From Deltaproteobacteria bacterium (lineage in GTDB: Bacteria > Desulfobacterota > Desulfobacteria > Desulfobacterales > SpSt-501), in the NCBI GenBank assembly GCA_016219005.1, contig JACRCN010000023.1, forward strand, positions 1-64,000: a stretch of DNA of 64,000 nt, written 5' to 3'. The notes under the pieces are model-generated. The model saw only the letters and a program-made list of their open reading frames with translations, did not search any database and had not been told where the DNA came from. The position numbers and the translations under genes are program-made. This document shows, one piece after another, positions 1-64,000 of this stretch. The number at the start of each line of letters is the position of its first letter. Position 1 is the stretch's first letter.

Positions 1-140
1 CTGGTCCACGTCCTGCCGGGTGCCGTAGGCCACCCGCGCGATCTTTTCCCCGCGGGCCGGGTTCCACACATCACCGAAGGTTGTCGATTTGGACTCCACC
101 CACTCGCCGTTGATGTAGTTCTTCATGCTCGGAAGTGCCA
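1..140 (-). CDS. Aldehyde dehydrogenase, methylmalonate-semialdehyde dehydrogenase-like (N-terminal fragment)
   Basis: Only the first 46 codons lie in the window; the gene runs off the left edge. The protein begins MALPSMKNYINGEWVESKS and continues with a 'WNPARGEKIARVAYGTRQDV' stretch. This is the usual N-terminus of the NAD-dependent aldehyde dehydrogenase superfamily, closest in feel to CoA-acylating methylmalonate-semialdehyde dehydrogenase (MmsA). An AGGAGGA ribosome-binding site lies 7 bases before the ATG. It follows the iron alcohol dehydrogenase on the same strand, so an alcohol-to-aldehyde-to-acid (or acyl-CoA) sequence is plausible. The catalytic Cys and Glu are outside the window, so the subfamily is uncertain. 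Confidence 0.75.
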
Positions 141-222
141 TACGTGTTCCTCCTCTGGTCGGTTGATGATTTACCCCTGATGGCATGCCTGAATCCTGAA
201 AAATGCCGCTCGGCCTTTGCTT

Positions 223-1407
223 CTATTTGAAAAGTTGACCGTAAACTTCTATGATTTCTTCCTTGGATGGACGCCGGGGGTTGTTCCCCGGGCTGCCGCT
301 CGCCAACGCATCCTCGGCCATCTTCGGGGCCATCCGCATGAATTCCTCTTGCTTCAACTTAAGCTCTATGGCGCGCGGAATCTTGATGTCGTCGCAGAGT
401 TGACGGACCGCGTCTACCGCCACATTCGCTGCTTCCATGAGTGTGAGCCCTTCAATATTTTCCCCCATGGCCTCGGCGATGTCGGCGAATTTTTCGGGTG
501 CCGCCACGCAGCTGAATTCCATCACCAACGGCAGCAGGATGGCATTCGACAAGCCGTGAGCTACGTGGAAGCAGGCACCGATGGGCCTGGACATGCCGTG
601 CACCATGGCCACCGAGGAATTTGAGAATGCCATGCCGGCCACCGTCGAGGCGAGCATGGTGTAATTCTTGGCTTCCAGGTCTTCGGGGTTGGCCCATGCC
701 CGGCGCAGGTAGGTCCCAAGCAGGCGGATGGCTTCCAGCGCCAGGGTCTCGGTCAGCGGCTGTGCTTTCCGGGAAATGTAGGACTCGATGGCATGGGTCA
801 GGGCATCGACGGCGGTGGAGGCTGCCACCCAGCCCGGCATGGAGATCGTCAGCAACGGGTCGACAATGGCGGCCTGGGGCATGAGAAAATCGCTGACGAT
901 CAGCATTTTCACGTCGCGCGCGGTGTCCGTGATGATGGTGAACCGTGTGACTTCGCTCCCGGTGCCGGCGGTGGTGGGAATGGCGATGATGGGGGCCGCG
1001 GGCTTGGCGATCTTATTGAGGCCCATGAAATCCGGAACCTTGGCGGTGTTGGTCGCCATTGCGGCTATGGCCTTGGCCGCGTCGATCGGGCTTCCGCCGC
1101 CGAGGGCAATGGCCATGTCGCACTTGTTGTCCTTGTATATGCGCAGGCCCTCGTCCACGATCTTGTCCGTGGGTTCGGCGTTCACCTGGTCATACACGGC
1201 GGCTTCGACCCCCCCCGCCTTGATCTGCTCCAGCGCCTGCGCAACGTAGCCGGCTTTCTGCATGGACTGGTCGCTTACCAGCAGCGCCCGTTTCCCGAAA
1301 CGGGCAGCTTCGCTGCCGACCTTTTTCAAACACCCCAGGCCAAAGTGGATGATCTGCGGGGCCCGAAACTCGTACATTTTGGAGCCGATGAAATCAAAGG
1401 GATTCAT
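223..1407 (-). CDS. Iron-containing alcohol dehydrogenase
   Basis: 394 aa, the normal length for group III Fe-dependent alcohol dehydrogenases, which interconvert alcohols and aldehydes with NAD(P)H in the cytoplasm. The nucleotide-binding motif GGGSPIDAAKA is near residues 103-113. The four metal ligands are all visible: D201 and H205 in DALTHAIE, H270 in MVHG, and H284 in FHVAHG. A GGAGGAGG ribosome-binding site lies just before the ATG. It sits between a membrane spermidine-synthase-like gene (153 bp upstream) and an aldehyde dehydrogenase (downstream), at the end of a TRAP-transporter operon. Its substrate is therefore probably a short alcohol or hydroxyacid brought in or formed there, but the sequence does not identify it. 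Confidence 0.93.
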   Translation of the reverse strand: MNPFDFIGSKMYEFRAPQIIHFGLGCLKKVGSEAARFGKRALLVSDQSMQKAGYVAQALEQIKAGGVEAAVYDQVNAEPTDKIVDEGLRIYKDNKCDMAIALGGGSPIDAAKAIAAMATNTAKVPDFMGLNKIAKPAAPIIAIPTTAGTGSEVTRFTIITDTARDVKMLIVSDFLMPQAAIVDPLLTISMPGWVAASTAVDALTHAIESYISRKAQPLTETLALEAIRLLGTYLRRAWANPEDLEAKNYTMLASTVAGMAFSNSSVAMVHGMSRPIGACFHVAHGLSNAILLPLVMEFSCVAAPEKFADIAEAMGENIEGLTLMEAANVAVDAVRQLCDDIKIPRAIELKLKQEEFMRMAPKMAEDALASGSPGNNPRRPSKEEIIEVYGQLFK

Positions 1408-1560
1408 TTCCTCCTCCTTTCAGTGGTCGCAAGTTCAACTTCCGATTCGATGGATTCCCGTCGATTGCGGGTGCTTCCCGTAAATCCGCACCTGCTTCAA
1501 TCTGCTCTGCAGACGCCCTGCACTCTGCCGCGGCGCCGCACCGGTACCTGCGTGCAGACT

Positions 1561-3984
1561 TCAGGTGACGGCTATCGCGCCGTTTCTTGCTTTTAACTTA
1601 GTGGAGCCATGCTTGCAAGCGATTCGCATCCGGAAATAGAGGAGCAGGTAACACGCAGCGCTTGCCAGAAGTGCCTGTTGGAAGCCAAAGCTCGTCGCCA
1701 CCAGCAGGGACAAAACCGAGCCGGCCACCGAGCTGACCCCGTTGATCGCGTACATCCAGGGGATGAGGTTCTCCAAGCCCAGGTTCTTGAGCCATTGGAC
1801 CGCCGACGGGAATGGAACGCCGGCAACGATTCCGACTGGCATCAGCAGCAGCACGCAGGCAATCCCTCGCCAGCCGCCATTCAGCGAGGCCAGCCGGGGT
1901 ACGGCCCATGGCAGCAGCACCGCATATAAGAGAATACAGGCCGTGATCGCTACGCAGACAGCCCGCAGCCGCTGTTCGGGTGTCTCCGGATGCCAGCGCC
2001 GACTCGCCCAACTGCCCAGCCCTGCCCATCCCAGAAGCGCCGAGAGGAAAGCCGCCATGGCGATGGCCGGCGAGGCGAAAAACAGATAGAAATGCGCCAA
2101 GAGGGATAGTTCCGCCAGCATGAACCCCATCCCCAGCAGCGAAAACAGGCTGGCGGCATGGAAAAGCACTCTTTCCGATTTCCTCGATAAAATGGGGTTC
2201 GCTCCCGGCCTCAGAAGCTGATTCCGGCTGACAGCCCACAGCACCGCCAGCATGACGACCCCAAAAGCCAGCGCCGCCATCAGGGTGGTGATAACGGGCC
2301 CGGGGATGCCGGCTCCCAATTTATAAAAAAAGGGACGGTTGTCGGTGACAGCCCGGATATCCCACCCTTGCCCCTGTGCCTGACGGATCAGATCCTCCAG
2401 ACCGATCCGGCCGAGGCTCAATGCCAGAAGGCTGGGATTGACCGCGGGGACGAATGGAAAAAACGACGAGGATGGTTGAAAGCCCTGCATCAGCATCGCC
2501 CGGTGCATCTGCCTTGACTCCGCCGGCGTGAATGCGCTCTTGCGCAAAACGATGCACAGGTATTCGTCCGAGCCGATCACCGCCATGTGTTGCATGGCCT
2601 CGGCCTGGCTGAAGCCCTGTTTTCCCAGCATGCTCGAGGCCAACACCAGCAGCCTCAGGATTTCGGCGTCGTTGTGGCCGACCACCGCCAGGGAACCTTC
2701 GTCGGTCAGGTGGCCCCAATATTCTCCCAGAGACTCCAGGGTGAACAGGAAATTCTCGGTCAGGGCGTAACCTTCCACGCTGCGGGTGGTATTGATCACG
2801 GGCAGACTCAGAAAAATCAGGTCATAGGGGTCCGGCTGGTTGCGCAAAAACCGCCGGCCTTCATCGATGCTGACACTGACGTTGGAGAAATGGCTGTAAA
2901 TCCCGCCGTTGAAATCGGAGTGCCGGCGGACCAGGTCGACCAAGTCGCCATTGATCTCCACGGCTTTGATGTTTTTCAGCCCTCCCCACAGAGCCAGGAG
3001 GATGTCACGCCCGCCGCCGGGCCCGATGATCAGCGCGGAATTGCGCGCATGGGGCTTCAGGAATTTAAAAGGAAAACTGCCGGGGAAATCAGCCAGTTGC
3101 GTCTCAACCAGTTTGGTCAAGTCTTCCAGTTGGCCGCTGAAACGGTACATGGGAGACCCGGCGGTCCCATCCACGTAGAGATCCATCATTTCAGGTCGCA
3201 ACCGATAGCGCACGAGATCGGTCCGCCCGAAGGCGGTCCAGCGATTTTCAGTGATTTCTCCCTGAAATGAATCCAGCGCATCGTGAATTTCCTTCTCCGG
3301 GTTGCGGCCGACGGGGATCTGGAAAAACCGGTCCTGAAATACTTCGCAGGCGAGCGTCAGGCAAAGGGCTAAAACGCAGAGACTGAACGCCGAAAGGCGC
3401 CGCGCCGTGGCACCCTGGCGGCAGGCCAGAATCAACGCGACCAAGGCAGCACCGGCGCCGATCAGGAAATGCACGCGCAATCCACCAAGGCAGTCGAGCA
3501 TCAAGACCGCACCCCACGCCCCGGCCCCCGCCCCCAGCAGATCCATGCCGTAAAGCCGGTGACTGATACCCGGGGAAGAACGGTACATCTCAGCCATGAA
3601 CAGGCCGGCGGCCACAAAGGGAGTGCATACGATCAGGCTGATGAGAACAATGGCCCAGGCTGAATCTACGAATTGTCCGGTCTGAATCGCCAGGAAAACG
3701 GAAGCCGGTACTGCAACTGCGAAAACCAGCGCCCGCCGGCCTAAAACAAGAGGCTTCGTCTCATCGGACGGAATTTCTTTCCGCAGAACCCAGGACAGCA
3801 CCCCTCCCAGGCCCAGTCCCAGCAAAGCCAGGGAGAGCACCAGGAAAACGAAGTGGCAGGACAGCAGAACCGCCAGCAACCGCGAGACGGCGATCTCGAA
3901 AGCCATCACGCTGAAGGCTATCAGGAAGATGCAGCCTGGCAAAAGCAGCGGGCACTGCTGATTATGGGAGGACGAAAGCGCCAT
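1561..3984 (-). CDS. Membrane-embedded spermidine/spermine synthase-like methyltransferase-fold protein
   Basis: 807 aa with three parts. Residues ~12-210 are about six hydrophobic segments. A soluble Rossmann domain of the spermidine-synthase type follows at ~215-520, with the nucleotide-loop motif ALIIGPGGGRDILLAL near 315-330, then KAVEINGDLV and DPYDLIFLSLPV. Residues ~540-800 are another six or so membrane helices. Classical spermidine synthase (SpeE) is a ~280-aa soluble enzyme, so this is the long membrane-fused family whose substrate is not known. SpeE's acidic catalytic residues are not obvious here; where SpeE has DSTDP, this protein has LSLPV. It may bind SAM or decarboxylated SAM, or have lost that activity. 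It lies 130 bp after the TRAP permease on the same strand. Confidence 0.75.
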   Translation of the reverse strand: MALSSSHNQQCPLLLPGCIFLIAFSVMAFEIAVSRLLAVLLSCHFVFLVLSLALLGLGLGGVLSWVLRKEIPSDETKPLVLGRRALVFAVAVPASVFLAIQTGQFVDSAWAIVLISLIVCTPFVAAGLFMAEMYRSSPGISHRLYGMDLLGAGAGAWGAVLMLDCLGGLRVHFLIGAGAALVALILACRQGATARRLSAFSLCVLALCLTLACEVFQDRFFQIPVGRNPEKEIHDALDSFQGEITENRWTAFGRTDLVRYRLRPEMMDLYVDGTAGSPMYRFSGQLEDLTKLVETQLADFPGSFPFKFLKPHARNSALIIGPGGGRDILLALWGGLKNIKAVEINGDLVDLVRRHSDFNGGIYSHFSNVSVSIDEGRRFLRNQPDPYDLIFLSLPVINTTRSVEGYALTENFLFTLESLGEYWGHLTDEGSLAVVGHNDAEILRLLVLASSMLGKQGFSQAEAMQHMAVIGSDEYLCIVLRKSAFTPAESRQMHRAMLMQGFQPSSSFFPFVPAVNPSLLALSLGRIGLEDLIRQAQGQGWDIRAVTDNRPFFYKLGAGIPGPVITTLMAALAFGVVMLAVLWAVSRNQLLRPGANPILSRKSERVLFHAASLFSLLGMGFMLAELSLLAHFYLFFASPAIAMAAFLSALLGWAGLGSWASRRWHPETPEQRLRAVCVAITACILLYAVLLPWAVPRLASLNGGWRGIACVLLLMPVGIVAGVPFPSAVQWLKNLGLENLIPWMYAINGVSSVAGSVLSLLVATSFGFQQALLASAACYLLLYFRMRIACKHGSTKLKARNGAIAVT

Positions 3985-4043
3985 GTGCCGTTTTCATTTA
4001 CAACATGGTTGCTCTTTTAACCTCAGGCGCCCAACCGGGCCGG

Positions 4044-4070
4044 GGCGGCTGAACCGGACCCTCAGCCGCC
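4044..4070 (-). terminator. GC-rich hairpin after the first TRAP operon permease
   Basis: A 9-bp perfect inverted repeat (GGCGGCTGA / TCAGCCGCC, 9-base loop) lies between the TRAP large permease stop at 4115 and the spermidine-synthase-like start at 3984. No T-tract follows it on the minus strand, so it is either a weak terminator or a transcript-stabilising hairpin. Confidence 0.35.
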
Positions 4071-4114
4071 TCCATTTTCGCTGTTGTGCTGGTGGAGCTA
4101 TTGCTCCCCTCCCT

Positions 4115-5449
4115 TCAATTGATGATCCGGGCCGGAAGGTACGTGACCAGCCATGGCCACAGGATGATTATGGCAAGGCCGATGAGTTGAATGAAGATGA
4201 ACGGCACGACCCCCTTGTAAATGTCGAGCAGGCTGACTTCCCTCGGCACCGTGGTTTTCATGTAGAACAGGGCATATCCGAACGGCGGAGACAGGAAGGA
4301 GGTCTGCAGGTTCACCGCGATCAGGACGATGAACCAGATCTTGTCAAAGCCCAGTTTGGCAGCGATCGGCAAAAAGATCGGAAACGTGATGTAGATGATG
4401 GCGATCCAGTCGATCAGGAAGCCCAGGATGAAAATGATGAACATCATGATGAACAGGATGCCCCACTTGCCGAGCGCACCGAACAACATCACGAAGTCGG
4501 TCACCGCATCGCCTCCGCCCAGACCCAGGAAGACACCGGTGAAAATGGAGGCGGCGAAAAGAATGGTCATGACCATGCAGTTGGTCCTGGCGGAAGATAT
4601 GATGCACTCCCAGAAGAGCTTCCAGGTGAACTTGCCGTAGGCGATCATCAGGACCAACGATATCAGGGCACCCACGCCCGAGGCTTCGGTCGCCGTCGCC
4701 ACCCCCGTCCAGATCGTGCCCAGCACGCCGGCCATGAGCAGGATCGGGGGCACCATGTTCACCGCGAGCATCTTGGCCAACTGGCCGGCCGGGACCGCGT
4801 CCCGCACTTCGTGCGGCAGGGCAGGCCCCATTTCCGGGCGCAGGCTGGTCAGGACCAGAATGAAAACGAAGAACAGGGCGGCTAAAATCAGGCCCGGAAT
4901 GAATCCGCCGGCGAAAAGCTTGCCTACCGAAATGCCGGCCTGATCGGCCATCATCACCAGCATGATGCTGGGCGGGATCAGGATGCTCAACACGCCGCCG
5001 GCGGCCACCGCGCCCACGCTCAAGTGTTTGTTGTAATGGTTTTTCAGCATCACCGGCACGGCCAAGATGGTCATGCTCACCACGCTCGCGCCGATGATCC
5101 CGGTGCAGGCCGCCTCGATCGCGCACATGACGATCACCGCCAACCCGATGGCGCCGTTGATCGGTCCGAAAAGGTGCATCATCGAGCGGAAGAGCCCGTC
5201 CGAGATGCCGGATTTCCCGAGAAAGGAGGCCATCAGAACGAACTGGGGTATGGCGATGAGGATGTTGTTGGTGGTCGAATCGAACGCACGCCCCTGGAAC
5301 AGGTAGGTGCCCTGGGGTCCCCATCCGAGGTAAGCGAAGATCGTGGCCAGCCCGCCCATGATGAATGCCACCGGGTGGCCGAGCGCCAACCCTCCCAGGA
5401 TGCCGATGAACATCAGAAAGACGACGGTTTCCGGTGATAGGTCGATCAT
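4115..5449 (-). CDS. dctM: TRAP transporter large permease subunit (DctM family)
   Basis: 444 aa, highly hydrophobic, with about 12-13 membrane helices, the normal DctM size. It is the ion-coupled transport subunit of a tripartite ATP-independent periplasmic transporter in the inner membrane. DctM signatures include the N-terminal 'GHPVAFIMGG', the mid-protein 'GGVLSILIPPSIMLV', and 'FLIDWIAIIYITFPIF' near the C-terminus. Its start overlaps the stop of the small permease by 4 bp, so the two are translationally coupled. It belongs with the binding protein at 6077-7318. The substrate is set by the binding protein, which looks like the 2-oxoacid/aromatic-acid type. Confidence 0.95.
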   Translation of the reverse strand: MIDLSPETVVFLMFIGILGGLALGHPVAFIMGGLATIFAYLGWGPQGTYLFQGRAFDSTTNNILIAIPQFVLMASFLGKSGISDGLFRSMMHLFGPINGAIGLAVIVMCAIEAACTGIIGASVVSMTILAVPVMLKNHYNKHLSVGAVAAGGVLSILIPPSIMLVMMADQAGISVGKLFAGGFIPGLILAALFFVFILVLTSLRPEMGPALPHEVRDAVPAGQLAKMLAVNMVPPILLMAGVLGTIWTGVATATEASGVGALISLVLMIAYGKFTWKLFWECIISSARTNCMVMTILFAASIFTGVFLGLGGGDAVTDFVMLFGALGKWGILFIMMFIIFILGFLIDWIAIIYITFPIFLPIAAKLGFDKIWFIVLIAVNLQTSFLSPPFGYALFYMKTTVPREVSLLDIYKGVVPFIFIQLIGLAIIILWPWLVTYLPARIIN

Positions 5450-5958
5450 AGCCGTTCTCCTTTCACCAGGAAGACGATGTCTTTGGCGAAATCAGCCAGC
5501 CCCTGCAGCAACAGCAGGAAGGCCCCCACCGGGAGAATGGTCTTGGCGGGGTAGACGATGGGATTGAAGGCGGTTGGGGTCCGCTCCTTCATTGCCCAGG
5601 ACGTTGCGGCAAAATTCAAGGCATCGGTAAAGAAAACCAGCGTGAACAATCCCATGAAGAAAATGAAGGCCATGGCGTTAATCCCGGCCTGGGTTTTTGG
5701 GGAGAAGCGTGCGTAGAGGATGTCCACGTTGGCATGTCCCTTGTGAAGCTGGGTGTGGCCCATGAGGAGCATGACCGACGCGCAGAAGAAATAGCTCAAA
5801 ATTTCATGGGTCCAAATGGTAGGCGAGTGCAGGACCCTCCGGGTAAAAACCTCGTAACAGGAAAACGCCAGCAGGACCAAAATGGTCAGGCTGAATATCC
5901 GGCCGGACCATTCCGAAATAAACTGAATGAATTTGATAATCCCTTTCAGGGCATTCAT
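5446..5958 (-). CDS. dctQ: TRAP transporter small permease subunit (DctQ family)
   Basis: 170 aa with four predicted membrane helices, as expected for DctQ. The characteristic 'WTHEILSYFFCASVMLLMG' helix lies at roughly 50-70, followed by a His-rich turn (HTQLHKGHANVDILYARF) typical of the family. It pairs with DctM in the inner membrane. It lies between the binding-protein gene (118 bp upstream) and dctM (4-bp overlap), giving the usual P-Q-M order. Confidence 0.93.
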   Translation of the reverse strand: MNALKGIIKFIQFISEWSGRIFSLTILVLLAFSCYEVFTRRVLHSPTIWTHEILSYFFCASVMLLMGHTQLHKGHANVDILYARFSPKTQAGINAMAFIFFMGLFTLVFFTDALNFAATSWAMKERTPTAFNPIVYPAKTILPVGAFLLLLQGLADFAKDIVFLVKGERL

Positions 5959-6076
5959 GACCAGCCTCCGCGTGTTGAAGGAGCTCTCCGGGGGTTCGAA
6001 GCCTCCCGGAAAGCTCCCGAGATACCCAGATGTCGGTGTCGCGAGCCCTCGTCAAAAAGTTTGATCCGCACCTACG

Positions 6077-7318
6077 TCATTTGGGCGGAGCAACCGGATT
6101 CCCAACGTACGGGGTGCCGGGCTTCCAGAACTCCTGGGCCTCCATGCGGGCACGGCTGGCCTTCTGACTCTCGATCACGGCATCGTAGACCTTGTGCTTT
6201 TTGGCGATCTCCTCCAGCTTGGCGTATATCTGGTCGAGCTTTGGAGGATTGCGGCCGAACATGAACGGCTGCTCGATGGACCGCCACTCCGCGAAGTCCT
6301 TCAGATATTTCGCCTGCGAAAAGGCTATCTTGGCGTGATCCGGGTTGGCTTCGGCGTCTTCAATGAGATATTTGTAGGCAATGTCCGTGATCTTGTTGAT
6401 GGCGTCCTGGTCCAGGATGCTCGTCTGGATACCCTTCTCCTTGAATTTCTGGGTGAAATCGGCTGCATTCAGTTCATAGAAGGTCCAGGCCCACATCATG
6501 GATGCCATGGCGGCTTCCTTGGCCAGGAACTTGACCCGGTCCGGGGCCTTGTCCCAGGCGGCCTTGTTGATCATGACCCCGGAGACCGGGCCCGGCTGAT
6601 GCCAGCCCGGCAGGACCCAGAACTTGGTAACCTCCTGAAACCCCATGGACCAGTCCACACCCGGGACTGAAAATTCGGCGGCGTCGATGGTGCCGCGGGA
6701 GAGCGCCAGGTAGATCTCCGAACCCGGCATGAAAATGGCTGCCCCGCCCAAGTCCTGCAGGACCTTGGCCTGGACGCGGCCGCACTGGCGCATTTTCACA
6801 CCCTTGTAGTCGTCGCCTGTTTTGATCGGCTTGTTGGAGCGCTGGCCGGATTCGGGACCGGTCACGGAATGCGGAAACCAGACGATGCCGTATTTGCTGT
6901 AAAGCTCCTGAGCCAGCTCGAGGCCGCCCGCCTGCCAGAACCAGATCATGTAGTCCCCGGGAGTCAGCCAGACCGGGGTCGAGGTGATGAGGCCGAAGGC
7001 GGAATTTTTGCCCTCCCAATAGCTGGGCCAGTCCGTGCCGGCTTCAATGGTGCCTTTGGCCACGGCGTCGAACATTTCATCCGAGCGCGTCACCAGGGTG
7101 CCTCCGGCAAACCACTTGATGTCCAGGTCCCCGGCCGCCATTACGTTCATCAAATCGACCCAGTACTTGTCGCCTTTCCAGAGGGTGATCGAGGGCACCC
7201 AGATGCTCTGGAATCGCCACCGTACCGGGGCCGCCTCCGCAGGTTTCGGCCACAGCGAGGCCATCAGGCCGACAAGCAACACCAAGGTAATCGCCCAAAG
7301 TACTGCCCGCTTTTTCAT
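6077..7318 (-). CDS. dctP: TRAP transporter periplasmic substrate-binding protein (DctP family)
   Basis: 413 aa, somewhat longer than the common ~330 aa. A signal peptide (MKKRAVLWAITL...AEA, cut near residue 30) is followed by a DctP fold. The conserved Arg-containing strand (GVKMRQCGRVQAKVLQDLGG) is the usual carboxylate clamp. 'WHQPGPVSGVMINKAAW' resembles binding proteins of 2-oxoacid or aromatic-acid TRAP systems such as TakP/FcbT. The ATG at 7318 is preferred over a GTG at 7324 because AAGGAGG then sits 7 bases upstream. It begins 28 bp after the GntR regulator gene and is probably cotranscribed with it. Confidence 0.92.
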   Translation of the reverse strand: MKKRAVLWAITLVLLVGLMASLWPKPAEAAPVRWRFQSIWVPSITLWKGDKYWVDLMNVMAAGDLDIKWFAGGTLVTRSDEMFDAVAKGTIEAGTDWPSYWEGKNSAFGLITSTPVWLTPGDYMIWFWQAGGLELAQELYSKYGIVWFPHSVTGPESGQRSNKPIKTGDDYKGVKMRQCGRVQAKVLQDLGGAAIFMPGSEIYLALSRGTIDAAEFSVPGVDWSMGFQEVTKFWVLPGWHQPGPVSGVMINKAAWDKAPDRVKFLAKEAAMASMMWAWTFYELNAADFTQKFKEKGIQTSILDQDAINKITDIAYKYLIEDAEANPDHAKIAFSQAKYLKDFAEWRSIEQPFMFGRNPPKLDQIYAKLEEIAKKHKVYDAVIESQKASRARMEAQEFWKPGTPYVGNPVAPPK

Positions 7319-7345
7319 CTTCACCCCTCCTTAAGTTCATGCAAT

Positions 7346-8176
7346 TCAGTTATCCAGATTTTTGACCCGAACCCTTTTCCTGCCCTTCTGCTGTCTATCC
7401 CTGCCTGGCACCACCTCCTTTTTCAGCTTGAACCCGCGGTCGAGCGATAGCCCGAGGCCGCGGATTCGTTTTTGTTTCTGGAGGCTGACGAGATCTTGTT
7501 CCACTTCCATGAGGTGTTGCAGCATTTCCCGCCGGGCTTTCTCAACGTTTCCGTCCTCCAAAGCTTCATAGATTCTTTGATGGGCCTCGAGCACCCTCAG
7601 CGAAAAGTCGAATTTGGGTTTCAAGATTTCCTTTGCGTCGGCCAGGAGGTTGTGCACGAGGTCCACAAAGAAGCCCAGCAAGGGATTGCCGCAGGCGCTA
7701 CCGATGATGCGGTGGAACTCCAATTCGTTGAACCGCAACCGGCTCGGATCGTTTCGGGCGAGATCCGTGCGGGCTTGCTCGATCAGCGTTTTAAGGCGTT
7801 TGAGATCGGCGGGTTTTATGGCTTCGGCGGCCTTGGCTGCGGTGTGGGCTTCCAGAACGAATCGGACTTCCGTCAGATGCTTGAGGGAGAGGTTCTTGAA
7901 ATGCAGGATGTTGACGAAGAGTTCCCGGGCTTTGGCCATGCCGATCGCGGTAACGAAGGCGCCACCGGAGACGCCCTGCCGGATCTCCAGAAAGCCCAGG
8001 ACCTCTAAAGAACGCAAGGCTTCCCGCATGGTGGCCTTGCTGACGCCGAAGGTGTTGACCAGTTCGCGCTCGGAAGGGAGTTTGTCGCCGGGTTCAAGCA
8101 GACCTTCGAAAATCGCTTTCCGGATCTGCTGAATGATGGTCTCGGATATTTTATCCGTCTTGACTGTCTTGAACAT
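7346..8176 (-). CDS. GntR-family transcriptional regulator, FadR subfamily
   Basis: 276 aa. An N-terminal winged helix-turn-helix lies at ~9-75 (EPGDKLPSERELVNTFGVSK, then TMREALRSLEVLGFLEI), followed by an all-helical FCD ligand-binding domain (~100-230). FCD regulators usually bind a carboxylic acid, often through a metal. A basic, low-complexity tail follows. It is the first gene of the TRAP/alcohol dehydrogenase operon, so the likely model is a repressor released by the imported acid, acting on its own promoter. An AT-rich 20-bp palindrome upstream (8324-8343) is a candidate operator. Confidence 0.93.
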   Translation of the reverse strand: MFKTVKTDKISETIIQQIRKAIFEGLLEPGDKLPSERELVNTFGVSKATMREALRSLEVLGFLEIRQGVSGGAFVTAIGMAKARELFVNILHFKNLSLKHLTEVRFVLEAHTAAKAAEAIKPADLKRLKTLIEQARTDLARNDPSRLRFNELEFHRIIGSACGNPLLGFFVDLVHNLLADAKEILKPKFDFSLRVLEAHQRIYEALEDGNVEKARREMLQHLMEVEQDLVSLQKQKRIRGLGLSLDRGFKLKKEVVPGRDRQQKGRKRVRVKNLDN

Positions 8177-8284
8177 GGCGTTTCCCTCTTGAAAGGAAAA
8201 ACCACAGGCTCTTGCCAGTCTTCAGACTCACCGCAGTCAAGGGGCCCTGAGTCTTTGGGGTGGGACTCTCCGGGATTTGAACGC

Positions 8285-8314
8285 TCATTACTTTAAGCCT
8301 GATGGAAAAGTCAA
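8285..8314 (-). promoter_or_regulatory. Candidate sigma-70 promoter for the GntR-TRAP operon
   Basis: On the minus strand, TTGACT (8314-8309) is separated by 18 bases from TAATGA (8290-8285), about 110 bp before the regulator's start codon. The -35 box matches 5/6 and the -10 box about 4/6 of consensus. Confidence 0.45.
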
Positions 8315-8323
8315 TAGCAATTT

Positions 8324-8343
8324 TCAAATATTATAATATTTGA
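8324..8343. promoter_or_regulatory. 20-bp AT-rich palindrome, candidate operator
   Basis: The perfect palindrome TCAAATATTATAATATTTGA stands out from the GC-rich surroundings. It lies about 10 bp upstream of the -35 box of the candidate promoter at 8285-8314. Location and symmetry suit a dimeric regulator, perhaps the adjacent GntR protein or a global anaerobic regulator; which one binds is inference. Confidence 0.4.
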
Positions 8344-8454
8344 ATATTGTCCATGCAGACCAGGCAGGCAACGCCTTATTTCGAAGCAAAAATTCATGAC
8401 GGAGATGGATCTGGAAAGAAAAAAGGGGCGGCTTTCAACCGGAGAAATGCTCGT

Positions 8455-8850
8455 TCAGTTCGAGAAAATGGTGGCCGGCAAAAGGGGCACATAGCCGACG
8501 ACTTCCCACGTGAATTCCGGGGGCGCGACCGGTCCCTGCGATTTGCCATAGAAGATGGTGAAGGCAAGCTCCCCCTCGCCTTTCGTTAGGATGACGGCCA
8601 CAAGCTCGGATGCCACCTGGGATGTGTGCTTGTCCCGCGCCTTTAGAAAAACGAAATAGCTTCCATCCTGCATGGCGGGCGATTGGGCCAGCAGCAGCCC
8701 TTTGCCCCTGTACGTCACGTTGTATTCTTTTTCTTCGACGTCAAATCTGAAATTCTTAAGTTCGAAGTTGGCCGCTTCGCGGGGCTTTTCGTGCGCACAC
8801 CCCGTGAGAAAAACCACCAGAAGCGACAGGATGACGGCCAGGTAGTTCAC
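8455..8850 (-). CDS. Small hypothetical lipoprotein
   Basis: 131 aa from a GTG at 8850, or 150 aa from the GTG at 8907, which overlaps the upstream reductase stop by 4 bp. The inner start is favoured because GAGGGG lies 8 bases before it and it places a short hydrophobic segment (VNYLAVILSLLVVF) directly before the lipobox LTGC. It is therefore a predicted lipid-anchored envelope protein. The mature part is soluble and beta-rich in appearance, with no motif I recognise. The long start would give translational coupling with the reductase, so both remain possible. Function unknown. Confidence 0.7.
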   Translation of the reverse strand: MNYLAVILSLLVVFLTGCAHEKPREAANFELKNFRFDVEEKEYNVTYRGKGLLLAQSPAMQDGSYFVFLKARDKHTSQVASELVAVILTKGEGELAFTIFYGKSQGPVAPPEFTWEVVGYVPLLPATIFSN

Positions 8851-8903
8851 GATGCTCTTCCCCTCGAGTCTCAATTGAACAATCGAACCGCGCAAGGTAC
8901 GAC

Positions 8904-9779
8904 TCACTCCAGCCCCGAGTTGCGACGGACCAGCCGCGCCACGGCCGACAAATCCTCGTCGCCGTAGCCCTGGGAGATGAGGCCGTTTTCGATCTGCTCC
9001 ACCAGGGCGGTGGCCGGCAGGAAAACGCCCAACTCCCGGGCGGCCTCCATAACGATGGATAGATCCTTGCGGTGCAGGCGGACGCGGAAGCCGAGCGGGT
9101 ATTCGTTTCTGATCATGTTGCCGGAGCGATGATTCAGGACCCAGGACCCGGAAGCGCCGCCGGACAGGGCTTGGACCACTTTGTCCATGTCCAGTCCGGC
9201 CTTAAGCCCTAAGGTTATCCCTTCGGCCACCGCCTGGTACACGCCGGCAGCGATCACCTGGTTGATTGCCTTGGTCATCTGGCCGGCGCCGGTCGGCCCG
9301 ACATGCGTGATGCTCTTGCCCATGGCGCTCAGCACCGGCATGGCTTTTTGAACGTCCGCCGCCTCGCCGCCCACCATGATGCTCAGGGTCCCTTTCTGAG
9401 CACCCTCGGAGCCGCCGGATACCGGGGCATCCAGCATGCGGATGCCTTTTTGGGCCAGCTCCGCGCCGATCCGGCGCGTGGCTGACGGGCTGATGGTGGA
9501 CATGTCCACCACGATCGCACCGGCGTTGGCGCCTTGGATAATGCCGTTTTCACCGAGGACCACCGCTTCCACGTCGGGCGTGTCGCTGACGCAGGTGATC
9601 ACGATGTCCGCACCCCGCGCGGCCTCCATCGGCGATTCGGCCCGGCGGGCTCCGGCCGCGGCCACGGGCTCCTCCCGCTCACGGGTGCGGTTGTGCACCG
9701 TGACCTCGTGCCCGGCATTCAGGATATTCGAGGCCATGGCCGCCCCCATGGTCCCCATGCCGATGAATGCGACCTTCAT
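8904..9779 (-). CDS. Beta-hydroxyacid dehydrogenase (3-hydroxyisobutyrate dehydrogenase / tartronate semialdehyde reductase family)
   Basis: 291 aa, typical length. It has an N-terminal NAD(P) Rossmann motif GMGTMG at 7-12, the substrate-binding DAPVSGG at 117-123, and the catalytic GAGQMTKAINQ with Lys170 and Asn173. Family members oxidise 3-hydroxyisobutyrate (valine breakdown) or reduce tartronate semialdehyde (glycolate/glycerate pathway). The sequence cannot separate these by eye. The upstream GlcD-like oxidase and TRAP importer favour hydroxyacid metabolism. A copy of the dispersed ~138-bp repeat lies between this gene and the GlcD-like gene. Confidence 0.93.
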   Translation of the reverse strand: MKVAFIGMGTMGAAMASNILNAGHEVTVHNRTREREEPVAAAGARRAESPMEAARGADIVITCVSDTPDVEAVVLGENGIIQGANAGAIVVDMSTISPSATRRIGAELAQKGIRMLDAPVSGGSEGAQKGTLSIMVGGEAADVQKAMPVLSAMGKSITHVGPTGAGQMTKAINQVIAAGVYQAVAEGITLGLKAGLDMDKVVQALSGGASGSWVLNHRSGNMIRNEYPLGFRVRLHRKDLSIVMEAARELGVFLPATALVEQIENGLISQGYGDEDLSAVARLVRRNSGLE

Positions 9780-9803
9780 GAACGACTCGCCTCCCTCTTG
9801 AAG

Positions 9804-9941
9804 TTATCTTAAAAAATACATCTGACAGTCGCCGGCGGAGTGGCCCGCCTCTGCAAAATGCACACAACCTGACGCGGCTTGCGGTACTCTTTCAGCGGCG
9901 TGCGCCTTGCCCTCGGCTGTGATCGCTGTTTTTGAGATGGC
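9804..9941 (-). repeat. Dispersed intergenic repeat R1, copy 1
   Basis: Read on the minus strand, this stretch matches 63089-63221 over nearly its full length at roughly 80% by eye. Shared blocks include ACAGCCGAG, GCCGCTGAAA, GCCGCGTCAGG, TGTGTGCATTTT and AGAGGCGGGC. Its two ends are imperfect inverted copies of each other, so it can fold into a long hairpin. It fills the gap between two metabolic genes. Confidence 0.75.
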
Positions 9942-9947
9942 TTCCAG

Positions 9948-11324
9948 TCAAAAAATCTTCCCCGGGTTCATCAAGCCCTTGGGGTCGATCAGGTTCTTGA
10001 TCTGCCGCATCAGCTCGAAGCTCTCGCCGTGCTCCATCTGCATGAACTTGCGCTTGCCGATGCCGACCCCATGCTCGCCCGTGCAGGTGCCGCCCACCTG
10101 GATGGCTTTCTCGACGATGGCTTGGTTGATGGCCTCCAGTTTCCCCCATTCCGTCCGGTTCGCGGGGTCGCCCGCCATCACGACGTGCAGGTTGCCGTCA
10201 CCGGCATGTCCGAAGACGTAGCCGATGGCCTGGCGGGCGTCCACCGCCTGCTGCGCGAACACCACCATTTCGGGGTAGCGGGAGATGGGCACCGCCGCGT
10301 CCACGATCAGGGTTTCCTGCTTCGGGTGGGCGCGGTGGATGGTTTCCCAGGCCTCGTGGCGGGCGCGCCACAGGTCCTTGCGGTCGGCCTCCGCGGTGGC
10401 ATACTGGAACCCGGTGGCGCCGCACTCCTCGCACAGGTCTTTGGCGAGATGGGCGGTTTCCTGGAGGGCGTTCGCGCTGATCGCATGGAACTCGCAGAAG
10501 AGCGAAGGCACCTCCGCCAGTCCGAGGTTCTTTTCGCGGTTCATCAAGCCGATCAGCCCGGGCGGCAGAAGCTCGAGGGCAGCCGGGCCCAGGCCGGAGC
10601 CGATCATCAACGCCACGGCTTCGGAGGCCTTTTCCAGGTCCGGAAAGCGGATCGTGGCGGCGAGGTAGTGGCTGGGGATCCCGGTCAGCCGCAGGGTGGC
10701 CTCGGTGACGACCCCGATCGTCCCCTCGGAGCCGACGAAAAGCCGCGTCAGGTCGTAGCCGGCAGAGGACTTGGGCGCCTTGCAGCCGGTGTGGATCACC
10801 TGGCCGCGGGGCAGCACCACCGTCATGCGCATCACGTAGTCCTTGGTGGCGCCGTATTTGACGGTCTGCACGCCGGAGGCGTTGTTGGCGATCATGCCGC
10901 CGATGGTGGCGTCCGCGCCCGGGTCCGGCGGGAAGAAGAGACCGTGTTTGCCGGTCTGGCGGTTCAGCTCCTTGCGCAGCACGCCGGGCTCGACATCGGC
11001 CTGGAGGTCCTGGGGACGGATGTCCAGGATGCGGTTCATGCGGGTCAGATCCATCACCAGCCCGCCCCGCGTGGGCACGGGGTTGCCCTCTGTGCTGGTC
11101 CCGGCTCCCCAGGGGGTGACGGGCACATCGTTTTCGTAGGTCCAGGCCAGGATGCGCGCGACCTCTTCGGTCGTCACCGGCCAGATGATCCCGGCCGGCA
11201 GGGACCCCTGGTGGAAGGATATGTCGCGCAGGTGAAGCTCGCGGTTGGACGGGCCGGTGGAGAAACGGTCGGGTGCGACCATGGCGGAGAGACCGGCAAT
11301 GTGCTGAGCGGTGAATTCCTTCAT
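9948..11324 (-). CDS. FAD-linked 2-hydroxyacid oxidase/dehydrogenase, GlcD / D-lactate dehydrogenase family
   Basis: 458 aa. An N-terminal PCMH-type FAD-binding domain (~40-220, with VPVTPWGAGTSTEGNPVP and the FAD-contact TIGGMIANNASGVQTVKYGA) is followed by the FAD-oxidase C-terminal domain. That domain ends in the characteristic FGHAGDGNLHVVMAG and TCTGEHGVGIGKRKFM motifs. Such flavoproteins oxidise D-lactate, glycolate or similar 2-hydroxyacids and pass electrons to an Fe-S partner or the quinone pool. No Fe-S subunit (GlcF) lies beside it, but a fused FAD/Fe-S enzyme occurs 4.5 kb upstream. GGAGG precedes the ATG. It follows the second TRAP permease on the same strand. Confidence 0.92.
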   Translation of the reverse strand: MKEFTAQHIAGLSAMVAPDRFSTGPSNRELHLRDISFHQGSLPAGIIWPVTTEEVARILAWTYENDVPVTPWGAGTSTEGNPVPTRGGLVMDLTRMNRILDIRPQDLQADVEPGVLRKELNRQTGKHGLFFPPDPGADATIGGMIANNASGVQTVKYGATKDYVMRMTVVLPRGQVIHTGCKAPKSSAGYDLTRLFVGSEGTIGVVTEATLRLTGIPSHYLAATIRFPDLEKASEAVALMIGSGLGPAALELLPPGLIGLMNREKNLGLAEVPSLFCEFHAISANALQETAHLAKDLCEECGATGFQYATAEADRKDLWRARHEAWETIHRAHPKQETLIVDAAVPISRYPEMVVFAQQAVDARQAIGYVFGHAGDGNLHVVMAGDPANRTEWGKLEAINQAIVEKAIQVGGTCTGEHGVGIGKRKFMQMEHGESFELMRQIKNLIDPKGLMNPGKIF

Positions 11325-11457
11325 CGGTAAGCCTCCGTGCGTGTGCGGCGAATTTGCTGTGATATAGACACTAAAACACGGAAGGGATCAAGGAAAAAGA
11401 AGAACCGCGCAGCGAAGAGGCAATGGCGGTCGATGCCCCGGTCGAAATACGTTTAAT

Positions 11458-11500
11458 ATGAGAACGTGGGGCAGATCTGTTTTCGGCCCCACGTTCTCAT
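11458..11500 (-). terminator. Hairpin at the end of the second TRAP operon
   Basis: A perfect inverted repeat of up to 15 bp (arms built on GAGAACGTGGGGC / GCCCCACGTTCTC, 13-base loop) overlaps the stop codon of the TRAP large permease. Only a short A/T-rich stretch follows on the minus strand. It probably ends or stabilises the transporter transcript before the GlcD-like gene. Confidence 0.5.
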
Positions 11501-12801
11501 TTATAGATCAGCGACGGAAACCAGAGCGTCAGCGGCGGCCAGTAGCAGGCGATCAGGAGCGACACAATGGCTACCGCCACGAACGGCATTACGGCCCGGG
11601 ACACCTGACCGAGGGGCAGCCCGGAAATGCCGCAGCTCACAAAGAGGCAAATCCCCACGGGCGGGGTGAGCATGCCGACGGCGAGGTTGACCACCATGAG
11701 CACGCCGAACTGGATCGGGTCGACTCCCATCTGGGGCGTGAGGGCCGCCAGCACCGGCACGAGCAGGATCAGGGCGGCCGTGGTTTCCATGATGCAGCCT
11801 ATGATCAAGAGGCCTGCCATGACCAGCAGCAGCAACCCCCACGGTGGAAGCGCCAGCGCGTTCATGGCGTTCTGAAGCAGCATCGCGGTCTGCTTCATGG
11901 CGATCAACCAGGTGAAGACCTTGGCCATGGCAATGATGAAGAGAATGGTGGCGGCCACGACCTGGGAGCGGATGAGGAGGTCCGGCATGTCCTTCCATTT
12001 GATCTGCCGGTTGATGGCCATGGCCACCAGCAGGGAATAGAAGACCGCCAGGGCGGCTGCCTCGGTCACCGTGACGATGCCGCTGAGAATCCCGCCCAGG
12101 ACGATCACCGGGGCCCCCAAGGCCCAGATCGCCTCCTTCAGGCAAGCCCATACGCGTTCCATAGAAAAGCACTGGCGCGTGCCGTAGTTGTGGCGCCAGG
12201 CATACCAGATGGCTACTCCCATGAAGTTTGCGCCGAAGAGAACCCCCACCAGCATGCCGCCGGCAAAGAGCTTGGCGATGGAGACATTGGTCAGGAAACC
12301 GAAAATCACCATGGGAATGGACGGCGGGATGATGACGCCGATGGACCCGCCGGCCGCCACCAGTGCCGCGGCGAAAGCAGGCGGGTAGCCCTGGCGGATC
12401 ATGGCCGGGATGGCGATGGCGCCCAGCGCCGCCGTGTCGGCTGCGGCCGAGCCGGAGATGCCTGCGAAAAACATCGATGCCACGATCACGGCGCAGGCCA
12501 GGCCCCCGGGCACCCAGCCCACGAGGCTGTCCGAAAAGTCGATGAGCTGCCGCGAGATCCCGCCGGTCTCCATGATCGATCCGGCCAGCATGAAGAGCGG
12601 TACGGCCAGGAGGTCGAAGGAATCGACGCCCGCGAAAAGCAGTTGAATGATCGTCTGGCCCAAGGCCGAAATCTGGACACCGGCCGGGAAGACTCCGGGG
12701 GTGAGCATGAAGCCGATGGCGGGCAGCCCGATGGACAGGGCGATGGGCAGCCCCAAGGCGATGAGCAGGAAGAGACACCCGAAGAGAAGGATGACGATCA
12801 T
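11497..12801 (-). CDS. dctM: TRAP transporter large permease subunit (DctM family)
   Basis: 434 aa, about 12-13 membrane helices. DctM landmarks include the N-terminal GLPIALSIGLPAIGFML, the 'MFFAGISGSAAADTAALGAI' segment, 'GGSIGVIIPPSIPMVIFG', and 'TPPVGICLFVSCGISGLPLG' near the C-terminus. It is the inner-membrane ion-coupled channel of the second TRAP system. It overlaps the small permease by 4 bp and is clearly divergent from the first DctM (4115-5449), so the two importers are not a recent duplication. It belongs to the DctP/SiaT dicarboxylate-type branch by general appearance. Confidence 0.95.
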   Translation of the reverse strand: MIVILLFGCLFLLIALGLPIALSIGLPAIGFMLTPGVFPAGVQISALGQTIIQLLFAGVDSFDLLAVPLFMLAGSIMETGGISRQLIDFSDSLVGWVPGGLACAVIVASMFFAGISGSAAADTAALGAIAIPAMIRQGYPPAFAAALVAAGGSIGVIIPPSIPMVIFGFLTNVSIAKLFAGGMLVGVLFGANFMGVAIWYAWRHNYGTRQCFSMERVWACLKEAIWALGAPVIVLGGILSGIVTVTEAAALAVFYSLLVAMAINRQIKWKDMPDLLIRSQVVAATILFIIAMAKVFTWLIAMKQTAMLLQNAMNALALPPWGLLLLVMAGLLIIGCIMETTAALILLVPVLAALTPQMGVDPIQFGVLMVVNLAVGMLTPPVGICLFVSCGISGLPLGQVSRAVMPFVAVAIVSLLIACYWPPLTLWFPSLIYK

Positions 12802-13274
12802 GGCGTTTTCCGTTCAAGGGTCCGGCTCATATCCGCCAGCACGTGGACGACGAAGATGACGGCAGCGACAGGGATCACCGAAAAGGGGATCGACATCGGG
12901 ATTTGCAGGGAGGCGGAGGTGTGCTCAGCGGCTTTCAGGGTGTAGGTGGCCCCGAACCCGGCGATGAGGGCAAAACAGGCCAGGGTTAGGACCTGCAGCG
13001 CGACCACGATGAGCCGCTGGACGGCCGGCCCCAGGTTGTGACCGAACCCCTGCAAACCGATGAAACTTGCGCGCTTGTAAGCAACCGTGCCGCCCATGAA
13101 GGTGATGGCCACTAGCAGGTGACGGCTCACCTCTTCCGACCATCCCAGGGAGGCGCCCGCGTAGCGAGACGCCACCTGGGCAAAGAGGATGAGGCAGATC
13201 GCCGCACCTATGACCATGAGGATCTTTTCCACGACCGTGTTGATGGCCTGGCTGATGCGCTGTAACAGAGGCAT
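12798..13274 (-). CDS. dctQ: TRAP transporter small permease subunit (DctQ family)
   Basis: 158 aa, four membrane helices. The family pattern is present: a helix with 'LILFAQVASRYAGASLGWSE' leading into 'EVSRHLLVAITFMGGTVAYK'. It forms the membrane complex with the adjacent DctM, whose start it overlaps by 4 bp. The binding-protein gene lies 209 bp upstream, separated by hairpins. Confidence 0.92.
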   Translation of the reverse strand: MPLLQRISQAINTVVEKILMVIGAAICLILFAQVASRYAGASLGWSEEVSRHLLVAITFMGGTVAYKRASFIGLQGFGHNLGPAVQRLIVVALQVLTLACFALIAGFGATYTLKAAEHTSASLQIPMSIPFSVIPVAAVIFVVHVLADMSRTLERKTP

Positions 13275-13440
13275 CGATGTTTCCCAATCTTTGTGAAGTT
13301 TTCAAGGCGCGCTGCGCCATCCAGTGTGGATTGAATCCCAGCGGCCCTCTTTGCCAAAGTGGGGGGCGCCGGGAACCTCCTACTGTCCCTTTTGCAAAGG
13401 AGGTTGGGAGGATTTATCTGCGACTTTCGTGCACGCAGAA

Positions 13441-13461
13441 GGAGGAGAAATAAACTCCTCC
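13441..13461 (-). terminator. Intercistronic hairpin between TRAP binding protein and permeases
   Basis: GGAGGAG and CTCCTCC form a 7-bp perfect stem with an AAATAAA loop, just after the stop of the binding-protein gene at 13484. It could act as a partial terminator or RNA stabiliser that lets the binding protein be made in excess of the membrane subunits. Confidence 0.4.
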
Positions 13462-13483
13462 CGCTGCCATGGAGGTTTCAATC

Positions 13484-14458
13484 TTACTTCACCGCCTGCT
13501 GGATCTGCTCGACCATTTTCTTGGTGTCGCCGGAGGCGGACTCGATCACGGGGGCCGTCACCTTGCGGAAGGCCGCCAGATCGGGTTTATCCTCCACCTG
13601 CATGCCGGCTGCCTTGAGCTCGGTCAGTTGCTTCACCTCGTTATCGCGGATGAAGCTGCGGCCCTGCAACGACGCCGAGCGTGCGCAGTCCACGACCACT
13701 TTACGCTCCGCGGCGGGCAGCCCGTCGATGAAGGCCTTGTTGGCGATAAAGACCAGGGCCGAATACACGTGCTGCGTGAGGGTCAGGTACTTCTGGCCCG
13801 CCTCGGGCAGCTTGGCGGCATAGATCACGGCGATCGGATTCTCCTGGCCGTCAATGACGCCCTGCTGGAGCTGCGTGAAGATGGGCCAGGCCATGGGCGT
13901 CGGGTTGGCCCCGATGGCGCGCCAGATGGCAAGGTGCGTGGGGGCTTCCATGGTGCGGATCTTCAGGCCCTTCAGGTCTTCCGGGGTCTTGGCGGCCTTC
14001 TTGGAGTTGGTGACGTTGCGGAAGCCGTTGTCAAGGAAGGCCAGCGCCACGAAGCCCGATTTCTCGAACTTCTTGGCGAGGTCCTTTCCGATGGGGCCGT
14101 CGAGCACCTTGTCGGCCGCTGCGTAGGAGGGGAACACGAAAGGCATCTCCAGGGCCTTGATCTCGGGCACGAAAGCCTCGATGGGGCCGGTGGTGCAGAC
14201 CGACATTTGAGTGGTGCCGAGCTGAATCTGCTGCAGGACCTGGGTTTCGCTGCCCAGCGAGGCCGAGTGATGGACCACCACGGCGAGCTTGCCGGGGGCA
14301 GCCTTTTCCACGCATTCCTTGAACCAGCCGGCCGCCTTGGTGTGGACGAAGTCCGGGCTGGTGACCGCGGCGATGTTGATCTGGGTTTGGGCCATGGCCC
14401 CGTTGACAAAACCGATGAGACACAGGCCGGCGATGACTGCCATCATCCGTGGACGCAT
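13484..14458 (-). CDS. dctP: TRAP transporter periplasmic substrate-binding protein (DctP family)
   Basis: 324 aa, the usual DctP length. The ATG at 14458 is chosen over one 96 bp upstream because GAGGAGG sits just before it and it begins the signal peptide (MRPRMMAVIAGLCLIGF...AMAQ). Family motifs include 'LGSETQVLQQIQLGTTQM', 'LKGLKIRTMEAPTHLAIWRA' with the carboxylate-binding Arg, and 'GQENPIAVIYAAKLPEAGQK'. It delivers a carboxylate in the periplasm to the DctQ-DctM pair encoded next. It resembles the C4-dicarboxylate/sugar-acid branch more than the first binding protein (6077-7318) does. Confidence 0.94.
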   Translation of the reverse strand: MRPRMMAVIAGLCLIGFVNGAMAQTQINIAAVTSPDFVHTKAAGWFKECVEKAAPGKLAVVVHHSASLGSETQVLQQIQLGTTQMSVCTTGPIEAFVPEIKALEMPFVFPSYAAADKVLDGPIGKDLAKKFEKSGFVALAFLDNGFRNVTNSKKAAKTPEDLKGLKIRTMEAPTHLAIWRAIGANPTPMAWPIFTQLQQGVIDGQENPIAVIYAAKLPEAGQKYLTLTQHVYSALVFIANKAFIDGLPAAERKVVVDCARSASLQGRSFIRDNEVKQLTELKAAGMQVEDKPDLAAFRKVTAPVIESASGDTKKMVEQIQQAVK

Positions 14459-14629
14459 AGGGTTTCCTCCTCGTTGATGAATGTTCATTCTTGCTTGATG
14501 GACGGTTGCCTCTATAACCGCAAGAGAATTAGTGGAAATCCCCTGCGGTGTCAATAATACTCGGAAGAAGGCCGGAGAGAATGCATGGGTCGACGCAGGG
14601 GCCGCTGCTGCGGTCGCAGTCCGGACATT

Positions 14630-15955
14630 TTAGGCCATCTGCCGGCAGCGGGTCTCGCGGGTGAAGAAAAGCAGGACCCAGCCGACAAGGATCCAGCCCA
14701 TCATCAGCCAGAATCCCGCCTGGTAGGCGCTCAGGCTGTAAACACGGACCCCCTCCAGGGTCGCGCCTTCCCAGCGGCGATCGAGCATCCAGCCCACGGC
14801 CGGCTGGAGCACGGTGACGCCCAGCATGACGCCCATGTTGATGACGCCGGATATGGTGCCGGCGCGTCCCACAGGCACCGATTCTTTCGCCAGCGACCAG
14901 CAGATGATGAAGCTCGCCGAGCAGATGCCGGTCGCCGTCATCAGGAACGTGAGGAGCCAAACGGGAAGCCCGGGGGCGAACAGGATAAACGCCCACCCGA
15001 CACCGGCCAGGACATGGCCTGCGATCATCAGCGGCTTGCGCCGTCCCATTCGGTCGGAAAGCCAGCCGAAAACGGGGCTTGCAACCGCCCAGGCCATCAT
15101 CAAGAGCGACGTCAGAGCCGCCGCTTCGGTGGTTGAAAGACCGTAGTGGGTCGTCAGATAGGGCACGCCCCAGAGGCCGCAAAACGTCAATACGGAGCCG
15201 ACCAGGCTGGCTGGGGTGAAGAAGAGCAGCCAGGTGTTGGCATACCGGAAAACCTCCACCACTCCGGATAACGCATGGCCGCCTGCCGGCTGTTCGGTCC
15301 GGGGCTCCCGGATGCCGAAGCTTCGATAACCCCGCTCGCCGGGGTCGTCCCGGACTATGGCCCATGTGACCGCGGCCAGGACACCGGTGGTTGCCGCTGC
15401 TGCCAGCATCACCGCCCGCCAGCCGAAAACATCTACCAGAATCCTCAGCGGCACGCCCGCCGTCACGGCGCCCAAGATGCCGGCCAGGAGTCCCATTCCC
15501 GAAATCATCGAAAAATAACTCGGCGGGAACCAATTGGCCGCAAGCTTGAGATTGACGACATACGCCACGGCAACACAGCCGCCGATGAGCAGGCGGCCAA
15601 GACAGGCCCAGGTCATACCGGGCGACAGGGCAAAGAAAACCGCGCCGGCAGCCGACCCCAGTGCGCCGAAGGTGAGCAGCCGCCGAGGTCCCCAACTGTC
15701 CGCAAGGATCCCGGTGGGGATCTGCATCAGCCAGTAGCTGTAAAAGTAGAACCCGGAAAGGTTGCCCAGAGCAGCGGCGCTGATGTTGAAATCGCGCATC
15801 AGTTCCCGGGTCATTACTGCCGGCGCCAGGCGGTGAAAGAAGCCGATGACATAGAAAAGCGATCCGAGGCCCCAGATGAGCCAGGCGAGGCGCAAGGGAG
15901 GATAGGGCGCTGCCGGCTTCAGCGGTGAGGGCTGTGGGGCTGGATGAGATTTCAT
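14630..15955 (-). CDS. Major facilitator superfamily transporter
   Basis: 441 aa with about 12 membrane helices. A cytoplasmic loop after helix 2 reads 'GILADSWGPRRLLTFGALGS', the MFS signature, and its partner after helix 8 reads 'GWLSDRMGRRKPLMIAG'. The N-terminus is Pro-rich and hydrophilic. The ATG directly abuts the TGA of the upstream 944-aa dehydrogenase, so the two are translationally coupled. Coupling with a lactate-type dehydrogenase suggests import of its 2-hydroxyacid substrate or export of the product. That is inference from position only. Confidence 0.92.
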   Translation of the reverse strand: MKSHPAPQPSPLKPAAPYPPLRLAWLIWGLGSLFYVIGFFHRLAPAVMTRELMRDFNISAAALGNLSGFYFYSYWLMQIPTGILADSWGPRRLLTFGALGSAAGAVFFALSPGMTWACLGRLLIGGCVAVAYVVNLKLAANWFPPSYFSMISGMGLLAGILGAVTAGVPLRILVDVFGWRAVMLAAAATTGVLAAVTWAIVRDDPGERGYRSFGIREPRTEQPAGGHALSGVVEVFRYANTWLLFFTPASLVGSVLTFCGLWGVPYLTTHYGLSTTEAAALTSLLMMAWAVASPVFGWLSDRMGRRKPLMIAGHVLAGVGWAFILFAPGLPVWLLTFLMTATGICSASFIICWSLAKESVPVGRAGTISGVINMGVMLGVTVLQPAVGWMLDRRWEGATLEGVRVYSLSAYQAGFWLMMGWILVGWVLLFFTRETRCRQMA

Positions 15956-18790
<2,835 letters not shown>

Positions 18791-18977
18791 GGGCGGTTGG
18801 CTCCGGTTGGAACAGCTTCAGCATCCGTGTGGAGTTCGATGGCATTTCGATCGTTGAAATGGGCTCTTCCCGGAAACGCATCTATCTTGTTAAAATGAAA
18901 AAGTCATGGTACCCAGTGGCTAACACAATGGCCCATGGAAATAAAGTCAAAATCCGGACCGGTTGATGAGGCGGCGC

Positions 18978-19910
18978 ATGGAGAAGAAGGTCCTGGTGGC
19001 AGTCGACGATTCGATCCATTCCCGCAAGGCAGTGGCCTACGCCGGCCGCCTGGCCACGGTCATCCGGGAGATGCGCTTCACCCTGGTTCACGTGCAGCCG
19101 GCCCTCTCCCAGTTCCTTCTCGACGAGGCGGCCGGCAGCGCCGCGTCGCAGTCAGAGCTTACAAAAATCGTCGCCCGGAACTTGCAGGCCGGCCAGGCCA
19201 TTCTCGATCGCCACCGGGAGGCGCTGGTCAGGCGCGGGGTCGCCGAAAAGGCCATCGAGCAGGTGAGCCTTCCGCGTCAGCTGGGCGTGGCCAAGGACCT
19301 CCTGGATTACGCCCAGAACAGTCTCTGCGACGCCGTGTTGATCGCCCGGCGGGGAATCTCCTCTCTGCACAAGATGGTCGTCGGCAGCGTGTCTTCCAAC
19401 CTGATCGAGAACTCCCGGGTGATCCCTGTCTGGCTGGTGGACGGTGAGGTGCGTTCGGAGGGCGTTCTGGCGGCCGTGGACGGCTCCGAGACCTCCCTCA
19501 GGGCCGTGGATCACCTGGCCTTCATGCTGTCCGGCAACCCCGCGATCCGGGTCACGTTTTTCCATGTCACGCCCAGGCTCCGGGACTTCTGCGCGATCGA
19601 CTTCAACCGGGAGCAGGGGGCCGGCCTGGAGGCCATCGTCTCCCGCGGCGACCGGCGTTGCATGGACGGTTTCTTCGCGGCGGCCATGAAAAAGCTGGCG
19701 GAGGCGGGATTCGGGGAGAACCAGTGTGAATTTCAGACGGCCGGCACCCTGATGAGCGTCGGCGATTCGATTCTCAAGGCCGCCCGCGAAGGCGGTTTCG
19801 GCACCATTGTGCTGGGGCGGCGCGGAATGAACAGGGCCTTTTTCAGCGGCAGCGTTTCAAACTACATCGTGCAGGAGCTCTCGGATGCCGCCCTGTGGGT
19901 CATCCCCTGA
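18978..19910 (+). CDS. Universal stress protein with tandem UspA domains
   Basis: 310 aa from ATG 18978, which has GAGG six bases upstream; TTG 18963 and ATG 18966 are in-frame alternatives. There are two UspA folds. The first starts KKVLVAVDDS and carries the nucleotide-binding loop IARRGISSLHK...GSVSSN. The second starts GVLAAVDGSE and ends with LGRRGMNRAFFSGSVSN. Both loops fit the ATP-binding Gly-x2-Gly-x9-Gly-Ser/Thr pattern, so it is probably an ATP-binding type. It is divergent from the D-lactate dehydrogenase operon and is followed by a second usp gene. Confidence 0.92.
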   Translation: MEKKVLVAVDDSIHSRKAVAYAGRLATVIREMRFTLVHVQPALSQFLLDEAAGSAASQSELTKIVARNLQAGQAILDRHREALVRRGVAEKAIEQVSLPRQLGVAKDLLDYAQNSLCDAVLIARRGISSLHKMVVGSVSSNLIENSRVIPVWLVDGEVRSEGVLAAVDGSETSLRAVDHLAFMLSGNPAIRVTFFHVTPRLRDFCAIDFNREQGAGLEAIVSRGDRRCMDGFFAAAMKKLAEAGFGENQCEFQTAGTLMSVGDSILKAAREGGFGTIVLGRRGMNRAFFSGSVSNYIVQELSDAALWVIP

Positions 19911-19932
19911 AGCGCCTTTGCGGCGATGAAAC

Positions 19933-19952
19933 AAAGACCATCCGGGGTCTTT
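19933..19952 (+). terminator. Weak hairpin between the two usp genes
   Basis: AAAGACC and GGTCTTT form a 7-bp stem with a 6-base loop 22 bp after the first usp stop codon. Only a very short T-run follows, so termination would be partial at best. Confidence 0.3.
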
Positions 19953-20034
19953 CCGGTGTTGGCATCCCCTCGGGAATGAGCGAGCGAACCGTTGACGAAT
20001 GATTAACCCCATCTGTAAAGGAGGCTCAACCCCC

Positions 20035-20565
20035 ATGGTTCCCGAAATCAAGAAGATCCTCTTCACCACAGACCTGTCCAAACAAACCCGTTATGCCTTC
20101 GATTATGCCATCAGCCTGGCCGGTCGCTACGGTGCGAGCCTCACGATCCTCTACGTCATGGAGGATCTGTCTCCCAGCCAGAGCGCCAGCCTGCAGGGGT
20201 TCATCGGCGATGAACGCTGGGAGGATCTGCGCCAATCCCACGAGCAGGAAGTGCAGCAGATCCTGATCGGCAAGAAAAAGGAAGGTCGCATGATCCGCGA
20301 GGCCCTGGGAGACATGTTCACGTCAACCCAGAAGGATTTCAAGGCCCCCGCCGTGCTGGCGGAGGAGATCGTGGTGACCCAGGGCGACGCGGTCGATTGC
20401 ATCCTGCAGGAGGTCGAGGCCCGCGCCTGCGACCTGATCGTCATGGGCTATCACCCGCGGGGCCGGCTGGAAGAGGCCATCATCGGCAGCGTCAGCCGCA
20501 GCGTGCTGCGCCGCAGCAAGGTGCCGGTGCTCTTGGTTCGGTTGCCGGAGCGGGTGGACGAATAA
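20035..20565 (+). CDS. Universal stress protein, single UspA domain
   Basis: 176 aa from ATG 20035, preferred because AAAGGAGG sits 10 bases upstream; the ATG at 19999 would put that site inside the gene. It begins KKILFTTDLSKQTRYAFDYA and ends with the ATP-loop type motif 'MGYHPRGRLEEAIIGSVSRS' followed by VPVLLVR, the usual C-terminal strand. An internal charged insert (~60-110) makes it longer than the ~145-aa minimal UspA. It is 124 bp after the tandem usp gene on the same strand and probably responds to the same stress signals. Confidence 0.92.
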   Translation: MVPEIKKILFTTDLSKQTRYAFDYAISLAGRYGASLTILYVMEDLSPSQSASLQGFIGDERWEDLRQSHEQEVQQILIGKKKEGRMIREALGDMFTSTQKDFKAPAVLAEEIVVTQGDAVDCILQEVEARACDLIVMGYHPRGRLEEAIIGSVSRSVLRRSKVPVLLVRLPERVDE

Positions 20566-20887
20566 AGCAGGGCCGAGCCTGCTGCTGTTCACATCAGACG
20601 GCTTTGCAGCAATCCGGACGCAAGCGTTTGGACATGTGAGGGTTGCGCCGCAAAGACGCAGAGGACGCGGAGGTTTGTGATTTTTCCGTTGCCGGTGAGA
20701 GGCCCGCACCGGAGAGGCAGCTCGCCGCTTTTGGAAGCAGCTTTGGGGGGCCCGCAGGGCGAGCAGGTTTTTTGAACCGCCGCCTCTCACGGCGGTTCAA
20801 TAAGAAGGCTTCCCTGGCGTCCTTTGCGCCTCCAGCGGAGCGGGCGGTGAATCTTGCATCCGTCAAACGGGCGATGGACTGAAGCCG
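20566..20887. other. Gene-free stretch with inverted repeats between usp and dpp genes
   Basis: This 322-bp gap between convergent genes shows no credible gene. It contains an 11-bp perfect hairpin at 20772-20800 (TTGAACCGCCG / CGGCGGTTCAA, 7-base loop). It also has longer imperfect inverted arms, one near 20645-20672 (CGCAAAGACGCAGAGGACGC) and its complement near 20816-20835. The hairpin lacks a T-tract in either direction, but it lies where transcription from both sides would meet. Confidence 0.5.
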
Positions 20888-21892
20888 TTAGGGCAGGCCT
20901 GCCCGGCCGGCGAAGTGACACGCCGCCCAGTGGTGTTCGCGGACTTCGGAAAGCGGTGGCTCCCTTTCTGAACAGAGGCCCTCGGCGTAGTGGCAACGGG
21001 GGTGGAACCGGCAGCCGGTCGGCGGGTCGATGGGGCTGGGGACATCTCCCTTGAGGATGATGCGGCCCGGGCGCTGCAGGGACGGGTCGGGCACCGGCAC
21101 GGCCGAGAGCAGGGCCTGGGAATAGGGATGGAGCGGTTCGCGGTAGAGGTCACGGCTGGGGGCGATCTCGACGATCTTCCCCAGGTACATGACCGCCACG
21201 CGGTCGCTCACGTGCTCGACGACACTCAGGTCGTGGGAGATGAAGAGATAGGTCAGGCCGAACTCGCTCTGGAGGTCTTTGAGCAGGTTGATGACCTGGG
21301 CCTGGATCGAGACGTCCAGGGCCGAGACCGCCTCGTCGCAGACGATCAGTTTGGGCTTGAGGGCAAGAGCCCGCGCCACCCCGATGCGCTGGCGCTGTCC
21401 GCCGGAGAACTGGTGCGGGTAGCGCCGCATGTGCTCCCGGCGCAGTCCCACCACCTCCAGCAGCTCCAGCACCCGCGCCTCCCGCTCCCGGCGGCTCTTC
21501 ACCCCGTGGACCAGCAGCGGCTCGCCGACGATGTGGCTGACGGTTTTGCGGGGGTTAAGGGAGGAGAAAGGGTCCTGGAAGATGATCTGCATCTCCCGGC
21601 GCAGGGCCTGCATGTCATGCTTGGAATATCCCAGGATGCTTAGGCCCTGAAAAAGAACATCACCGGAGGTCGGCTCCTCCAGGCGCAGGATGACCCGGCC
21701 GAAGGTGGTCTTGCCGCAGCCGGATTCCCCCACCAGGCCGAGGGTTTCGCCCCCGCGGATCGCCAGGCTGACTCCGTCCACGGCCTTGACCGCGGCGGTC
21801 TGCTTCATGAACACTCCGCCCCGGATCGGGAAGTGCTTGACGACGTTGCGGGCCTCGAGCAGCGGCCGGGCGTTTGCGCTCGTGTCAGGCAT
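20888..21892 (-). CDS. dppF: Dipeptide/oligopeptide ABC transporter ATP-binding protein (DppF/OppF)
   Basis: 334 aa. Walker A is [11 protein letters not shown], the ABC signature [15 protein letters not shown], and Walker [15 protein letters not shown]. The C-terminal oligopeptide-transporter extension has the Cys-rich '[18 protein letters not shown]', which in this family can hold an Fe-S cluster. It powers import of peptides from the periplasm with DppD. Its start overlaps the end of dppD by 8 bp. It is the last gene of the minus-strand dppA-B-C-D-F operon. Confidence 0.94.
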
Positions 21893-22862
21893 ACTTCAGG
21901 CACCTCACGAGGTGGTTGTCGCCGACCGCGACCATTGCGGGCGTGACCTTCCGGCAGTCGTCGAACCCATCCGGGCAGCGGTCACTGAAAAGGCAGCCCT
22001 CCGGCAAGCGCAGCAGGGAGGGCACCACCCCGGGGATGGTCCGCAACCGACGGCCCGGCGCGTCCCGGCCCAGCACCGGGATCGATCCCAGCAGCCCCAC
22101 CGTGTACGGGTTGCGGGGGTCGCCGAAAAGGGTCCGGGCGTCGGCGACCTCCATGACCCGGCCGGCGTACATGACCGCCACGTGCTGGGCCATTTCGGCG
22201 ATGACGCCAAGGTCGTGGGTGATGAAGAGGATCGCGGCCCCGGTCTCGGCCTTGAGCTTGTTCATGAGATCCAGGATCTGCGCCTGGATGGTGACGTCGA
22301 GCGCGGTCGTGGGCTCGTCAGCAATCATCAGCTTCGGGTTGCCGGCAAGCGCCATGGCGATCATCACCCGCTGGCGCATGCCGCCGCTCATCTGGTGCGG
22401 GTAGTCGAACAGCCGCTTTTCCGGCGCCGGAATGCCCACCAGTTTGAACACGTCCATCACGCGCTCCGCAGCCGCCTTGCGCGAAAGCTTATCGTGCAGC
22501 CGCAGGACCTCTGCCACCTGGTCGCCGACCGGGAAGGTCGGGTTGAGGGAAGTCATGGGTTCTTGGAAGATCATGGAGATGCGTTTGCCGCGGATGCGGC
22601 GCATCCGGGCCTCCGATAGCTTGAGGAGGTCTTGCCCTTCGAAGAGAACCTGGCCGCCCACGATTTTTCCGGGCGGCTCCGGGATGAGGCGGATGATGGA
22701 GTGGGCGGTGACGCTCTTGCCGCAGCCGGACTCGCCCACCAGCCCGAGGGTCTGCCCGGCGGGGATCGACAGGCTCACGTCGTCCACCGCCTTGGCCGTG
22801 GTGCCGCGCACCTGGAAGTGGGTCTGGAGATTGCGGATGTCCAGGAGGGTTTCGGCCGCCAT
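21885..22862 (-). CDS. dppD: Dipeptide/oligopeptide ABC transporter ATP-binding protein (DppD/OppD)
   Basis: 325 aa. Walker [13 protein letters not shown], signature [15 protein letters not shown], Walker [15 protein letters not shown]. The C-terminal Opp/Dpp extension contains '[17 protein letters not shown]', the usual Cys quartet. It pairs with DppF to form the heterodimeric ATPase. It lies 4 bp after dppC and overlaps dppF by 8 bp. Confidence 0.94.
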
Positions 22863-22866
22863 GGCA

Positions 22867-23748
22867 TCAATCCCTCAGCCGCGGGTCCAGGGCGTCCCGC
22901 AGGCCGTCGCCCAGGAGGTTGAACCCGAGCACGGCACCGAGGATGGCGAGCCCCGGGAAGGTCATGACCCAGGAGGCCCGCAGGATCAGGGCGCGGCTGC
23001 GGGCGATGTCGGCTCCCCACTCGGGCGTGGGCGGCTGGGCCCCCAGCCCCAGGAAGCTCAGGGCCGCGGCGTCCAGAATGGCCGAGGCGAAGCTCAGGGT
23101 GGTCTGCACGATCAGCGGGCCCATGCAGTTCGGCAGGATTGCCACGAAGATGATCCGCAGGTCCCGGGCGCCGATGGCGCGGGCGGCCATGACGTAGTCC
23201 TTTTCGCTCTCTTCCAGAACACTCGCGCGCACGATGCGTGCAAAGCGCGGCACGTAGGTGATGGCGATGGCGAGCATGGCGTTCTGCAGGCTCGGTCCCA
23301 GGTAGGCCACCACCACGATGGCGAGCAGGATGTAGGGAAACGACAGGATGATGTCGATCCCGCGCATGACGATGTCGTCGAGCCGGCCCTTGTAGTAGCC
23401 GGAGATGCTGCCGATGATCGTGCCGAAGCAGAAGGCCAGGCCCACGCTCACCAGCGCCACCAGCAGCGACACCCGGGCGCCGTAGATGATGCGCGAGAGG
23501 ATGTCGCGGCCGAGGTCGTCGGTGCCGAGGATGTTCTTCGTGGAGCCGCCCTCGCTCCAGGCCGGCGGCTTGAGCTGGTCGTAGAGGGCGACGTCGATCG
23601 GGTCGTGCGGGCTGAGGGCCGGGGCGAAAATACCGCAGAGGATGAAGACGATGATGACGACGAGCCCCGCCACGGCGGTCCTGTTCCGCCACAGCTGCGA
23701 GAGCTGGTCGAGCATCGGATGCCGGTCTTCGGGGTGTTTTTGAGCCAT
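22867..23748 (-). CDS. dppC: Dipeptide ABC transporter permease (DppC/OppC)
   Basis: 293 aa. The N-terminal OppC region ends in the family's '[11 protein letters not shown]'-like element, here [24 protein letters not shown]-type permease with about six membrane helices follows. The EAA loop that contacts the ATPases is visible as '[20 protein letters not shown]'. It forms the membrane channel with DppB. It is 25 bp downstream of dppB and 4 bp upstream of dppD. Confidence 0.94.
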
Positions 23749-23773
23749 CGGGTCTCCGGCGTCCCTTTGAATC

Positions 23774-24778
23774 CTACTTAATACTGATCCGCGGATTGAT
23801 CAGGGCATACAGCACGTCGACACCCAGGTTGATGATGACGAACAGCCCGGCGATGAAAAGGGTTCCGTTCTGGATCACCATGTAATCGCGTTGCATCACG
23901 GCGTCGTACATCCACTTGCCGACCCCCGGCCAGGCAAAGATGGTCTCGGTCAGGATGGCGCCGCCCAGCAGCACGCCGAACTGCAGTCCGATGGTAGTGA
24001 CCACCGGGATCAGGGCGTTGCGCAGGGCGTGTTTGAAGATCACCTTGAACTGGGACAGGCCCTTGGCCTTGGCGGTCTTGATGTAGTCCTGGCGCAGCAC
24101 CTCCAGCATGGAGGAGCGGGTCATGCGCGCCACGATGGCGGTTGGGATCGTGGAAAGCGTGAAGGCCGGCATGATGAGGTGCCAGAGCGCATCCCTCAGA
24201 GCCGGTCCGTTTTTCGTGATGACGGCATCCAGAATGTAGAAGTTGGTGACGACCTCGAGATCCACGCCCACGCTCAGCCGTCCGGAGATGGGGAGCCATC
24301 CCAGGTTTACGGAAAAGATCAGCATGAACACCAGGCCCAGCCAGAAGATGGGCATGCTGACTCCCGCCAGGGCGCCCAGCATGCTCAGATAGTCGAAGGC
24401 GGAGTACTGCTTGGTGGCGGAGATGATGCCGAAGATCATGCCCAGGGTGCAGCTGATCATCAGGGCCGTGACGGACAGCTCGATGGTGGCCGGAAAGCGC
24501 TGCCGGATCTCAACCCAGACCTTCTGGCGGGTCCAGATGGTCTCGCCCAAATCCAGCGTGACCAGGCGTTTGAGGAACAAGCCATATTGGACGTAAAGGG
24601 GTTTGTTCAGGCCCAGGTGCTCCCTTAAGTTTTTCAGGGCTTCGTCCGAGGCGCGCTCGCCCAGCAGGAGCTCGGCGGGATCCCCGGGGGTGAGGTGGAG
24701 CATGAAGAAAATAATGATCGACACCCCCAGGAGGGTCGGGATGAGGATCAGGATCCGTCGCAGAATATAGGCGGCCAT
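23774..24778 (-). CDS. dppB: Dipeptide ABC transporter permease (DppB/OppB)
   Basis: 334 aa with six or seven membrane helices. OppB N-terminal signature: helix 1 'RRILILIPTLLGVSIIIFF', then 'MLHLTPGDPAELLLGE' and 'LGLNKPLYVQY'. The EAA loop reads KTAKAKGLSQFKVIFKHALR. It partners DppC in the inner membrane. It is 102 bp after the binding-protein gene, with an 11-bp hairpin in between. Confidence 0.94.
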   Translation of the reverse strand: MAAYILRRILILIPTLLGVSIIIFFMLHLTPGDPAELLLGERASDEALKNLREHLGLNKPLYVQYGLFLKRLVTLDLGETIWTRQKVWVEIRQRFPATIELSVTALMISCTLGMIFGIISATKQYSAFDYLSMLGALAGVSMPIFWLGLVFMLIFSVNLGWLPISGRLSVGVDLEVVTNFYILDAVITKNGPALRDALWHLIMPAFTLSTIPTAIVARMTRSSMLEVLRQDYIKTAKAKGLSQFKVIFKHALRNALIPVVTTIGLQFGVLLGGAILTETIFAWPGVGKWMYDAVMQRDYMVIQNGTLFIAGLFVIINLGVDVLYALINPRISIK

Positions 24779-24825
24779 GAGGTGATAAAAGCCTTCGAGG
24801 GTTCCAGGCGTCCAGGGGGCCAGGG

Positions 24826-24861
24826 CAGGTGGAAAGGGATGATGAAGTCTCTTTCCACCTG
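24826..24861 (-). terminator. Intercistronic hairpin between dppA and dppB
   Basis: A perfect 11-bp inverted repeat (CAGGTGGAAAG / CTTTCCACCTG, 14-base loop) lies between the binding protein and the permease genes. There is no T-run after it on the minus strand, so it more likely stabilises the dppA message or attenuates read-through. Confidence 0.45.
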
Positions 24862-24880
24862 AACCCTTTAACCCTTTATC

Positions 24881-26491
24881 CTATTTTTCCAGCCACACGT
24901 TCTTCAGGCGGATCGAGGCCGTGGGGTGAAGTTTGAAGTCCTGCACGTTCTTCAGCAGCGGCCAGGTCTGGGTGCTGTGTGCGACCGGTATCACGGGCAT
25001 CTCGTCGTACATGAGCTGCTGGGCTTTCTTGTAGATCTCGGCGCGCTTGGCCTGGTCGGTGGTCTGCCGGCCCTGCTCCATCAGGCTGTGATATTCCGAG
25101 TTCTGCCACTGGGTGCGGACGGAGCTGGAGGCCATGCCGTCGTACAGCACCGCCAGGAAGTTGTCCGGGTCGCCGTTGTCGCCGGTCCAGCCGAGCTGGA
25201 AGAGGTCCATGTCCGGCGGTTGCTCGCGCTGCCGCTTGAGGTAGGTGCCCCACTCGAAGCTGACGATCCGGGCCCGGATGCCGACCTTGGCGAGATCCGC
25301 CACCATGGCCACCCCCACCTTCAACCCCTCGGGGTTGTACGGCCGGGCCACGGGCATGCACCACAGGGTGATTTCGTCCAGCCCCTTGCCCTCCGGGAAA
25401 CCGGCCTCGGCCAGCAGGGCCTTGGCCTTGTCGAGGCTGTATTCGACCTGCGGCACGGCGTCGTTGTAGCCCCACATGATGGGCGGGATGTGGTTCTTGG
25501 CGAGCTGACCCTGGCCCTGGTAGATGTTGTCCACGATGGCCTTGCGGTTGATGGCCTGGGCCACGGCCTTGCGCAGCTTGGTGTTGCTCTTCCACGGCTC
25601 CTTGGTGTGGTTGAAGCTGAGATAACCGATGTTCATGCCCGGCTGTGAGATGAGCTTCATGCCCGGGTCCTTCTGGGCGAGCGGAATGTCGGCGGCGTTC
25701 GGGAACTGGCAGATGTGGATGTTGCCGGTCTTCAGTTCGAGGAAGCGCACCGAGTTTTCGGGGATGGCGCGGAAGACCGCCTTGTCGAGATAGGGCCCGG
25801 CCTTCTTGTCCCAGTACTCGGTATTCTTCTCAAGCAGGATCTGGTCGTCCTTCACCCACTTCACGAACTTGAACGGGCCGGTGCCCACGGGGTTGCGCAC
25901 GAACTCCTTGGGGTTTTTCAGGAAGGCCGTCGGGCTGATGATGTCCGCGAAGTCCATGCCCAGGTTGGCCAGGAAAGGCGCGTCCACCCGTTTCAGCTTG
26001 AAGACCACGGTGTGCTCGTCTGCGGCTTCGATGGACTCGACGGTCTTATCCATTTCCATCGACACCCAGTATTCGGGCGGGCGCTCCTGGGCCGGGATCT
26101 CCCAGGCCTTGCCGGAGAACTTGAGTTTGGGCTCCTTCATCTGGCGGCCCAGGGAGAAGACCACCGCATTGGCGTTGAAAGGGGTGCCGTCGTGAAACTT
26201 GACGCCTTTGCGCAGTTTGAAGGTGTAGGTCTTGCCGTCGGGGGCGATGGTCCAGGACTCGGCCAGACCCGGCTCCAGGGCGGTGGACTCGTCCTTGTAT
26301 TCCACCAAGGCTTCCAGAACATTATCGCAGATCATGAAGGAGTTGCCATCGGTCTCGTAGGCCGGGTCGAGGCCGACACTGTCGCCGCCGCGGCCGAAGA
26401 TCAGGGTCCCCCCGGGTTTGGGTGCCGCCAAAACCGCCCCGGCGCACACCACCGCCAATACCGCCAGACACAACAGGGTCTTTTTCAGCAT
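24881..26491 (-). CDS. dppA: Peptide ABC transporter substrate-binding protein (DppA/OppA family)
   Basis: 536 aa, usual length for family 5 solute-binding proteins. Signal peptide MLKKTLLCLAVLAVVCAGAV with cleavage after VLA; no lipobox, so probably soluble in the periplasm. The mature start PGGTLIFGRGGDSVGLDPAY and the segment 'LRKGVKFHDGTPFNANAVVF' are typical. It resembles the binding protein at 41256-42824 throughout (both have RGGDSV near the mature N-terminus and WGTYL/WGAYL-type motifs), so the two operons are paralogous. AAGGAGG precedes the ATG. Confidence 0.95.
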   Translation of the reverse strand: MLKKTLLCLAVLAVVCAGAVLAAPKPGGTLIFGRGGDSVGLDPAYETDGNSFMICDNVLEALVEYKDESTALEPGLAESWTIAPDGKTYTFKLRKGVKFHDGTPFNANAVVFSLGRQMKEPKLKFSGKAWEIPAQERPPEYWVSMEMDKTVESIEAADEHTVVFKLKRVDAPFLANLGMDFADIISPTAFLKNPKEFVRNPVGTGPFKFVKWVKDDQILLEKNTEYWDKKAGPYLDKAVFRAIPENSVRFLELKTGNIHICQFPNAADIPLAQKDPGMKLISQPGMNIGYLSFNHTKEPWKSNTKLRKAVAQAINRKAIVDNIYQGQGQLAKNHIPPIMWGYNDAVPQVEYSLDKAKALLAEAGFPEGKGLDEITLWCMPVARPYNPEGLKVGVAMVADLAKVGIRARIVSFEWGTYLKRQREQPPDMDLFQLGWTGDNGDPDNFLAVLYDGMASSSVRTQWQNSEYHSLMEQGRQTTDQAKRAEIYKKAQQLMYDEMPVIPVAHSTQTWPLLKNVQDFKLHPTASIRLKNVWLEK

Positions 26492-26643
26492 ACATCCTCC
26501 TTAATGGGTTAGGGGTGGGAAGGTATACTCGCCGCTGTTCCGAATCGGTGGGGCACTCGCCCGATTCAATCTTGATGGACTCGTAAACCGCCCGGCATGC
26601 AGGCCGAAGCCACTCCCACACCGGATCGTCTGAATCCCAGCCT

Positions 26644-27741
26644 TCACTTACTAGACCCCCGCAGAGTTGTCAAAGCCGTCTCCCGGAAGAACTCGTCCAG
26701 GATGCGATGCACCTCGAACAGGCTGTCGAGATTGATGTGCTCCTCCGGGGAGTGGGCACTGTTGTCGCCATCGGGTCCCCAGACGATCCCCGGGATGCCG
26801 AACGCGGAGAGGAAGCGCGCATCGCTCGCCCCGTGCTCGCAGCCGACCTCGGGCCGGCCGGCGATCTCGAGCAGCCGCTCGAGCTGCGGCGTGTGGCCGC
26901 TCTGGAAAAGCGGTTCCGTTTCGACCACCTCGACCTCGCCCCGGATGTCCCGGCGGATGGCCGCGACCACCGCGTCCATGTCGTCGTTTTCGGTGTAGCG
27001 GATGTCAAAGAGCGCCTCGGCGTAGTCGGGCACCTGGTTGACGGCCTTGCCCGCCTGGATGCGACTGAAGTTGAGGGTGCGGTGCCAGTGGTCCGGTGCT
27101 GTGGCCGCGAAGTGCGCCTTGAGAGCGAAATAGTCGGCGATGAGCCCCTCGATGGCGTTCTCCCCCATCCAGGGCCGCGCGCCGTGGGCGGTCTTGCCCC
27201 GCGCGATGAGCTTCAGGCGCAAAATCCCCTTTTCCTTCACCACGATTTTTTTGCGGTTGCCGCCGTCGAGGGCGATGGCGAAATCGGACCGGAGTTGGGC
27301 GAGGGCCGCCCGGGCGCCGTTCTGACCCCCAATCTCCTCGTCGCCGGAGATCAGGATGCCGAAGGGCAGGTCGGCCTGGGTCTTCCCCGCCGCCCGCAAA
27401 CGCGCGATCCAATCCGCCAGCAGCACGAGCGACAGCGCGGCGGCGTACTTGTCGTCGATGCTGCCCCGGCCGAAGAGCCGCCCGTTTTCCACCCGCGGCT
27501 CGAACAGCGCATCGGGCGCATCCACCACGTCGATGTGGGACATGAGCAGCACCGGCGCGGTGCCGTCCGGCCTCAGGACCAGGATGGTCGGGATACCCTT
27601 CTGGTCGAAGCGGCGGAAGCCGATGCCGTGGCGCACCAGATAGGATTCGATGAAGGCGGTGCAGTTCTGGATTTCATCGGGCCGGGAGTGCATGGACTTG
27701 AAACGGATGAGCTCGCTGGTGAGTTCGACGATGGGTTGCAC
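26644..27741 (-). CDS. M20-family metallopeptidase / amidohydrolase (ArgE/DapE/ACY1/CPG2)
   Basis: 365 aa from GTG 27741 (AAAGGAG nine bases upstream); ATG 27777 is an alternative start. The di-zinc M20 ligands are visible: His-x-Asp in LLMSHIDVVDAPD, Asp in GRGSIDDKYAA, the Glu pair in SGDEEIGGQNGA, and a distal His in NSAHSPEEHINLDSL. No signal peptide is seen, so it should cleave imported dipeptides or N-acyl amino acids in the cytoplasm. It lies 152 bp upstream of dppA on the same strand, which links it to the peptide importer. Confidence 0.92.
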   Translation of the reverse strand: MQPIVELTSELIRFKSMHSRPDEIQNCTAFIESYLVRHGIGFRRFDQKGIPTILVLRPDGTAPVLLMSHIDVVDAPDALFEPRVENGRLFGRGSIDDKYAAALSLVLLADWIARLRAAGKTQADLPFGILISGDEEIGGQNGARAALAQLRSDFAIALDGGNRKKIVVKEKGILRLKLIARGKTAHGARPWMGENAIEGLIADYFALKAHFAATAPDHWHRTLNFSRIQAGKAVNQVPDYAEALFDIRYTENDDMDAVVAAIRRDIRGEVEVVETEPLFQSGHTPQLERLLEIAGRPEVGCEHGASDARFLSAFGIPGIVWGPDGDNSAHSPEEHINLDSLFEVHRILDEFFRETALTTLRGSSK

Positions 27742-27831
27742 GCGAAGAGGCTCCTTTCCATGTTCAACGGTTTGCATAGTCGTCCTTAGTGTGCGGGGGC
27801 TGAAGGTTCGGCCGCGCCGGTAACTACTCAT

Positions 27832-27994
27832 GTCTCAGGGTTCAGGGATCCACGGGGACAGGCGCCATAATCCTCGACCTCCTCCGGCATGTAAGAATCG
27901 TGCCGCCGGCGTCCAGGCTCCGGCAACTGCTTCTTTCCCGAACTCCGAACCTTTTCGCCACCTGGGTAGTTACCAGCGATGAGCGATGACCGTT
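27832..27994. other. Intergenic spacer with long-range inverted repeat
   Basis: GGTAACTAC at 27819-27827 and its complement GTAGTTACC at 27966-27974 bracket this gap between the M20 peptidase and the third usp gene. The inside looks like degenerate repetitive DNA with no coding signal. It may be another dispersed-repeat family, but I see only one clear copy. Confidence 0.4.
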
Positions 27995-28891
27995 TCAGCC
28001 GCCGTTGCTGCGCCGTTCCGGAGGGATCAGCAGAGTCGGGAAAAACGATTTTTCGGCGATGTGGCGCGGTGTGCTTCCGATGACGCGTTCCACCCAGTTC
28101 GTCTTGGCGGACGAGCCCAGCACGGACAGCGTTGCCTGACACTCCCGCAGGGCTTTTTCGATTTCTTCCTTCGGATCGCCCACGTAAACATGCGACCGGG
28201 CGGGAATCCCCGCCGACTCGAACCGGGCGCAGACTTCCTCCAGCCGCTGTTTGGCGTCTTTGCGGGCCTTCTGGGCTTGCATGGCCGACGAGCCTTCGAT
28301 GCTCCCCTGGTCGACCACGTGCACGACGCGGACTTCCTGAATGAGCGGCTTCATGTTTATGAGGAAGTCCACGGCTCGCATGCTTGCAGGCGACCAGTCG
28401 GTGGCCAGCAGCGGCCGGTCGAAGGGCTTGCCCATGGCAAACGGGAGCTCGGGCGCCGGTTTGTACACCAGGACGGGGACGGACAGTCTGCGGATGAGCT
28501 CCGTGACCGTCGACCCCGAATAAAATTGCTCCAGCGTCGATTTTTGCGAGCGCCCGATCACCACCAGGTCGGCCTCCTCTTTTTGAACGGCCTTGGCGAC
28601 TTCGGCCGCCAGGCTGCCGATCTGGATGTACACGCCCACCTCCATGCCCTGCACGAAAAGCCGTTCGGCCCAGTCGATGAAGCGGATGTTGGCCGCTTCT
28701 TTCTGTCGAATGGCCTCGTCCCTTTTGAACCCGACACCGCGCTGCATGGCCACCTTGTCCCGCTCGATTACATAGAGAAAGACGATGTGTTCCAGAAAGG
28801 CCTTCCGCAGGCTGAGCAGGGTCTCCAGCGCGTCGTAGCCAAGCTCTTCGAATTTGGTCACAAACAACAGTTTTTTGATCCGCATGTCCAT
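27995..28891 (-). CDS. Universal stress protein with tandem UspA domains
   Basis: 298 aa from ATG 28891 (ATG 28885 also possible); the ORF could extend upstream, but homology to UspA begins at MRIKKLLFVTKF. Two UspA domains are seen. The first has the loop IGRSQKSTLEQFYSGSTVTEL. The second starts PLLATDWSPASMRAVDFL and has LGSSAKTNWVERVIGSTPRH. The loops are less canonical than in the usp genes at 19-20.5 kb. It ends a block of signalling genes on the minus strand, 37 bp after a stand-alone receiver protein. Confidence 0.88.
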   Translation of the reverse strand: MDMRIKKLLFVTKFEELGYDALETLLSLRKAFLEHIVFLYVIERDKVAMQRGVGFKRDEAIRQKEAANIRFIDWAERLFVQGMEVGVYIQIGSLAAEVAKAVQKEEADLVVIGRSQKSTLEQFYSGSTVTELIRRLSVPVLVYKPAPELPFAMGKPFDRPLLATDWSPASMRAVDFLINMKPLIQEVRVVHVVDQGSIEGSSAMQAQKARKDAKQRLEEVCARFESAGIPARSHVYVGDPKEEIEKALRECQATLSVLGSSAKTNWVERVIGSTPRHIAEKSFFPTLLIPPERRSNGG

Positions 28892-28928
28892 GGGACAATC
28901 ACTTTCATGATAGGTCGCCCGGGTGCCG

Positions 28929-29321
28929 TCACCCGATGGCTTTCTTGATATGGTCGGCCAGGACATCCGCCTCCACCGGCTTTTCAAGGTAGAATTCGGG
29001 CTCCGGCACCGGGGTCCCGCCGAACTCCGTCAGCGCCTGCTGCGAGCGCAGAAACGCCTTTTGGGTAATGCCGGACACGATCAGCACCTTGACGTTCTTG
29101 AGCTCCGCGTGGGTCTTCAGCTTGCGATACAGCCGGATTCCGCTCTGCCGAGGCATGAGCACGTCCAGGATCACCAGGTCCGGCTGCTCGGCCCGGATCA
29201 TCTGCAGGCCATCCTCTCCGTTTTCGGCCTCGAGCGGCTCGTAGCCGTTTTCTTCGAGCACGGTGGTGTTGAACAGTCTCACGTCCGGGTCGTCATCCAC
29301 GACCAGCACTCTTTTGCCCAT
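28929..29321 (-). CDS. Single-domain response regulator (receiver only)
   Basis: 130 aa from ATG 29321, chosen because GGGAGG precedes it; the open frame extends to 29570 but that part is not receiver-like. The acidic pair D10/D11 (VLVVDDDPD), phospho-acceptor D53 (LVILDVLMPRQSG) and conserved Lys (YLEKPVEADVLADHI) are present. There is no output domain, so it works by protein contact or as a phosphate shuttle. It lies 40 bp after the receiver-kinase gene at 29362-30903, a probable partner. Confidence 0.92.
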   Translation of the reverse strand: MGKRVLVVDDDPDVRLFNTTVLEENGYEPLEAENGEDGLQMIRAEQPDLVILDVLMPRQSGIRLYRKLKTHAELKNVKVLIVSGITQKAFLRSQQALTEFGGTPVPEPEFYLEKPVEADVLADHIKKAIG

Positions 29322-29361
29322 CTCAAACCTCCCTTGCGGCGAGTTCTCACGCCGCTGCATT

Positions 29362-30903
29362 CTACCCTGCCCGGGGTAGTCCGTTCGTCCGGGCCTGCGT
29401 CCGGTAAGGCAGGCGCATGCTGAACGTGGTGCCCTCCCCCAGGCGGGATGCGACCTCGATACGGCCGCCGTGTTCTTCCACCAGCTTGCGGGTGACGAGC
29501 AGCCCCAAGCCGGTCCCCCGGTGGCCTTTGGTGCTGAAAAACGAGCTGAAAAGCTTGCGCTGAACCTCATCGCTCATGCCGGCCCCGTTGTCGCTGACGT
29601 CGAACCGGATCGTCTGACCGGGCTCGGCGCAGGTTCGCACCCGCACCTGCCAGCTCTTGCCGGTGCCTTCGTCGAACAGACAGGCGTCCAGGGCGTTGGA
29701 CACGAAATTCAGCAGTGCAGTGTGAACGGTGTGGGGGTCCATGAGAACCCGGCCGATCGCCGGATCGAATTCCCGGACGATCTCGGCCCGTTCCTGATGC
29801 GCCCGTTCCCGCACGAGGTCGCAGACCTCCGCGGCGATCTCGTTCGGGGCGCACTCCTGGTATTCGGGCTCCCTTTCCTTGGAATAGGAGAGCAGGTCCA
29901 TCACCAGGTTGGCCGTCCGGTCGATGCTGCGCTTGATCATGTCCCAGCCCTTTTGCAGCTTCTGGGAGTCGCCTTTGGCGATTCCGACATCGACGAGATA
30001 GCTCCCGCCCTTCAGCCCGTGCAAGACGTTCTTGATCCCGTGCGCCAGCCCCGCGACCGTCTGGCCGATGGCGGCCAGGCGCTCCGACCGGACCAGCTCC
30101 AGCTGCAGCCCCTTGATTTCACGCAGATCCTGAATGAAGGCCACGACCCCCAGCTTCCTGCCGCGTTCGTTGAGGATGCTGCCCGAGAACCGGACCGGAA
30201 TGCGCTCGCCGGTCCTGGACACAAGCTCCGTTTCAGTCCATGGCCAGTCCTTCCGGTCCTCGGCGGATGTCATCGCCTGCAGGAACGAGGCCGTCATGTT
30301 TTCGGGCAGGAGTTCGGGCAGGCGGAGCTTGTGGACGACGTCCTCCTGCGGGTACCCGAAGATGTTTTCCGCCCCCGGGTTGAATACCACGATCCCGAGG
30401 TGCTCGTCCGTGGCCACGATCCCGTCGTTGGAACTGCGGATCACCCGGCCCAGGAAGTTGCTCCGCCGCCGCAGCTCCCGGGTGGCTGATTCGATTTTGT
30501 GTTCAAGGTCGTGGGTGTGTTCCTTCAGCCGCCGCTTGATGTCGATCTTGTCTTCGGCCCGTTTGAGGGCAATCGACATCGCCTCGTCCCGGACGGGCTT
30601 GTTGATGAAGTCCGAGGCCCCGAACTGCAGCGCTTCGACGGCGCTGTCGATATCCCCATGACCGGTGATGATGACGACCTCGCTGTCCGGGTCCCGGGCT
30701 TTGATGTGTTTCAGGACCTCGATGCCGTCCATGCCGGGCATTTTGATGTCCGTGATCACGATATCCGCCCGCTGCGCTTCGAAGGCCGCGATGCCTTCAG
30801 GCCCGCTGCGGGCGCAGGCGACAGCATATCCGTCCGCCTCGAGGGAACGGCAGAGCACTCTCAGGATATCGGGTTCGTCGTCGATGAGCAGGATGCGGGT
30901 CAT
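29362..30903 (-). CDS. Hybrid receiver-PAS-histidine kinase
   Basis: 513 aa with no membrane segment. Residues 1-120 are a receiver (phospho-acceptor D52 in VITDIKMPGMDG; K102 in FINKPV). A coiled linker follows (~120-150). A PAS domain spans ~150-265 (SSNDGIVATDEHLGIVVFNP, VVAFIQDLREI). The NtrB-like dimerisation box has H288 (GLAHGIKNVLHGLKGG), and a HATPase domain ends the protein (NALDACLFDE, DNGAGMS, GHRGTGLGLLVTRK). An N-terminal receiver suggests it is controlled by another kinase, probably the one encoded just upstream (30922-33441, 18 bp away). Confidence 0.93.
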   Translation of the reverse strand: MTRILLIDDEPDILRVLCRSLEADGYAVACARSGPEGIAAFEAQRADIVITDIKMPGMDGIEVLKHIKARDPDSEVVIITGHGDIDSAVEALQFGASDFINKPVRDEAMSIALKRAEDKIDIKRRLKEHTHDLEHKIESATRELRRRSNFLGRVIRSSNDGIVATDEHLGIVVFNPGAENIFGYPQEDVVHKLRLPELLPENMTASFLQAMTSAEDRKDWPWTETELVSRTGERIPVRFSGSILNERGRKLGVVAFIQDLREIKGLQLELVRSERLAAIGQTVAGLAHGIKNVLHGLKGGSYLVDVGIAKGDSQKLQKGWDMIKRSIDRTANLVMDLLSYSKEREPEYQECAPNEIAAEVCDLVRERAHQERAEIVREFDPAIGRVLMDPHTVHTALLNFVSNALDACLFDEGTGKSWQVRVRTCAEPGQTIRFDVSDNGAGMSDEVQRKLFSSFFSTKGHRGTGLGLLVTRKLVEEHGGRIEVASRLGEGTTFSMRLPYRTQARTNGLPRAG

Positions 30904-30921
30904 GGTGAAGCCGATAATCCT

Positions 30922-33441
30922 TTATTGCGCTTTCTGAAAGGTCAGCTTGAAATTCGCCCCCTGACCCGGCGCGCTTTCCACTTCGATGCGGCCCTCGTAA
31001 TCCCTGACGATCCCGTAGCTGATGCTCGTGCCCAGGCCGGTCCCCTTGCCGGTTGCCTTGGTGGTGAAAAAAGGTTCGAAAAGCTTGCTTCTGACATGCT
31101 CCGGCATGCCGATGCCGGTGTCGCTCACCTCGGCGATCACATGGCCGTTGTCGGTGTAGGAGCGGATCCGCAGCCGCCGGGTCCTGTCCGCGATCTCGGG
31201 GTGCTCGCGCTTTTCGTCGATGGCATCGATGGCGTTGCTCACCAGGTTCACGAACACCTGCTCCAGGCGGTTGTGATCGGCCATGATCGGCGGGATGTCG
31301 GGGTCGAGATCCAGTTCGACCTCGATCTCGTGGGCTTTCAGTTGGTGGCCCAGGATCTTGAACACGTCTCGGATGGGGCTGTTGATGTCGACCCGGCTGC
31401 GGACGATTTCCGCCTGCCGGGAGAAATTCCGGACGTGCGTGATCACTGACGATGCGCGGCCCACATGGGCGATGATGTCCTCGGCCACCCTTTTCATTTC
31501 GGCGTCCTCGATGGGCCGGCCGCGCCTGAGCATTTTCAGTATGTAGTCGGCCGAGACCTGGATCACGCTCAGGGGTTGGTTGATCTCGTGAGCCATGCCG
31601 GCCGCCATCACCCCCAGAGTGGTCATTTTACCGGCCTGGATCAGTTGAGCTTCCTTCTCCACGGTCGCGGTGATGTCGGTGGTGGTCGCAATCAGGACAT
31701 CGCGGCCGCCGTACTCGGCGCGGGTGACGTTGAGGTTCACAAAAAAGGGCTGCCGCCCCTTCTTGTATTGACGCTGCTTCGGAAAAAAGATGGAGTGCCC
31801 CTTTTCAAGCCGCTGAAACCCCTGGCGGACGTCCGCTTCGCCCTCTTCCCCCAGCGCGAAAAAAGACAGTTTCACCAGCTCCGGCTTCGTATAGCCGTAG
31901 CAGTCCTGGGCGGTCTGGTTGGTGTCGAGGATCTGGAAGGTGTGGGGGCTGATGATGAAAATCGGGTTGGGATCGTTGTTGAAGACAGAGCGGTATTTTT
32001 CCTCCGACTTGATCACCTGCTCCTGGAGCATGGCGTTTTCGATCGCCAGCGCGATGCGGTTGCCGATCAGTTCCAGCACGTTGCGCAGCCGCGGGGAGAA
32101 CTGCTGAGGCGCGCGGTTTGCGATGCGGATCACTCCGAAGGTCTGCTTTTCCTTGGAACGAATGGGGATGTAGGCCAGCGACTGCAGCCGGTCCACTTCG
32201 ATCAGCCGGATTTCATCGATGCAGCCTGAGGGCAGCTCCTCAAAAGTGGTCAAGCGGTGCTGCTTGCCTGCATGGCCGACGGCGCTGTGCTGGCTGGCGA
32301 TGGGGAAAATGCGGCAGGCCTTTTCAGATGTGCCGCAGCTGAACTTTATATGATAGCAGTCGTCATCGGCCAGGAGAAAGATGCAGATCCCATCGGCGGT
32401 GACCAGCTTTTGAAGCTCGGCCATGGCCATGCGGATGCGTCCCTCCAGATCCGCCGGTGCGCTCAGGGCCGAGTAGACCGAAACCATGGCGCTCAACTCT
32501 GCCGTGTGGCGTTCGCGCTCCGCCTCCGCGCGTTTGTCCTCCGTTTTGTCCCAGAGGGTTTCGATCGCTCCGCTGATGCGGCCGTCGGGAGATTTGATGG
32601 GGGCCGCGGTGAACCAGCACCACCTGCCCTCGTCTCCCAGGCTGGGAAAGAACCCCTCTGCTTCGTAAGCGTCCTCGATCAGCGCGGATTTACGCCACTG
32701 GGCCCCGTACAGCCGTCGGATTTCGCTCTCATCCGGTTGGCTGAGGATGACGTCTGCCATCGACGGCCGCGGGCTGTCGTAGAAGGGGGCCCACTGGCGG
32801 TTGGTGCCGATCTGCTGGTTCGCAGAAAGACCCGTCAGCTTCTCGATGGCTCGGTTCCAATGGGTGATGATGTGATCCTGGTTGATGACAAAGGTCGGGA
32901 TGGTGCTGCCCTGAATGATCTGATACAGGGTGCGCTCCTTGCCGACGAGTTCTATTTCGATTTCGCGCGAGCGCCGGTTTCTCCTTTCGATGATGGCGGT
33001 GAAGCGGTCCATCACCCGGCTCAGGAATTCGCGTGCGTCGTACGGGCCGTCGTTAAGCTGCTCCAGTTCCCGGTAGGATTCGATCTTGACCTTTTCGGAC
33101 ATCAGAAAATCCCGGATGGCCCGCGCCTCGAAATGGTCGATCAATCTCACGGCGGCCGGCTTGCTGTCCCGGATGGTTTCGATGATGGCATGGCTGTCGG
33201 TCAGTTCCAGAAGGGTTTCCAGGTCCTGCAGTTTGTAGAATTCCGTGTAATCGGCGAAGGTGGGAATGCCCAGGGACCGGGCATGCCGGACCCCTACGGC
33301 GTTCTGGTTGATGTCGGCGACACCCAGGATCTCCGGCCGATGCCCGGAGAAGATGTCGTCGGACAGAAATTCCAGAAACGTCCTGCAGGCCCGGCCGCCT
33401 CCGACGATGGCAATGGTGGAACCCAGGATCTTGCGGATCAC
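30922..33441 (-). CDS. PAS/GAF sensor histidine kinase with N-terminal nucleotide-binding-like domain
   Basis: 839 aa, GTG start, cytoplasmic. Residues ~8-130 look like a Rossmann fold (STIAIVGGGRACRTFLEFL, then GVADINQNAVGVRHARSLGI), unusual in front of a kinase. A PAS domain follows (~170-305), then a GAF (~320-475, MVSVYSALSAPADLEGRIRM) and a second PAS (~485-605). HisKA has H618 in AGMAHEINQPLS. The HATPase has NAIDAIDEK, DTGIGMP and GKGTGLGTSISYG. It probably senses a cytoplasmic redox or nucleotide cue and signals to the receiver proteins encoded downstream. Confidence 0.9.
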   Translation of the reverse strand: MIRKILGSTIAIVGGGRACRTFLEFLSDDIFSGHRPEILGVADINQNAVGVRHARSLGIPTFADYTEFYKLQDLETLLELTDSHAIIETIRDSKPAAVRLIDHFEARAIRDFLMSEKVKIESYRELEQLNDGPYDAREFLSRVMDRFTAIIERRNRRSREIEIELVGKERTLYQIIQGSTIPTFVINQDHIITHWNRAIEKLTGLSANQQIGTNRQWAPFYDSPRPSMADVILSQPDESEIRRLYGAQWRKSALIEDAYEAEGFFPSLGDEGRWCWFTAAPIKSPDGRISGAIETLWDKTEDKRAEAERERHTAELSAMVSVYSALSAPADLEGRIRMAMAELQKLVTADGICIFLLADDDCYHIKFSCGTSEKACRIFPIASQHSAVGHAGKQHRLTTFEELPSGCIDEIRLIEVDRLQSLAYIPIRSKEKQTFGVIRIANRAPQQFSPRLRNVLELIGNRIALAIENAMLQEQVIKSEEKYRSVFNNDPNPIFIISPHTFQILDTNQTAQDCYGYTKPELVKLSFFALGEEGEADVRQGFQRLEKGHSIFFPKQRQYKKGRQPFFVNLNVTRAEYGGRDVLIATTTDITATVEKEAQLIQAGKMTTLGVMAAGMAHEINQPLSVIQVSADYILKMLRRGRPIEDAEMKRVAEDIIAHVGRASSVITHVRNFSRQAEIVRSRVDINSPIRDVFKILGHQLKAHEIEVELDLDPDIPPIMADHNRLEQVFVNLVSNAIDAIDEKREHPEIADRTRRLRIRSYTDNGHVIAEVSDTGIGMPEHVRSKLFEPFFTTKATGKGTGLGTSISYGIVRDYEGRIEVESAPGQGANFKLTFQKAQ

Positions 33442-33467
33442 GGCAGCCTCGTATGGGAATCGCTTTT

Positions 33468-33550
33468 AACTACGAAATCCGCGAACTGCGCGAAAGAGCT
33501 TGATTCGTAGCTTGGCCCGCCTTTTCGCGCCTTTCGCCTATTTCGTAGTT
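33468..33550. repeat. Inverted-repeat element R3, copy 1
   Basis: Perfect 10-bp ends AACTACGAAA (33468-33477) and TTTCGTAGTT (33541-33550) enclose further GCGCGAAA / TTTCGCGC complementarity. A related single arm (AACTGCGAAATACGC) occurs at 41173. It lies in the gap between the antiporter and the sensor kinase. Confidence 0.55.
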
Positions 33551-33610
33551 CCCGCGTGCCATCCATCATAGCCTCCTGGGTGATTTCGCCCTTTCACTCG
33601 CGGCCGCGGC

Positions 33611-35065
33611 TCAGAAAAACACCACAGTGACTGCCGCGAAACTCGGGATCAGGAAGACCAGCGCGTATTTCAGGATGTAGCCGAAAAAGCTCGGCATGCG
33701 GGTTCCGGCTTCTTCGGCGATCGAACGGACCATGAAGTTCGGCGCATTGCCGATGTAGCTGCAGGCGCCGAAAAAAACCGCTCCGGCGGAGAGTGCGGCC
33801 AGGTATTCGGGCTGTTCCCCCATGAGGTGCGTAACGCTCATGGCCTGCGGCACGTCCGGGTAAAAGCTGCCCAGGGCGGTGTTGAAGAACGTCAGGTAGG
33901 TGGGGGCATTGTCCAGAAAGCTGGACAATGCCCCGGCCGCCCAGAAATAGTGCGCCGGGCGGGTGACCGCATTGATGATAAAGGCCAAGGCCCCGTTGGG
34001 CCCTGCCTTCAGGATGAGCAGGCAGGGCAGCATGGTGATAAAGATGCCGACGAAAAGGATGGCCACTTCGACGATCGGCGCCCAGGTGAAATTGTTGTCC
34101 TCCCGCACCGCGATGCGTGTGGTCGCTATCGACAGGGCGCCGATCAGGACCAGCAGCCCGTCCCGCACCCAGTCCTGCACGCCGCGCTGCACGCCCAGGG
34201 TGCTCACCTGCCCCCAGTCCACCGCGCCGCTCAAAAGCACCGCGCCCACGATGCCCGATAGAAAGAGAAGGTTGTGGATGCCGTCCAGTTTGAGCGGCTC
34301 CCTGGTCCCTTTCGTCGCTCGGGCCGCCGCCCCCTCCTTGCGGTAGTAATAGGAGTCCATGATGAAATAGGCCGTCAGCAGCAGGACCGTCACCAGCAGC
34401 ATGTGAGGCAGGAGCCTGAAGGTCCAGAAAAAGGAGACGCCTTGCAGAAAGCCCAGGAAGAGCGGCGGGTCGCCGAGGGGAGTCAGGCAGCCGCCCACAT
34501 TGGACACCAGGAAGATGAAGAAAACCACCATGAACGCGCGGTTTTTACGGTGGCGGTTGGCTCTCAGAAATGGGCGGATGAGCAGCATGGACGCCCCGGT
34601 GGTCCCCATCCAGGATGCCAGCGCCGTGCCGAGCACCAGCATCAGGGAATTCACCGCCGGCGTTCCCCGCAGGCTCCCCCGCAGCAGAATCCCGCCGGAA
34701 ACGGCGTAAAGCGACCACAGCAGGATGATGAACGGGACAAAGTCCGCTATCAGGATGTGCAGCATCTCGTGCAGCGCCACCTCTTTGTGGGCGAGCAGGA
34801 ACGGGAGGCTCATGGACGCCGCCCAGAACGCCGAGACCTTGCCGAAGTGATGGTGCCAGAAGTTCGGGGTCGCAATAGGGCACAGGGCGATCGACAGCAG
34901 CATGCCGGCAAACGGGATGCAGCTCCAAAGGGGCAGGGCTTCGCCGAGGTTGATGCGCGGGGTCCCGGGTTCGCTGGCCCCCTCGGCACCGGAAACCGCT
35001 ACGGTTGCCATCAGGACCAGGCCGAAGAAAAGCGCGATGAGCGCGGGCTGTGATTGTTTTCTCAT
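33611..35065 (-). CDS. Sodium:proton antiporter / citrate-transporter-like ion transporter (NhaD type)
   Basis: 484 aa from ATG 35065, which begins a natural signal/first helix (MRKQSQPALIALFFGLVLMA); the upstream extension of the frame is hydrophilic and not convincing. About 12 membrane helices. Landmarks are FVPFIILLWSLYAVSGGI, LASWMGTTGASMLLIRP and VSNVGGCLTPLGDPPLF; the last is the conserved ion-site loop of the NhaD/ArsB superfamily. It likely exchanges Na+ for H+ at the inner membrane. It is divergent from the selenoprotein operon with a 445-bp gap. Confidence 0.88.
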   Translation of the reverse strand: MRKQSQPALIALFFGLVLMATVAVSGAEGASEPGTPRINLGEALPLWSCIPFAGMLLSIALCPIATPNFWHHHFGKVSAFWAASMSLPFLLAHKEVALHEMLHILIADFVPFIILLWSLYAVSGGILLRGSLRGTPAVNSLMLVLGTALASWMGTTGASMLLIRPFLRANRHRKNRAFMVVFFIFLVSNVGGCLTPLGDPPLFLGFLQGVSFFWTFRLLPHMLLVTVLLLTAYFIMDSYYYRKEGAAARATKGTREPLKLDGIHNLLFLSGIVGAVLLSGAVDWGQVSTLGVQRGVQDWVRDGLLVLIGALSIATTRIAVREDNNFTWAPIVEVAILFVGIFITMLPCLLILKAGPNGALAFIINAVTRPAHYFWAAGALSSFLDNAPTYLTFFNTALGSFYPDVPQAMSVTHLMGEQPEYLAALSAGAVFFGACSYIGNAPNFMVRSIAEEAGTRMPSFFGYILKYALVFLIPSFAAVTVVFF

Positions 35066-35510
35066 TGGCGATGGATGCCCCCCCAACGCAATGTCATGGT
35101 GCGGCCGTGGAACGGAATCCCACCCGCTGTCGAAGCTGCGTGGGTGCCTGCACATTCCAGAGCTGCAGGAACGTGTCGAGAAACTGCGTGACGGGTTGTC
35201 ATCACGGCGCCTGGTCCTTCGCGTTTCAGGCGGCGTCGGGCAGGGCACCGATGAACCGGCAGGCGCACGCGTGTTGCCGAGGATTGCCGCAGTAGCATAG
35301 CAAATCCAGCATGGTTTTCAAGGTCAATCTTCCCCATGTCTCCGATCGCGTTTTCATCAGGATGGGCGGTGGATGCACCAGTGCAGGCAGCCCTGCGAAA
35401 AGAATTGACGGGTAATGGCGGACGTACTATCGTTTTCTCAAACCGCTCGCGGCTTATGGTAATCTTCGAAGGGGTTCATTCCAACCCGGCACTCAAGGAG
35501 GGCTGATAGC
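35066..35510. other. Divergent intergenic region between antiporter and selenoprotein genes
   Basis: No gene is credible in this 445-bp region once the antiporter start is set at 35065. The right half holds the candidate promoter of the selenoprotein operon (35405-35433). The left half is GC-rich and reads as an open extension of the antiporter frame, but lacks start and ribosome-binding signals. Confidence 0.5.
35405..35433 (+). promoter_or_regulatory. Candidate sigma-70 promoter of the selenoprotein-peroxiredoxin operon
   Basis: TTGACG (35405-35410) and TATCGT (35428-35433) are separated by 17 bases, about 78 bp before the start codon. AAGGAGG lies 8 bases before the ATG at 35511. Confidence 0.5.
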
Positions 35511-36086
35511 ATGTGCACCCGACGGCGATGGCGGGGAATGGCGCTTTTGGCTGTCTTGCTGGCAGCCGGAGCCGCGTGGGCCGGCGACCAGCCTCCGGCG
35601 GTGGGTGCCACGCTTCCTGATTTCACGCTGGCCGCACCGAAGGATCCGGAAGATCAGAAGTACTTCGGGCTGGCAGAACCGATAAATTTTAAAATCGGCG
35701 ACATCCAGGCCGTCGTCGTCATCATCGAGATCTTCAACATGTACTGACCGCACTGCCAGAAGGAGGCTCCTTCTATCAACGAGGCCTACCAAAAGATCGA
35801 GAGTGACCCCAAGCTGAAAGGGAAAGTCAAAATGATCGGGATCGGCGCGGGCAACTCGGCCTTCGAGGTCGGTTTTTTCAAGAAAATCTACAAGGTGCCG
35901 TTTCCGCTCTTCCCGGACCCGGAGTTCAGGATTCACAAGCTGGTGGGGGAGGTTCGAACGCCTTATTTTATTTGCGTGAAAAACTCGAAGGGCGCCGCCC
36001 CCAAGGTGTACTATTCCAAGCTAGGCGGTGCCAGGGACGCGGATGAGCTTCTGATAAAGCTGCTGGCCAATTCGGGGCTGCAGTGA
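35511..36086 (+). CDS. Exported thioredoxin-fold selenoprotein (Sec encoded by TGA at 35745)
   Basis: 191 aa if the in-frame TGA at 35745-35747 is read as selenocysteine. Before it, 78 codons encode a signal peptide ([20 protein letters not shown], cut after AWA) and a thioredoxin-like start ([13 protein letters not shown], then [11 protein letters not shown]). After it the frame continues as [14 protein letters not shown] with 113 more codons. This gives the redox motif Sec79-Pro-His-Cys82, exactly where thiol oxidoreductases have CxxC. The cis-Pro element (VRTPYFICV) is in the second part. A SECIS-like hairpin follows the TGA at the right distance. Automated calling would split this into two false genes (35511-35747 and 35832-36086). 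Its stop is 11 bp before a peroxiredoxin gene. Confidence 0.9.
35745..35774 (+). promoter_or_regulatory. Selenocysteine codon and bacterial SECIS-like hairpin
   Basis: After the TGA (35745-35747), AGAAGGA (35758-35764) and TCCTTCT (35768-35774) form a perfect 7-bp stem around a GGC loop. The loop starts 18 bases after the TGA and begins with G. Both fit the published rules for bacterial SECIS elements, which bind SelB within the coding region. No selA/B/C/D gene is in the window. Confidence 0.85.
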
Positions 36087-36097
36087 GGAGAACCGAA

Positions 36098-36691
36098 ATG
36101 CAAACGGTCGTGGTTGGTTTTGTCGTGGCGATTGCATTGCTGGCAGCCCCCACCTTGGCGGGGGCGCAGACGTTGAAGGATATGAACTACAACCCCGGGG
36201 TCCTCAAGCCGATCGACAGCACCCTCAAGGTCAAGGTGGGGCAGAAGGCGCCGGATTTCACGCTGCCCTCGATTTCCGGCGAAAAGATCCGCCTGAGCCA
36301 GTACCGGGGGAAGAAGAACATCGTGATTTCCTTCATTCCGGCGGCTTTTACACCAGTGTGCTCGGATCAGTGGCCCGGCTACAACATGGCGCTTAAACTC
36401 TTTGAAGACCATGACGCCATTCTGCTCGGCATCGCCGTGGACAACATCCCCGCGCTTTACGCCTGGACCGGCCAGATGGGCGAACTGTGGTTTCCGGTGC
36501 TCTCGGATTTCTGGCCCCATGGCGCCGTGGCCAAGAAATTCGGTGTGCTGCGGTCGGACGGGGTCTCCGAACGCGCCCTTTTCTTCATCGACCAGAAGGG
36601 CGTGATCCGGGACATCCTGGTCTCGGACATCAACAAACGCCCCGACTTGGAATACATTGCCACGGCCCTGGACAAGCTCGATCCGCAATGA
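36098..36691 (+). CDS. Exported one-Cys peroxiredoxin (AhpC/TSA family)
   Basis: 197 aa from ATG 36098 (GAGGAG seven bases upstream). Signal peptide MQTVVVGFVVAIALLAAPTL, cut near AGA-Q. The redoxin domain starts VKVGQKAPDFTLPSISG; the peroxidatic site is T85-P-V-C88 in FTPVCSDQW. C88 is the only Cys in the whole protein, so there is no resolving Cys and an outside thiol or selenol must reduce it. It should destroy hydrogen or organic peroxides in the periplasm. The selenoprotein encoded 11 bp upstream is the obvious candidate reductant. Confidence 0.93.
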   Translation: MQTVVVGFVVAIALLAAPTLAGAQTLKDMNYNPGVLKPIDSTLKVKVGQKAPDFTLPSISGEKIRLSQYRGKKNIVISFIPAAFTPVCSDQWPGYNMALKLFEDHDAILLGIAVDNIPALYAWTGQMGELWFPVLSDFWPHGAVAKKFGVLRSDGVSERALFFIDQKGVIRDILVSDINKRPDLEYIATALDKLDPQ

Positions 36692-36700
36692 CGCCGGCGC

Positions 36701-36747
36701 AAAAAAGGCGGTCTTCCCGAAAGCAAGCCGGGAAGACCGCCTTTTTT
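36701..36747 (+). terminator. Strong rho-independent terminator
   Basis: A 19-bp perfect stem (arms contain GGCGGTCTTCCCG / CGGGAAGACCGCC) with a 9-base loop ends in TTTTTT. It begins 10 bp after the peroxiredoxin stop codon. The A-run on the other arm means it can also work for minus-strand transcription from the small gene at 36776-36955. Confidence 0.95.
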
Positions 36748-36775
36748 CATTGCACCGACGCCCGCCCAGGCGGCG

Positions 36776-36955
36776 TCAGGTCTGTTTTTTGAAGAATTTC
36801 TGCAGAAATTCCGCTTCGAGCGGCGACAGGTCGAACTTGACGCAAGCCTCATGAATCAAGCCCGCCATGTTTTTTCCCGGACCGGACTGCCGGGATTCAT
36901 CGACCCACTTTACGGCTTTCCGGATGCTCTCGCCTTCCGGCATGATCGTAGCCAT
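36776..36955 (-). CDS. Small hypothetical protein
   Basis: 59 aa from ATG 36955 (AAAGGA six bases upstream); the open frame extends further but without a better start. The sequence begins MATIMPEGESIRKAVKWVDE and ends LSPLEAEFLQKFFKKQT. It is charged and helical with no membrane segment. It looks like a real small protein: good start signal, shared bidirectional terminator, amphipathic pattern. I cannot name a family. It follows the PA2779-like gene on the same strand by 43 bp. Confidence 0.65.
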   Translation of the reverse strand: MATIMPEGESIRKAVKWVDESRQSGPGKNMAGLIHEACVKFDLSPLEAEFLQKFFKKQT

Positions 36956-36998
36956 ATCGATCCTTTCTGACCCTGCTGACCGGCATTTCACGAGGCCA

Positions 36999-37412
36999 TT
37001 AACGGTGCCTCTTTGTAAACGGGAAGACATCCGTATAGCCCATGATGTCGGTGACCAGCAGGACGATGAAAACGATCAGGGAGGCGACGATGACGAGGCC
37101 CAGCGCGCTGCTGCCGCCGGCCGGCAGGCTCTCAATGGCGCCGGCCAGCCGGACGGCTTCGGCGTCGGAGAGGCTTTCGGTGCGGGCTTGCGCCTCCTGG
37201 GGGTCGATCCCTTCGCGGAGCAGGGCGGCCTGGATGTCTTCCCGGGCCATCAGGCTGTGGATGAGCTCGCGCGCGCTTTGTACCCGCTCGGCGTCGAAAA
37301 CACGCTCGGTTCCCACCAGGGCCGCCATGGCCTGGTGCGGGCCCGAGATCATGAAAACCCAAATGGCGAGAAAGATGCTCAGAGGTTTGGCCACGCGGTA
37401 AATTCGTTTCAT
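36999..37412 (-). CDS. PA2779-family membrane protein
   Basis: 137 aa from ATG 37412 (GGGGG upstream). An N-terminal signal/anchor (MKRIYRVAKPLSIFLAIWVF) is followed by a helical domain of ~75 residues and a C-terminal membrane helix (SALGLVIVASLIVFIVLLV). The LVGTERVFDAERVQSARELI stretch and the 'GIDPQEAQARTESLSDAEA' region match what I recall of the PA2779 family, which is often paired with a PA2778-like cysteine peptidase. No such peptidase is adjacent here. Function unknown. Confidence 0.75.
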   Translation of the reverse strand: MKRIYRVAKPLSIFLAIWVFMISGPHQAMAALVGTERVFDAERVQSARELIHSLMAREDIQAALLREGIDPQEAQARTESLSDAEAVRLAGAIESLPAGGSSALGLVIVASLIVFIVLLVTDIMGYTDVFPFTKRHR

Positions 37413-37760
37413 CGACGTCCCCCTTTCTGGATGGTTCAGGTTGCGGTGTAATGTCGTGTCCGGTCGAGCGGGTGCGATGGGTCCGGCCGCACGCGCAACG
37501 TCTGAAGCAAAGTGCTTTGACTTCCGGGACAGGTTCGAACTGCTCAATCGAGTGCCCCTATTCTAAACTCGGAAAGGTGAAGAGTCAACGGCCGTTCGCC
37601 CGGCGAATGACTCCGGCGCGCGCGGGGCGGAAAACCAGCGCGCGTCGGCGCCGAAAGATTGCGACGGCGATGTCGGGCCGCCTCTTGCCACCGCTGCCCG
37701 CATCTGCTAAAGGCAATCGGTCCCCGGAGCGCTCCCTTGACTGAATTCCAGGAGATGCCG
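37413..37760. other. Divergent intergenic region before the M14 peptidase gene
   Basis: This 348-bp gap holds the upstream regions of the PA2779-like gene (minus) and the M14-like peptidase (plus). I see no further gene or clear promoter. The only firm signal is CCAGGAG, six bases before the chosen ATG at 37761. The open plus-strand frame from 37659 lacks a ribosome-binding site. Confidence 0.45.
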
Positions 37761-40700
37761 ATGGCATCCACACGACGGCCGCGCGTTTCACGCTACCCCC
37801 TCGGTCTCGGGTCGCTCTTCCCCCCCGAAACCGTCTTGCAGGATACGGACGGCGACGGCTACCCCGACCGGCTGGGGCTTGGCCTCGCCGTTGACCCCCG
37901 GCTCGCGGATGCCGGCATGTGGGCCGAGCTGATCAATCTGGCCGCACGCCTGGCCGGGGAGGTGGTCGCCCTGGACCGGTCGATCGTCCTTCCTTTGGCA
38001 AAGGCCCCCGACGACCGGCCCTGCCTGGTCATCACGGCCCCCGACCGCACCGCATCGGCGCCGGCTGTTTTTCACAACCATGGCCCGCATCGGGTGACTC
38101 TGACCGGCAGGTCTGCCGCGGCCATGGCGGCCGTGCTTCACAGCCTGGCGGTCTGCCCGTGCATGGCAAACGTTATACCGGACGACTGGCGGGCGATTCA
38201 AGCCGGAAACGACCATACAGAAGCTCTGGACGTCGTCGGCCGCCGCGGAAGAATCATCGGGTGTATACGCCTGGCGACCTCGTCCGCGGCGCTTCCGGAG
38301 CAACGGCTGCCGCAGCAGGAAGGGGATCTGCTCGATCTCGGCGCCGGTCTCACCCGCGTGCCGGCGGAGGATCCGCGCCGGCGCCGACTGCTGCTTACGC
38401 TGGAACTCGACCGCCGGAGGGTCTCCGCACCGGTCGGCCTCGCCCTGGCGGGTTTCGTCGCCCGGGCCGCGCTCGAAGCCACCGAGATGCAGCTTCCCCT
38501 GGCCTTTGCCGGCCGAGCGGCACGCCGGGGCGTTGTGTTGCGGGTCCGGGAGAACGGCGCCGCACGCCCGGGCCTCCGGTGGGCGGGCCGCACCATCCGG
38601 TCCGAGGGACGCGCGGCGGAACTCGCTGCCTGCATCCGCGCTTGGACGCGGTTCGGCTTTTCCCCTGGCACGCCGGGCCGCGAGGCGTGCGCGCGGTGGC
38701 ATTCCCGGGTCGGCGAAGTGAAGCAGATTCTAAGCGGCGGCGGCCGGCCGCTGCGCGCCGCCCCCGCGGCTGCCCCCGTTCTGCGCTTGCGTGAAAGCTG
38801 GCCTTCCGAGGTGCGGCGGGTCGCCGACGCCCTGCGCCGCCTGCCGGCGGGCACGGGGGCATTGGACGGATTCGTTTGGGTGAGCAGGCCGGCGGCGGTG
38901 CGCCGGGCGCTTGCGGCCGACCTTGCAGGAATACTGCGCGCAAAGGGTTACCGGCCGCGGCTGACCGTTCTCAATGCCTACAAACCGGGGCTTTCATGGC
39001 TGCTCGAGATGGTCGCCCCGCAATTGAGAAAAACCCCCGGCCTGGCGCGGGCCGAGCTGGCGTTCCGGCCTTTCTCCGCCGGCCCCAACACGTTGGAAAT
39101 GGAGAGCCGCTGGGCCCAGGAAATTTTCCCCGGGCCCGACCTGCTTGCGGCCGACCTCGGCTGGCCGGCCGAGAGCATCCGCCTGGTCCAGCGTTCCGGC
39201 CTGTCGGAGGCCTACCGCATCCGGGCCTGGGATGCCGAAAGCAGCCTCGTCTTCGAGCGCGGTTTCACCCCGCGCTGGACCCGCCTGCCGTACCTGCCCG
39301 GCCGGCCGCAGCTGGGCAACGTGCACCCGACCTGCGGCGGCGTGCGCCTCGTCCATGGCCGGCAGGTGCTGCTCGACGTGGACATCGCTACCGACCGCGA
39401 GATGTTCTGGCGCCGGTTCCAGGAGCGCTGGCTGCCGGCGATCGAAGCACGCATGCTCGCGCGCCGGAAGGCCTCCCGCCGCCACCTGCCGCCGGCCTTC
39501 TGGCAGGAGGTCCGGATCGAAGTGGCGCTCGATGAGAGCGACCAACGCCTGGGGCTCGGCGAGGAACGGGTGGCGCCGATGGAGGCCCTGCACGAAGATC
39601 TCTATTTCGTGCTCCTCGACTTTTTCAGGGTTTTTGCCGAGGAGCACAAGCTGCCGCCGGAGGCACAGTTCGGCCGCATCTTGCCCAGGGTTGCAGCCGC
39701 CGCTGCGGCCGGCAGGCCTTCCGGCCGGCTGGCGGCCCGACCGATGGCCAGCGCGGCGGAAGCCTCCGGCGGGCGGGCCTTCAGCCGGCCGCGCGTCGTG
39801 GGGTTGTGGTCGGAAGGCGCGGCTCTCACGCTGCGAATGGTATTTCCGCAGCAAGCCCCCAAGGCCGAGGAAGCCGAACGGATGTGTGCCGCGGGCCGGG
39901 CCCGTGGCCATGACCTGCGCTGCGATCCCGCGGACCGGTCGGTGTTCCTGCGCATAGCCGTGCCCCGACCGCCCCGGCCGGCTCCGGTCGGCCCGGCAGA
40001 CGTTGAGGCCCCGCCCGGAAATCGCCTCTTGAAAGCCGCCGAGGTGACCGAATGGGTGCGGCGACTGGGCGGGCTGCCCGACGTCTGCGGCTGGCGTGCC
40101 GGTTCCACCTGGCAGGGTCGACCCGTGTGGGCCCTGGAGGCGGCCCTGGGCGGTGCGGGCAAAGCGGTTTCGCTGCCGCGGCTGCGGCTGCTCAAGCCCA
40201 CCTTGCTTATGAACGCCCGCCACCATGCCAACGAGATTTCCAGTACCAACGCCGCTCTCGCCCTGGTGTGGGAGCTGGGGGCGACGGAATGGGGCCGGGC
40301 AGCGCTTAAGCGGGTGAATGTCGCCGTGGTGCCGCTTGAAAACGCCGACGGGGTCGCGACCCTGGAGGCGCTCCTGCCCGGTGCGGCGGACCACAAGCTC
40401 CACGCCGCGCGCTACAACGCCTTGGGGGTGGAGTGGTACGGCGACTATTTTTCCGACTCGCCCCGCTTCCCCGAAGCCCAGGTCAAGCCCCGGCTCTGGC
40501 GCCGCTGGCTGCCACGGATCGTACTGGACGCGCACGGGGTGCCCAGCCATGAGTGGGACCAGCCCTTCTCCGGCTATGCGCCCGGCCGCTTTCGGCCTTA
40601 CTGGATCCCGCGGGCGTTCATCTACGCGGTGATCCCCTTCCTGGATCGGCCGGATCACCCCGGCCATGCGGGGGCGCAAGAGTTGGCGCGGGTGATGGCG

Positions 40701-41084
40701 CGCGCCCTCGCGGGCGATGCCGAGATCAAGGCCCTCGACCGGGAACTTAGCAGCCGCTACCGGCGCTATGCCCGGGATCTGGCGCCGGGCACGTTCCCGC
40801 CGGCGGCATCCAAGACATTGATGGTGCTGCCCCCGGAGGAGCGCATCGGCGGTCTGAACTTCGCGGTGCGGCGGTTTCCGGTGACCGTCTCCGAGATCAT
40901 CACGGAGGTGACCGACGAGGTCGTCTCCGGTCGTCTCCTCGCGCTCTGCGCGCGCGGCCACCTCACGGTCGCCAAAGCCCTGATCGATTTTCTGGGACGG
41001 CGCGGCCCCGGACGGCTCGACCGCGCCCATTCGAAAAGCGGCGGGCTCGTGCTCGCGTGGCGTCCCGCTGCCGGAGGAATTTAG
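37761..41084 (+). CDS. Very large M14-type zinc carboxypeptidase-like protein
   Basis: 1107 aa from ATG 37761; no signal peptide. Near the N-terminus, VLQDTDGDGYPDRLGLG looks like a calcium-binding dockerin/EF-type loop. Residues ~70-770 match no family I recognise. The C-terminal ~330 residues are M14-like: zinc-site H822-A-N-E825 (NARHHANEISS), distal H925 (VLDAHGVPSHEW) and a candidate catalytic Glu at 1045 or 1049 (SEIITEV). M14 enzymes remove C-terminal residues from peptides. It lies 171 bp upstream of the second peptide importer, so it probably processes imported peptides. Codon GC is very high, even for this window. Confidence 0.8.
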   Translation: MASTRRPRVSRYPLGLGSLFPPETVLQDTDGDGYPDRLGLGLAVDPRLADAGMWAELINLAARLAGEVVALDRSIVLPLAKAPDDRPCLVITAPDRTASAPAVFHNHGPHRVTLTGRSAAAMAAVLHSLAVCPCMANVIPDDWRAIQAGNDHTEALDVVGRRGRIIGCIRLATSSAALPEQRLPQQEGDLLDLGAGLTRVPAEDPRRRRLLLTLELDRRRVSAPVGLALAGFVARAALEATEMQLPLAFAGRAARRGVVLRVRENGAARPGLRWAGRTIRSEGRAAELAACIRAWTRFGFSPGTPGREACARWHSRVGEVKQILSGGGRPLRAAPAAAPVLRLRESWPSEVRRVADALRRLPAGTGALDGFVWVSRPAAVRRALAADLAGILRAKGYRPRLTVLNAYKPGLSWLLEMVAPQLRKTPGLARAELAFRPFSAGPNTLEMESRWAQEIFPGPDLLAADLGWPAESIRLVQRSGLSEAYRIRAWDAESSLVFERGFTPRWTRLPYLPGRPQLGNVHPTCGGVRLVHGRQVLLDVDIATDREMFWRRFQERWLPAIEARMLARRKASRRHLPPAFWQEVRIEVALDESDQRLGLGEERVAPMEALHEDLYFVLLDFFRVFAEEHKLPPEAQFGRILPRVAAAAAAGRPSGRLAARPMASAAEASGGRAFSRPRVVGLWSEGAALTLRMVFPQQAPKAEEAERMCAAGRARGHDLRCDPADRSVFLRIAVPRPPRPAPVGPADVEAPPGNRLLKAAEVTEWVRRLGGLPDVCGWRAGSTWQGRPVWALEAALGGAGKAVSLPRLRLLKPTLLMNARHHANEISSTNAALALVWELGATEWGRAALKRVNVAVVPLENADGVATLEALLPGAADHKLHAARYNALGVEWYGDYFSDSPRFPEAQVKPRLWRRWLPRIVLDAHGVPSHEWDQPFSGYAPGRFRPYWIPRAFIYAVIPFLDRPDHPGHAGAQELARVMARALAGDAEIKALDRELSSRYRRYARDLAPGTFPPAASKTLMVLPPEERIGGLNFAVRRFPVTVSEIITEVTDEVVSGRLLALCARGHLTVAKALIDFLGRRGPGRLDRAHSKSGGLVLAWRPAAGGI

Positions 41085-41255
41085 AATTGCAGGCCGCCTC
41101 GATCTAGGATAGAAAGTTGGTTCAGATCAGCCATCGTAACTGCCAGGAGGCTATGATGGATGAGGAGGAGGGAACTGCGAAATACGCAAAAAGCGCGAAA
41201 AGGGATTTCAGATAGCTGAGCAGCAACCAACCGTCTAATGAAGGAGGAGGAGATT
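41085..41255. other. Spacer before the second dpp operon, with R3-like arm
   Basis: This 171-bp gap contains AACTGCGAAATACGC (from 41173) followed by GCGCGAAA, which resembles one arm of the R3 element at 33468-33550. A TAGGAT/AGAAAG stretch at 41105-41117 resembles the promoter region at 58666. GGAGGAGG sits just before the dppA start. Confidence 0.4.
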
Positions 41256-42824
41256 ATGCGCAAACCGATAGCCTGTGTGTTCCTGATCCTGTGCCTGCTG
41301 CCGGCGCTGAGCTTCGGCGCCGACGCGCCCGTGACCGGCGGGACTCTAATCTGGGGCCGTGGCGGTGACTCGGTGTCCCTCGACCTGGCGCAGGCCACCG
41401 ACGGCGAATCCATCAAGGCCGGCATCCAGGTTCTCGAGAACCTGGTCATCTTCGGCAAGGATTCGATGAACGTCGAGCCCCAACTGGCCGAGTCCTGGAA
41501 GGTGTCCGACGACGGCCGGACCTGGACCTTCAAGCTGCGCCGGGGCGTTAAATTTCACGATGGCTACCCCTTCAACGCCCAGGCGGTCTATGACTCATTT
41601 GCCCGGGTCGTCTTCAAGGAGCACCCTTACAACAGCTACGGCCAATGGAAATACCCCAGCCTCTCGCTCGGGCCGGTGAAGGACATCAAGGTCGTCGACG
41701 ACTACACCATCGCCCTGATCACCGACAAGCCCTACGCCCCGCTGCTGAACAACCTGGCGCTCTGGCTCTGCCCAATCCTCTCGCCCAAGGCCATGGCCGA
41801 TTACAAGGACAAGATCGGCCAGCACCCGGTGGGCACCGGGCCCTTCAAATTCGTGAGTTGGACCAAGGACGACCAGATCGTGCTCGAGCGCAACAAGGAC
41901 TACTGGGGCGAGAAGGCCAAGGTGAACAAGATCATTCTCAAGTCCATCCCCGAGCCCTCGGCGCGTCTGATGGCACTGCAGTCCGGCACGGTGGACATCG
42001 CCGACGATCTCGACCCGGATTCCATCGCCCTGGTCAAGAAGAACCAGAAGATCGCAATCATCGAGCGGCCGAGCGTGAATGTGGGCTACCTCGCGTTCAA
42101 CACCGAGAAGCCCCGGTTGAAAGACCCCAAGGTGCGCCAGGCTCTCAGCCACGCCGTCGACAAGGACACCCTGATCAAGTCGATTTTCGCGGGACTGGCC
42201 ATCCCGGCCAAGAACCCGTTCCCGCCCTCCATCTGGTCCTACAACGATGCCATCAAGGCGTACGACTACAACCCGGAGAAGGCCAAGAAGCTGCTCACTG
42301 AGGCCAAATTCGATTTCAACACCGAGATCGAGCTGTGGGCCATGCCGGTCTCGCGCGCCTACATGCCGGAGCCGGTGAAGACGGCCGAACTGATCCAGGC
42401 CTACTTTGCGGCGGTGGGGGTCAAGGCCAAGATCGTGCGCCACGAGTGGGGTGCCTACCTCAGCAAGACCCAAAACGGCGAACACGACATGTGCATGCTC
42501 GGCTGGCTCGGCGGCAACGCCGACCCGGACAACTTCCTCTACGGGCTGCTCTCCGCCGATACGGCCAAAACCCCGGGTGCTGCCAACGTGGCCATCTGGA
42601 AGAACGCCGAGTTCACCGACCTGTGCCTGAAGGGCCAGAAGACTTTCAATAAGGCCGACCGCACCAAGATCTACCTCAAGGCCCAGGAGATCTTCCACGC
42701 CGAGGCGCCCTGGTTGCCCCTGGTGCATTCCACCATCGTGCGCTGCTACAGCAAGAAATTGCATGACGTGCCGCTGCGGCCGAACGGGCTCAACTCGTTC
42801 CAGATGGTGTGGAAAGAAAAGTAA
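41256..42824 (+). CDS. dppA: Peptide ABC transporter substrate-binding protein (DppA/OppA family)
   Basis: 522 aa from ATG 41256 (GGAGGAGG upstream). Signal peptide MRKPIACVFLILCLLPALSF, cut after FGA; no lipobox. Family 5 solute-binding pattern: GGTLIWGRGGDSVSLDLAQA at the mature start, 'LRRGVKFHDGYPFNAQAVYD', and 'EWGAYLSKTQNGEHDMCMLG' near the C-terminus. It is a paralogue of the binding protein at 24881-26491. It starts the second, plus-strand, dppA-B-C-D-F operon. Confidence 0.95.
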   Translation: MRKPIACVFLILCLLPALSFGADAPVTGGTLIWGRGGDSVSLDLAQATDGESIKAGIQVLENLVIFGKDSMNVEPQLAESWKVSDDGRTWTFKLRRGVKFHDGYPFNAQAVYDSFARVVFKEHPYNSYGQWKYPSLSLGPVKDIKVVDDYTIALITDKPYAPLLNNLALWLCPILSPKAMADYKDKIGQHPVGTGPFKFVSWTKDDQIVLERNKDYWGEKAKVNKIILKSIPEPSARLMALQSGTVDIADDLDPDSIALVKKNQKIAIIERPSVNVGYLAFNTEKPRLKDPKVRQALSHAVDKDTLIKSIFAGLAIPAKNPFPPSIWSYNDAIKAYDYNPEKAKKLLTEAKFDFNTEIELWAMPVSRAYMPEPVKTAELIQAYFAAVGVKAKIVRHEWGAYLSKTQNGEHDMCMLGWLGGNADPDNFLYGLLSADTAKTPGAANVAIWKNAEFTDLCLKGQKTFNKADRTKIYLKAQEIFHAEAPWLPLVHSTIVRCYSKKLHDVPLRPNGLNSFQMVWKEK

Positions 42825-42948
42825 CCGCTTCGTGAGAGTCCCAATTTCGGCGTTGCACTGCGCCCCGCGGTCACTGCGGCGTACAATGAGGTCGCCTCTT
42901 GCCGCGGGGCTTGTGCGCCTTGAACTTGGGGCCTCTCACAAAGCGGTT
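42823..42948 (+). repeat. Large intercistronic stem-loop between dppA and dppB
   Basis: Nested inverted repeats span the gap. The outer arms are AACCGCTT / AAGCGGTT (42823-42830 and 42941-42948) and GTGAGAG / CTCTCAC. The inner arms are GCCCCGCGG / CCGCGGGGC (42862-42870 and 42902-42910). It starts at the dppA stop codon and probably stabilises the dppA message or limits read-through into the permease genes. Confidence 0.6.
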
Positions 42949-42989
42949 TCGCTTCAAAACGGACCCAATCGGGTTGATGTCGGCACGCC

Positions 42990-44000
42990 ATGCCTCTCGG
43001 ATATATAGCAAAACGCCTGTTTCACCTCCTGCTGATCATGTTCGGGGTCTCCGTGCTGGTCTTCCTGATGCTCCGGATGATCCCCGGGGACCCGGCGCGC
43101 CTGCTGCTGGGCGAGTTCGCCTCCCCGGAAGAACTGGTGCGGCTGCGCAGCCAGATGGGCCTCAACCAGCCCTACGTGGTTCAATACGGCATCTACCTGA
43201 AAAATATCCTGCATGGCGACCTGGGGAATTCCCTGCGAAACGGGGCGCCGGTGGCCTCGGAGATCGGGGTGCGCCTGCCGGCCACCCTGGAACTGGCCGT
43301 GGCCGCCATGCTGATCGCATCTGTTTTGGGCATCGCGGCGGGGGTGGTCTCCGCGGCGCGCCAGTATTCCGTCTTCGACTACGGCTCGATGTTCATGGCC
43401 CTGGTCGGAGTTTCCATGCCCATATTCTGGCTGGGGCTCATGCTCATCTATCTGCTGTCAGTGATGTTTCCGATCATGCCCATGATGGGCCGCATCGGCA
43501 TGGGCAGCGAGCCGGATGTGGTGACGGGTTTGATGCTGGTGGACACGCTGCTCTCAGGCGAATTCGGCGACTTCCTCGATGCGCTGCACCACCTGGTTTT
43601 GCCCTCCTTCACTCTATCCACGATTCCCATGGCGATCATCGCCCGCATCACCCGCTCCGCGATGCTCGAGGTGCTCAACAAGGACTATGTCCGCACGGCG
43701 CGTGCCAAGGGCATGAGCGAGGCCGTGGTCATTCTGCGCCACGCCCTGCGCAACGCTTTCCTGCCGATCGTCACGGTGCTGGGCCTGAACCTGGGGCTGC
43801 TTCTGGGGGGGGCCGTGCTGACCGAAACTATTTTTTCTTGGCCCGGCCTGGGGCGCTACGTGGTGGACTCCCTCATGGCGCGGGACTACGCGGCCGTGCA
43901 GGGCTGCATTCTCATTTTCGCGGCACTGATGGCGGTGATCAACCTGATGGTCGACCTCGTCTACGGTTTGCTCGATCCGAGGATTCGCGTTCATGCATAG
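42990..44000 (+). CDS. dppB: Dipeptide ABC transporter permease (DppB/OppB)
   Basis: 336 aa, six or seven membrane helices. N-terminal OppB motif '[20 protein letters not shown]' and '[15 protein letters not shown]'; EAA loop '[20 protein letters not shown]'. It is clearly paralogous to the permease at 23774-24778. It overlaps dppC by 8 bp. Confidence 0.94.
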
Positions 44001-44832
44001 CTGGGAAACCTTCAGCGATCTGCTTCGGAATCGCAGTGCGGTGGCGGGCATGGTGCTCATCGCTCTGGTGCTGCTGGTGGCCGTCGCGGGGCCGGGCCTC
44101 GCGCCCTACGACCCGCTCAAGCCTGCGCCCCTGGAGCGCCTGCAGGGCTCGAGCGAAAGGCACTGGTTCGGCACTGACAGCCTTGGTCGCGACATTTTCA
44201 GCCGGGTGATCTACGGCACCCGTATTTCGATCCTGATCGGGCTGATCTCGGTGTCGATCTCGCTTGTGCCGGGGACATTCCTCGGCCTTATGGCCGGGTA
44301 TTTCGGGGGCAGGATCGACAGCCTGATCATGCGCCTGATGGACATGCTGCTCGCGTTCCCGGCGATTCTTCTGGCCATATTCATCACCGCCATCCTGGAA
44401 CCCAACCTGACCAACACCATGATCGCCGTGGGTATCGTCTACATCCCGCACTACGCGCGGATCGTGCGTTCGAGCGTGCTTTCCCTCAAGGAGCAGCTTT
44501 TTGTGCAGGCGATCGCCCATTTGGGCGGGAGCCACGCCCGCATCCTCGCGCGCCACATTCTTCCGAACGCCATGCCGCCGATCATCGTGTACGCAACACT
44601 CGGCATGGGCACGGCCGTGCTCCAGGCGGCCGCACTGGGGTTCCTGGGGCTGGGCGCCCAGCCGCCCCAGCCGGAGTGGGGCGCCATGCTGAGCGAGGGG
44701 CGCCAATACATCCAGATCGCCCCGCATGTGGCGGCGTTTCCCGGTGCGGCGATCCTGGTGCTGGTGCTCGGCTTCAACCTCTTCGGCGACGGGCTGCGGG
44801 ATGCGCTCGATCCCTCGCTGCGGATGGTTTAG
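43993..44832 (+). CDS. dppC: Dipeptide ABC transporter permease (DppC/OppC)
   Basis: 279 aa. OppC landmarks: '[20 protein letters not shown]' after the first helix, then the EAA loop region ([20 protein letters not shown]) and '[20 protein letters not shown]' near the C-terminus. It forms the channel with DppB. It overlaps dppB by 8 bp and ends 10 bp before dppD. Confidence 0.94.
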
Positions 44833-44842
44833 GGCGGGGGCG

Positions 44843-45823
44843 ATGGACAGGCAGACACGCGACCACATTCTCGAAATCATCGGCTTGAAGACCCAGTTCA
44901 AGACTCGACGGGGACTGGTCAAGGCCGTGGACGGTGTCGACCTCACGATTGCTCGCGGGGAGACCTTCGGCCTGGTGGGCGAGAGCGGCTGCGGCAAGAG
45001 CGTCACGGCGCTTTCGATCCTGCGCCTGCTGCCGAAACCTGCCGGCCGGATCGCCGGAGGCCGGATCCTGTTCGACGGCCGGGACCTGGCCACGCTGAGC
45101 GAGGCGGAGATCCGCAAGATCCGCGGCAACCGCGTCTCCATGATCTTCCAGGAGCCCATGACCTCGCTCAACCCGGTCTACACCATCGGGTTCCAGATCG
45201 AGGAGGTCCTGCGCCGGCACCGGGGCATGAAGCACGACGTTGCCCGGGCCGAGGCCGCTCGTATGCTCGGGCTGGTGGGCATGCCCGAGCCCGCTGCGCG
45301 GCTCGACGACTACCCGCACCAGCTCTCGGGCGGCATGCGCCAGCGGGCGATGATCGCCATGGCGCTCGCCTGCCAGCCCGCGCTCATGATCGCCGACGAA
45401 CCCACCACGGCGCTCGACGTAACGATCCAGGCCCAGATCCTGGACCTGATCGCACGCCTCAAGCAGGAGACCGGCATGTCGGTGCTCCTCATCACGCACG
45501 ACCTCGGAGTGGTGGCCGAGATCTGCCGCAAGGTCGCGGTGATGTATGCGGGCAAGGTGGTCGAGAGCGCCGAGGTGGGCGAACTCTTCGCTCAGCCGGC
45601 CCACCCTTACACCGTCGGACTGTTCAATTCGCTGCCGCACGTCGGGAGCCGGGGCGGGGTGCTCAAACCCATCCCCGGCGTGGTGCCGGGTCTGGCCAAC
45701 CTGCCGCCAGGGTGCGCCTTCCAGGAGCGCTGTTTCCGCCGGCATGACGCCTGCCGCGCGGAGCCGCCGTGGCGTGCCATTGCCCCCGGCCATCACGCCC
45801 GATGCTGGGCGCCGCTGGAGTGA
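44843..45823 (+). CDS. dppD: Dipeptide/oligopeptide ABC transporter ATP-binding protein (DppD/OppD)
   Basis: 326 aa from ATG 44843; the open frame runs further upstream inside dppC but that part is a shadow. Walker [13 protein letters not shown], signature [15 protein letters not shown], Walker [15 protein letters not shown]. The C-terminal Opp/Dpp Cys motif reads '[17 protein letters not shown]'. It forms the ATPase pair with the next gene, whose ATG lies 4 bp after this stop. Confidence 0.94.
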
Positions 45824-45827
45824 CGGA

Positions 45828-46793
45828 ATGCCGGATTCGGTCTTAACCGCCGAGCACGTGGTCAAGCATTATCCCCTGAAGGGCGCGGGGTTTTCGCGCC
45901 GCAAGGGGCTCGTGCTGGCGGTGGAGGATGTGTCCTTCTGCGTGCTGGCGGGCGAGGTCTTCGGCCTGGTGGGGGAGAGCGGCTGCGGCAAGTCCACCCT
46001 GGGCCGGGTGCTGTTGCGCCTGGAGGAGCCAACGGCGGGCCGGGTGTTCTTCAACGGGCAGGACCTGTCCGGTTTCGAACGTCCGCGCCTGCGGCAGTTC
46101 CGGCGCGAGGCCCAGATCATCTACCAGGATCCCTACTCCTCCCTGAACCCCCGGCGCCGGATCGGAGACCTCGTCGGCGAGCCGCTCGACATCCATGGCA
46201 TCGGCACACCCCCCGAGCGGCAGGAGCGGGTGGCCTGGCTGCTCAAGGTCGTCGGGCTTCTGCCCGAGCACGCCCGGCGCTATCCCCACGAATTCTCCGG
46301 CGGCCAGCGCCAGCGCATCGTCATCGCCCGGGCTCTGGCCCTGAATCCGCGACTGCTGCTGGCCGACGAGCCGGTCTCGGCGCTCGACGTCTCGATCCAG
46401 GCTCAGGTGATCAATCTGCTAAAAGAACTGCAGGCGGAATTCAAACTGACCTACATCTTCATCTCGCACGACTTGAGCCTCGTGGAGTACATCGCCGACC
46501 GGGTGGCCGTGATGTACCTCGGCCGGCTGGTCGAACTGGCCGAAAAGCCGGACCTCTACCGCGACCCGCTGCACCCTTACACCCAGGCGCTGCTCTCCGC
46601 CGCGCCGGTGCCGGACCCCCATGCGAAAAAAAACCGCATCCTGCTCGGTGGCGACGTGCCGAGCCCCGTCAACCCGCCCGCCGGCTGCAGCTTCCACCCG
46701 CGCTGCCGCGAGAGCGGCGAGCGCTGCTCCGTCGAGGCGCCCGTATTCCGCGAGCTTACCCCCGGTCGCTGGGTGGCCTGCCACAACCGCTGA
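45828..46793 (+). CDS. dppF: Dipeptide/oligopeptide ABC transporter ATP-binding protein (DppF/OppF)
   Basis: 321 aa from ATG 45828, the first start that preserves a normal DppF N-terminus ([14 protein letters not shown]). Walker [14 protein letters not shown], signature [15 protein letters not shown], Walker [15 protein letters not shown]. The C-terminal Cys motif is '[18 protein letters not shown]'. It ends the operon 9 bp from the convergent chemoreceptor gene, with no hairpin between them. Confidence 0.94.
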
Positions 46794-46802
46794 TTTCCAA
46801 CT

Positions 46803-49067
46803 CTAAAAGTCCTTGTCCTCCAGCGGGATGATCTGCTCGGGGTCGAGCTCCTTGGGGCGGGGGACCCGGCTCGCGGCCGCTTCGGCTTCGGGGGCTTCCG
46901 GCGATGATTCACCGGTGACGGATTTCCCTGATCTGCCGCCGCCGCCCACGAGTGTCACCAGGTCATTGACAAATGCCCGCATCTGCTCGGCCTGGGCGCT
47001 CATCTCCTCGGCGGCGGAAGCCGATTCCTCGGCGTTGGCCGCATTCTGCTGCGTCACTTTGTCCAGTTCGCCGATGGCGGTGTTGATTTGCCCGATGCCC
47101 TGGGCCTGCTCGCTGGAGGCGGCGGAGATTTCGCCCACCAACTCGGCCGCCTTGGAGGCGCTGCCGGCGACTTGCCGGAAGGCTTCGTTGGTCTCAGCCA
47201 CTACCGCAGAGCCGTCCTTCACCCGTTTTACGGTACTCTCGATGAGGTTGGAAGTGTTCTTGGCGGCTTCCGCGGCCCGCAGGGCCAGGTTGCGAACCTC
47301 GTCGGCCACCACCGCGAACCCCGCGCCGGCCTGGCCGGCCCGGGCGGCTTCAACGGCCGCATTCAGGGCCAGCAGGTTGGTCTGGAACGCGATCTCGTCG
47401 ATGGTCTTGACGATATTTTGAGTTTCTTCGCTGGCCTGGGTGATCTGTTGCATGGAAACCGTGAGCCGCTGCATGGATTCATTGGCTTTTTGGATGACCA
47501 GGCCGGAATCGGCCATCAACTGGTTGGCCTGGCCGGCGTTGTCCGCATTCTGCTTGGTCATCGAAGACATTTCTTCCAGCGAGGAGGAAGTTTCCTCGAT
47601 GGAGGCGGCTTGCTCGCTCGTGCCCTCGGCGAGCTGCTGGGATGAGGACGACACCTGCTCCGCTGCGGAGGATACCTCGCTCGAGCCGGCATCCAAGCCG
47701 CTGATGATGCGGTGGATCGGTCGGGTGATGGAGCGCGTGATGGCCCAGGCCATCCCGGCACCCATCAGGACGCCGAACCCCAACGCCAGGACGATAACCC
47801 AGTTGGAAGTGGAGACAATGGACCGGGTCACCGCATTCATCTCGTCGGAACCCTTCCACGCGTCGTTTTGAATGTTCTGGGCCGCCGTGATCACGGTTTC
47901 GCCGTTTTGTTTCATTTTCGGCAGAAAGGTCTGGCGCAGCTCGCTGTCATTTTTGGCCCAGGCATTGACCGCCGCGAAATATTCTTCGGTGGCCTTGGCC
48001 GCCCGATCGATCCGGCTCTTGTCATCGGCCGTGAGAGCCACCTTCCGCAGGGACGCATAGAGTTTGGGCAGTTCCTGGACCTGGAGATTCAGGTTTTCCC
48101 AATCATTGAGGTTGCGCTCGATGATGTAGGCCTTCTCGCTGAACCGGGCGCCGAGGGCCTCCTGGGATATCCCGGTTACGATGAAAACGGAGTCGACGAT
48201 TTTTTCAAAAACAGCCTGCTTGGTCAGAATATAGTCGTCAACCATCTGGCTGACCGTGTCGCCTGACCGGTTCATGGTCTTGAGGAAATCGGCCAGGGCG
48301 GCACTCTTGGCATCGCGCTTGTACTCCGCGATCCACGCTTCAAGGGCTTTGGCGTAATCCTGCGTCGCCTTGCGGGCATTGGCGATCTGCTTTATCTCGG
48401 TCCCATCGGGGTTCAGCTTTTCCAGGGCATCGTACCCGCCCAAAAGGCTGGTGATATTGCGCTCGATGGCATTGAGTGCCATCTGCTCATGGTTGAGCAT
48501 GTAGGTTTTTTCGTTCAACCGCATGTCCAACGCCCAGGCATTGATGTTGTTGATAATCGCCAAAGCGTTGCCCGCTTGCTGGAACTCCACCTTTTTGGTC
48601 TTCAGCAGGGCGGCGGCTTCCTCGCTGACGATGTCGCCCTTTTGATCCATGAGGGTCTCTTCGGCCTTGTTCTTCTTGAGGGCCTCTACCGCCTGGTCAT
48701 AGAGCTTGCCGTAATCGGACGTGGCTTTGCGCACTCCCGAAGACTGGGAAGCGAGTTCTGTATTGTGGCTGGTTTGGGCCAGCTTATCGATCTCGTCCAG
48801 GTGGGACGCCAGTTGCTTCAGCTTCCCCTTGGCCCGCGCGTGGATGTCATCGCTCCTGGAGAGCAGGTAGTTCTTCTCTTCCAGAATAGCCTCCAATGCA
48901 GAGCGCTCCATCCCGGTCGAGTAGCGGACAGCCGGAAGGCTGTCCCGATTGACCGCGGCGATGTTGAAGTCCACGCGTTTGAACATGACGAAGGCCGTGG
49001 CCCCCAGGGCGACCATGACCAGCATGACCGCTGCGAATCCCAGAGCGAGTTTTGTGCGCAGTTTCAT
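46803..49067 (-). CDS. Methyl-accepting chemotaxis protein with large helical sensor domain
   Basis: 754 aa. TM1 ~6-28; a long periplasmic all-helical domain (~30-420) that looks like a helical bimodular or extended four-helix type, with recurring KNYLL, KTYML and KAYII segments. TM2 is ~422-444 ([20 protein letters not shown]). HAMP (~445-495) and the MCP signalling domain follow, with the conserved hairpin tip [20 protein letters not shown] and [13 protein letters not shown]. No EWQxF-type CheR tether at the C-terminus (ends PLEDKDF). It probably senses a small organic acid. It lies 110 bp after a secreted Cache protein and likely shares its sigma-28 promoter. Confidence 0.94.
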
Positions 49068-49135
49068 AAGCTATTTCCCTTTGTAGGCAAGCCCCGCATC
49101 ACGACGCCGTCAGAGCCGGCTTCTTTCCGGATCAT

Positions 49136-49160
49136 GCCTCCGCCGAGCGCCGGCGGAGGC
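49136..49160 (-). terminator. Intercistronic hairpin between Cache protein and chemoreceptor genes
   Basis: GCCTCCGCC and GGCGGAGGC form a perfect 9-bp stem with a 7-base loop, 18 bp after the Cache-protein stop. There is no T-tract. It may let the small secreted protein be made in excess over the receptor. Confidence 0.45.
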
Positions 49161-49177
49161 CTCGTTGTCGCTTGAAA

Positions 49178-49642
49178 TTACTTCTTGTAAATTCCACAGC
49201 CCACGATGACATCGTTGACACGCTCGATGTACATGGACTTGGGTTCGATCTGGTTGCTCGTCGGGTTGCGGAACTTGTAATCCTGCCAGCCGGACGCCTG
49301 CTTCTTCATCATCTCGACCCGTTCCTTCATGAATTCCTTGCCGTCGACGTCCTTGTTGTCGATGAGGTCCCGGCCGATCATCTTCGCGTTGGCGCCGTGA
49401 GCCAGGCACTTGCCGTTCATGTCGTAAACGACGACATAGAGATCCCGGTCGATAAACTGTCCCTTGGGATTGCTGATCTCGGCATAGGCCTTGTCGGGGC
49501 CATTGGCTTTAAGGAAGCCGATAGCTTTCTTCACCATGGCGGTCGCTTCATCCTTGGTCCCGGCATCGGCCGCCAGGGCCGTGTTCAATCCAAAAACCAG
49601 CACCAGACCGGTTGCCAAGAGAACTGCCATCATTCGTTTCAT
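49178..49642 (-). CDS. Secreted single-Cache-domain protein
   Basis: 154 aa. Signal peptide MKRMMAVLLATGLVLVFGL, cut after ALA. The rest is a PAS-like extracellular Cache domain: DEATAMVKKAIGFLKANG, then DLYVVVYDMNGKCLAHGANA and 'MIGRDLIDNKDVDGKEF', ending MYIERVNDVIVGCGIYKK. Such domains usually sit inside chemoreceptors and kinases; here it is free in the periplasm. It is cotranscribed with the chemoreceptor from a sigma-28-type promoter, so it may act as a ligand-binding partner. That role is inference. Confidence 0.88.
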   Translation of the reverse strand: MKRMMAVLLATGLVLVFGLNTALAADAGTKDEATAMVKKAIGFLKANGPDKAYAEISNPKGQFIDRDLYVVVYDMNGKCLAHGANAKMIGRDLIDNKDVDGKEFMKERVEMMKKQASGWQDYKFRNPTSNQIEPKSMYIERVNDVIVGCGIYKK

Positions 49643-49706
49643 GAATCCGTCCCTCCTAATTTAAGGTATAATTGAAACACGCATTATTGATAACCCTTGT
49701 CGTTAT

Positions 49707-49733
49707 CTATCGGCGCATCGGATCAGAACTTTA
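49707..49733 (-). promoter_or_regulatory. Sigma-28 (FliA) type promoter for the Cache-chemoreceptor operon
   Basis: On the minus strand TAAAGTTC, an 11-base spacer, then GCCGATAG. The enteric sigma-28 consensus is TAAAGTTT-N11-GCCGATAA, so both boxes match 7 of 8 with exact spacing. It lies ~65 bp before the Cache gene start. Chemotaxis genes are standard sigma-28 targets. Confidence 0.8.
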
Positions 49734-49927
49734 AAAAAATGCAGGATCAAAACCATATTTTTCATTACATAGTGGTATTGAAATGAAATTTAACCTGTTT
49801 CGAGTTCCGTGCTTCGGATTTCGAATTTGGTTCCGGCTTGTCCGGGTTGAAGGGGCAGTGCGAGATGCGGGGATTTTGTTTGCGCTGAAGGCTATGACCC
49901 CACTATTTTGCGGGGGCTTCAGCCGGC
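49734..49927. other. Intergenic region upstream of the sigma-28 promoter
   Basis: No gene is credible here. The stretch from about 49795 to 49850 is degenerate repetitive DNA (TTCGGATTTCGAATTTGGTT type), and the open frames over it are not protein-like. Confidence 0.4.
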
Positions 49928-50071
49928 TGTTGAAAAACGGCGCCTCAGGCCGTGATCCGGCGTTGCGTGGCTCTGGTAAATGCTCACATATCAGCCGATA
50001 TGCTGCGCTTTCCAAACCGTCACGCGCCTTGGCTGACGGCCCGATGCTTGCTTTTCAACACCCTTGTTAGG
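49928..50071 (-). repeat. Dispersed repeat R2, copy 1
   Basis: The left part (49928-49994) is the reverse complement of 53273-53346, with shared blocks ATATGTGAGCATTTAC, AACGCCGG and CGGCCT. The right end (50050-50071) carries TTTTCAACACCCTTGTTAGG, a close variant of the 53331-53346 end on the opposite strand. So the element has inverted termini. Confidence 0.65.
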
Positions 50072-50111
50072 CAAAATGTTGGGAAATGCAGCCGGATTCG
50101 GCCGTGCGAGG

Positions 50112-50861
50112 CTATCCGTACAGTTTGCCCAGGAAGTAGTGCATCTGCTTGTACCACCAGGGCCAGTCGTGATTGACGTCCCGACCCCAGAAGTCCACCC
50201 AGGCGGGGATCGATTTTTCGCGGAAGATGCGGTCCAGGCCGCGTGTGTCCGCAATGGCCTCGTCCTCCCAGGCGCCCTGGCCCACGCAGACGATGATGGT
50301 GCTGCGGCGGTACCAGTCCAGAAACCAAGGGTCGTCGAGGTTTCGCAGATAGGACATGGGCGAGTTGTGATAGACCGCCGGCAGGTCGGCCGGGCCGAGG
50401 TTGAACTCGTGGCGGTCGAGTCGGTAGAGGCCGGAGAGGGCGATGGTGCCTTCGCAGAGGTCGGGGTGCTTCAAAAAGAAGTTTACGGCGTGATAGGCCC
50501 CCATGCTGCAGCCGGTGGCCATGGCCCGAACTCCCGGCAACCCGCAGTGATGCCGGATGAAAGGCACGACCTCCTGGGCCACGTAGCCGTCGTAGGCCTC
50601 GTGGCGGGCGTTGCGCTCCCTCGGGGGCACTGCATAGTTGTACCACGATTCGCTGTCCACGCTGTCGACGCAATAGAGCTTGAGCTTGCCCGCGTCTATA
50701 AAGCCCGCGACCTCGGCCACCATGCCCATGCCCTCGAAATCGAAATAGCGCCCCCGGGAGCAGGGAAAGACGATGAAGGGTTTTCCCCAGTGCCCGTAGA
50801 CCTTGAGCTCCATGTCGCGGTCCAGGCGCGGGCTGCGCCAGCGATGATGTTCGATCTGCAC
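50112..50861 (-). CDS. Esterase-like alpha/beta hydrolase
   Basis: 249 aa from GTG 50861 (AAGGA ten bases upstream). An ATG at 50900 would add 13 residues, but it lies inside repeat R1 and is less likely. The nucleophile elbow is ATGCSMGAYHA with S119. A late His (VNHDWPWWYKQM) and an acidic residue in strand 7-8 suit an esterase-D-like triad. It lacks a signal peptide, so it should be cytoplasmic. It ends a run of two ATP-grasp ligases and an acetyl-CoA transferase fusion on the same strand, which suggests it hydrolyses or releases their product. Confidence 0.85.
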   Translation of the reverse strand: MQIEHHRWRSPRLDRDMELKVYGHWGKPFIVFPCSRGRYFDFEGMGMVAEVAGFIDAGKLKLYCVDSVDSESWYNYAVPPRERNARHEAYDGYVAQEVVPFIRHHCGLPGVRAMATGCSMGAYHAVNFFLKHPDLCEGTIALSGLYRLDRHEFNLGPADLPAVYHNSPMSYLRNLDDPWFLDWYRRSTIIVCVGQGAWEDEAIADTRGLDRIFREKSIPAWVDFWGRDVNHDWPWWYKQMHYFLGKLYG

Positions 50862-50874
50862 GGTTCGTTGTTCC

Positions 50875-50928
50875 TTTTCAGAGGCCGGCCACGCCGCCAT
50901 CGACTGTCAGATGCATTTTTGAGATAGC
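50875..50928 (+). repeat. Dispersed repeat R1, partial copy
   Basis: These 54 bases match the right end of the R1 copy at 63089-63221, about 48 of 54 by eye. Shared blocks include TTTTCAGAGG, ACGCCGCC, CTGTCAGATGCATTTTTGAG. It lies just upstream of the esterase gene and contains a spurious ATG for it. Confidence 0.75.
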
Positions 50929-50939
50929 TTCTAACTTCT

Positions 50940-52106
50940 TTAGGCCGTTTCGTGGATGAAGCGCACGGCATCCATGATGTCGTTCAGTGCGTCCGACCGG
51001 AAGATGTAGCCGAGGTCTCCCAGCGCGCTGCTGAAAACGCCGGGCACGCTCTGTACCTGCAGCATGAGGTGGCCGAAGCGTTCCAGTATCTCGTCATGGC
51101 TGTGCCGGTAAGGCTGGTTGAATTTGCGGCTGGCGTAGCAGCAGTGATATTTGCGGGTGTAGACGAGGTCGGCGCAGCCGTGCACCAGCAGTTGCGCCCA
51201 GGCACGGTAGACGTCGATGTCGGCGCCATAGTTGAACATGTCGGTGGTGTAGCCCCCGGGCGGCCGCATGTTGACCTCCAATGCGACGTATTCGCCGGAG
51301 GCCGTGAGGAAGAACTCGATGTGGAAAAACCGTTCCTTGACGCCGAAGCTCTTCAGGCAGGCTCGCCCGATGCGCTCGAGCTCCGCCGGGATCTCCCGCA
51401 TGGAATAGTAATAGATGTGCCGCGCCTCGTTCACGGTCTCCATGATGCCCTGGCTGAACACGTGACCGGTGCAGAACAGGGGGTTGCCGTCGGCGTCCGC
51501 CAGCCCGTCGAAGGAGTGGATGGCCCCGGCGACGAACTCCTCCATCAGGTAATCGACCGCGGGCTTGGTCTTGAAGAACGGATCGAGGTCCGCCTCCGCA
51601 TCGATGCGACGGGTGTTCAAGGCGCCCACGCCGGCGTCGGGCTTGGCGATGACGGGGTAGCCGGTCTCACGGATCAGCGCCCGGGCCTCCGCCGGGCTGT
51701 GCACGATCCGGCCGCGAGCCACCCGGACCCCGGCTGCGTGGAAAAGCTCCTTCATCATCGATTTGCGGCGGATGAAGTCGATGTCCGCGGAGCGGACGCC
51801 GGCGATGTTGAAATCGTCCCGAATGCGGGCCTCGGTGCCGAGCCAGTATTCGTTCAGCGAGTCGAAACGGTCGATCTTGCCGTAGCGGTGGGTGAAATAC
51901 CCGCAGGCCCGGATGAGCGCGTCGTAGTCGTGCATGTCGCTGACGAAGTAATACTCCGTCAGCGCGGAACGCAGGTCCTCCGACAATCCCTCAGCGGGTT
52001 CATCGCCGATGCCGAGGGCGTTCGCGCCGGCCTGTTTCACGTTCAGCCAGAAGCGATGGTAGTGGGGCGGGAAATGCGGGGACAATATCACGATGTTCCG
52101 GTTCAT
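50940..52106 (-). CDS. ATP-grasp domain protein, second of a paralogous pair
   Basis: 388 aa. After an N-terminal pre-ATP-grasp domain (MNRNIVILSPHFPPHYHRFW) the ATP-grasp core begins near 135. It has the ATP-binding Lys strand GYPVIAKPDAGVGALNT, the adenine-side acidic YLMEEFVAG, and the Mg ligands in FHIEFFLTASGEYVALEVNM-RPPGG. Such enzymes join a carboxylate to an amine (or thiol) by an acyl-phosphate. It shares layout and motifs with the ATP-grasp protein directly upstream (4-bp overlap). The substrate is unknown. Confidence 0.9.
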   Translation of the reverse strand: MNRNIVILSPHFPPHYHRFWLNVKQAGANALGIGDEPAEGLSEDLRSALTEYYFVSDMHDYDALIRACGYFTHRYGKIDRFDSLNEYWLGTEARIRDDFNIAGVRSADIDFIRRKSMMKELFHAAGVRVARGRIVHSPAEARALIRETGYPVIAKPDAGVGALNTRRIDAEADLDPFFKTKPAVDYLMEEFVAGAIHSFDGLADADGNPLFCTGHVFSQGIMETVNEARHIYYYSMREIPAELERIGRACLKSFGVKERFFHIEFFLTASGEYVALEVNMRPPGGYTTDMFNYGADIDVYRAWAQLLVHGCADLVYTRKYHCCYASRKFNQPYRHSHDEILERFGHLMLQVQSVPGVFSSALGDLGYIFRSDALNDIMDAVRFIHETA

Positions 52107-53275
52107 GGCGCCTGCCGGGTTTGCCGCACCGCGGCGGCGATGCTGCGGATCTCGGCTTCGTTTTCGGAACGGAAGATGTATCGATGCCGGCCCATGATGC
52201 CGGCGAAGACCGGTGGGTTCTCGGCGAACTCCACCAGGCGGTGGCCGAAGCGCGCCAGGATTTCCGCGTGGCTGAAGGTGTAGGACTTGTCCTTCCGGCC
52301 CACGTAGCCGATAAAGTATTTCTTCGCCGGCGGCAATTCAGCCGCCCGGCCCGCTACCATATCGGCCCAGGCGCGGTACAGGTCGCCGTCCACGCTATAG
52401 TTCATCATGTCCAGGATGGCTCCCCCCGGGGGGCGGCTGTTGATCTCGATCGGGATGTAACCTGGGCTCTGGACAAAAAACTCGAAATGGAAAAACTTGC
52501 GCCGGATGCCGAACGCCGCTACCAGGGATTTGCCGATCTCGGACAGCCGCGCGGGGATCGAGCGGCCGACATAGAAAAACGTATCCGTGCCACGGGTGTA
52601 CTCGATCAGCCCCTCGCCGTAGACCAGCGTGTTTTCGAAGAGGACTTCGCCCTCCTGGCCCGTGAGGCCGTCATAGGTGACGATTGGGGCGAAGATGAAC
52701 TCCTCCAGGAGGTAGCCGCGGGCGAGCTCCGGGAACAGCTTCTCGAGTGCGGCGGCGCTGTCCACGCGGTGCGTGCCGCTGGCCCCCACCCCTTCGTCGG
52801 GCTTGAGAATGACCGGATAACCTATGTCTCCGGCCAGGCGCAGCGCCTCGTCGAGGTCCGTCACGCAGCCGCCCCGGGCCACCGGCAGGCCGCTCGTGTG
52901 AAAAATGCGCTTCATCACGGACTTCTTCTTGAGCCGCTCCGTGTCCCGCAGCGTGATCCCGGGAATCCCCAGGCGCTCGTTGATGAAGCCCTCCAGGCGC
53001 AGCCATTGCTCGTTGTGGGATTCCACGAGGTCAAAGGCTCCCTCAAAGCCCAAGGCATGCTTGGCTTCCAGCAGTTCGCCGACGGCCCGATCGACCTGCC
53101 GCCAGTTCTTCAAATCGGTGCGCACGTACCAGCGTATGCAGGCGCGCAGGTCGGCAGGCATGGCGAAAAAGTCCGTCTCTCCGATGGACCACACGCGCAG
53201 GCCTGCCGCGTGAAGGTTGCGTATGAAATTGGCGTAATTCGGCGGGAAATCCGGAGATATGTAGAGAATGTCCAT
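52103..53275 (-). CDS. ATP-grasp domain protein, first of a paralogous pair
   Basis: 390 aa. N-terminal MDILYISPDFPPNYANFIRN resembles that of its neighbour, and the ATP-grasp core has GYPVILKPDEGVGASGTHRV, GYLLEEFIFAP and 'FHFEFFVQSPGYIPIEINSR' followed by PPGG. It is therefore a likely carboxylate-amine (or related) ligase of the same novel subfamily. The ATG (53275) lies at the edge of dispersed repeat R2, and no clear ribosome-binding site is visible before it. It follows the acetyl-CoA hydrolase/GNAT fusion by 67 bp. Confidence 0.9.
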   Translation of the reverse strand: MDILYISPDFPPNYANFIRNLHAAGLRVWSIGETDFFAMPADLRACIRWYVRTDLKNWRQVDRAVGELLEAKHALGFEGAFDLVESHNEQWLRLEGFINERLGIPGITLRDTERLKKKSVMKRIFHTSGLPVARGGCVTDLDEALRLAGDIGYPVILKPDEGVGASGTHRVDSAAALEKLFPELARGYLLEEFIFAPIVTYDGLTGQEGEVLFENTLVYGEGLIEYTRGTDTFFYVGRSIPARLSEIGKSLVAAFGIRRKFFHFEFFVQSPGYIPIEINSRPPGGAILDMMNYSVDGDLYRAWADMVAGRAAELPPAKKYFIGYVGRKDKSYTFSHAEILARFGHRLVEFAENPPVFAGIMGRHRYIFRSENEAEIRSIAAAVRQTRQAP

Positions 53276-53346
53276 ATGTGAGCATTTACAAAAGCCGCAT
53301 AACGCCGGTTCCCGGCCTTAGGCGAGGTTTTTAAACACCCTGTTAA
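53273..53346 (+). repeat. Dispersed repeat R2, copy 2
   Basis: It matches the complement of 49928-49994 over about 65 bases. It fills the gap between the acetyl-CoA hydrolase/GNAT gene and the first ATP-grasp gene, and touches both the stop and the start codon. Confidence 0.65.
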
Positions 53347-55217
53347 GCCAGCTCGTCGAAGCGGCAGGTGAGCGACACCCCCTCGCCGTCGAATGCGCTC
53401 TTGACCTTGTAGGGCAGGGTCTTGAAGAGCCGGATCATGGCCTGATTGCCCGGGGTCGTGTAGGCGATCAGGCCGAAGACACCCTTCTCCCGCGCGGTGT
53501 CGGCCAGCTTGCGCAGAATGCGCCGGCAGATCCCCTTGCCCTGGTAATTCTTGTGCGCGGAGAAAGCCACTTCGGCCATGTTGCTTTTCGCCAGCAGCAT
53601 GCACTCTCCCACCGCCACCACCCGGCCGAAGCCAAATTCACCCACGACGGCAAGCAGGGTCAGATCCTTGACGTAGTCGACCTGGGACCGCACCTCGACA
53701 TCGGCGCGCGAAAAGCTCGTTTTTTCGTGCATGAACCGGGAGAAGACGTCCTCCTTGACCAGGCTGTAATAGTGCTCCTGGATGCGGCGCTCGTCCACGG
53801 GTTTGGCCGGGCGGATGGTGACCTCCTCGCCCTCGACCGTCATGGTCTCCTCCAGCCGCACCGGGTAGATGCCGCGCACCGCCTCGCCGAGGGTGCGCTC
53901 CGGACCGATCAGGCCGAGCTGCTTCGCGTCCGCAAACAACCCCTCGCGGAAGTCCGGGTGGGCCAGGCTGATCATCGCCACGACCCGCTCCTGAAGGCTT
54001 TTCCCGAACAGGTTCACCGCGCCGTATTCGGTGACCACGTAGTGCACGTCGGCGCGCGGTACCGCCACGTTGGTGTTGGTGAGGGTCGGAACGATGTTGC
54101 TGGTGGTGCCATCGTCCGAGGTCGAGGACAGCATCAGGAGCGATTTGCCGCTCGGCGACCGCTTGGCCCCTCGCACGAAGTCGACGATCCCGGAGGCCCC
54201 GGCGAAAAACGTCAGGGCGGAGGCCTCCGCTTCCACCTGGCCGGTGAGGTCCATGGTGCGGGCCACGTTCATCGAGACCATTCGGTTGTGGCGCGAGATG
54301 ATGAACGGGTCGTTGACGTAATCGGACGGGTGGAAATCCACCGCCGGGTTGTTGTCCAAAAAGTCATAGAGGTTGCGCGAGCCGATGGCGGCCGACGCCA
54401 CCAGCTTGCCGTCGTTGAACCCCTTCCGGCGGTTGGTAATCACCCCCTGGGAGTACAAGTGCATGATGTCGTCGCTCAGGTACTGGGAGTGGATCCCCAG
54501 GTCGTTCTTCTCGGACAGCCCTTGGATGGTAGCCTGGGACATGGCGTCCAGTCCGATCTGGAGCGTGGAGCCGTCTTCGATCAGCCGGGCGATAAGCTCG
54601 CCGATGCGGGCGGCGGTGTCCGACGGAGGGCGCACTCCGACGGCCAGGATCTCCTCCTCGTGCTCGACGACGATGTCGACGTTGTTGACGTGGATGAAGC
54701 TCTGGCCGAGCACCCGCGGCAGCCGGGGGTTCACCTGGGCGATCACCAGATCGGCGGACATCGCCGCCGCCAGGGTCACGTCCACCGAAATTCCCAGGCT
54801 CATCCAGCCGAAATCATCCGGCGGGGTCGTCTGGATCATGGCCACGTGGATCGGCAGCTTTTTCGACGTGAACAGGTCCGGGACTTCGGACATGTTCATC
54901 GGGGTGATGAACCGCTTGTGGCGGGCGATGGGTTCGGCATGGGCCGATCCAAGGTAAATGTTGCGGATGCTGAGGGCGAGGTCCTTGGTCTGATCGGCCA
55001 GCGCGCTCAGGGAGGTGGTTTCCAGGCTCATCAGACGCACGACCTCCAGGCCGCTCAGCTTGCCGGTCGATTGCGCCAGCGTCCGCACCAACTCCTGGGG
55101 CTGACCGCAGGCCGAGCCGATGAACACCCGTTGGCCCGGTTTGATGGCGCGCATGGCTTCGGCGGCGCTGCGCCTCTTTTCCAGGTAGGCGTCGGCCCAG
55201 TAGGTGGTTCTTGGCAT
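53343..55217 (-). CDS. Acetyl-CoA hydrolase/CoA-transferase fused to a GNAT acetyltransferase domain
   Basis: 624 aa. Residues ~1-455 are an acetyl-CoA hydrolase/4-hydroxybutyrate CoA-transferase-type domain (FIGSACGQPQELVRTL, NPRLPRVLGQSFIHVNNVD), with the catalytic Glu of VTEYGAVNLFGKSLQER near 395. From ~465 to the end is a GNAT acetyltransferase (VTIRPAKPVDERRIQEHYYS, the acetyl-CoA loop AHKNYQGKGICRRILRKLAD, GLIAYTTPGNQAMIRLF). Both domains handle acyl-CoA, and the transfer to an amine is a plausible second step. It leads the cassette with the two ATP-grasp ligases and the esterase. A good promoter precedes it. Confidence 0.9.
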   Translation of the reverse strand: MPRTTYWADAYLEKRRSAAEAMRAIKPGQRVFIGSACGQPQELVRTLAQSTGKLSGLEVVRLMSLETTSLSALADQTKDLALSIRNIYLGSAHAEPIARHKRFITPMNMSEVPDLFTSKKLPIHVAMIQTTPPDDFGWMSLGISVDVTLAAAMSADLVIAQVNPRLPRVLGQSFIHVNNVDIVVEHEEEILAVGVRPPSDTAARIGELIARLIEDGSTLQIGLDAMSQATIQGLSEKNDLGIHSQYLSDDIMHLYSQGVITNRRKGFNDGKLVASAAIGSRNLYDFLDNNPAVDFHPSDYVNDPFIISRHNRMVSMNVARTMDLTGQVEAEASALTFFAGASGIVDFVRGAKRSPSGKSLLMLSSTSDDGTTSNIVPTLTNTNVAVPRADVHYVVTEYGAVNLFGKSLQERVVAMISLAHPDFREGLFADAKQLGLIGPERTLGEAVRGIYPVRLEETMTVEGEEVTIRPAKPVDERRIQEHYYSLVKEDVFSRFMHEKTSFSRADVEVRSQVDYVKDLTLLAVVGEFGFGRVVAVGECMLLAKSNMAEVAFSAHKNYQGKGICRRILRKLADTAREKGVFGLIAYTTPGNQAMIRLFKTLPYKVKSAFDGEGVSLTCRFDELA

Positions 55218-55604
55218 GCGGTTTCTCCCATGCAGGAACAGGGTAATGCGGGTGGTTGCCCCGATCCTCGATTACCGAAAACCCGGCTAATTGTCAATTT
55301 TAGACCTGGCCTTTCGGAAACACGCCGGAACGGAGGCACCGGGGGCGCTGGCGTGAATTTCCCACTTCCGGGCTATGCTTTTACAGGTCGTAAAGTCTGC
55401 GGACATCGCGATGTCACGCCCAGCATCAATTTTGTAGCGTGTTGCGATCGAATGTGCAATGTTTTTGATCGGTAGGCCGGCCGGACCCTTTCGGCTCGCA
55501 TGGCATGGAGATTACCCGCATCAGGCTATACACGGCGCCGCATTTACGCTAATATGACTTCCTTGGCGCTGATTTTGCGGCGGGAGGGCGGCGGAGGATT
55601 TTTC
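55218..55604. other. Divergent intergenic region between the CoA-transferase fusion and the Cache kinase
   Basis: 387 bp without a credible gene. It carries the promoter at 55269-55297 for the minus-strand gene and the GGAGG site for the plus-strand kinase. I see no clear promoter for the kinase. Confidence 0.5.
55269..55297 (-). promoter_or_regulatory. Candidate sigma-70 promoter of the CoA-transferase/ATP-grasp cassette
   Basis: On the minus strand, perfect TTGACA (55297-55292), a 17-base spacer, then TAATCG (55274-55269). It is ~50 bp before the start codon at 55217. Confidence 0.65.
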
Positions 55605-57548
55605 GTGCTGTATTCGACGCGTTCCAAGCTGATTGCGGGTTTCCTGGGGGTTTCCCTTCTGGTTGCCGCGGTGTCGCTTTTTATCGGCGTGCGCATTCTC
55701 GATCAGCACGTGTTCGGCGAAGCCCGCAACCGCGTGCGTCAGGACCTCAACGCCGTCAGCGAGATGTACCTCACCCGGGTGAGGCACATCAAAACCTCCC
55801 TCAGCATCACTACGCTGGGATTTGCGTTCATCTCCTCGCTGAGGGAAAAGAATGCGGCCGAGCTCGTTCTCCGGCTCGAGCGCATGGCCAAGCTGGCCGA
55901 TCTCGATTTCGCCGGCATCGTTCTCGAGGACGGAGGGACGCTGTGCCGCATCGGGCCCAACTCGTTCCCGGCCGCGGGCGCCTCGCTCGAAAACCCCATC
56001 GCCCGGCCGGTCCTGGACAGCCGCATCCCCGTTTCGGGCACGCTGGTCCTGGACAGCGATTTCCTGATCGCCGAGAACCCCTATCTCGCAGAGCGGGCAC
56101 GCATCCCCTTCACTGTCGGCGATGATCCCGCCCTTCGCAGCGGCAAGGAAGAAAAGTCAGGCATGGTCGTAGCGGCAGCGGTGCCCGTGTTCGATGGCAA
56201 CCTCCTGATCGGCGTGCTCTACGGCGGGATGCTCCTCAACCGCAGCGAGACCCTGGTGGATACCGTGCGCGGGACCGTGTTCCAGGGCGAGACTTACAAG
56301 GGGCGCAGCGTCGGCACGGCCACGATCTTCCTGGGGGATGCCCGCATCTCCACCAACGTCATGACCGCGGACGGCCAGCGGGCCCTGGGCACCCGGGTCT
56401 CGCCCGAGGTGCGGGAGCACGTCCTCGGCAAGGGCAAGCTGTGGACGGACCGGGCCTTTGTCTTCAGCGACTGGTACATTACCGCCTACCGGCCGATCGA
56501 GGACATCTCCGGCCAGCGTGTCGGCATGCTTTACGTCGGGGTGCTGGAGGACAAGTACGAGGACATCCGGCGCGAGACGCTCTCGGTGTACATCCTGATC
56601 ACGGTGGCAGGGATGCTGCTTGCCGTCGGCCTGGGTTACCTGGTCGCCAATCGGATCAGCGCCCCGATCCGGCGCCTCATCAACGCCAGCCAGCAGGTGG
56701 GCGAGGGCAGCCTGACCCCCGAGCTCGGGCCGCCGGAAAAAGGCGAGATCGGCGTGCTGCAGAAGACCTTCCGCGAGATGGTGGCGGCCGTGGGGCGCCA
56801 GCGGGCGACCTCCGAAGCCCACATCATCCACTCCCAGAAGCAGGCGAGCGTGGGGCGGCTGGCGGCCGGGGTCGCCCACGAGATCAACAACCCGCTCACC
56901 GGCGTGCTGACCTACACCCACATGCTGCTGCGGCGCACGGACCTTGCCCCGGAGATCCGCTCCGACCTCCAGACAATCGTCGAGGCCACCGACCGGGTGC
57001 GCAAGATCGTCAAGGGCCTGTTGGACTTCTCCCGCCAGACCAAGCTGGACCCCGAGCCCACGGACATCAACCGGCTGGTGACCTCCTCCATCGCCCTGGT
57101 CGAATATCAAGCTCTGGTGAAAGGCGTCGCGATCAAGTTCAACCCGGGAGAGAGCCTGCCCGAGCTCATCGTGGACAGAAGCCAGATCCAGAGCGTGCTC
57201 ATCAATATCATCATCAACGCCCTGGACGCCACCGACCCGGGCGGGGCCATCCGGGTTTTCACGGCCGCGGGCCTCTCCAGCCGAGACGTCGGCCGGAAGG
57301 GGGTGGAAATCACGGTGGCCGACACGGGCTGCGGGATTCCATCCGAAAACCTCGACAAGCTCTTCGAACCGTTCTTCACGACCAAGGCGATCGGCCAGGG
57401 GACCGGCCTGGGGCTGGCGGTTTCCCTGGGTATCGTCCAGCGGCACGGCGGCCGCATCCGGGTCCAGAGCGAAATCGGCAAAGGGTCGCGTTTTTTCATC
57501 TGGCTGCCCGCCGGTGGAAAGGCTGAACATGAAAGTGCTGGTGGTTGA
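55605..57548 (+). CDS. Cache-HAMP sensor histidine kinase
   Basis: 647 aa from GTG 55605, which has GGAGG seven bases upstream; the ORF is open from 55500 but that part is not a signal/anchor. TM1 follows directly (KLIAGFLGVSLLVAAVSLFI), then a periplasmic Cache-type sensor (~35-320, AVPVFDGNLLIGVLYGGMLL). Next are TM2 (~330-355), HAMP (NRISAPIRRLINASQQVGEG), HisKA with H425 (GVAHEINNPLTGVL) and HATPase (NALDATDPGG, DTGCGIP, GQGTGLGLAVS). It overlaps the downstream response regulator by 20 bp, its likely cognate. Confidence 0.93.
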   Translation: MLYSTRSKLIAGFLGVSLLVAAVSLFIGVRILDQHVFGEARNRVRQDLNAVSEMYLTRVRHIKTSLSITTLGFAFISSLREKNAAELVLRLERMAKLADLDFAGIVLEDGGTLCRIGPNSFPAAGASLENPIARPVLDSRIPVSGTLVLDSDFLIAENPYLAERARIPFTVGDDPALRSGKEEKSGMVVAAAVPVFDGNLLIGVLYGGMLLNRSETLVDTVRGTVFQGETYKGRSVGTATIFLGDARISTNVMTADGQRALGTRVSPEVREHVLGKGKLWTDRAFVFSDWYITAYRPIEDISGQRVGMLYVGVLEDKYEDIRRETLSVYILITVAGMLLAVGLGYLVANRISAPIRRLINASQQVGEGSLTPELGPPEKGEIGVLQKTFREMVAAVGRQRATSEAHIIHSQKQASVGRLAAGVAHEINNPLTGVLTYTHMLLRRTDLAPEIRSDLQTIVEATDRVRKIVKGLLDFSRQTKLDPEPTDINRLVTSSIALVEYQALVKGVAIKFNPGESLPELIVDRSQIQSVLINIIINALDATDPGGAIRVFTAAGLSSRDVGRKGVEITVADTGCGIPSENLDKLFEPFFTTKAIGQGTGLGLAVSLGIVQRHGGRIRVQSEIGKGSRFFIWLPAGGKAEHESAGG

Positions 57549-57933
57549 CGACGAGCCCATCGTCCTCAAGAGCTGTCGGATGGTGCTTGCGGCCGAAGGA
57601 TTCGAGGTGATGACGGCCGGCTCGGTCGCGGAGGCCCTGGCGGCTATCGAGGTCCATGCTCCGGGTTTGCTGTTGGTCGACGTCAAGATGCCGATGCTGG
57701 ACGGCATGTACCTCATGCGCCAGGTCCGGGAGAAACGGCCTGGGACGCCCATCATCGTCATGAGTGGATATTCGACCCGCGAGACCATCCGGGAGGCTCT
57801 TGAGCTGGGGGCCGCCACCTTCATTGCCAAGCCGTTCACGCCTGACGAACTGGCCGATACCGTGAGATCCGTCTTGAAATCACGCGAAAAGGAGGAGAAG
57901 GGGTATGAAGACGAAAAAGGTTCTGGTCATTGA
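57529..57933 (+). CDS. Single-domain response regulator
   Basis: 134 aa from ATG 57529, overlapping the kinase gene by 20 bp. Receiver fold with VLVVDDEPIVLK, phospho-acceptor Asp in LLLVDVKMPMLDG, and TFIAKPFTPDELADTV with the conserved Lys. There is no output domain. The following response regulator overlaps its end by 29 bp, so the three genes form one translationally coupled signalling unit. Confidence 0.93.
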   Translation: MKVLVVDDEPIVLKSCRMVLAAEGFEVMTAGSVAEALAAIEVHAPGLLLVDVKMPMLDGMYLMRQVREKRPGTPIIVMSGYSTRETIREALELGAATFIAKPFTPDELADTVRSVLKSREKEEKGYEDEKGSGH

Positions 57934-58531
57934 CGACGAGCGCATCGTCACCGACAGCGTCACCAAGATCCTGGAGGCCGAGAACTTCGAGGTGGAAGTG
58001 GCCGCGTCCGGCCGCCAAGGAGTGGAATTGGCCCTGCAGAAGGAGCACGCGCTCGTGCTGACCGATCTGCGGATGCCCGACATCGGCGGCATGCGGGTGT
58101 TGCGGGACATCAAGCGCGCCCGGCCGGCCTTACCGGTGATTATGATCACGGGGTTTGCCACGGTGAGGTCCGCCGTTCAGGCCATGAAGCTGGGAGCCGC
58201 TGAATTCCTGGAAAAACCGTTTGCCCCCGACGACCTGATGCGCACGGTCCGCAAGGCGCTCTACGATGCGCAGAATGCCAGCCCGGTGGAGCAGAGCTTG
58301 GTCCACCAGGATGAGGTCCTGAGGTTCCTGGACCAGGTGGCAACCGACCAGAACCTCAGTTACGAGCTGATGCACGGCGGCGCCGACGCTCTGGAAGACT
58401 TCGACCTCACGGGTCCCGAGAAGCTGGCGATCCTGACCGCCGACATCGACTGGATCGAGAAGTATGCCGGCCAGCTGAACGCCGTGCGGCGCAAATGGCT
58501 TGAAAGCCGCCGGGACGCCGGCATCTGGTAA
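57905..58531 (+). CDS. Response regulator with uncharacterised C-terminal helical extension
   Basis: 208 aa; GGAGGAG precedes the ATG. Residues 1-120 are a receiver (VLVIDDERIVTDSV, Asp in LVLTDLRMPDIGG, AEFLEKPFAPDDLMRTV). Residues ~125-208 form an extra helical part, not a DNA-binding domain. The end LTGPEKLAILTADIDWIEKY followed by a WLESRRDAGIW tail has a look I have seen appended to other deltaproteobacterial proteins, but I cannot name it. It is the last gene of the kinase-regulator unit. Confidence 0.9.
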   Translation: MKTKKVLVIDDERIVTDSVTKILEAENFEVEVAASGRQGVELALQKEHALVLTDLRMPDIGGMRVLRDIKRARPALPVIMITGFATVRSAVQAMKLGAAEFLEKPFAPDDLMRTVRKALYDAQNASPVEQSLVHQDEVLRFLDQVATDQNLSYELMHGGADALEDFDLTGPEKLAILTADIDWIEKYAGQLNAVRRKWLESRRDAGIW

Positions 58532-58596
58532 AACGGCCTTACGGTCATCGGCCGCCCTGCCCGCCTTGGAATGATCCGGGGCCGAGGCCGACCGCA

Positions 58597-58622
58597 CCGG
58601 TGTCCGGGCGCCCGGACACCGG
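58597..58622 (+). terminator. Perfect 26-bp GC palindrome after the two-component genes
   Basis: CCGGTGTCCGG and CCGGACACCGG form an 11-bp stem with a GCGC loop, 65 bp after the response-regulator stop. No T-run follows. It is the last strong structure before the promoter of the carboxypeptidase gene, so transcript end formation is the likely role. Confidence 0.5.
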
Positions 58623-58642
58623 GCTGACCGCTGGCCGGAAAT

Positions 58643-58671
58643 TTGAGTCTTAATGGTTTTTGATCTATAAT
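58643..58671 (+). promoter_or_regulatory. Sigma-70 promoter for the D-Ala-D-Ala carboxypeptidase gene
   Basis: TTGAGT (58643-58648), a 17-base spacer and perfect TATAAT (58666-58671), about 47 bp before the start codon. AAGGAG lies 5 bases before the ATG. Confidence 0.8.
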
Positions 58672-58717
58672 AGAAAGTAGATCAAATCCCGGCGTGATTG
58701 CGCCCCGAAGGAGAACC

Positions 58718-59680
58718 ATGAAGCGTATCGCACTTGCCGTCGTGATCGTGCTGTTTACGACCCACGGCGTATTCTGCGGTGAATCCCTCGCCGGCGCGAA
58801 AAAAGCCGGTGCTGCTGCGGCGAAATTCCAGCTCGCCGCGAAACCCAAGACCCATCCGAAGGTTCGGCCCGCGCTTACGGTGCAGGCCCGGTCGCCCTAC
58901 GAGGCTTACGCCGTGGCGGATGCCGAAACCGGCACAGTGCTCGAAGGCTTGAACATTCAGCTGCCGTGGCCCCAGGCAAGCCTGACCAAGATCATGCTGG
59001 CATGCGTGGTCATCGATAAGGTCGAGCGCGGCGAGTTGTGCCTCACCGACCTGGTGACCGCTTCCAAGAACTCGGAAAAGATGGGAGGCACCCAGGTGTT
59101 CCTGAAGGCGGGGGAAACCTTCACCCTGGAGGAACTCATGAAGGCTGCGCTGATCGAATCCGCCAACGACGCGGCCTACGCCATTGCCGAGTACGCGGCC
59201 GGGAGCTCGGATGAATTCGTGAAGCTGATGAACGCGAAAGCGCTGGCCCTGGGCATGCTGGACACTCAATTCCACTGCGTGCATGGTCTTCCCCCCGCCA
59301 AGGGCGGCGCCGACAACATCAGCACCTGCAGCGACATGATTCGGTTGGCGCGCGAGGCCCTCCAACACCCCCAGATCATCGAGTGGACCTCCATCGAGCA
59401 CACGACCTTCCGCAGCGGTACGCTTACCATCAGCAACAAGAACAAACTGGTGGGCCGGGTTCCAGGGGTGGACGGCCTCAAGACCGGTTACACCCGCAAA
59501 GCCGGGTTCAACATTGTGGCCACGGCGAAAACCGGGGACCGGCGTCTGATCGTGGTGGTGTTGGGGAGCCCGGAGTCGCGGATCCGCAACGAGTTTGCTG
59601 CGGACAAGTTCAGAGAGCACCTGCAGGTTCAGCCTGCAGCGCCAATAGAGCCGTTCGAGACAGCGGCGTCCGGCGGATGA
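58718..59680 (+). CDS. D-alanyl-D-alanine carboxypeptidase, penicillin-binding protein 5 family (S11)
   Basis: 320 aa from ATG 58718. Signal peptide MKRIALAVVIVLFTTHGVFC, then a basic, Ala/Lys-rich linker. The three S11 motifs are present: S88-L-T-K91 in ASLTKIM, S148-A-N150 in ESANDAAYAIAEYA, and K255-T-G257 in DGLKTGYTRKAG. It trims the terminal D-Ala from peptidoglycan pentapeptides in the periplasm. It stops soon after the catalytic domain, without the usual PBP5 C-terminal beta domain and amphipathic anchor, like shorter DacF-type enzymes. It is convergent with dsbD. Confidence 0.94.
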   Translation: MKRIALAVVIVLFTTHGVFCGESLAGAKKAGAAAAKFQLAAKPKTHPKVRPALTVQARSPYEAYAVADAETGTVLEGLNIQLPWPQASLTKIMLACVVIDKVERGELCLTDLVTASKNSEKMGGTQVFLKAGETFTLEELMKAALIESANDAAYAIAEYAAGSSDEFVKLMNAKALALGMLDTQFHCVHGLPPAKGGADNISTCSDMIRLAREALQHPQIIEWTSIEHTTFRSGTLTISNKNKLVGRVPGVDGLKTGYTRKAGFNIVATAKTGDRRLIVVVLGSPESRIRNEFAADKFREHLQVQPAAPIEPFETAASGG

Positions 59681-59698
59681 TGTATTGCGGATTCCGGG

Positions 59699-61591
59699 TC
59701 AAGGCTTTGGCGGCGATGCGGCCAAAGACGTCCTGATTGCCTCCACCACCTGGTCGGCCGTGTAAAAGTCGCTTTTCAGGACCGGCTGGCCGTCCGGTGC
59801 GTAAACCAAGAGAAGCGGGATCGTCAGACTGCCCGCCTCCTGGAGCATTTTTCTGGCCTCGGGGTTGCTCCCGGTCAGGTCAACCTTGATGGGCACCACC
59901 GATGGTCCCGACACCAGCTTTGTCACCTCCGGGTTGTCCCAGACGCTTTGCTCCAACGCCTTGCAGTTCAGGCACCACTCCGCAGTGAAGATCATCACCA
60001 CGGTTTTGTGTTCCTTGAACGCCCTGTCCAGCCGTTCCGGGGTGAAGGATGCCCATGCGATCGGTCCCGTATCGGTCAAGCGCACGGCGCCGTACAGGCA
60101 GAAGGCCACGATCACCGGGCCCAGAACGGCCCAGATGGCTTTTGCCCTCTTGCCGGATGATAGCCTGAACGCGTGCAGGCCGGTCCACGCGCCGGCGGTG
60201 GCGCACAGGATCATCACCGGCCACCAGTAAAGGCGGCTGGCCGTGGCGGCCGGCTCTAACAGCAGCGTGTTGAGGCCGATGCCGATGAAGTAGGCGGCGG
60301 CCGCCAGCATGAGGATCGCCATGGCCTGCTTGAGCAGCTCGCTCCCCGGCCCGGTCTTGGGCAAGCGGCGAACCAGCCGAGGGAAGGCGGCGAGCAGGGA
60401 GGGCAGGCCCATGCCGGCGCCGATGGCCGAGAACGTGGCGATGGTGACGGTGGGTTCCTGAGTGGTGGCCCATGCCGCCGCCGTTCCCATGAACGGTGCT
60501 GTGCAGGGCGTGGACAGCACGGCCGTGAGCACGCCGATGCCGAGGGCGCCTGCCAGCGTTTCCTGGCGGGGGTTGAGCGCATAGATCACACCGGGCAGTC
60601 GCACGGTGTAAACACCGAACATGCCGATGGCCATGACAGCGATGATGAGCCCCACGCCGATGGTAAATGCCGGGTACTGGAAAAGTTGATTGGTCGAGGT
60701 GAAACCGCTCACCATCGAGACGATGCCGCCGAGGCCGACCCAGAAGACGAGCACTCCGGCAAACGTGAACAGTCCGAGGTTCAGGCAGCGCCGACGGTCG
60801 GCGGCGGCGGCGTTGGACAGGCGGATGAGTTTGATCGGGATGAGGGGCAGCACACAGGGCGTGAAGTTGAGCAGAAAGCCGCCGAGCGCGGCGAGCAGCA
60901 GGATCATAGCCGCAGTGAGCGGCGATTCCGGATCCAATGCGAAACCGAAGCCGAATAACCTGAACGGAATAAACCGCTGATGGCCGGCTGTCGCCCGTGA
61001 CCCATATTCGCTGAACAGCTCACGGTTGACCGCCGATATCTTTTCGTCCCGAGGGACCAAGGGCAGTTGCGCCGCGTGAACAACCCGCTGCGGCATCAGA
61101 CAATAGGTCGATGCGCAGGCCTGGTATTCGACTCCTACTTTCACGAACACGGTGCCGCCGGAGGCATTCAGGCTCAGGTTGGCTGGAAGATATATCACTG
61201 TGCGCCCATCGAAGCTCATGATCGGCGCATCCACGAAATCCACCTTGAACGGCTGGGCCCTCGGGTAAAAGGGCGGCTCGGACAAGACGCCCTCGGTCGC
61301 CTCGCTCACCCAGACCCGTGTCGGAAACGGTTTGAAGTCCTGGATTTCACTCAACTGGCCCTTGTCGGCCATGACGTGAAAGCCTTTGCGGATGTCGAGC
61401 ACCACGGCCAGCACGGCGTTTCCGGTGGGGTGAGCGGCGTCGACCGACCAGGCGCTGGTCACCGCAACGGGGTCCTCGTCGTCTGAAGGCGCCGGCGACA
61501 GCAACGGCGGGGTTTGGGCGGCGGCCGGGGAGAAGAAGAGGGCAATCCCCAGCAGAAAGGCGGAAATGCCGAAGCACGCTATCTTTCGCAT
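59699..61591 (-). CDS. dsbD: Thiol:disulfide interchange protein DsbD
   Basis: 630 aa, the full three-domain DsbD. A signal peptide is followed by the periplasmic alpha domain with its redox Cys pair C159/C164 (VEYQACASTYCLMPQ). The eight-helix membrane domain has both redox Cys (NFTPCVLPLIPIKL and TAVLSTPCTAPFMG). The C-terminal thioredoxin domain has C540-L-N-C543 (FTAEWCLNCKALEQ). It carries electrons from cytoplasmic thioredoxin to periplasmic partners such as DsbC, cytochrome c assembly factors and some peroxidases. The exported selenoprotein at 35.5 kb is a possible client. Confidence 0.95.
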   Translation of the reverse strand: MRKIACFGISAFLLGIALFFSPAAAQTPPLLSPAPSDDEDPVAVTSAWSVDAAHPTGNAVLAVVLDIRKGFHVMADKGQLSEIQDFKPFPTRVWVSEATEGVLSEPPFYPRAQPFKVDFVDAPIMSFDGRTVIYLPANLSLNASGGTVFVKVGVEYQACASTYCLMPQRVVHAAQLPLVPRDEKISAVNRELFSEYGSRATAGHQRFIPFRLFGFGFALDPESPLTAAMILLLAALGGFLLNFTPCVLPLIPIKLIRLSNAAAADRRRCLNLGLFTFAGVLVFWVGLGGIVSMVSGFTSTNQLFQYPAFTIGVGLIIAVMAIGMFGVYTVRLPGVIYALNPRQETLAGALGIGVLTAVLSTPCTAPFMGTAAAWATTQEPTVTIATFSAIGAGMGLPSLLAAFPRLVRRLPKTGPGSELLKQAMAILMLAAAAYFIGIGLNTLLLEPAATASRLYWWPVMILCATAGAWTGLHAFRLSSGKRAKAIWAVLGPVIVAFCLYGAVRLTDTGPIAWASFTPERLDRAFKEHKTVVMIFTAEWCLNCKALEQSVWDNPEVTKLVSGPSVVPIKVDLTGSNPEARKMLQEAGSLTIPLLLVYAPDGQPVLKSDFYTADQVVEAIRTSLAASPPKP

Positions 61592-61899
61592 GCTGCCCTA
61601 TGTATCACATTTCGGGGTCAAGTATCCACTCCTCCCCCGGGTCGGCCGCCCCTGCCATTGATCCCCGGGCGAATTTGCGATGGTAAAAAGGGTTGCGGTT
61701 CGCCGCGCTCGGCATCCTCGCGGGCCTGCGACTGAAGAAAGGTACGATCGGCTGCCGTCGGAGCAACTTCGTTGACTTTTAACTAAGGTCGTAATAAAGT
61801 TATCAAATTAACTAAAATACACCTGACCCGCGTGGTAAGCCTGCCCGATCGCTCAAAGAGGCCGGAGCACCCGAAAAAAAAATTCAAGGAGAGCACAAA
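61592..61899. other. Divergent intergenic region between dsbD and metK
   Basis: 308 bp with no gene. The right half holds the metK promoter (61772-61800) and an ~90-nt leader. I compared the leader with SAM and SAH riboswitch patterns I know and found no match. Confidence 0.5.
61772..61800 (+). promoter_or_regulatory. Candidate sigma-70 promoter of metK
   Basis: TTGACT (61772-61777), 17-base spacer, TAAAGT (61795-61800), ~100 bp before the metK start. CAAGGAGAG lies just before the ATG. Confidence 0.55.
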
Positions 61900-63081
61900 A
61901 TGAGCGTGAGCATTCCCGATGAAAAGTTCTTTTTTACGTCTGAATCCGTGACCGAGGGCCATCCGGACAAGGTGGCCGACCAGATTTCCGATTCCATCCT
62001 GGATGCCATCATGGCTCAGGACAAGCACTGCCGCGTGGCCTGCGAGACCCTGGTCACAACCGGCATGGCGTTCATTGCCGGGGAGATCACCACCAGCACC
62101 TACGTCGAGATACCCCAGATCGTTCGGGACACCATCAAGGATATCGGTTACAGCTCCTCGAAAATGGGCTTCGACTGGCAGACCTGCGCCGTGATGACCA
62201 GCATCGATCACCAGTCCCTCGACATCTCCATGGGCGTGGACAAGGGCAACGGCCTCTACAAGGAGCAGGGCGCCGGCGACCAAGGCCTGATGTTCGGCTA
62301 CGCGACCGACGAGACCCCGGAGTTCATGCCCATGCCCATCATGCTGGCCCACAAGTTGTGCCGGCGCCTGTCCGAAACGCGCAAGAACGGCTCCCTGGAC
62401 TTTCTGCGGCCGGACGGTAAGAGCCAGGTCACGGTTGAGTACGAGGGCGGCGTGCCCAAGCGCGTCGATGCCGTGGTGATCGCGGCCCAGCACAAACCAG
62501 ACGTGGAATATGAGACGCTGCGGGATGCCATCATCAACTCCGTCGTCAAAAAGGTTATCCCGGCCCACATGATGGACGGAGAGACCCGCTTCTACATCAA
62601 CGCTACGGGCCGTTTCGTCATCGGCGGACCGATGGGGGACTGCGGGCTCACGGGCCGCAAGATCATTGTCGACACCTACGGCGGCCAGGGCAGCCACGGC
62701 GGCGGTTGCTTCTCCGGCAAGGACCCTTCGAAGGTCGATCGCAGCGCGTCCTACATGGCGCGGCACATCGCCAAGAACGTCGTCGCCGCGCAGCTGGCGA
62801 AACGCTGCGAGGTCCAGATCGCATACGCCATCGGCGTGGCCGAACCGGTCTCGGTCCTGGTCGACACCCTGGGGACGGGCAAACTCCCCAACAGCCGCAT
62901 CCGTGACATTCTGCGGGAGTGCTTCGACATGCGGCCGGCGTCCATTATCGAGTATCTGGACCTGCTGCGGCCGATCTACCACAAGACGGCGGCTTACGGG
63001 CACTTCGGCCGCACCGAGCCGGAGTTTTCCTGGGAGAAGACGGACATGGCCAAAACCCTGCGGGAGAAGGCCGGGGTATAA
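61900..63081 (+). CDS. metK: S-adenosylmethionine synthetase
   Basis: 393 aa, standard bacterial MetK length. Family signatures: [19 protein letters not shown] with the ATP-binding His near residue 19, the [15 protein letters not shown] loop (~126-140), and the P-loop-like [20 protein letters not shown]. It makes S-adenosylmethionine from methionine and ATP in the cytoplasm. It is followed, across a repeat R1 copy, by ahcY, which breaks down the S-adenosylhomocysteine formed by methyl transfer, so the two serve one methyl cycle. Confidence 0.98.
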
Positions 63082-63088
63082 ATAGAAG

Positions 63089-63221
63089 GCATGTCAAAAA
63101 TAGCAGATTACAGCCGAGAGCAAGGCGCGCGCCGCTGAAAAGCCTAGCCGCGTCAGGTGGTGTGCATTTTTCAGAGGCGGGCTACGCCGCCGTCGGCTGT
63201 CAGATGCATTTTTGAGATAGG
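63089..63221 (+). repeat. Dispersed repeat R1, copy 2
   Basis: Full-length match (~133 bp) to the complement of 9804-9941, with a 54-bp partial copy at 50875-50928. The start (ATGTCAAAAATAGCAGATTA) and the end, read in reverse, are imperfect inverted repeats, so the RNA can form a long stem. It separates metK from ahcY, starting 7 bp after the metK stop. Confidence 0.75.
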
Positions 63222-63297
63222 TTCCATTAAATTCCGGTTACCGGATGCGGGATGCCCCGCTCCGGATTTCTTTTGGATCTTCATATAAGGAGGATGA

Positions 63298-64000
<703 letters not shown>

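Follow-up and report, generated by a model that had tools for sequence, protein, structure and literature searches.

An in-frame TGA codon within a single gene

The window, that is, the whole stretch of 64,000 nucleotides analysed here, belongs to a draft assembly of 106 contigs (G000) from an anaerobic deltaproteobacterium. The features at the locus all lie on its forward strand. A coding sequence at 35511-36086 specifies a thioredoxin-fold protein of 191 residues, predicted to be exported, in which residue 79 would be selenocysteine (Sec). Its ATG is preceded at a distance of 8 nt by the Shine-Dalgarno-like AAGGAGGG (35495-35502), which reads as a strong ribosome-binding site, and the gene ends at the TGA 36084-36086. 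The first 24 residues (35511-35582) form a predicted signal peptide, residues 11-22 being helical in the structure model. The frame contains a single in-frame TGA, codon 79 (35745-35747), which falls precisely on the first Cys position of a CPHC active site, hence U79-P80-H81-C82 (35745-35756). Further along, Thr150-Pro151 (35958-35963) is probably the cis-Pro of the fold. A SECIS-like hairpin follows the TGA at 35758-35774, and a peroxiredoxin gene lies directly downstream (36098-36691).

The initial annotation, made from the letters of the DNA, had noted that the frame from 35511 meets TGA at 35745 at the position of a redox Cys, that it stays open for 113 codons thereafter and that standard gene calling would give a 78-residue protein and a headless one. 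Each of these points is borne out: homologues carry Cys in the same column, 112 sense codons and the stop follow TGA79, and without recoding the region appears as two ORFs, of 78 and of 84 residues. Searched separately against Pfam, the first piece has no match at E 0.001, while the second remains below threshold for AhpC-TSA (20.5 bits, cut-off 26). The joined protein exceeds the cut-off of that family (PF00578; 33.7 versus 26 bits, from a query, P0001, with one spurious last residue derived from the stop codon), with UPHC as a UxxC site.

Searches for relatives covered 146 related genomes and found matches in 66 of them. Among the 85 matches listed, 18 contain an in-frame stop, which is TGA each time and never TAA or TAG. 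From 36 loci extracted first and others added later, 40 distinct members bearing the motif were inspected, L057, which has the protein of G005, being excluded from the counts as its protein is identical to L028. Codon 79 is TGA in 15 of them, including that of the window, and TGC or TGT in the remaining 25, so that the Cys homologues anticipated at position 79 do exist. G014 and G114:C50 each contribute one TGA among the matches listed and lie outside the 40 inspected. A broader search, over 395 genomes of the phylum, gave a match in 175. Three candidates were rejected after inspection. G466 had resembled a TAA variant, but its TAA falls at the distal end of the match (index 193) and the site is TGC. 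The TGA of G408 is likewise elsewhere (index 178), and G449 carries TGC at the site, its tblastn match being free of TGA. A tblastn search of plasmids for the window protein gave nothing.

In an alignment of 17 rows in which Sec was written as Cys (A1), the invariant positions include M77, Y78, C/U79, P80, C82, Q83, A86, P87, N90, T150 and P151. In the aligned homologues the residues after the TGA form part of one protein with those before it, contrary to the case, considered at the outset, of a downstream region foreign to them. Comparison with two Sec forms of the same genus gives dN/dS values of about 0.16 (0.134/0.82) and about 0.21 (0.158/0.74) after the TGA, and upstream of it, too, pN falls far short of pS. 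Purifying selection acts on the parts before and after the codon.

If TGA79 were a true stop, the gene would be a pseudogene or an assembly error, as the two short ORFs given by standard calling would have it. We reject this reading, whose probability we regard as minimal, since 14 other family members share the TGA, the hairpin described below accompanies it and selection after the codon is purifying. Positions 35511-36086 almost certainly constitute one intact gene, not two.

A SECIS-like hairpin distinguishes Sec from Cys forms

In the region where a bacterial SECIS element had been looked for (35740-35800), a SECIS-like hairpin is indeed present, 17 nt from the UGA (35758-35774; AGAAGGA-GGC-TCCTTCT, a 7-bp stem with the GGC loop at 35765-35767). 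GGAGGCTCC with a GGC loop 17 nt past the UGA is found in all 15 Sec forms. The apex GAGGCTCC occurs in 15/15 TGA forms versus 1/14 Cys forms with the same [KR]EAP peptide, the one being L034 (Fisher p 2e-7, uncorrected for relatedness). Among 20,000 random synonymous recodings of the window's own peptide, all seven pairs form in 57. These counts leave out L066, L067 and L068, in which no [CU]P[HFYW]C motif was found, as well as the remote Sec forms L100 and L103.

Considered alone, the folding energy of the window hairpin is not below that of shuffled sequences (z -0.4 to 1.7), so that the element is convincing only by the comparison of Sec and Cys forms. In the Sec alignment 93.3% of cells pair, a value reached by none of 500 shuffles and lost when the partners are slid, and the covariation score is likewise reached by no shuffle. 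The 20 Cys forms pair in 52.1% of cells, no better than shuffles (the five distant Cys forms L058-L062 were omitted from alignment A3). Pair 17-27 links the second base of a Lys/Arg codon with the third base of a Pro codon and is always paired, as GC in 10 Sec forms and AU in five; pair 15-29 also displays compensatory change (GC in 14, AU in one). Two pairs are changed on both sides, which is not outstanding, as 32/500 shuffles reach that number, and the two further pair types are reached by 500/500. A C-A mismatch in the stem of five of the 15 Sec forms leaves an upper stem of 4 bp.

According to excerpts of a recent catalogue, bacterial SECIS elements have a loop of 3-9 nt, an upper stem of 4-16 bp, a G in the first two loop positions, a distance of 16-37 nt from the UGA and an MFE of at most -7.5 (PMC13188914). 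The window hairpin lies within these limits with its 7 bp, GGC loop, 17-nt distance and MFE of -9.9 over 45 nt. Taken loosely, the limits are passed by 15/15 Sec forms and 6/25 Cys forms; if the bare hairpin must in addition reach -5 kcal/mol, 10/15 Sec forms and 0/25 Cys forms pass. Rfam returned no selenium element around UGA79, only one match at chance level.

Fold class and relation to known selenoproteins

The structure model of the Sec protein (pLDDT 91.7) displays a thioredoxin fold. Its best fold matches are ResA chains (TM-score by target length 0.74-0.85) and its best PDB profile match is 3c71, an engineered ResA with a DsbA-like CPHC site. The protein belongs to the ResA/TlpA-like class of the thioredoxin fold. 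The fold proposed in the initial annotation is supported by the model and the ResA matches, and the cis-Pro proposed with it by the invariance of T150-P151 in 17/17 alignment rows, from which the role is deduced. With ResA, TlpA and DsbE the protein shares the fold and the exported thioredoxin type, but identity is about 20%, scores are far below NCBIfam cut-offs, and CPHC or UPHC is natural in this family. The best NCBIfam match is ResA (PRK03147), at 32.7 bits versus a cut-off of 170; up to E 0.1 only ResA, StoA, TlpA and PDI-domain models match, each short of its cut-off, and the joined protein matches none of the selenoprotein models of NCBIfam. Although the Cys homologues share CPHC with DsbA, no Pfam DSBA match was obtained at E 0.001, and DsbA chains match the protein profile weakly (E about 6e-4).

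The class as such is already known. Excerpts of the 2026 catalogue of prokaryotic selenoproteins describe a Prx-like thiol:disulfide oxidoreductase with PF00578 and UxxC or UxxU (WP_010940744.1; PMC13188914), and Prx-like UxxC selenoproteins had been reported earlier from several deltaproteobacteria (excerpts of PMC1794560, PMC1088965). By description alone, the window protein fits this published class, with PF00578 over the cut-off and a UxxC site rather than the TxxU of peroxiredoxins; by the same kind of comparison it differs in its UP[HYF]C motif, its export signal and its pairing with a 1-Cys peroxiredoxin. Other thioredoxin-like Sec families appear in the same excerpts, namely UGC TlpA, HUIPC, SaoT, DsbA-like and DsbG-like (PMC13188914). 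These families and the WAxxUGC proteins of NCBIfam are likewise thioredoxin-fold selenoproteins, but their motifs, as far as described there, differ from UPHC. Our literature searches found no paper combining 'UPHC' with selenocysteine, nor any that we recognised as describing a selenoprotein-peroxiredoxin operon.

More remote relatives have TGA at the equivalent site within other motifs: YUPTC in L100 (G276:C91), YUPVC in L103 (G226:C100) and YUASC in L068 (G095:C298). A paralogue of the window protein, about 40% identical, with YCPQC and other gene neighbours, is present in the same genome (G000:C12:21933-22412, L067) and in G004:C143 (L066).

A constant peroxiredoxin neighbour

The gene at 36098-36691 encodes a peroxiredoxin with a signal-peptide-like start and a single Cys (PAAFTPVCSDQW); PF00578 scores 111.8 bits when it is read from 36083, where an alternative GTG start overlaps the stop of the selenoprotein gene. 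In 40 of the 41 loci with the motif (39/40 once the duplicate is removed), a peroxiredoxin lies directly downstream on the same strand, the spacing ranging from -28 to 191 nt, i.e. from a 28-nt overlap to 191 nt apart, by aligned start. The exception is the Cys-form locus L038. In all 40 neighbour peroxiredoxins the Cys of PAA[FW]TPVCSDQW is present; it is the only Cys common to all, and none of them contains a TGA. A further exported thioredoxin-like frame with WC[GM]PC occurs downstream in four of the eight loci searched for this pattern (L030, L031, L032 and L036); that of L031 has ResA- and thioredoxin-type matches below cut-offs.

With only one conserved Cys, the peroxiredoxin would depend on an external reductant, and from gene order we infer that the Sec protein reduces its neighbour. 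It might instead serve another client, be it as a cytochrome c maturation reductase of the ResA/DsbE type or by acting more generally on periplasmic disulfides. ResA comes nearest both in fold and by profile and is also the best NCBIfam subfamily, at 32.7 of the 170 bits set as cut-off. A role in cytochrome c maturation is possible; against it, the constant neighbour in 40/41 loci is a peroxiredoxin. We hold this other assignment to be a tentative one.

Selenocysteine machinery and a second UGA-decoding locus

The initial annotation had pointed to selA, selB, selC and selD as genes to be expected in the genome. The first, second and fourth are present: selA (609 bits), two selB, the ordinary one at 378 bits, and two selD, each with an in-frame TGA. 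A canonical tRNA-Sec was found neither in the G000 draft nor in the Sec-form genome G005 of the same genus (85% complete); one of the tRNA-Sec searches scored 150 of 945 first-look candidates. Among the 46 genomes searched, selA is present in 44, with Sec and Cys forms alike, and in all 15 genomes with the Sec form; it therefore does not set the Sec forms apart.

Nine relatives possess a canonical tRNA-Sec with G73 (G001, G002, G003, G004, G022, G029, G144, G034 and G071), 98 nt long by ARAGORN. In G001 the gene is at the very end of a contig. In G004 it lies at C140:15126-15219, and a 61-nt partial copy of its 3' part is found about 16 kb downstream (31539-31599), an arrangement resembling the two ends left by an integrated element. 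Such a contig-end position or partial duplication can break short-read assemblies. For the gene flanking the canonical tRNA-Sec in G004 and G001, no match was obtained in G000 and no more than a fragment in G005. This is consistent with a missing stretch, but also with a deletion; in G003, G034 and G071 a different gene stands beside the tRNA. Given the nine relatives, the contig end and the 61-nt duplicate, the missing canonical selC is probably an assembly gap. The single contig of G071 carries the Sec form, selA, one selB and a canonical tRNA-Sec, so that for the family ordinary Sec decoding is sufficient.

The only UCA tRNA found in G000 is of another kind. At C100:12719-12808 lies a tRNA called tRNA-Sec by both ARAGORN and Rfam, with a UCA anticodon, an A1:U72 pair and U73 before CCA (discriminator bases, U73 versus G73, being our own reading of G000 and G004). 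It measures 92 nt with CCA by ARAGORN and differs strongly from the canonical tRNA-Sec. We rejected it as an ordinary tRNA-Sec because of U73, its Cys identity elements and the adjoining second selB and cysteinyl-tRNA synthetase (CysRS) genes, and assign it to the selC* tRNA-Cys kind. The second SelB is 32% identical to the first, and the CysRS matches only positions 2-384 of 466, so it apparently does not include the C-terminal anticodon-binding part. The whole run (C100:12719-19884, L018) comprises the selC*-like tRNA, the second selB, the truncated CysRS, a double-cubane-cluster reductase, an activase and a selD with in-frame TGA.

With its three genes in order, this locus corresponds to the selC*/selB*/cysS* arrangement described for Desulfobacterales in excerpts of PMC7609411, PMC9437257 and PMC11415595, but it is separate from 35511-36086. 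As described in part of these sources, the system gives Cys at Sec UGA codons (PMC9437257, PMC11415595), may serve under selenium scarcity and coexists with normal SelC and SelB (PMC9437257). The reviews, in the excerpts available, differ on the star CysRS, one mentioning in vivo charging (PMC7609411) and the other stating that characterization is missing (PMC11415595).

The selC*-kind tRNA and a second selB occur together in G004, G022 and G029 too; in G022 and G029, frames that resemble the reductase and the activase follow without the CysRS, and cysS is on other contigs. G002 has a tRNA of selC* kind by its ARAGORN layout (C17:172454-172541, L122; UCA at position 32, 92 nt, near a contig end) with only one selB found, and a canonical tRNA-Sec as well. 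~190-bit matches of the selB search in frames of ~400 residues are presumably EF-Tu and were not taken as a second selB.

These observations bring forward the reading in which UGA79 is decoded in this organism mainly as Cys, by the selC* tRNA-Cys(UCA), CysRS* and SelB*, Sec being unused or confined to relatives. It draws on the ordered star genes of C100 (a UCA tRNA with U73 and A1:U72, the second selB and the truncated CysRS), on the arrangement described for this order in the excerpts cited above, on the G73 held essential for tRNA-Sec (PMC5330540, in part) and on the lack of a canonical tRNA-Sec match in G000 or G005. However, selA, the ordinary selB and two selD that themselves contain in-frame TGA are retained; G004, of the same genus, has both tRNAs, canonical and selC*; and the star genes are said, in an excerpt of PMC9437257, to coexist with normal SelC and SelB. 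Moreover, among 14 Sec-form genomes a second selB exceeds the cut-off only in G000 and G004, and G139 (72% complete) shows none. We judge mainly-Cys decoding unlikely.

That Sec is by far the simplest reading, as initially proposed, holds for the family. For this organism Sec is likely, though not certain for every molecule made, since the canonical tRNA-Sec was not found in its draft.

Exchanges between Sec and Cys

In a tree of 70 proteins, 17 of them Sec forms with L100 and L103 included, the Sec/Cys label requires at least six changes, four of them forced by well supported branches. Several branches are long, the bootstrap is not fully settled and the outer part is unreliable, so that only the starred inner groups were used. 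One supported Cys group of three (L033, L034, L038) is nested in a supported group of 14 whose other members are all Sec forms. The family has switched between Sec and Cys at least several times.

Two members of the nested group have features of their own. L034 (G144:C341, 1705-1740) is a TGC form that retains the SECIS-like hairpin apex in a genome with selA; the apex kept beside TGC and the selA gene fit a recent change from Sec to Cys, of which the hairpin would probably be a relic. L038, a Cys form from G001 in the same genus as the window, groups away from its genus mates and has no peroxiredoxin neighbour, which suggests transfer between species.

Proposed function and implications

Taken together, we favour, with a probability of about 0.85, a single exported UPHC selenoprotein in which UGA79 is read as Sec through SelA, SelB, SelD and the hairpin, with the neighbouring 1-Cys peroxiredoxin as its likeliest client. 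What the computation shows is a frame with a conserved TGA, homologues with Cys, a SECIS by comparison, the fold class and the conserved gene pair; Sec on the actual polypeptide, export and the client are what we infer. In the proposed mechanism, UGA79 would be recoded by SelA/SelB/SelD under the direction of the hairpin 17 nt downstream. The selenolate of Sec79 would then attack a disulfide or a sulfenic acid, most likely that of the peroxiredoxin encoded directly downstream, and Cys82 would resolve the intermediate. When selenium is short, selC*/SelB*/CysRS* may insert Cys at UGA79 and so give the Cys form that occurs naturally elsewhere in the family.

This last step leads to a more speculative possibility, which we put forward with reserve: UGA79 could be a programmed ambiguous codon, read as Sec via the ordinary SelB and as Cys via selC*/SelB*/CysRS*, the outcome being set by selenium supply.

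A gene split in two by standard calling is thus restored as one, and with it a conserved pair, an exported Sec/Cys thioredoxin-fold protein ahead of a single-Cys peroxiredoxin. The Sec/Cys mosaic of the family, including the nested Cys form that keeps its hairpin, offers a snapshot of the replacement of Sec by Cys. In G000 the gene coexists with a dedicated UGA-to-Cys locus, and the same tRNA kind and second selB are found in G004 of the same genus; this coexistence makes the gene a concrete candidate for studies of the purpose of that system. If ambiguous decoding proves true, one gene would give two redox variants of an exported peroxiredoxin reductase, and the family, natural in both forms, would be a ready test bed.
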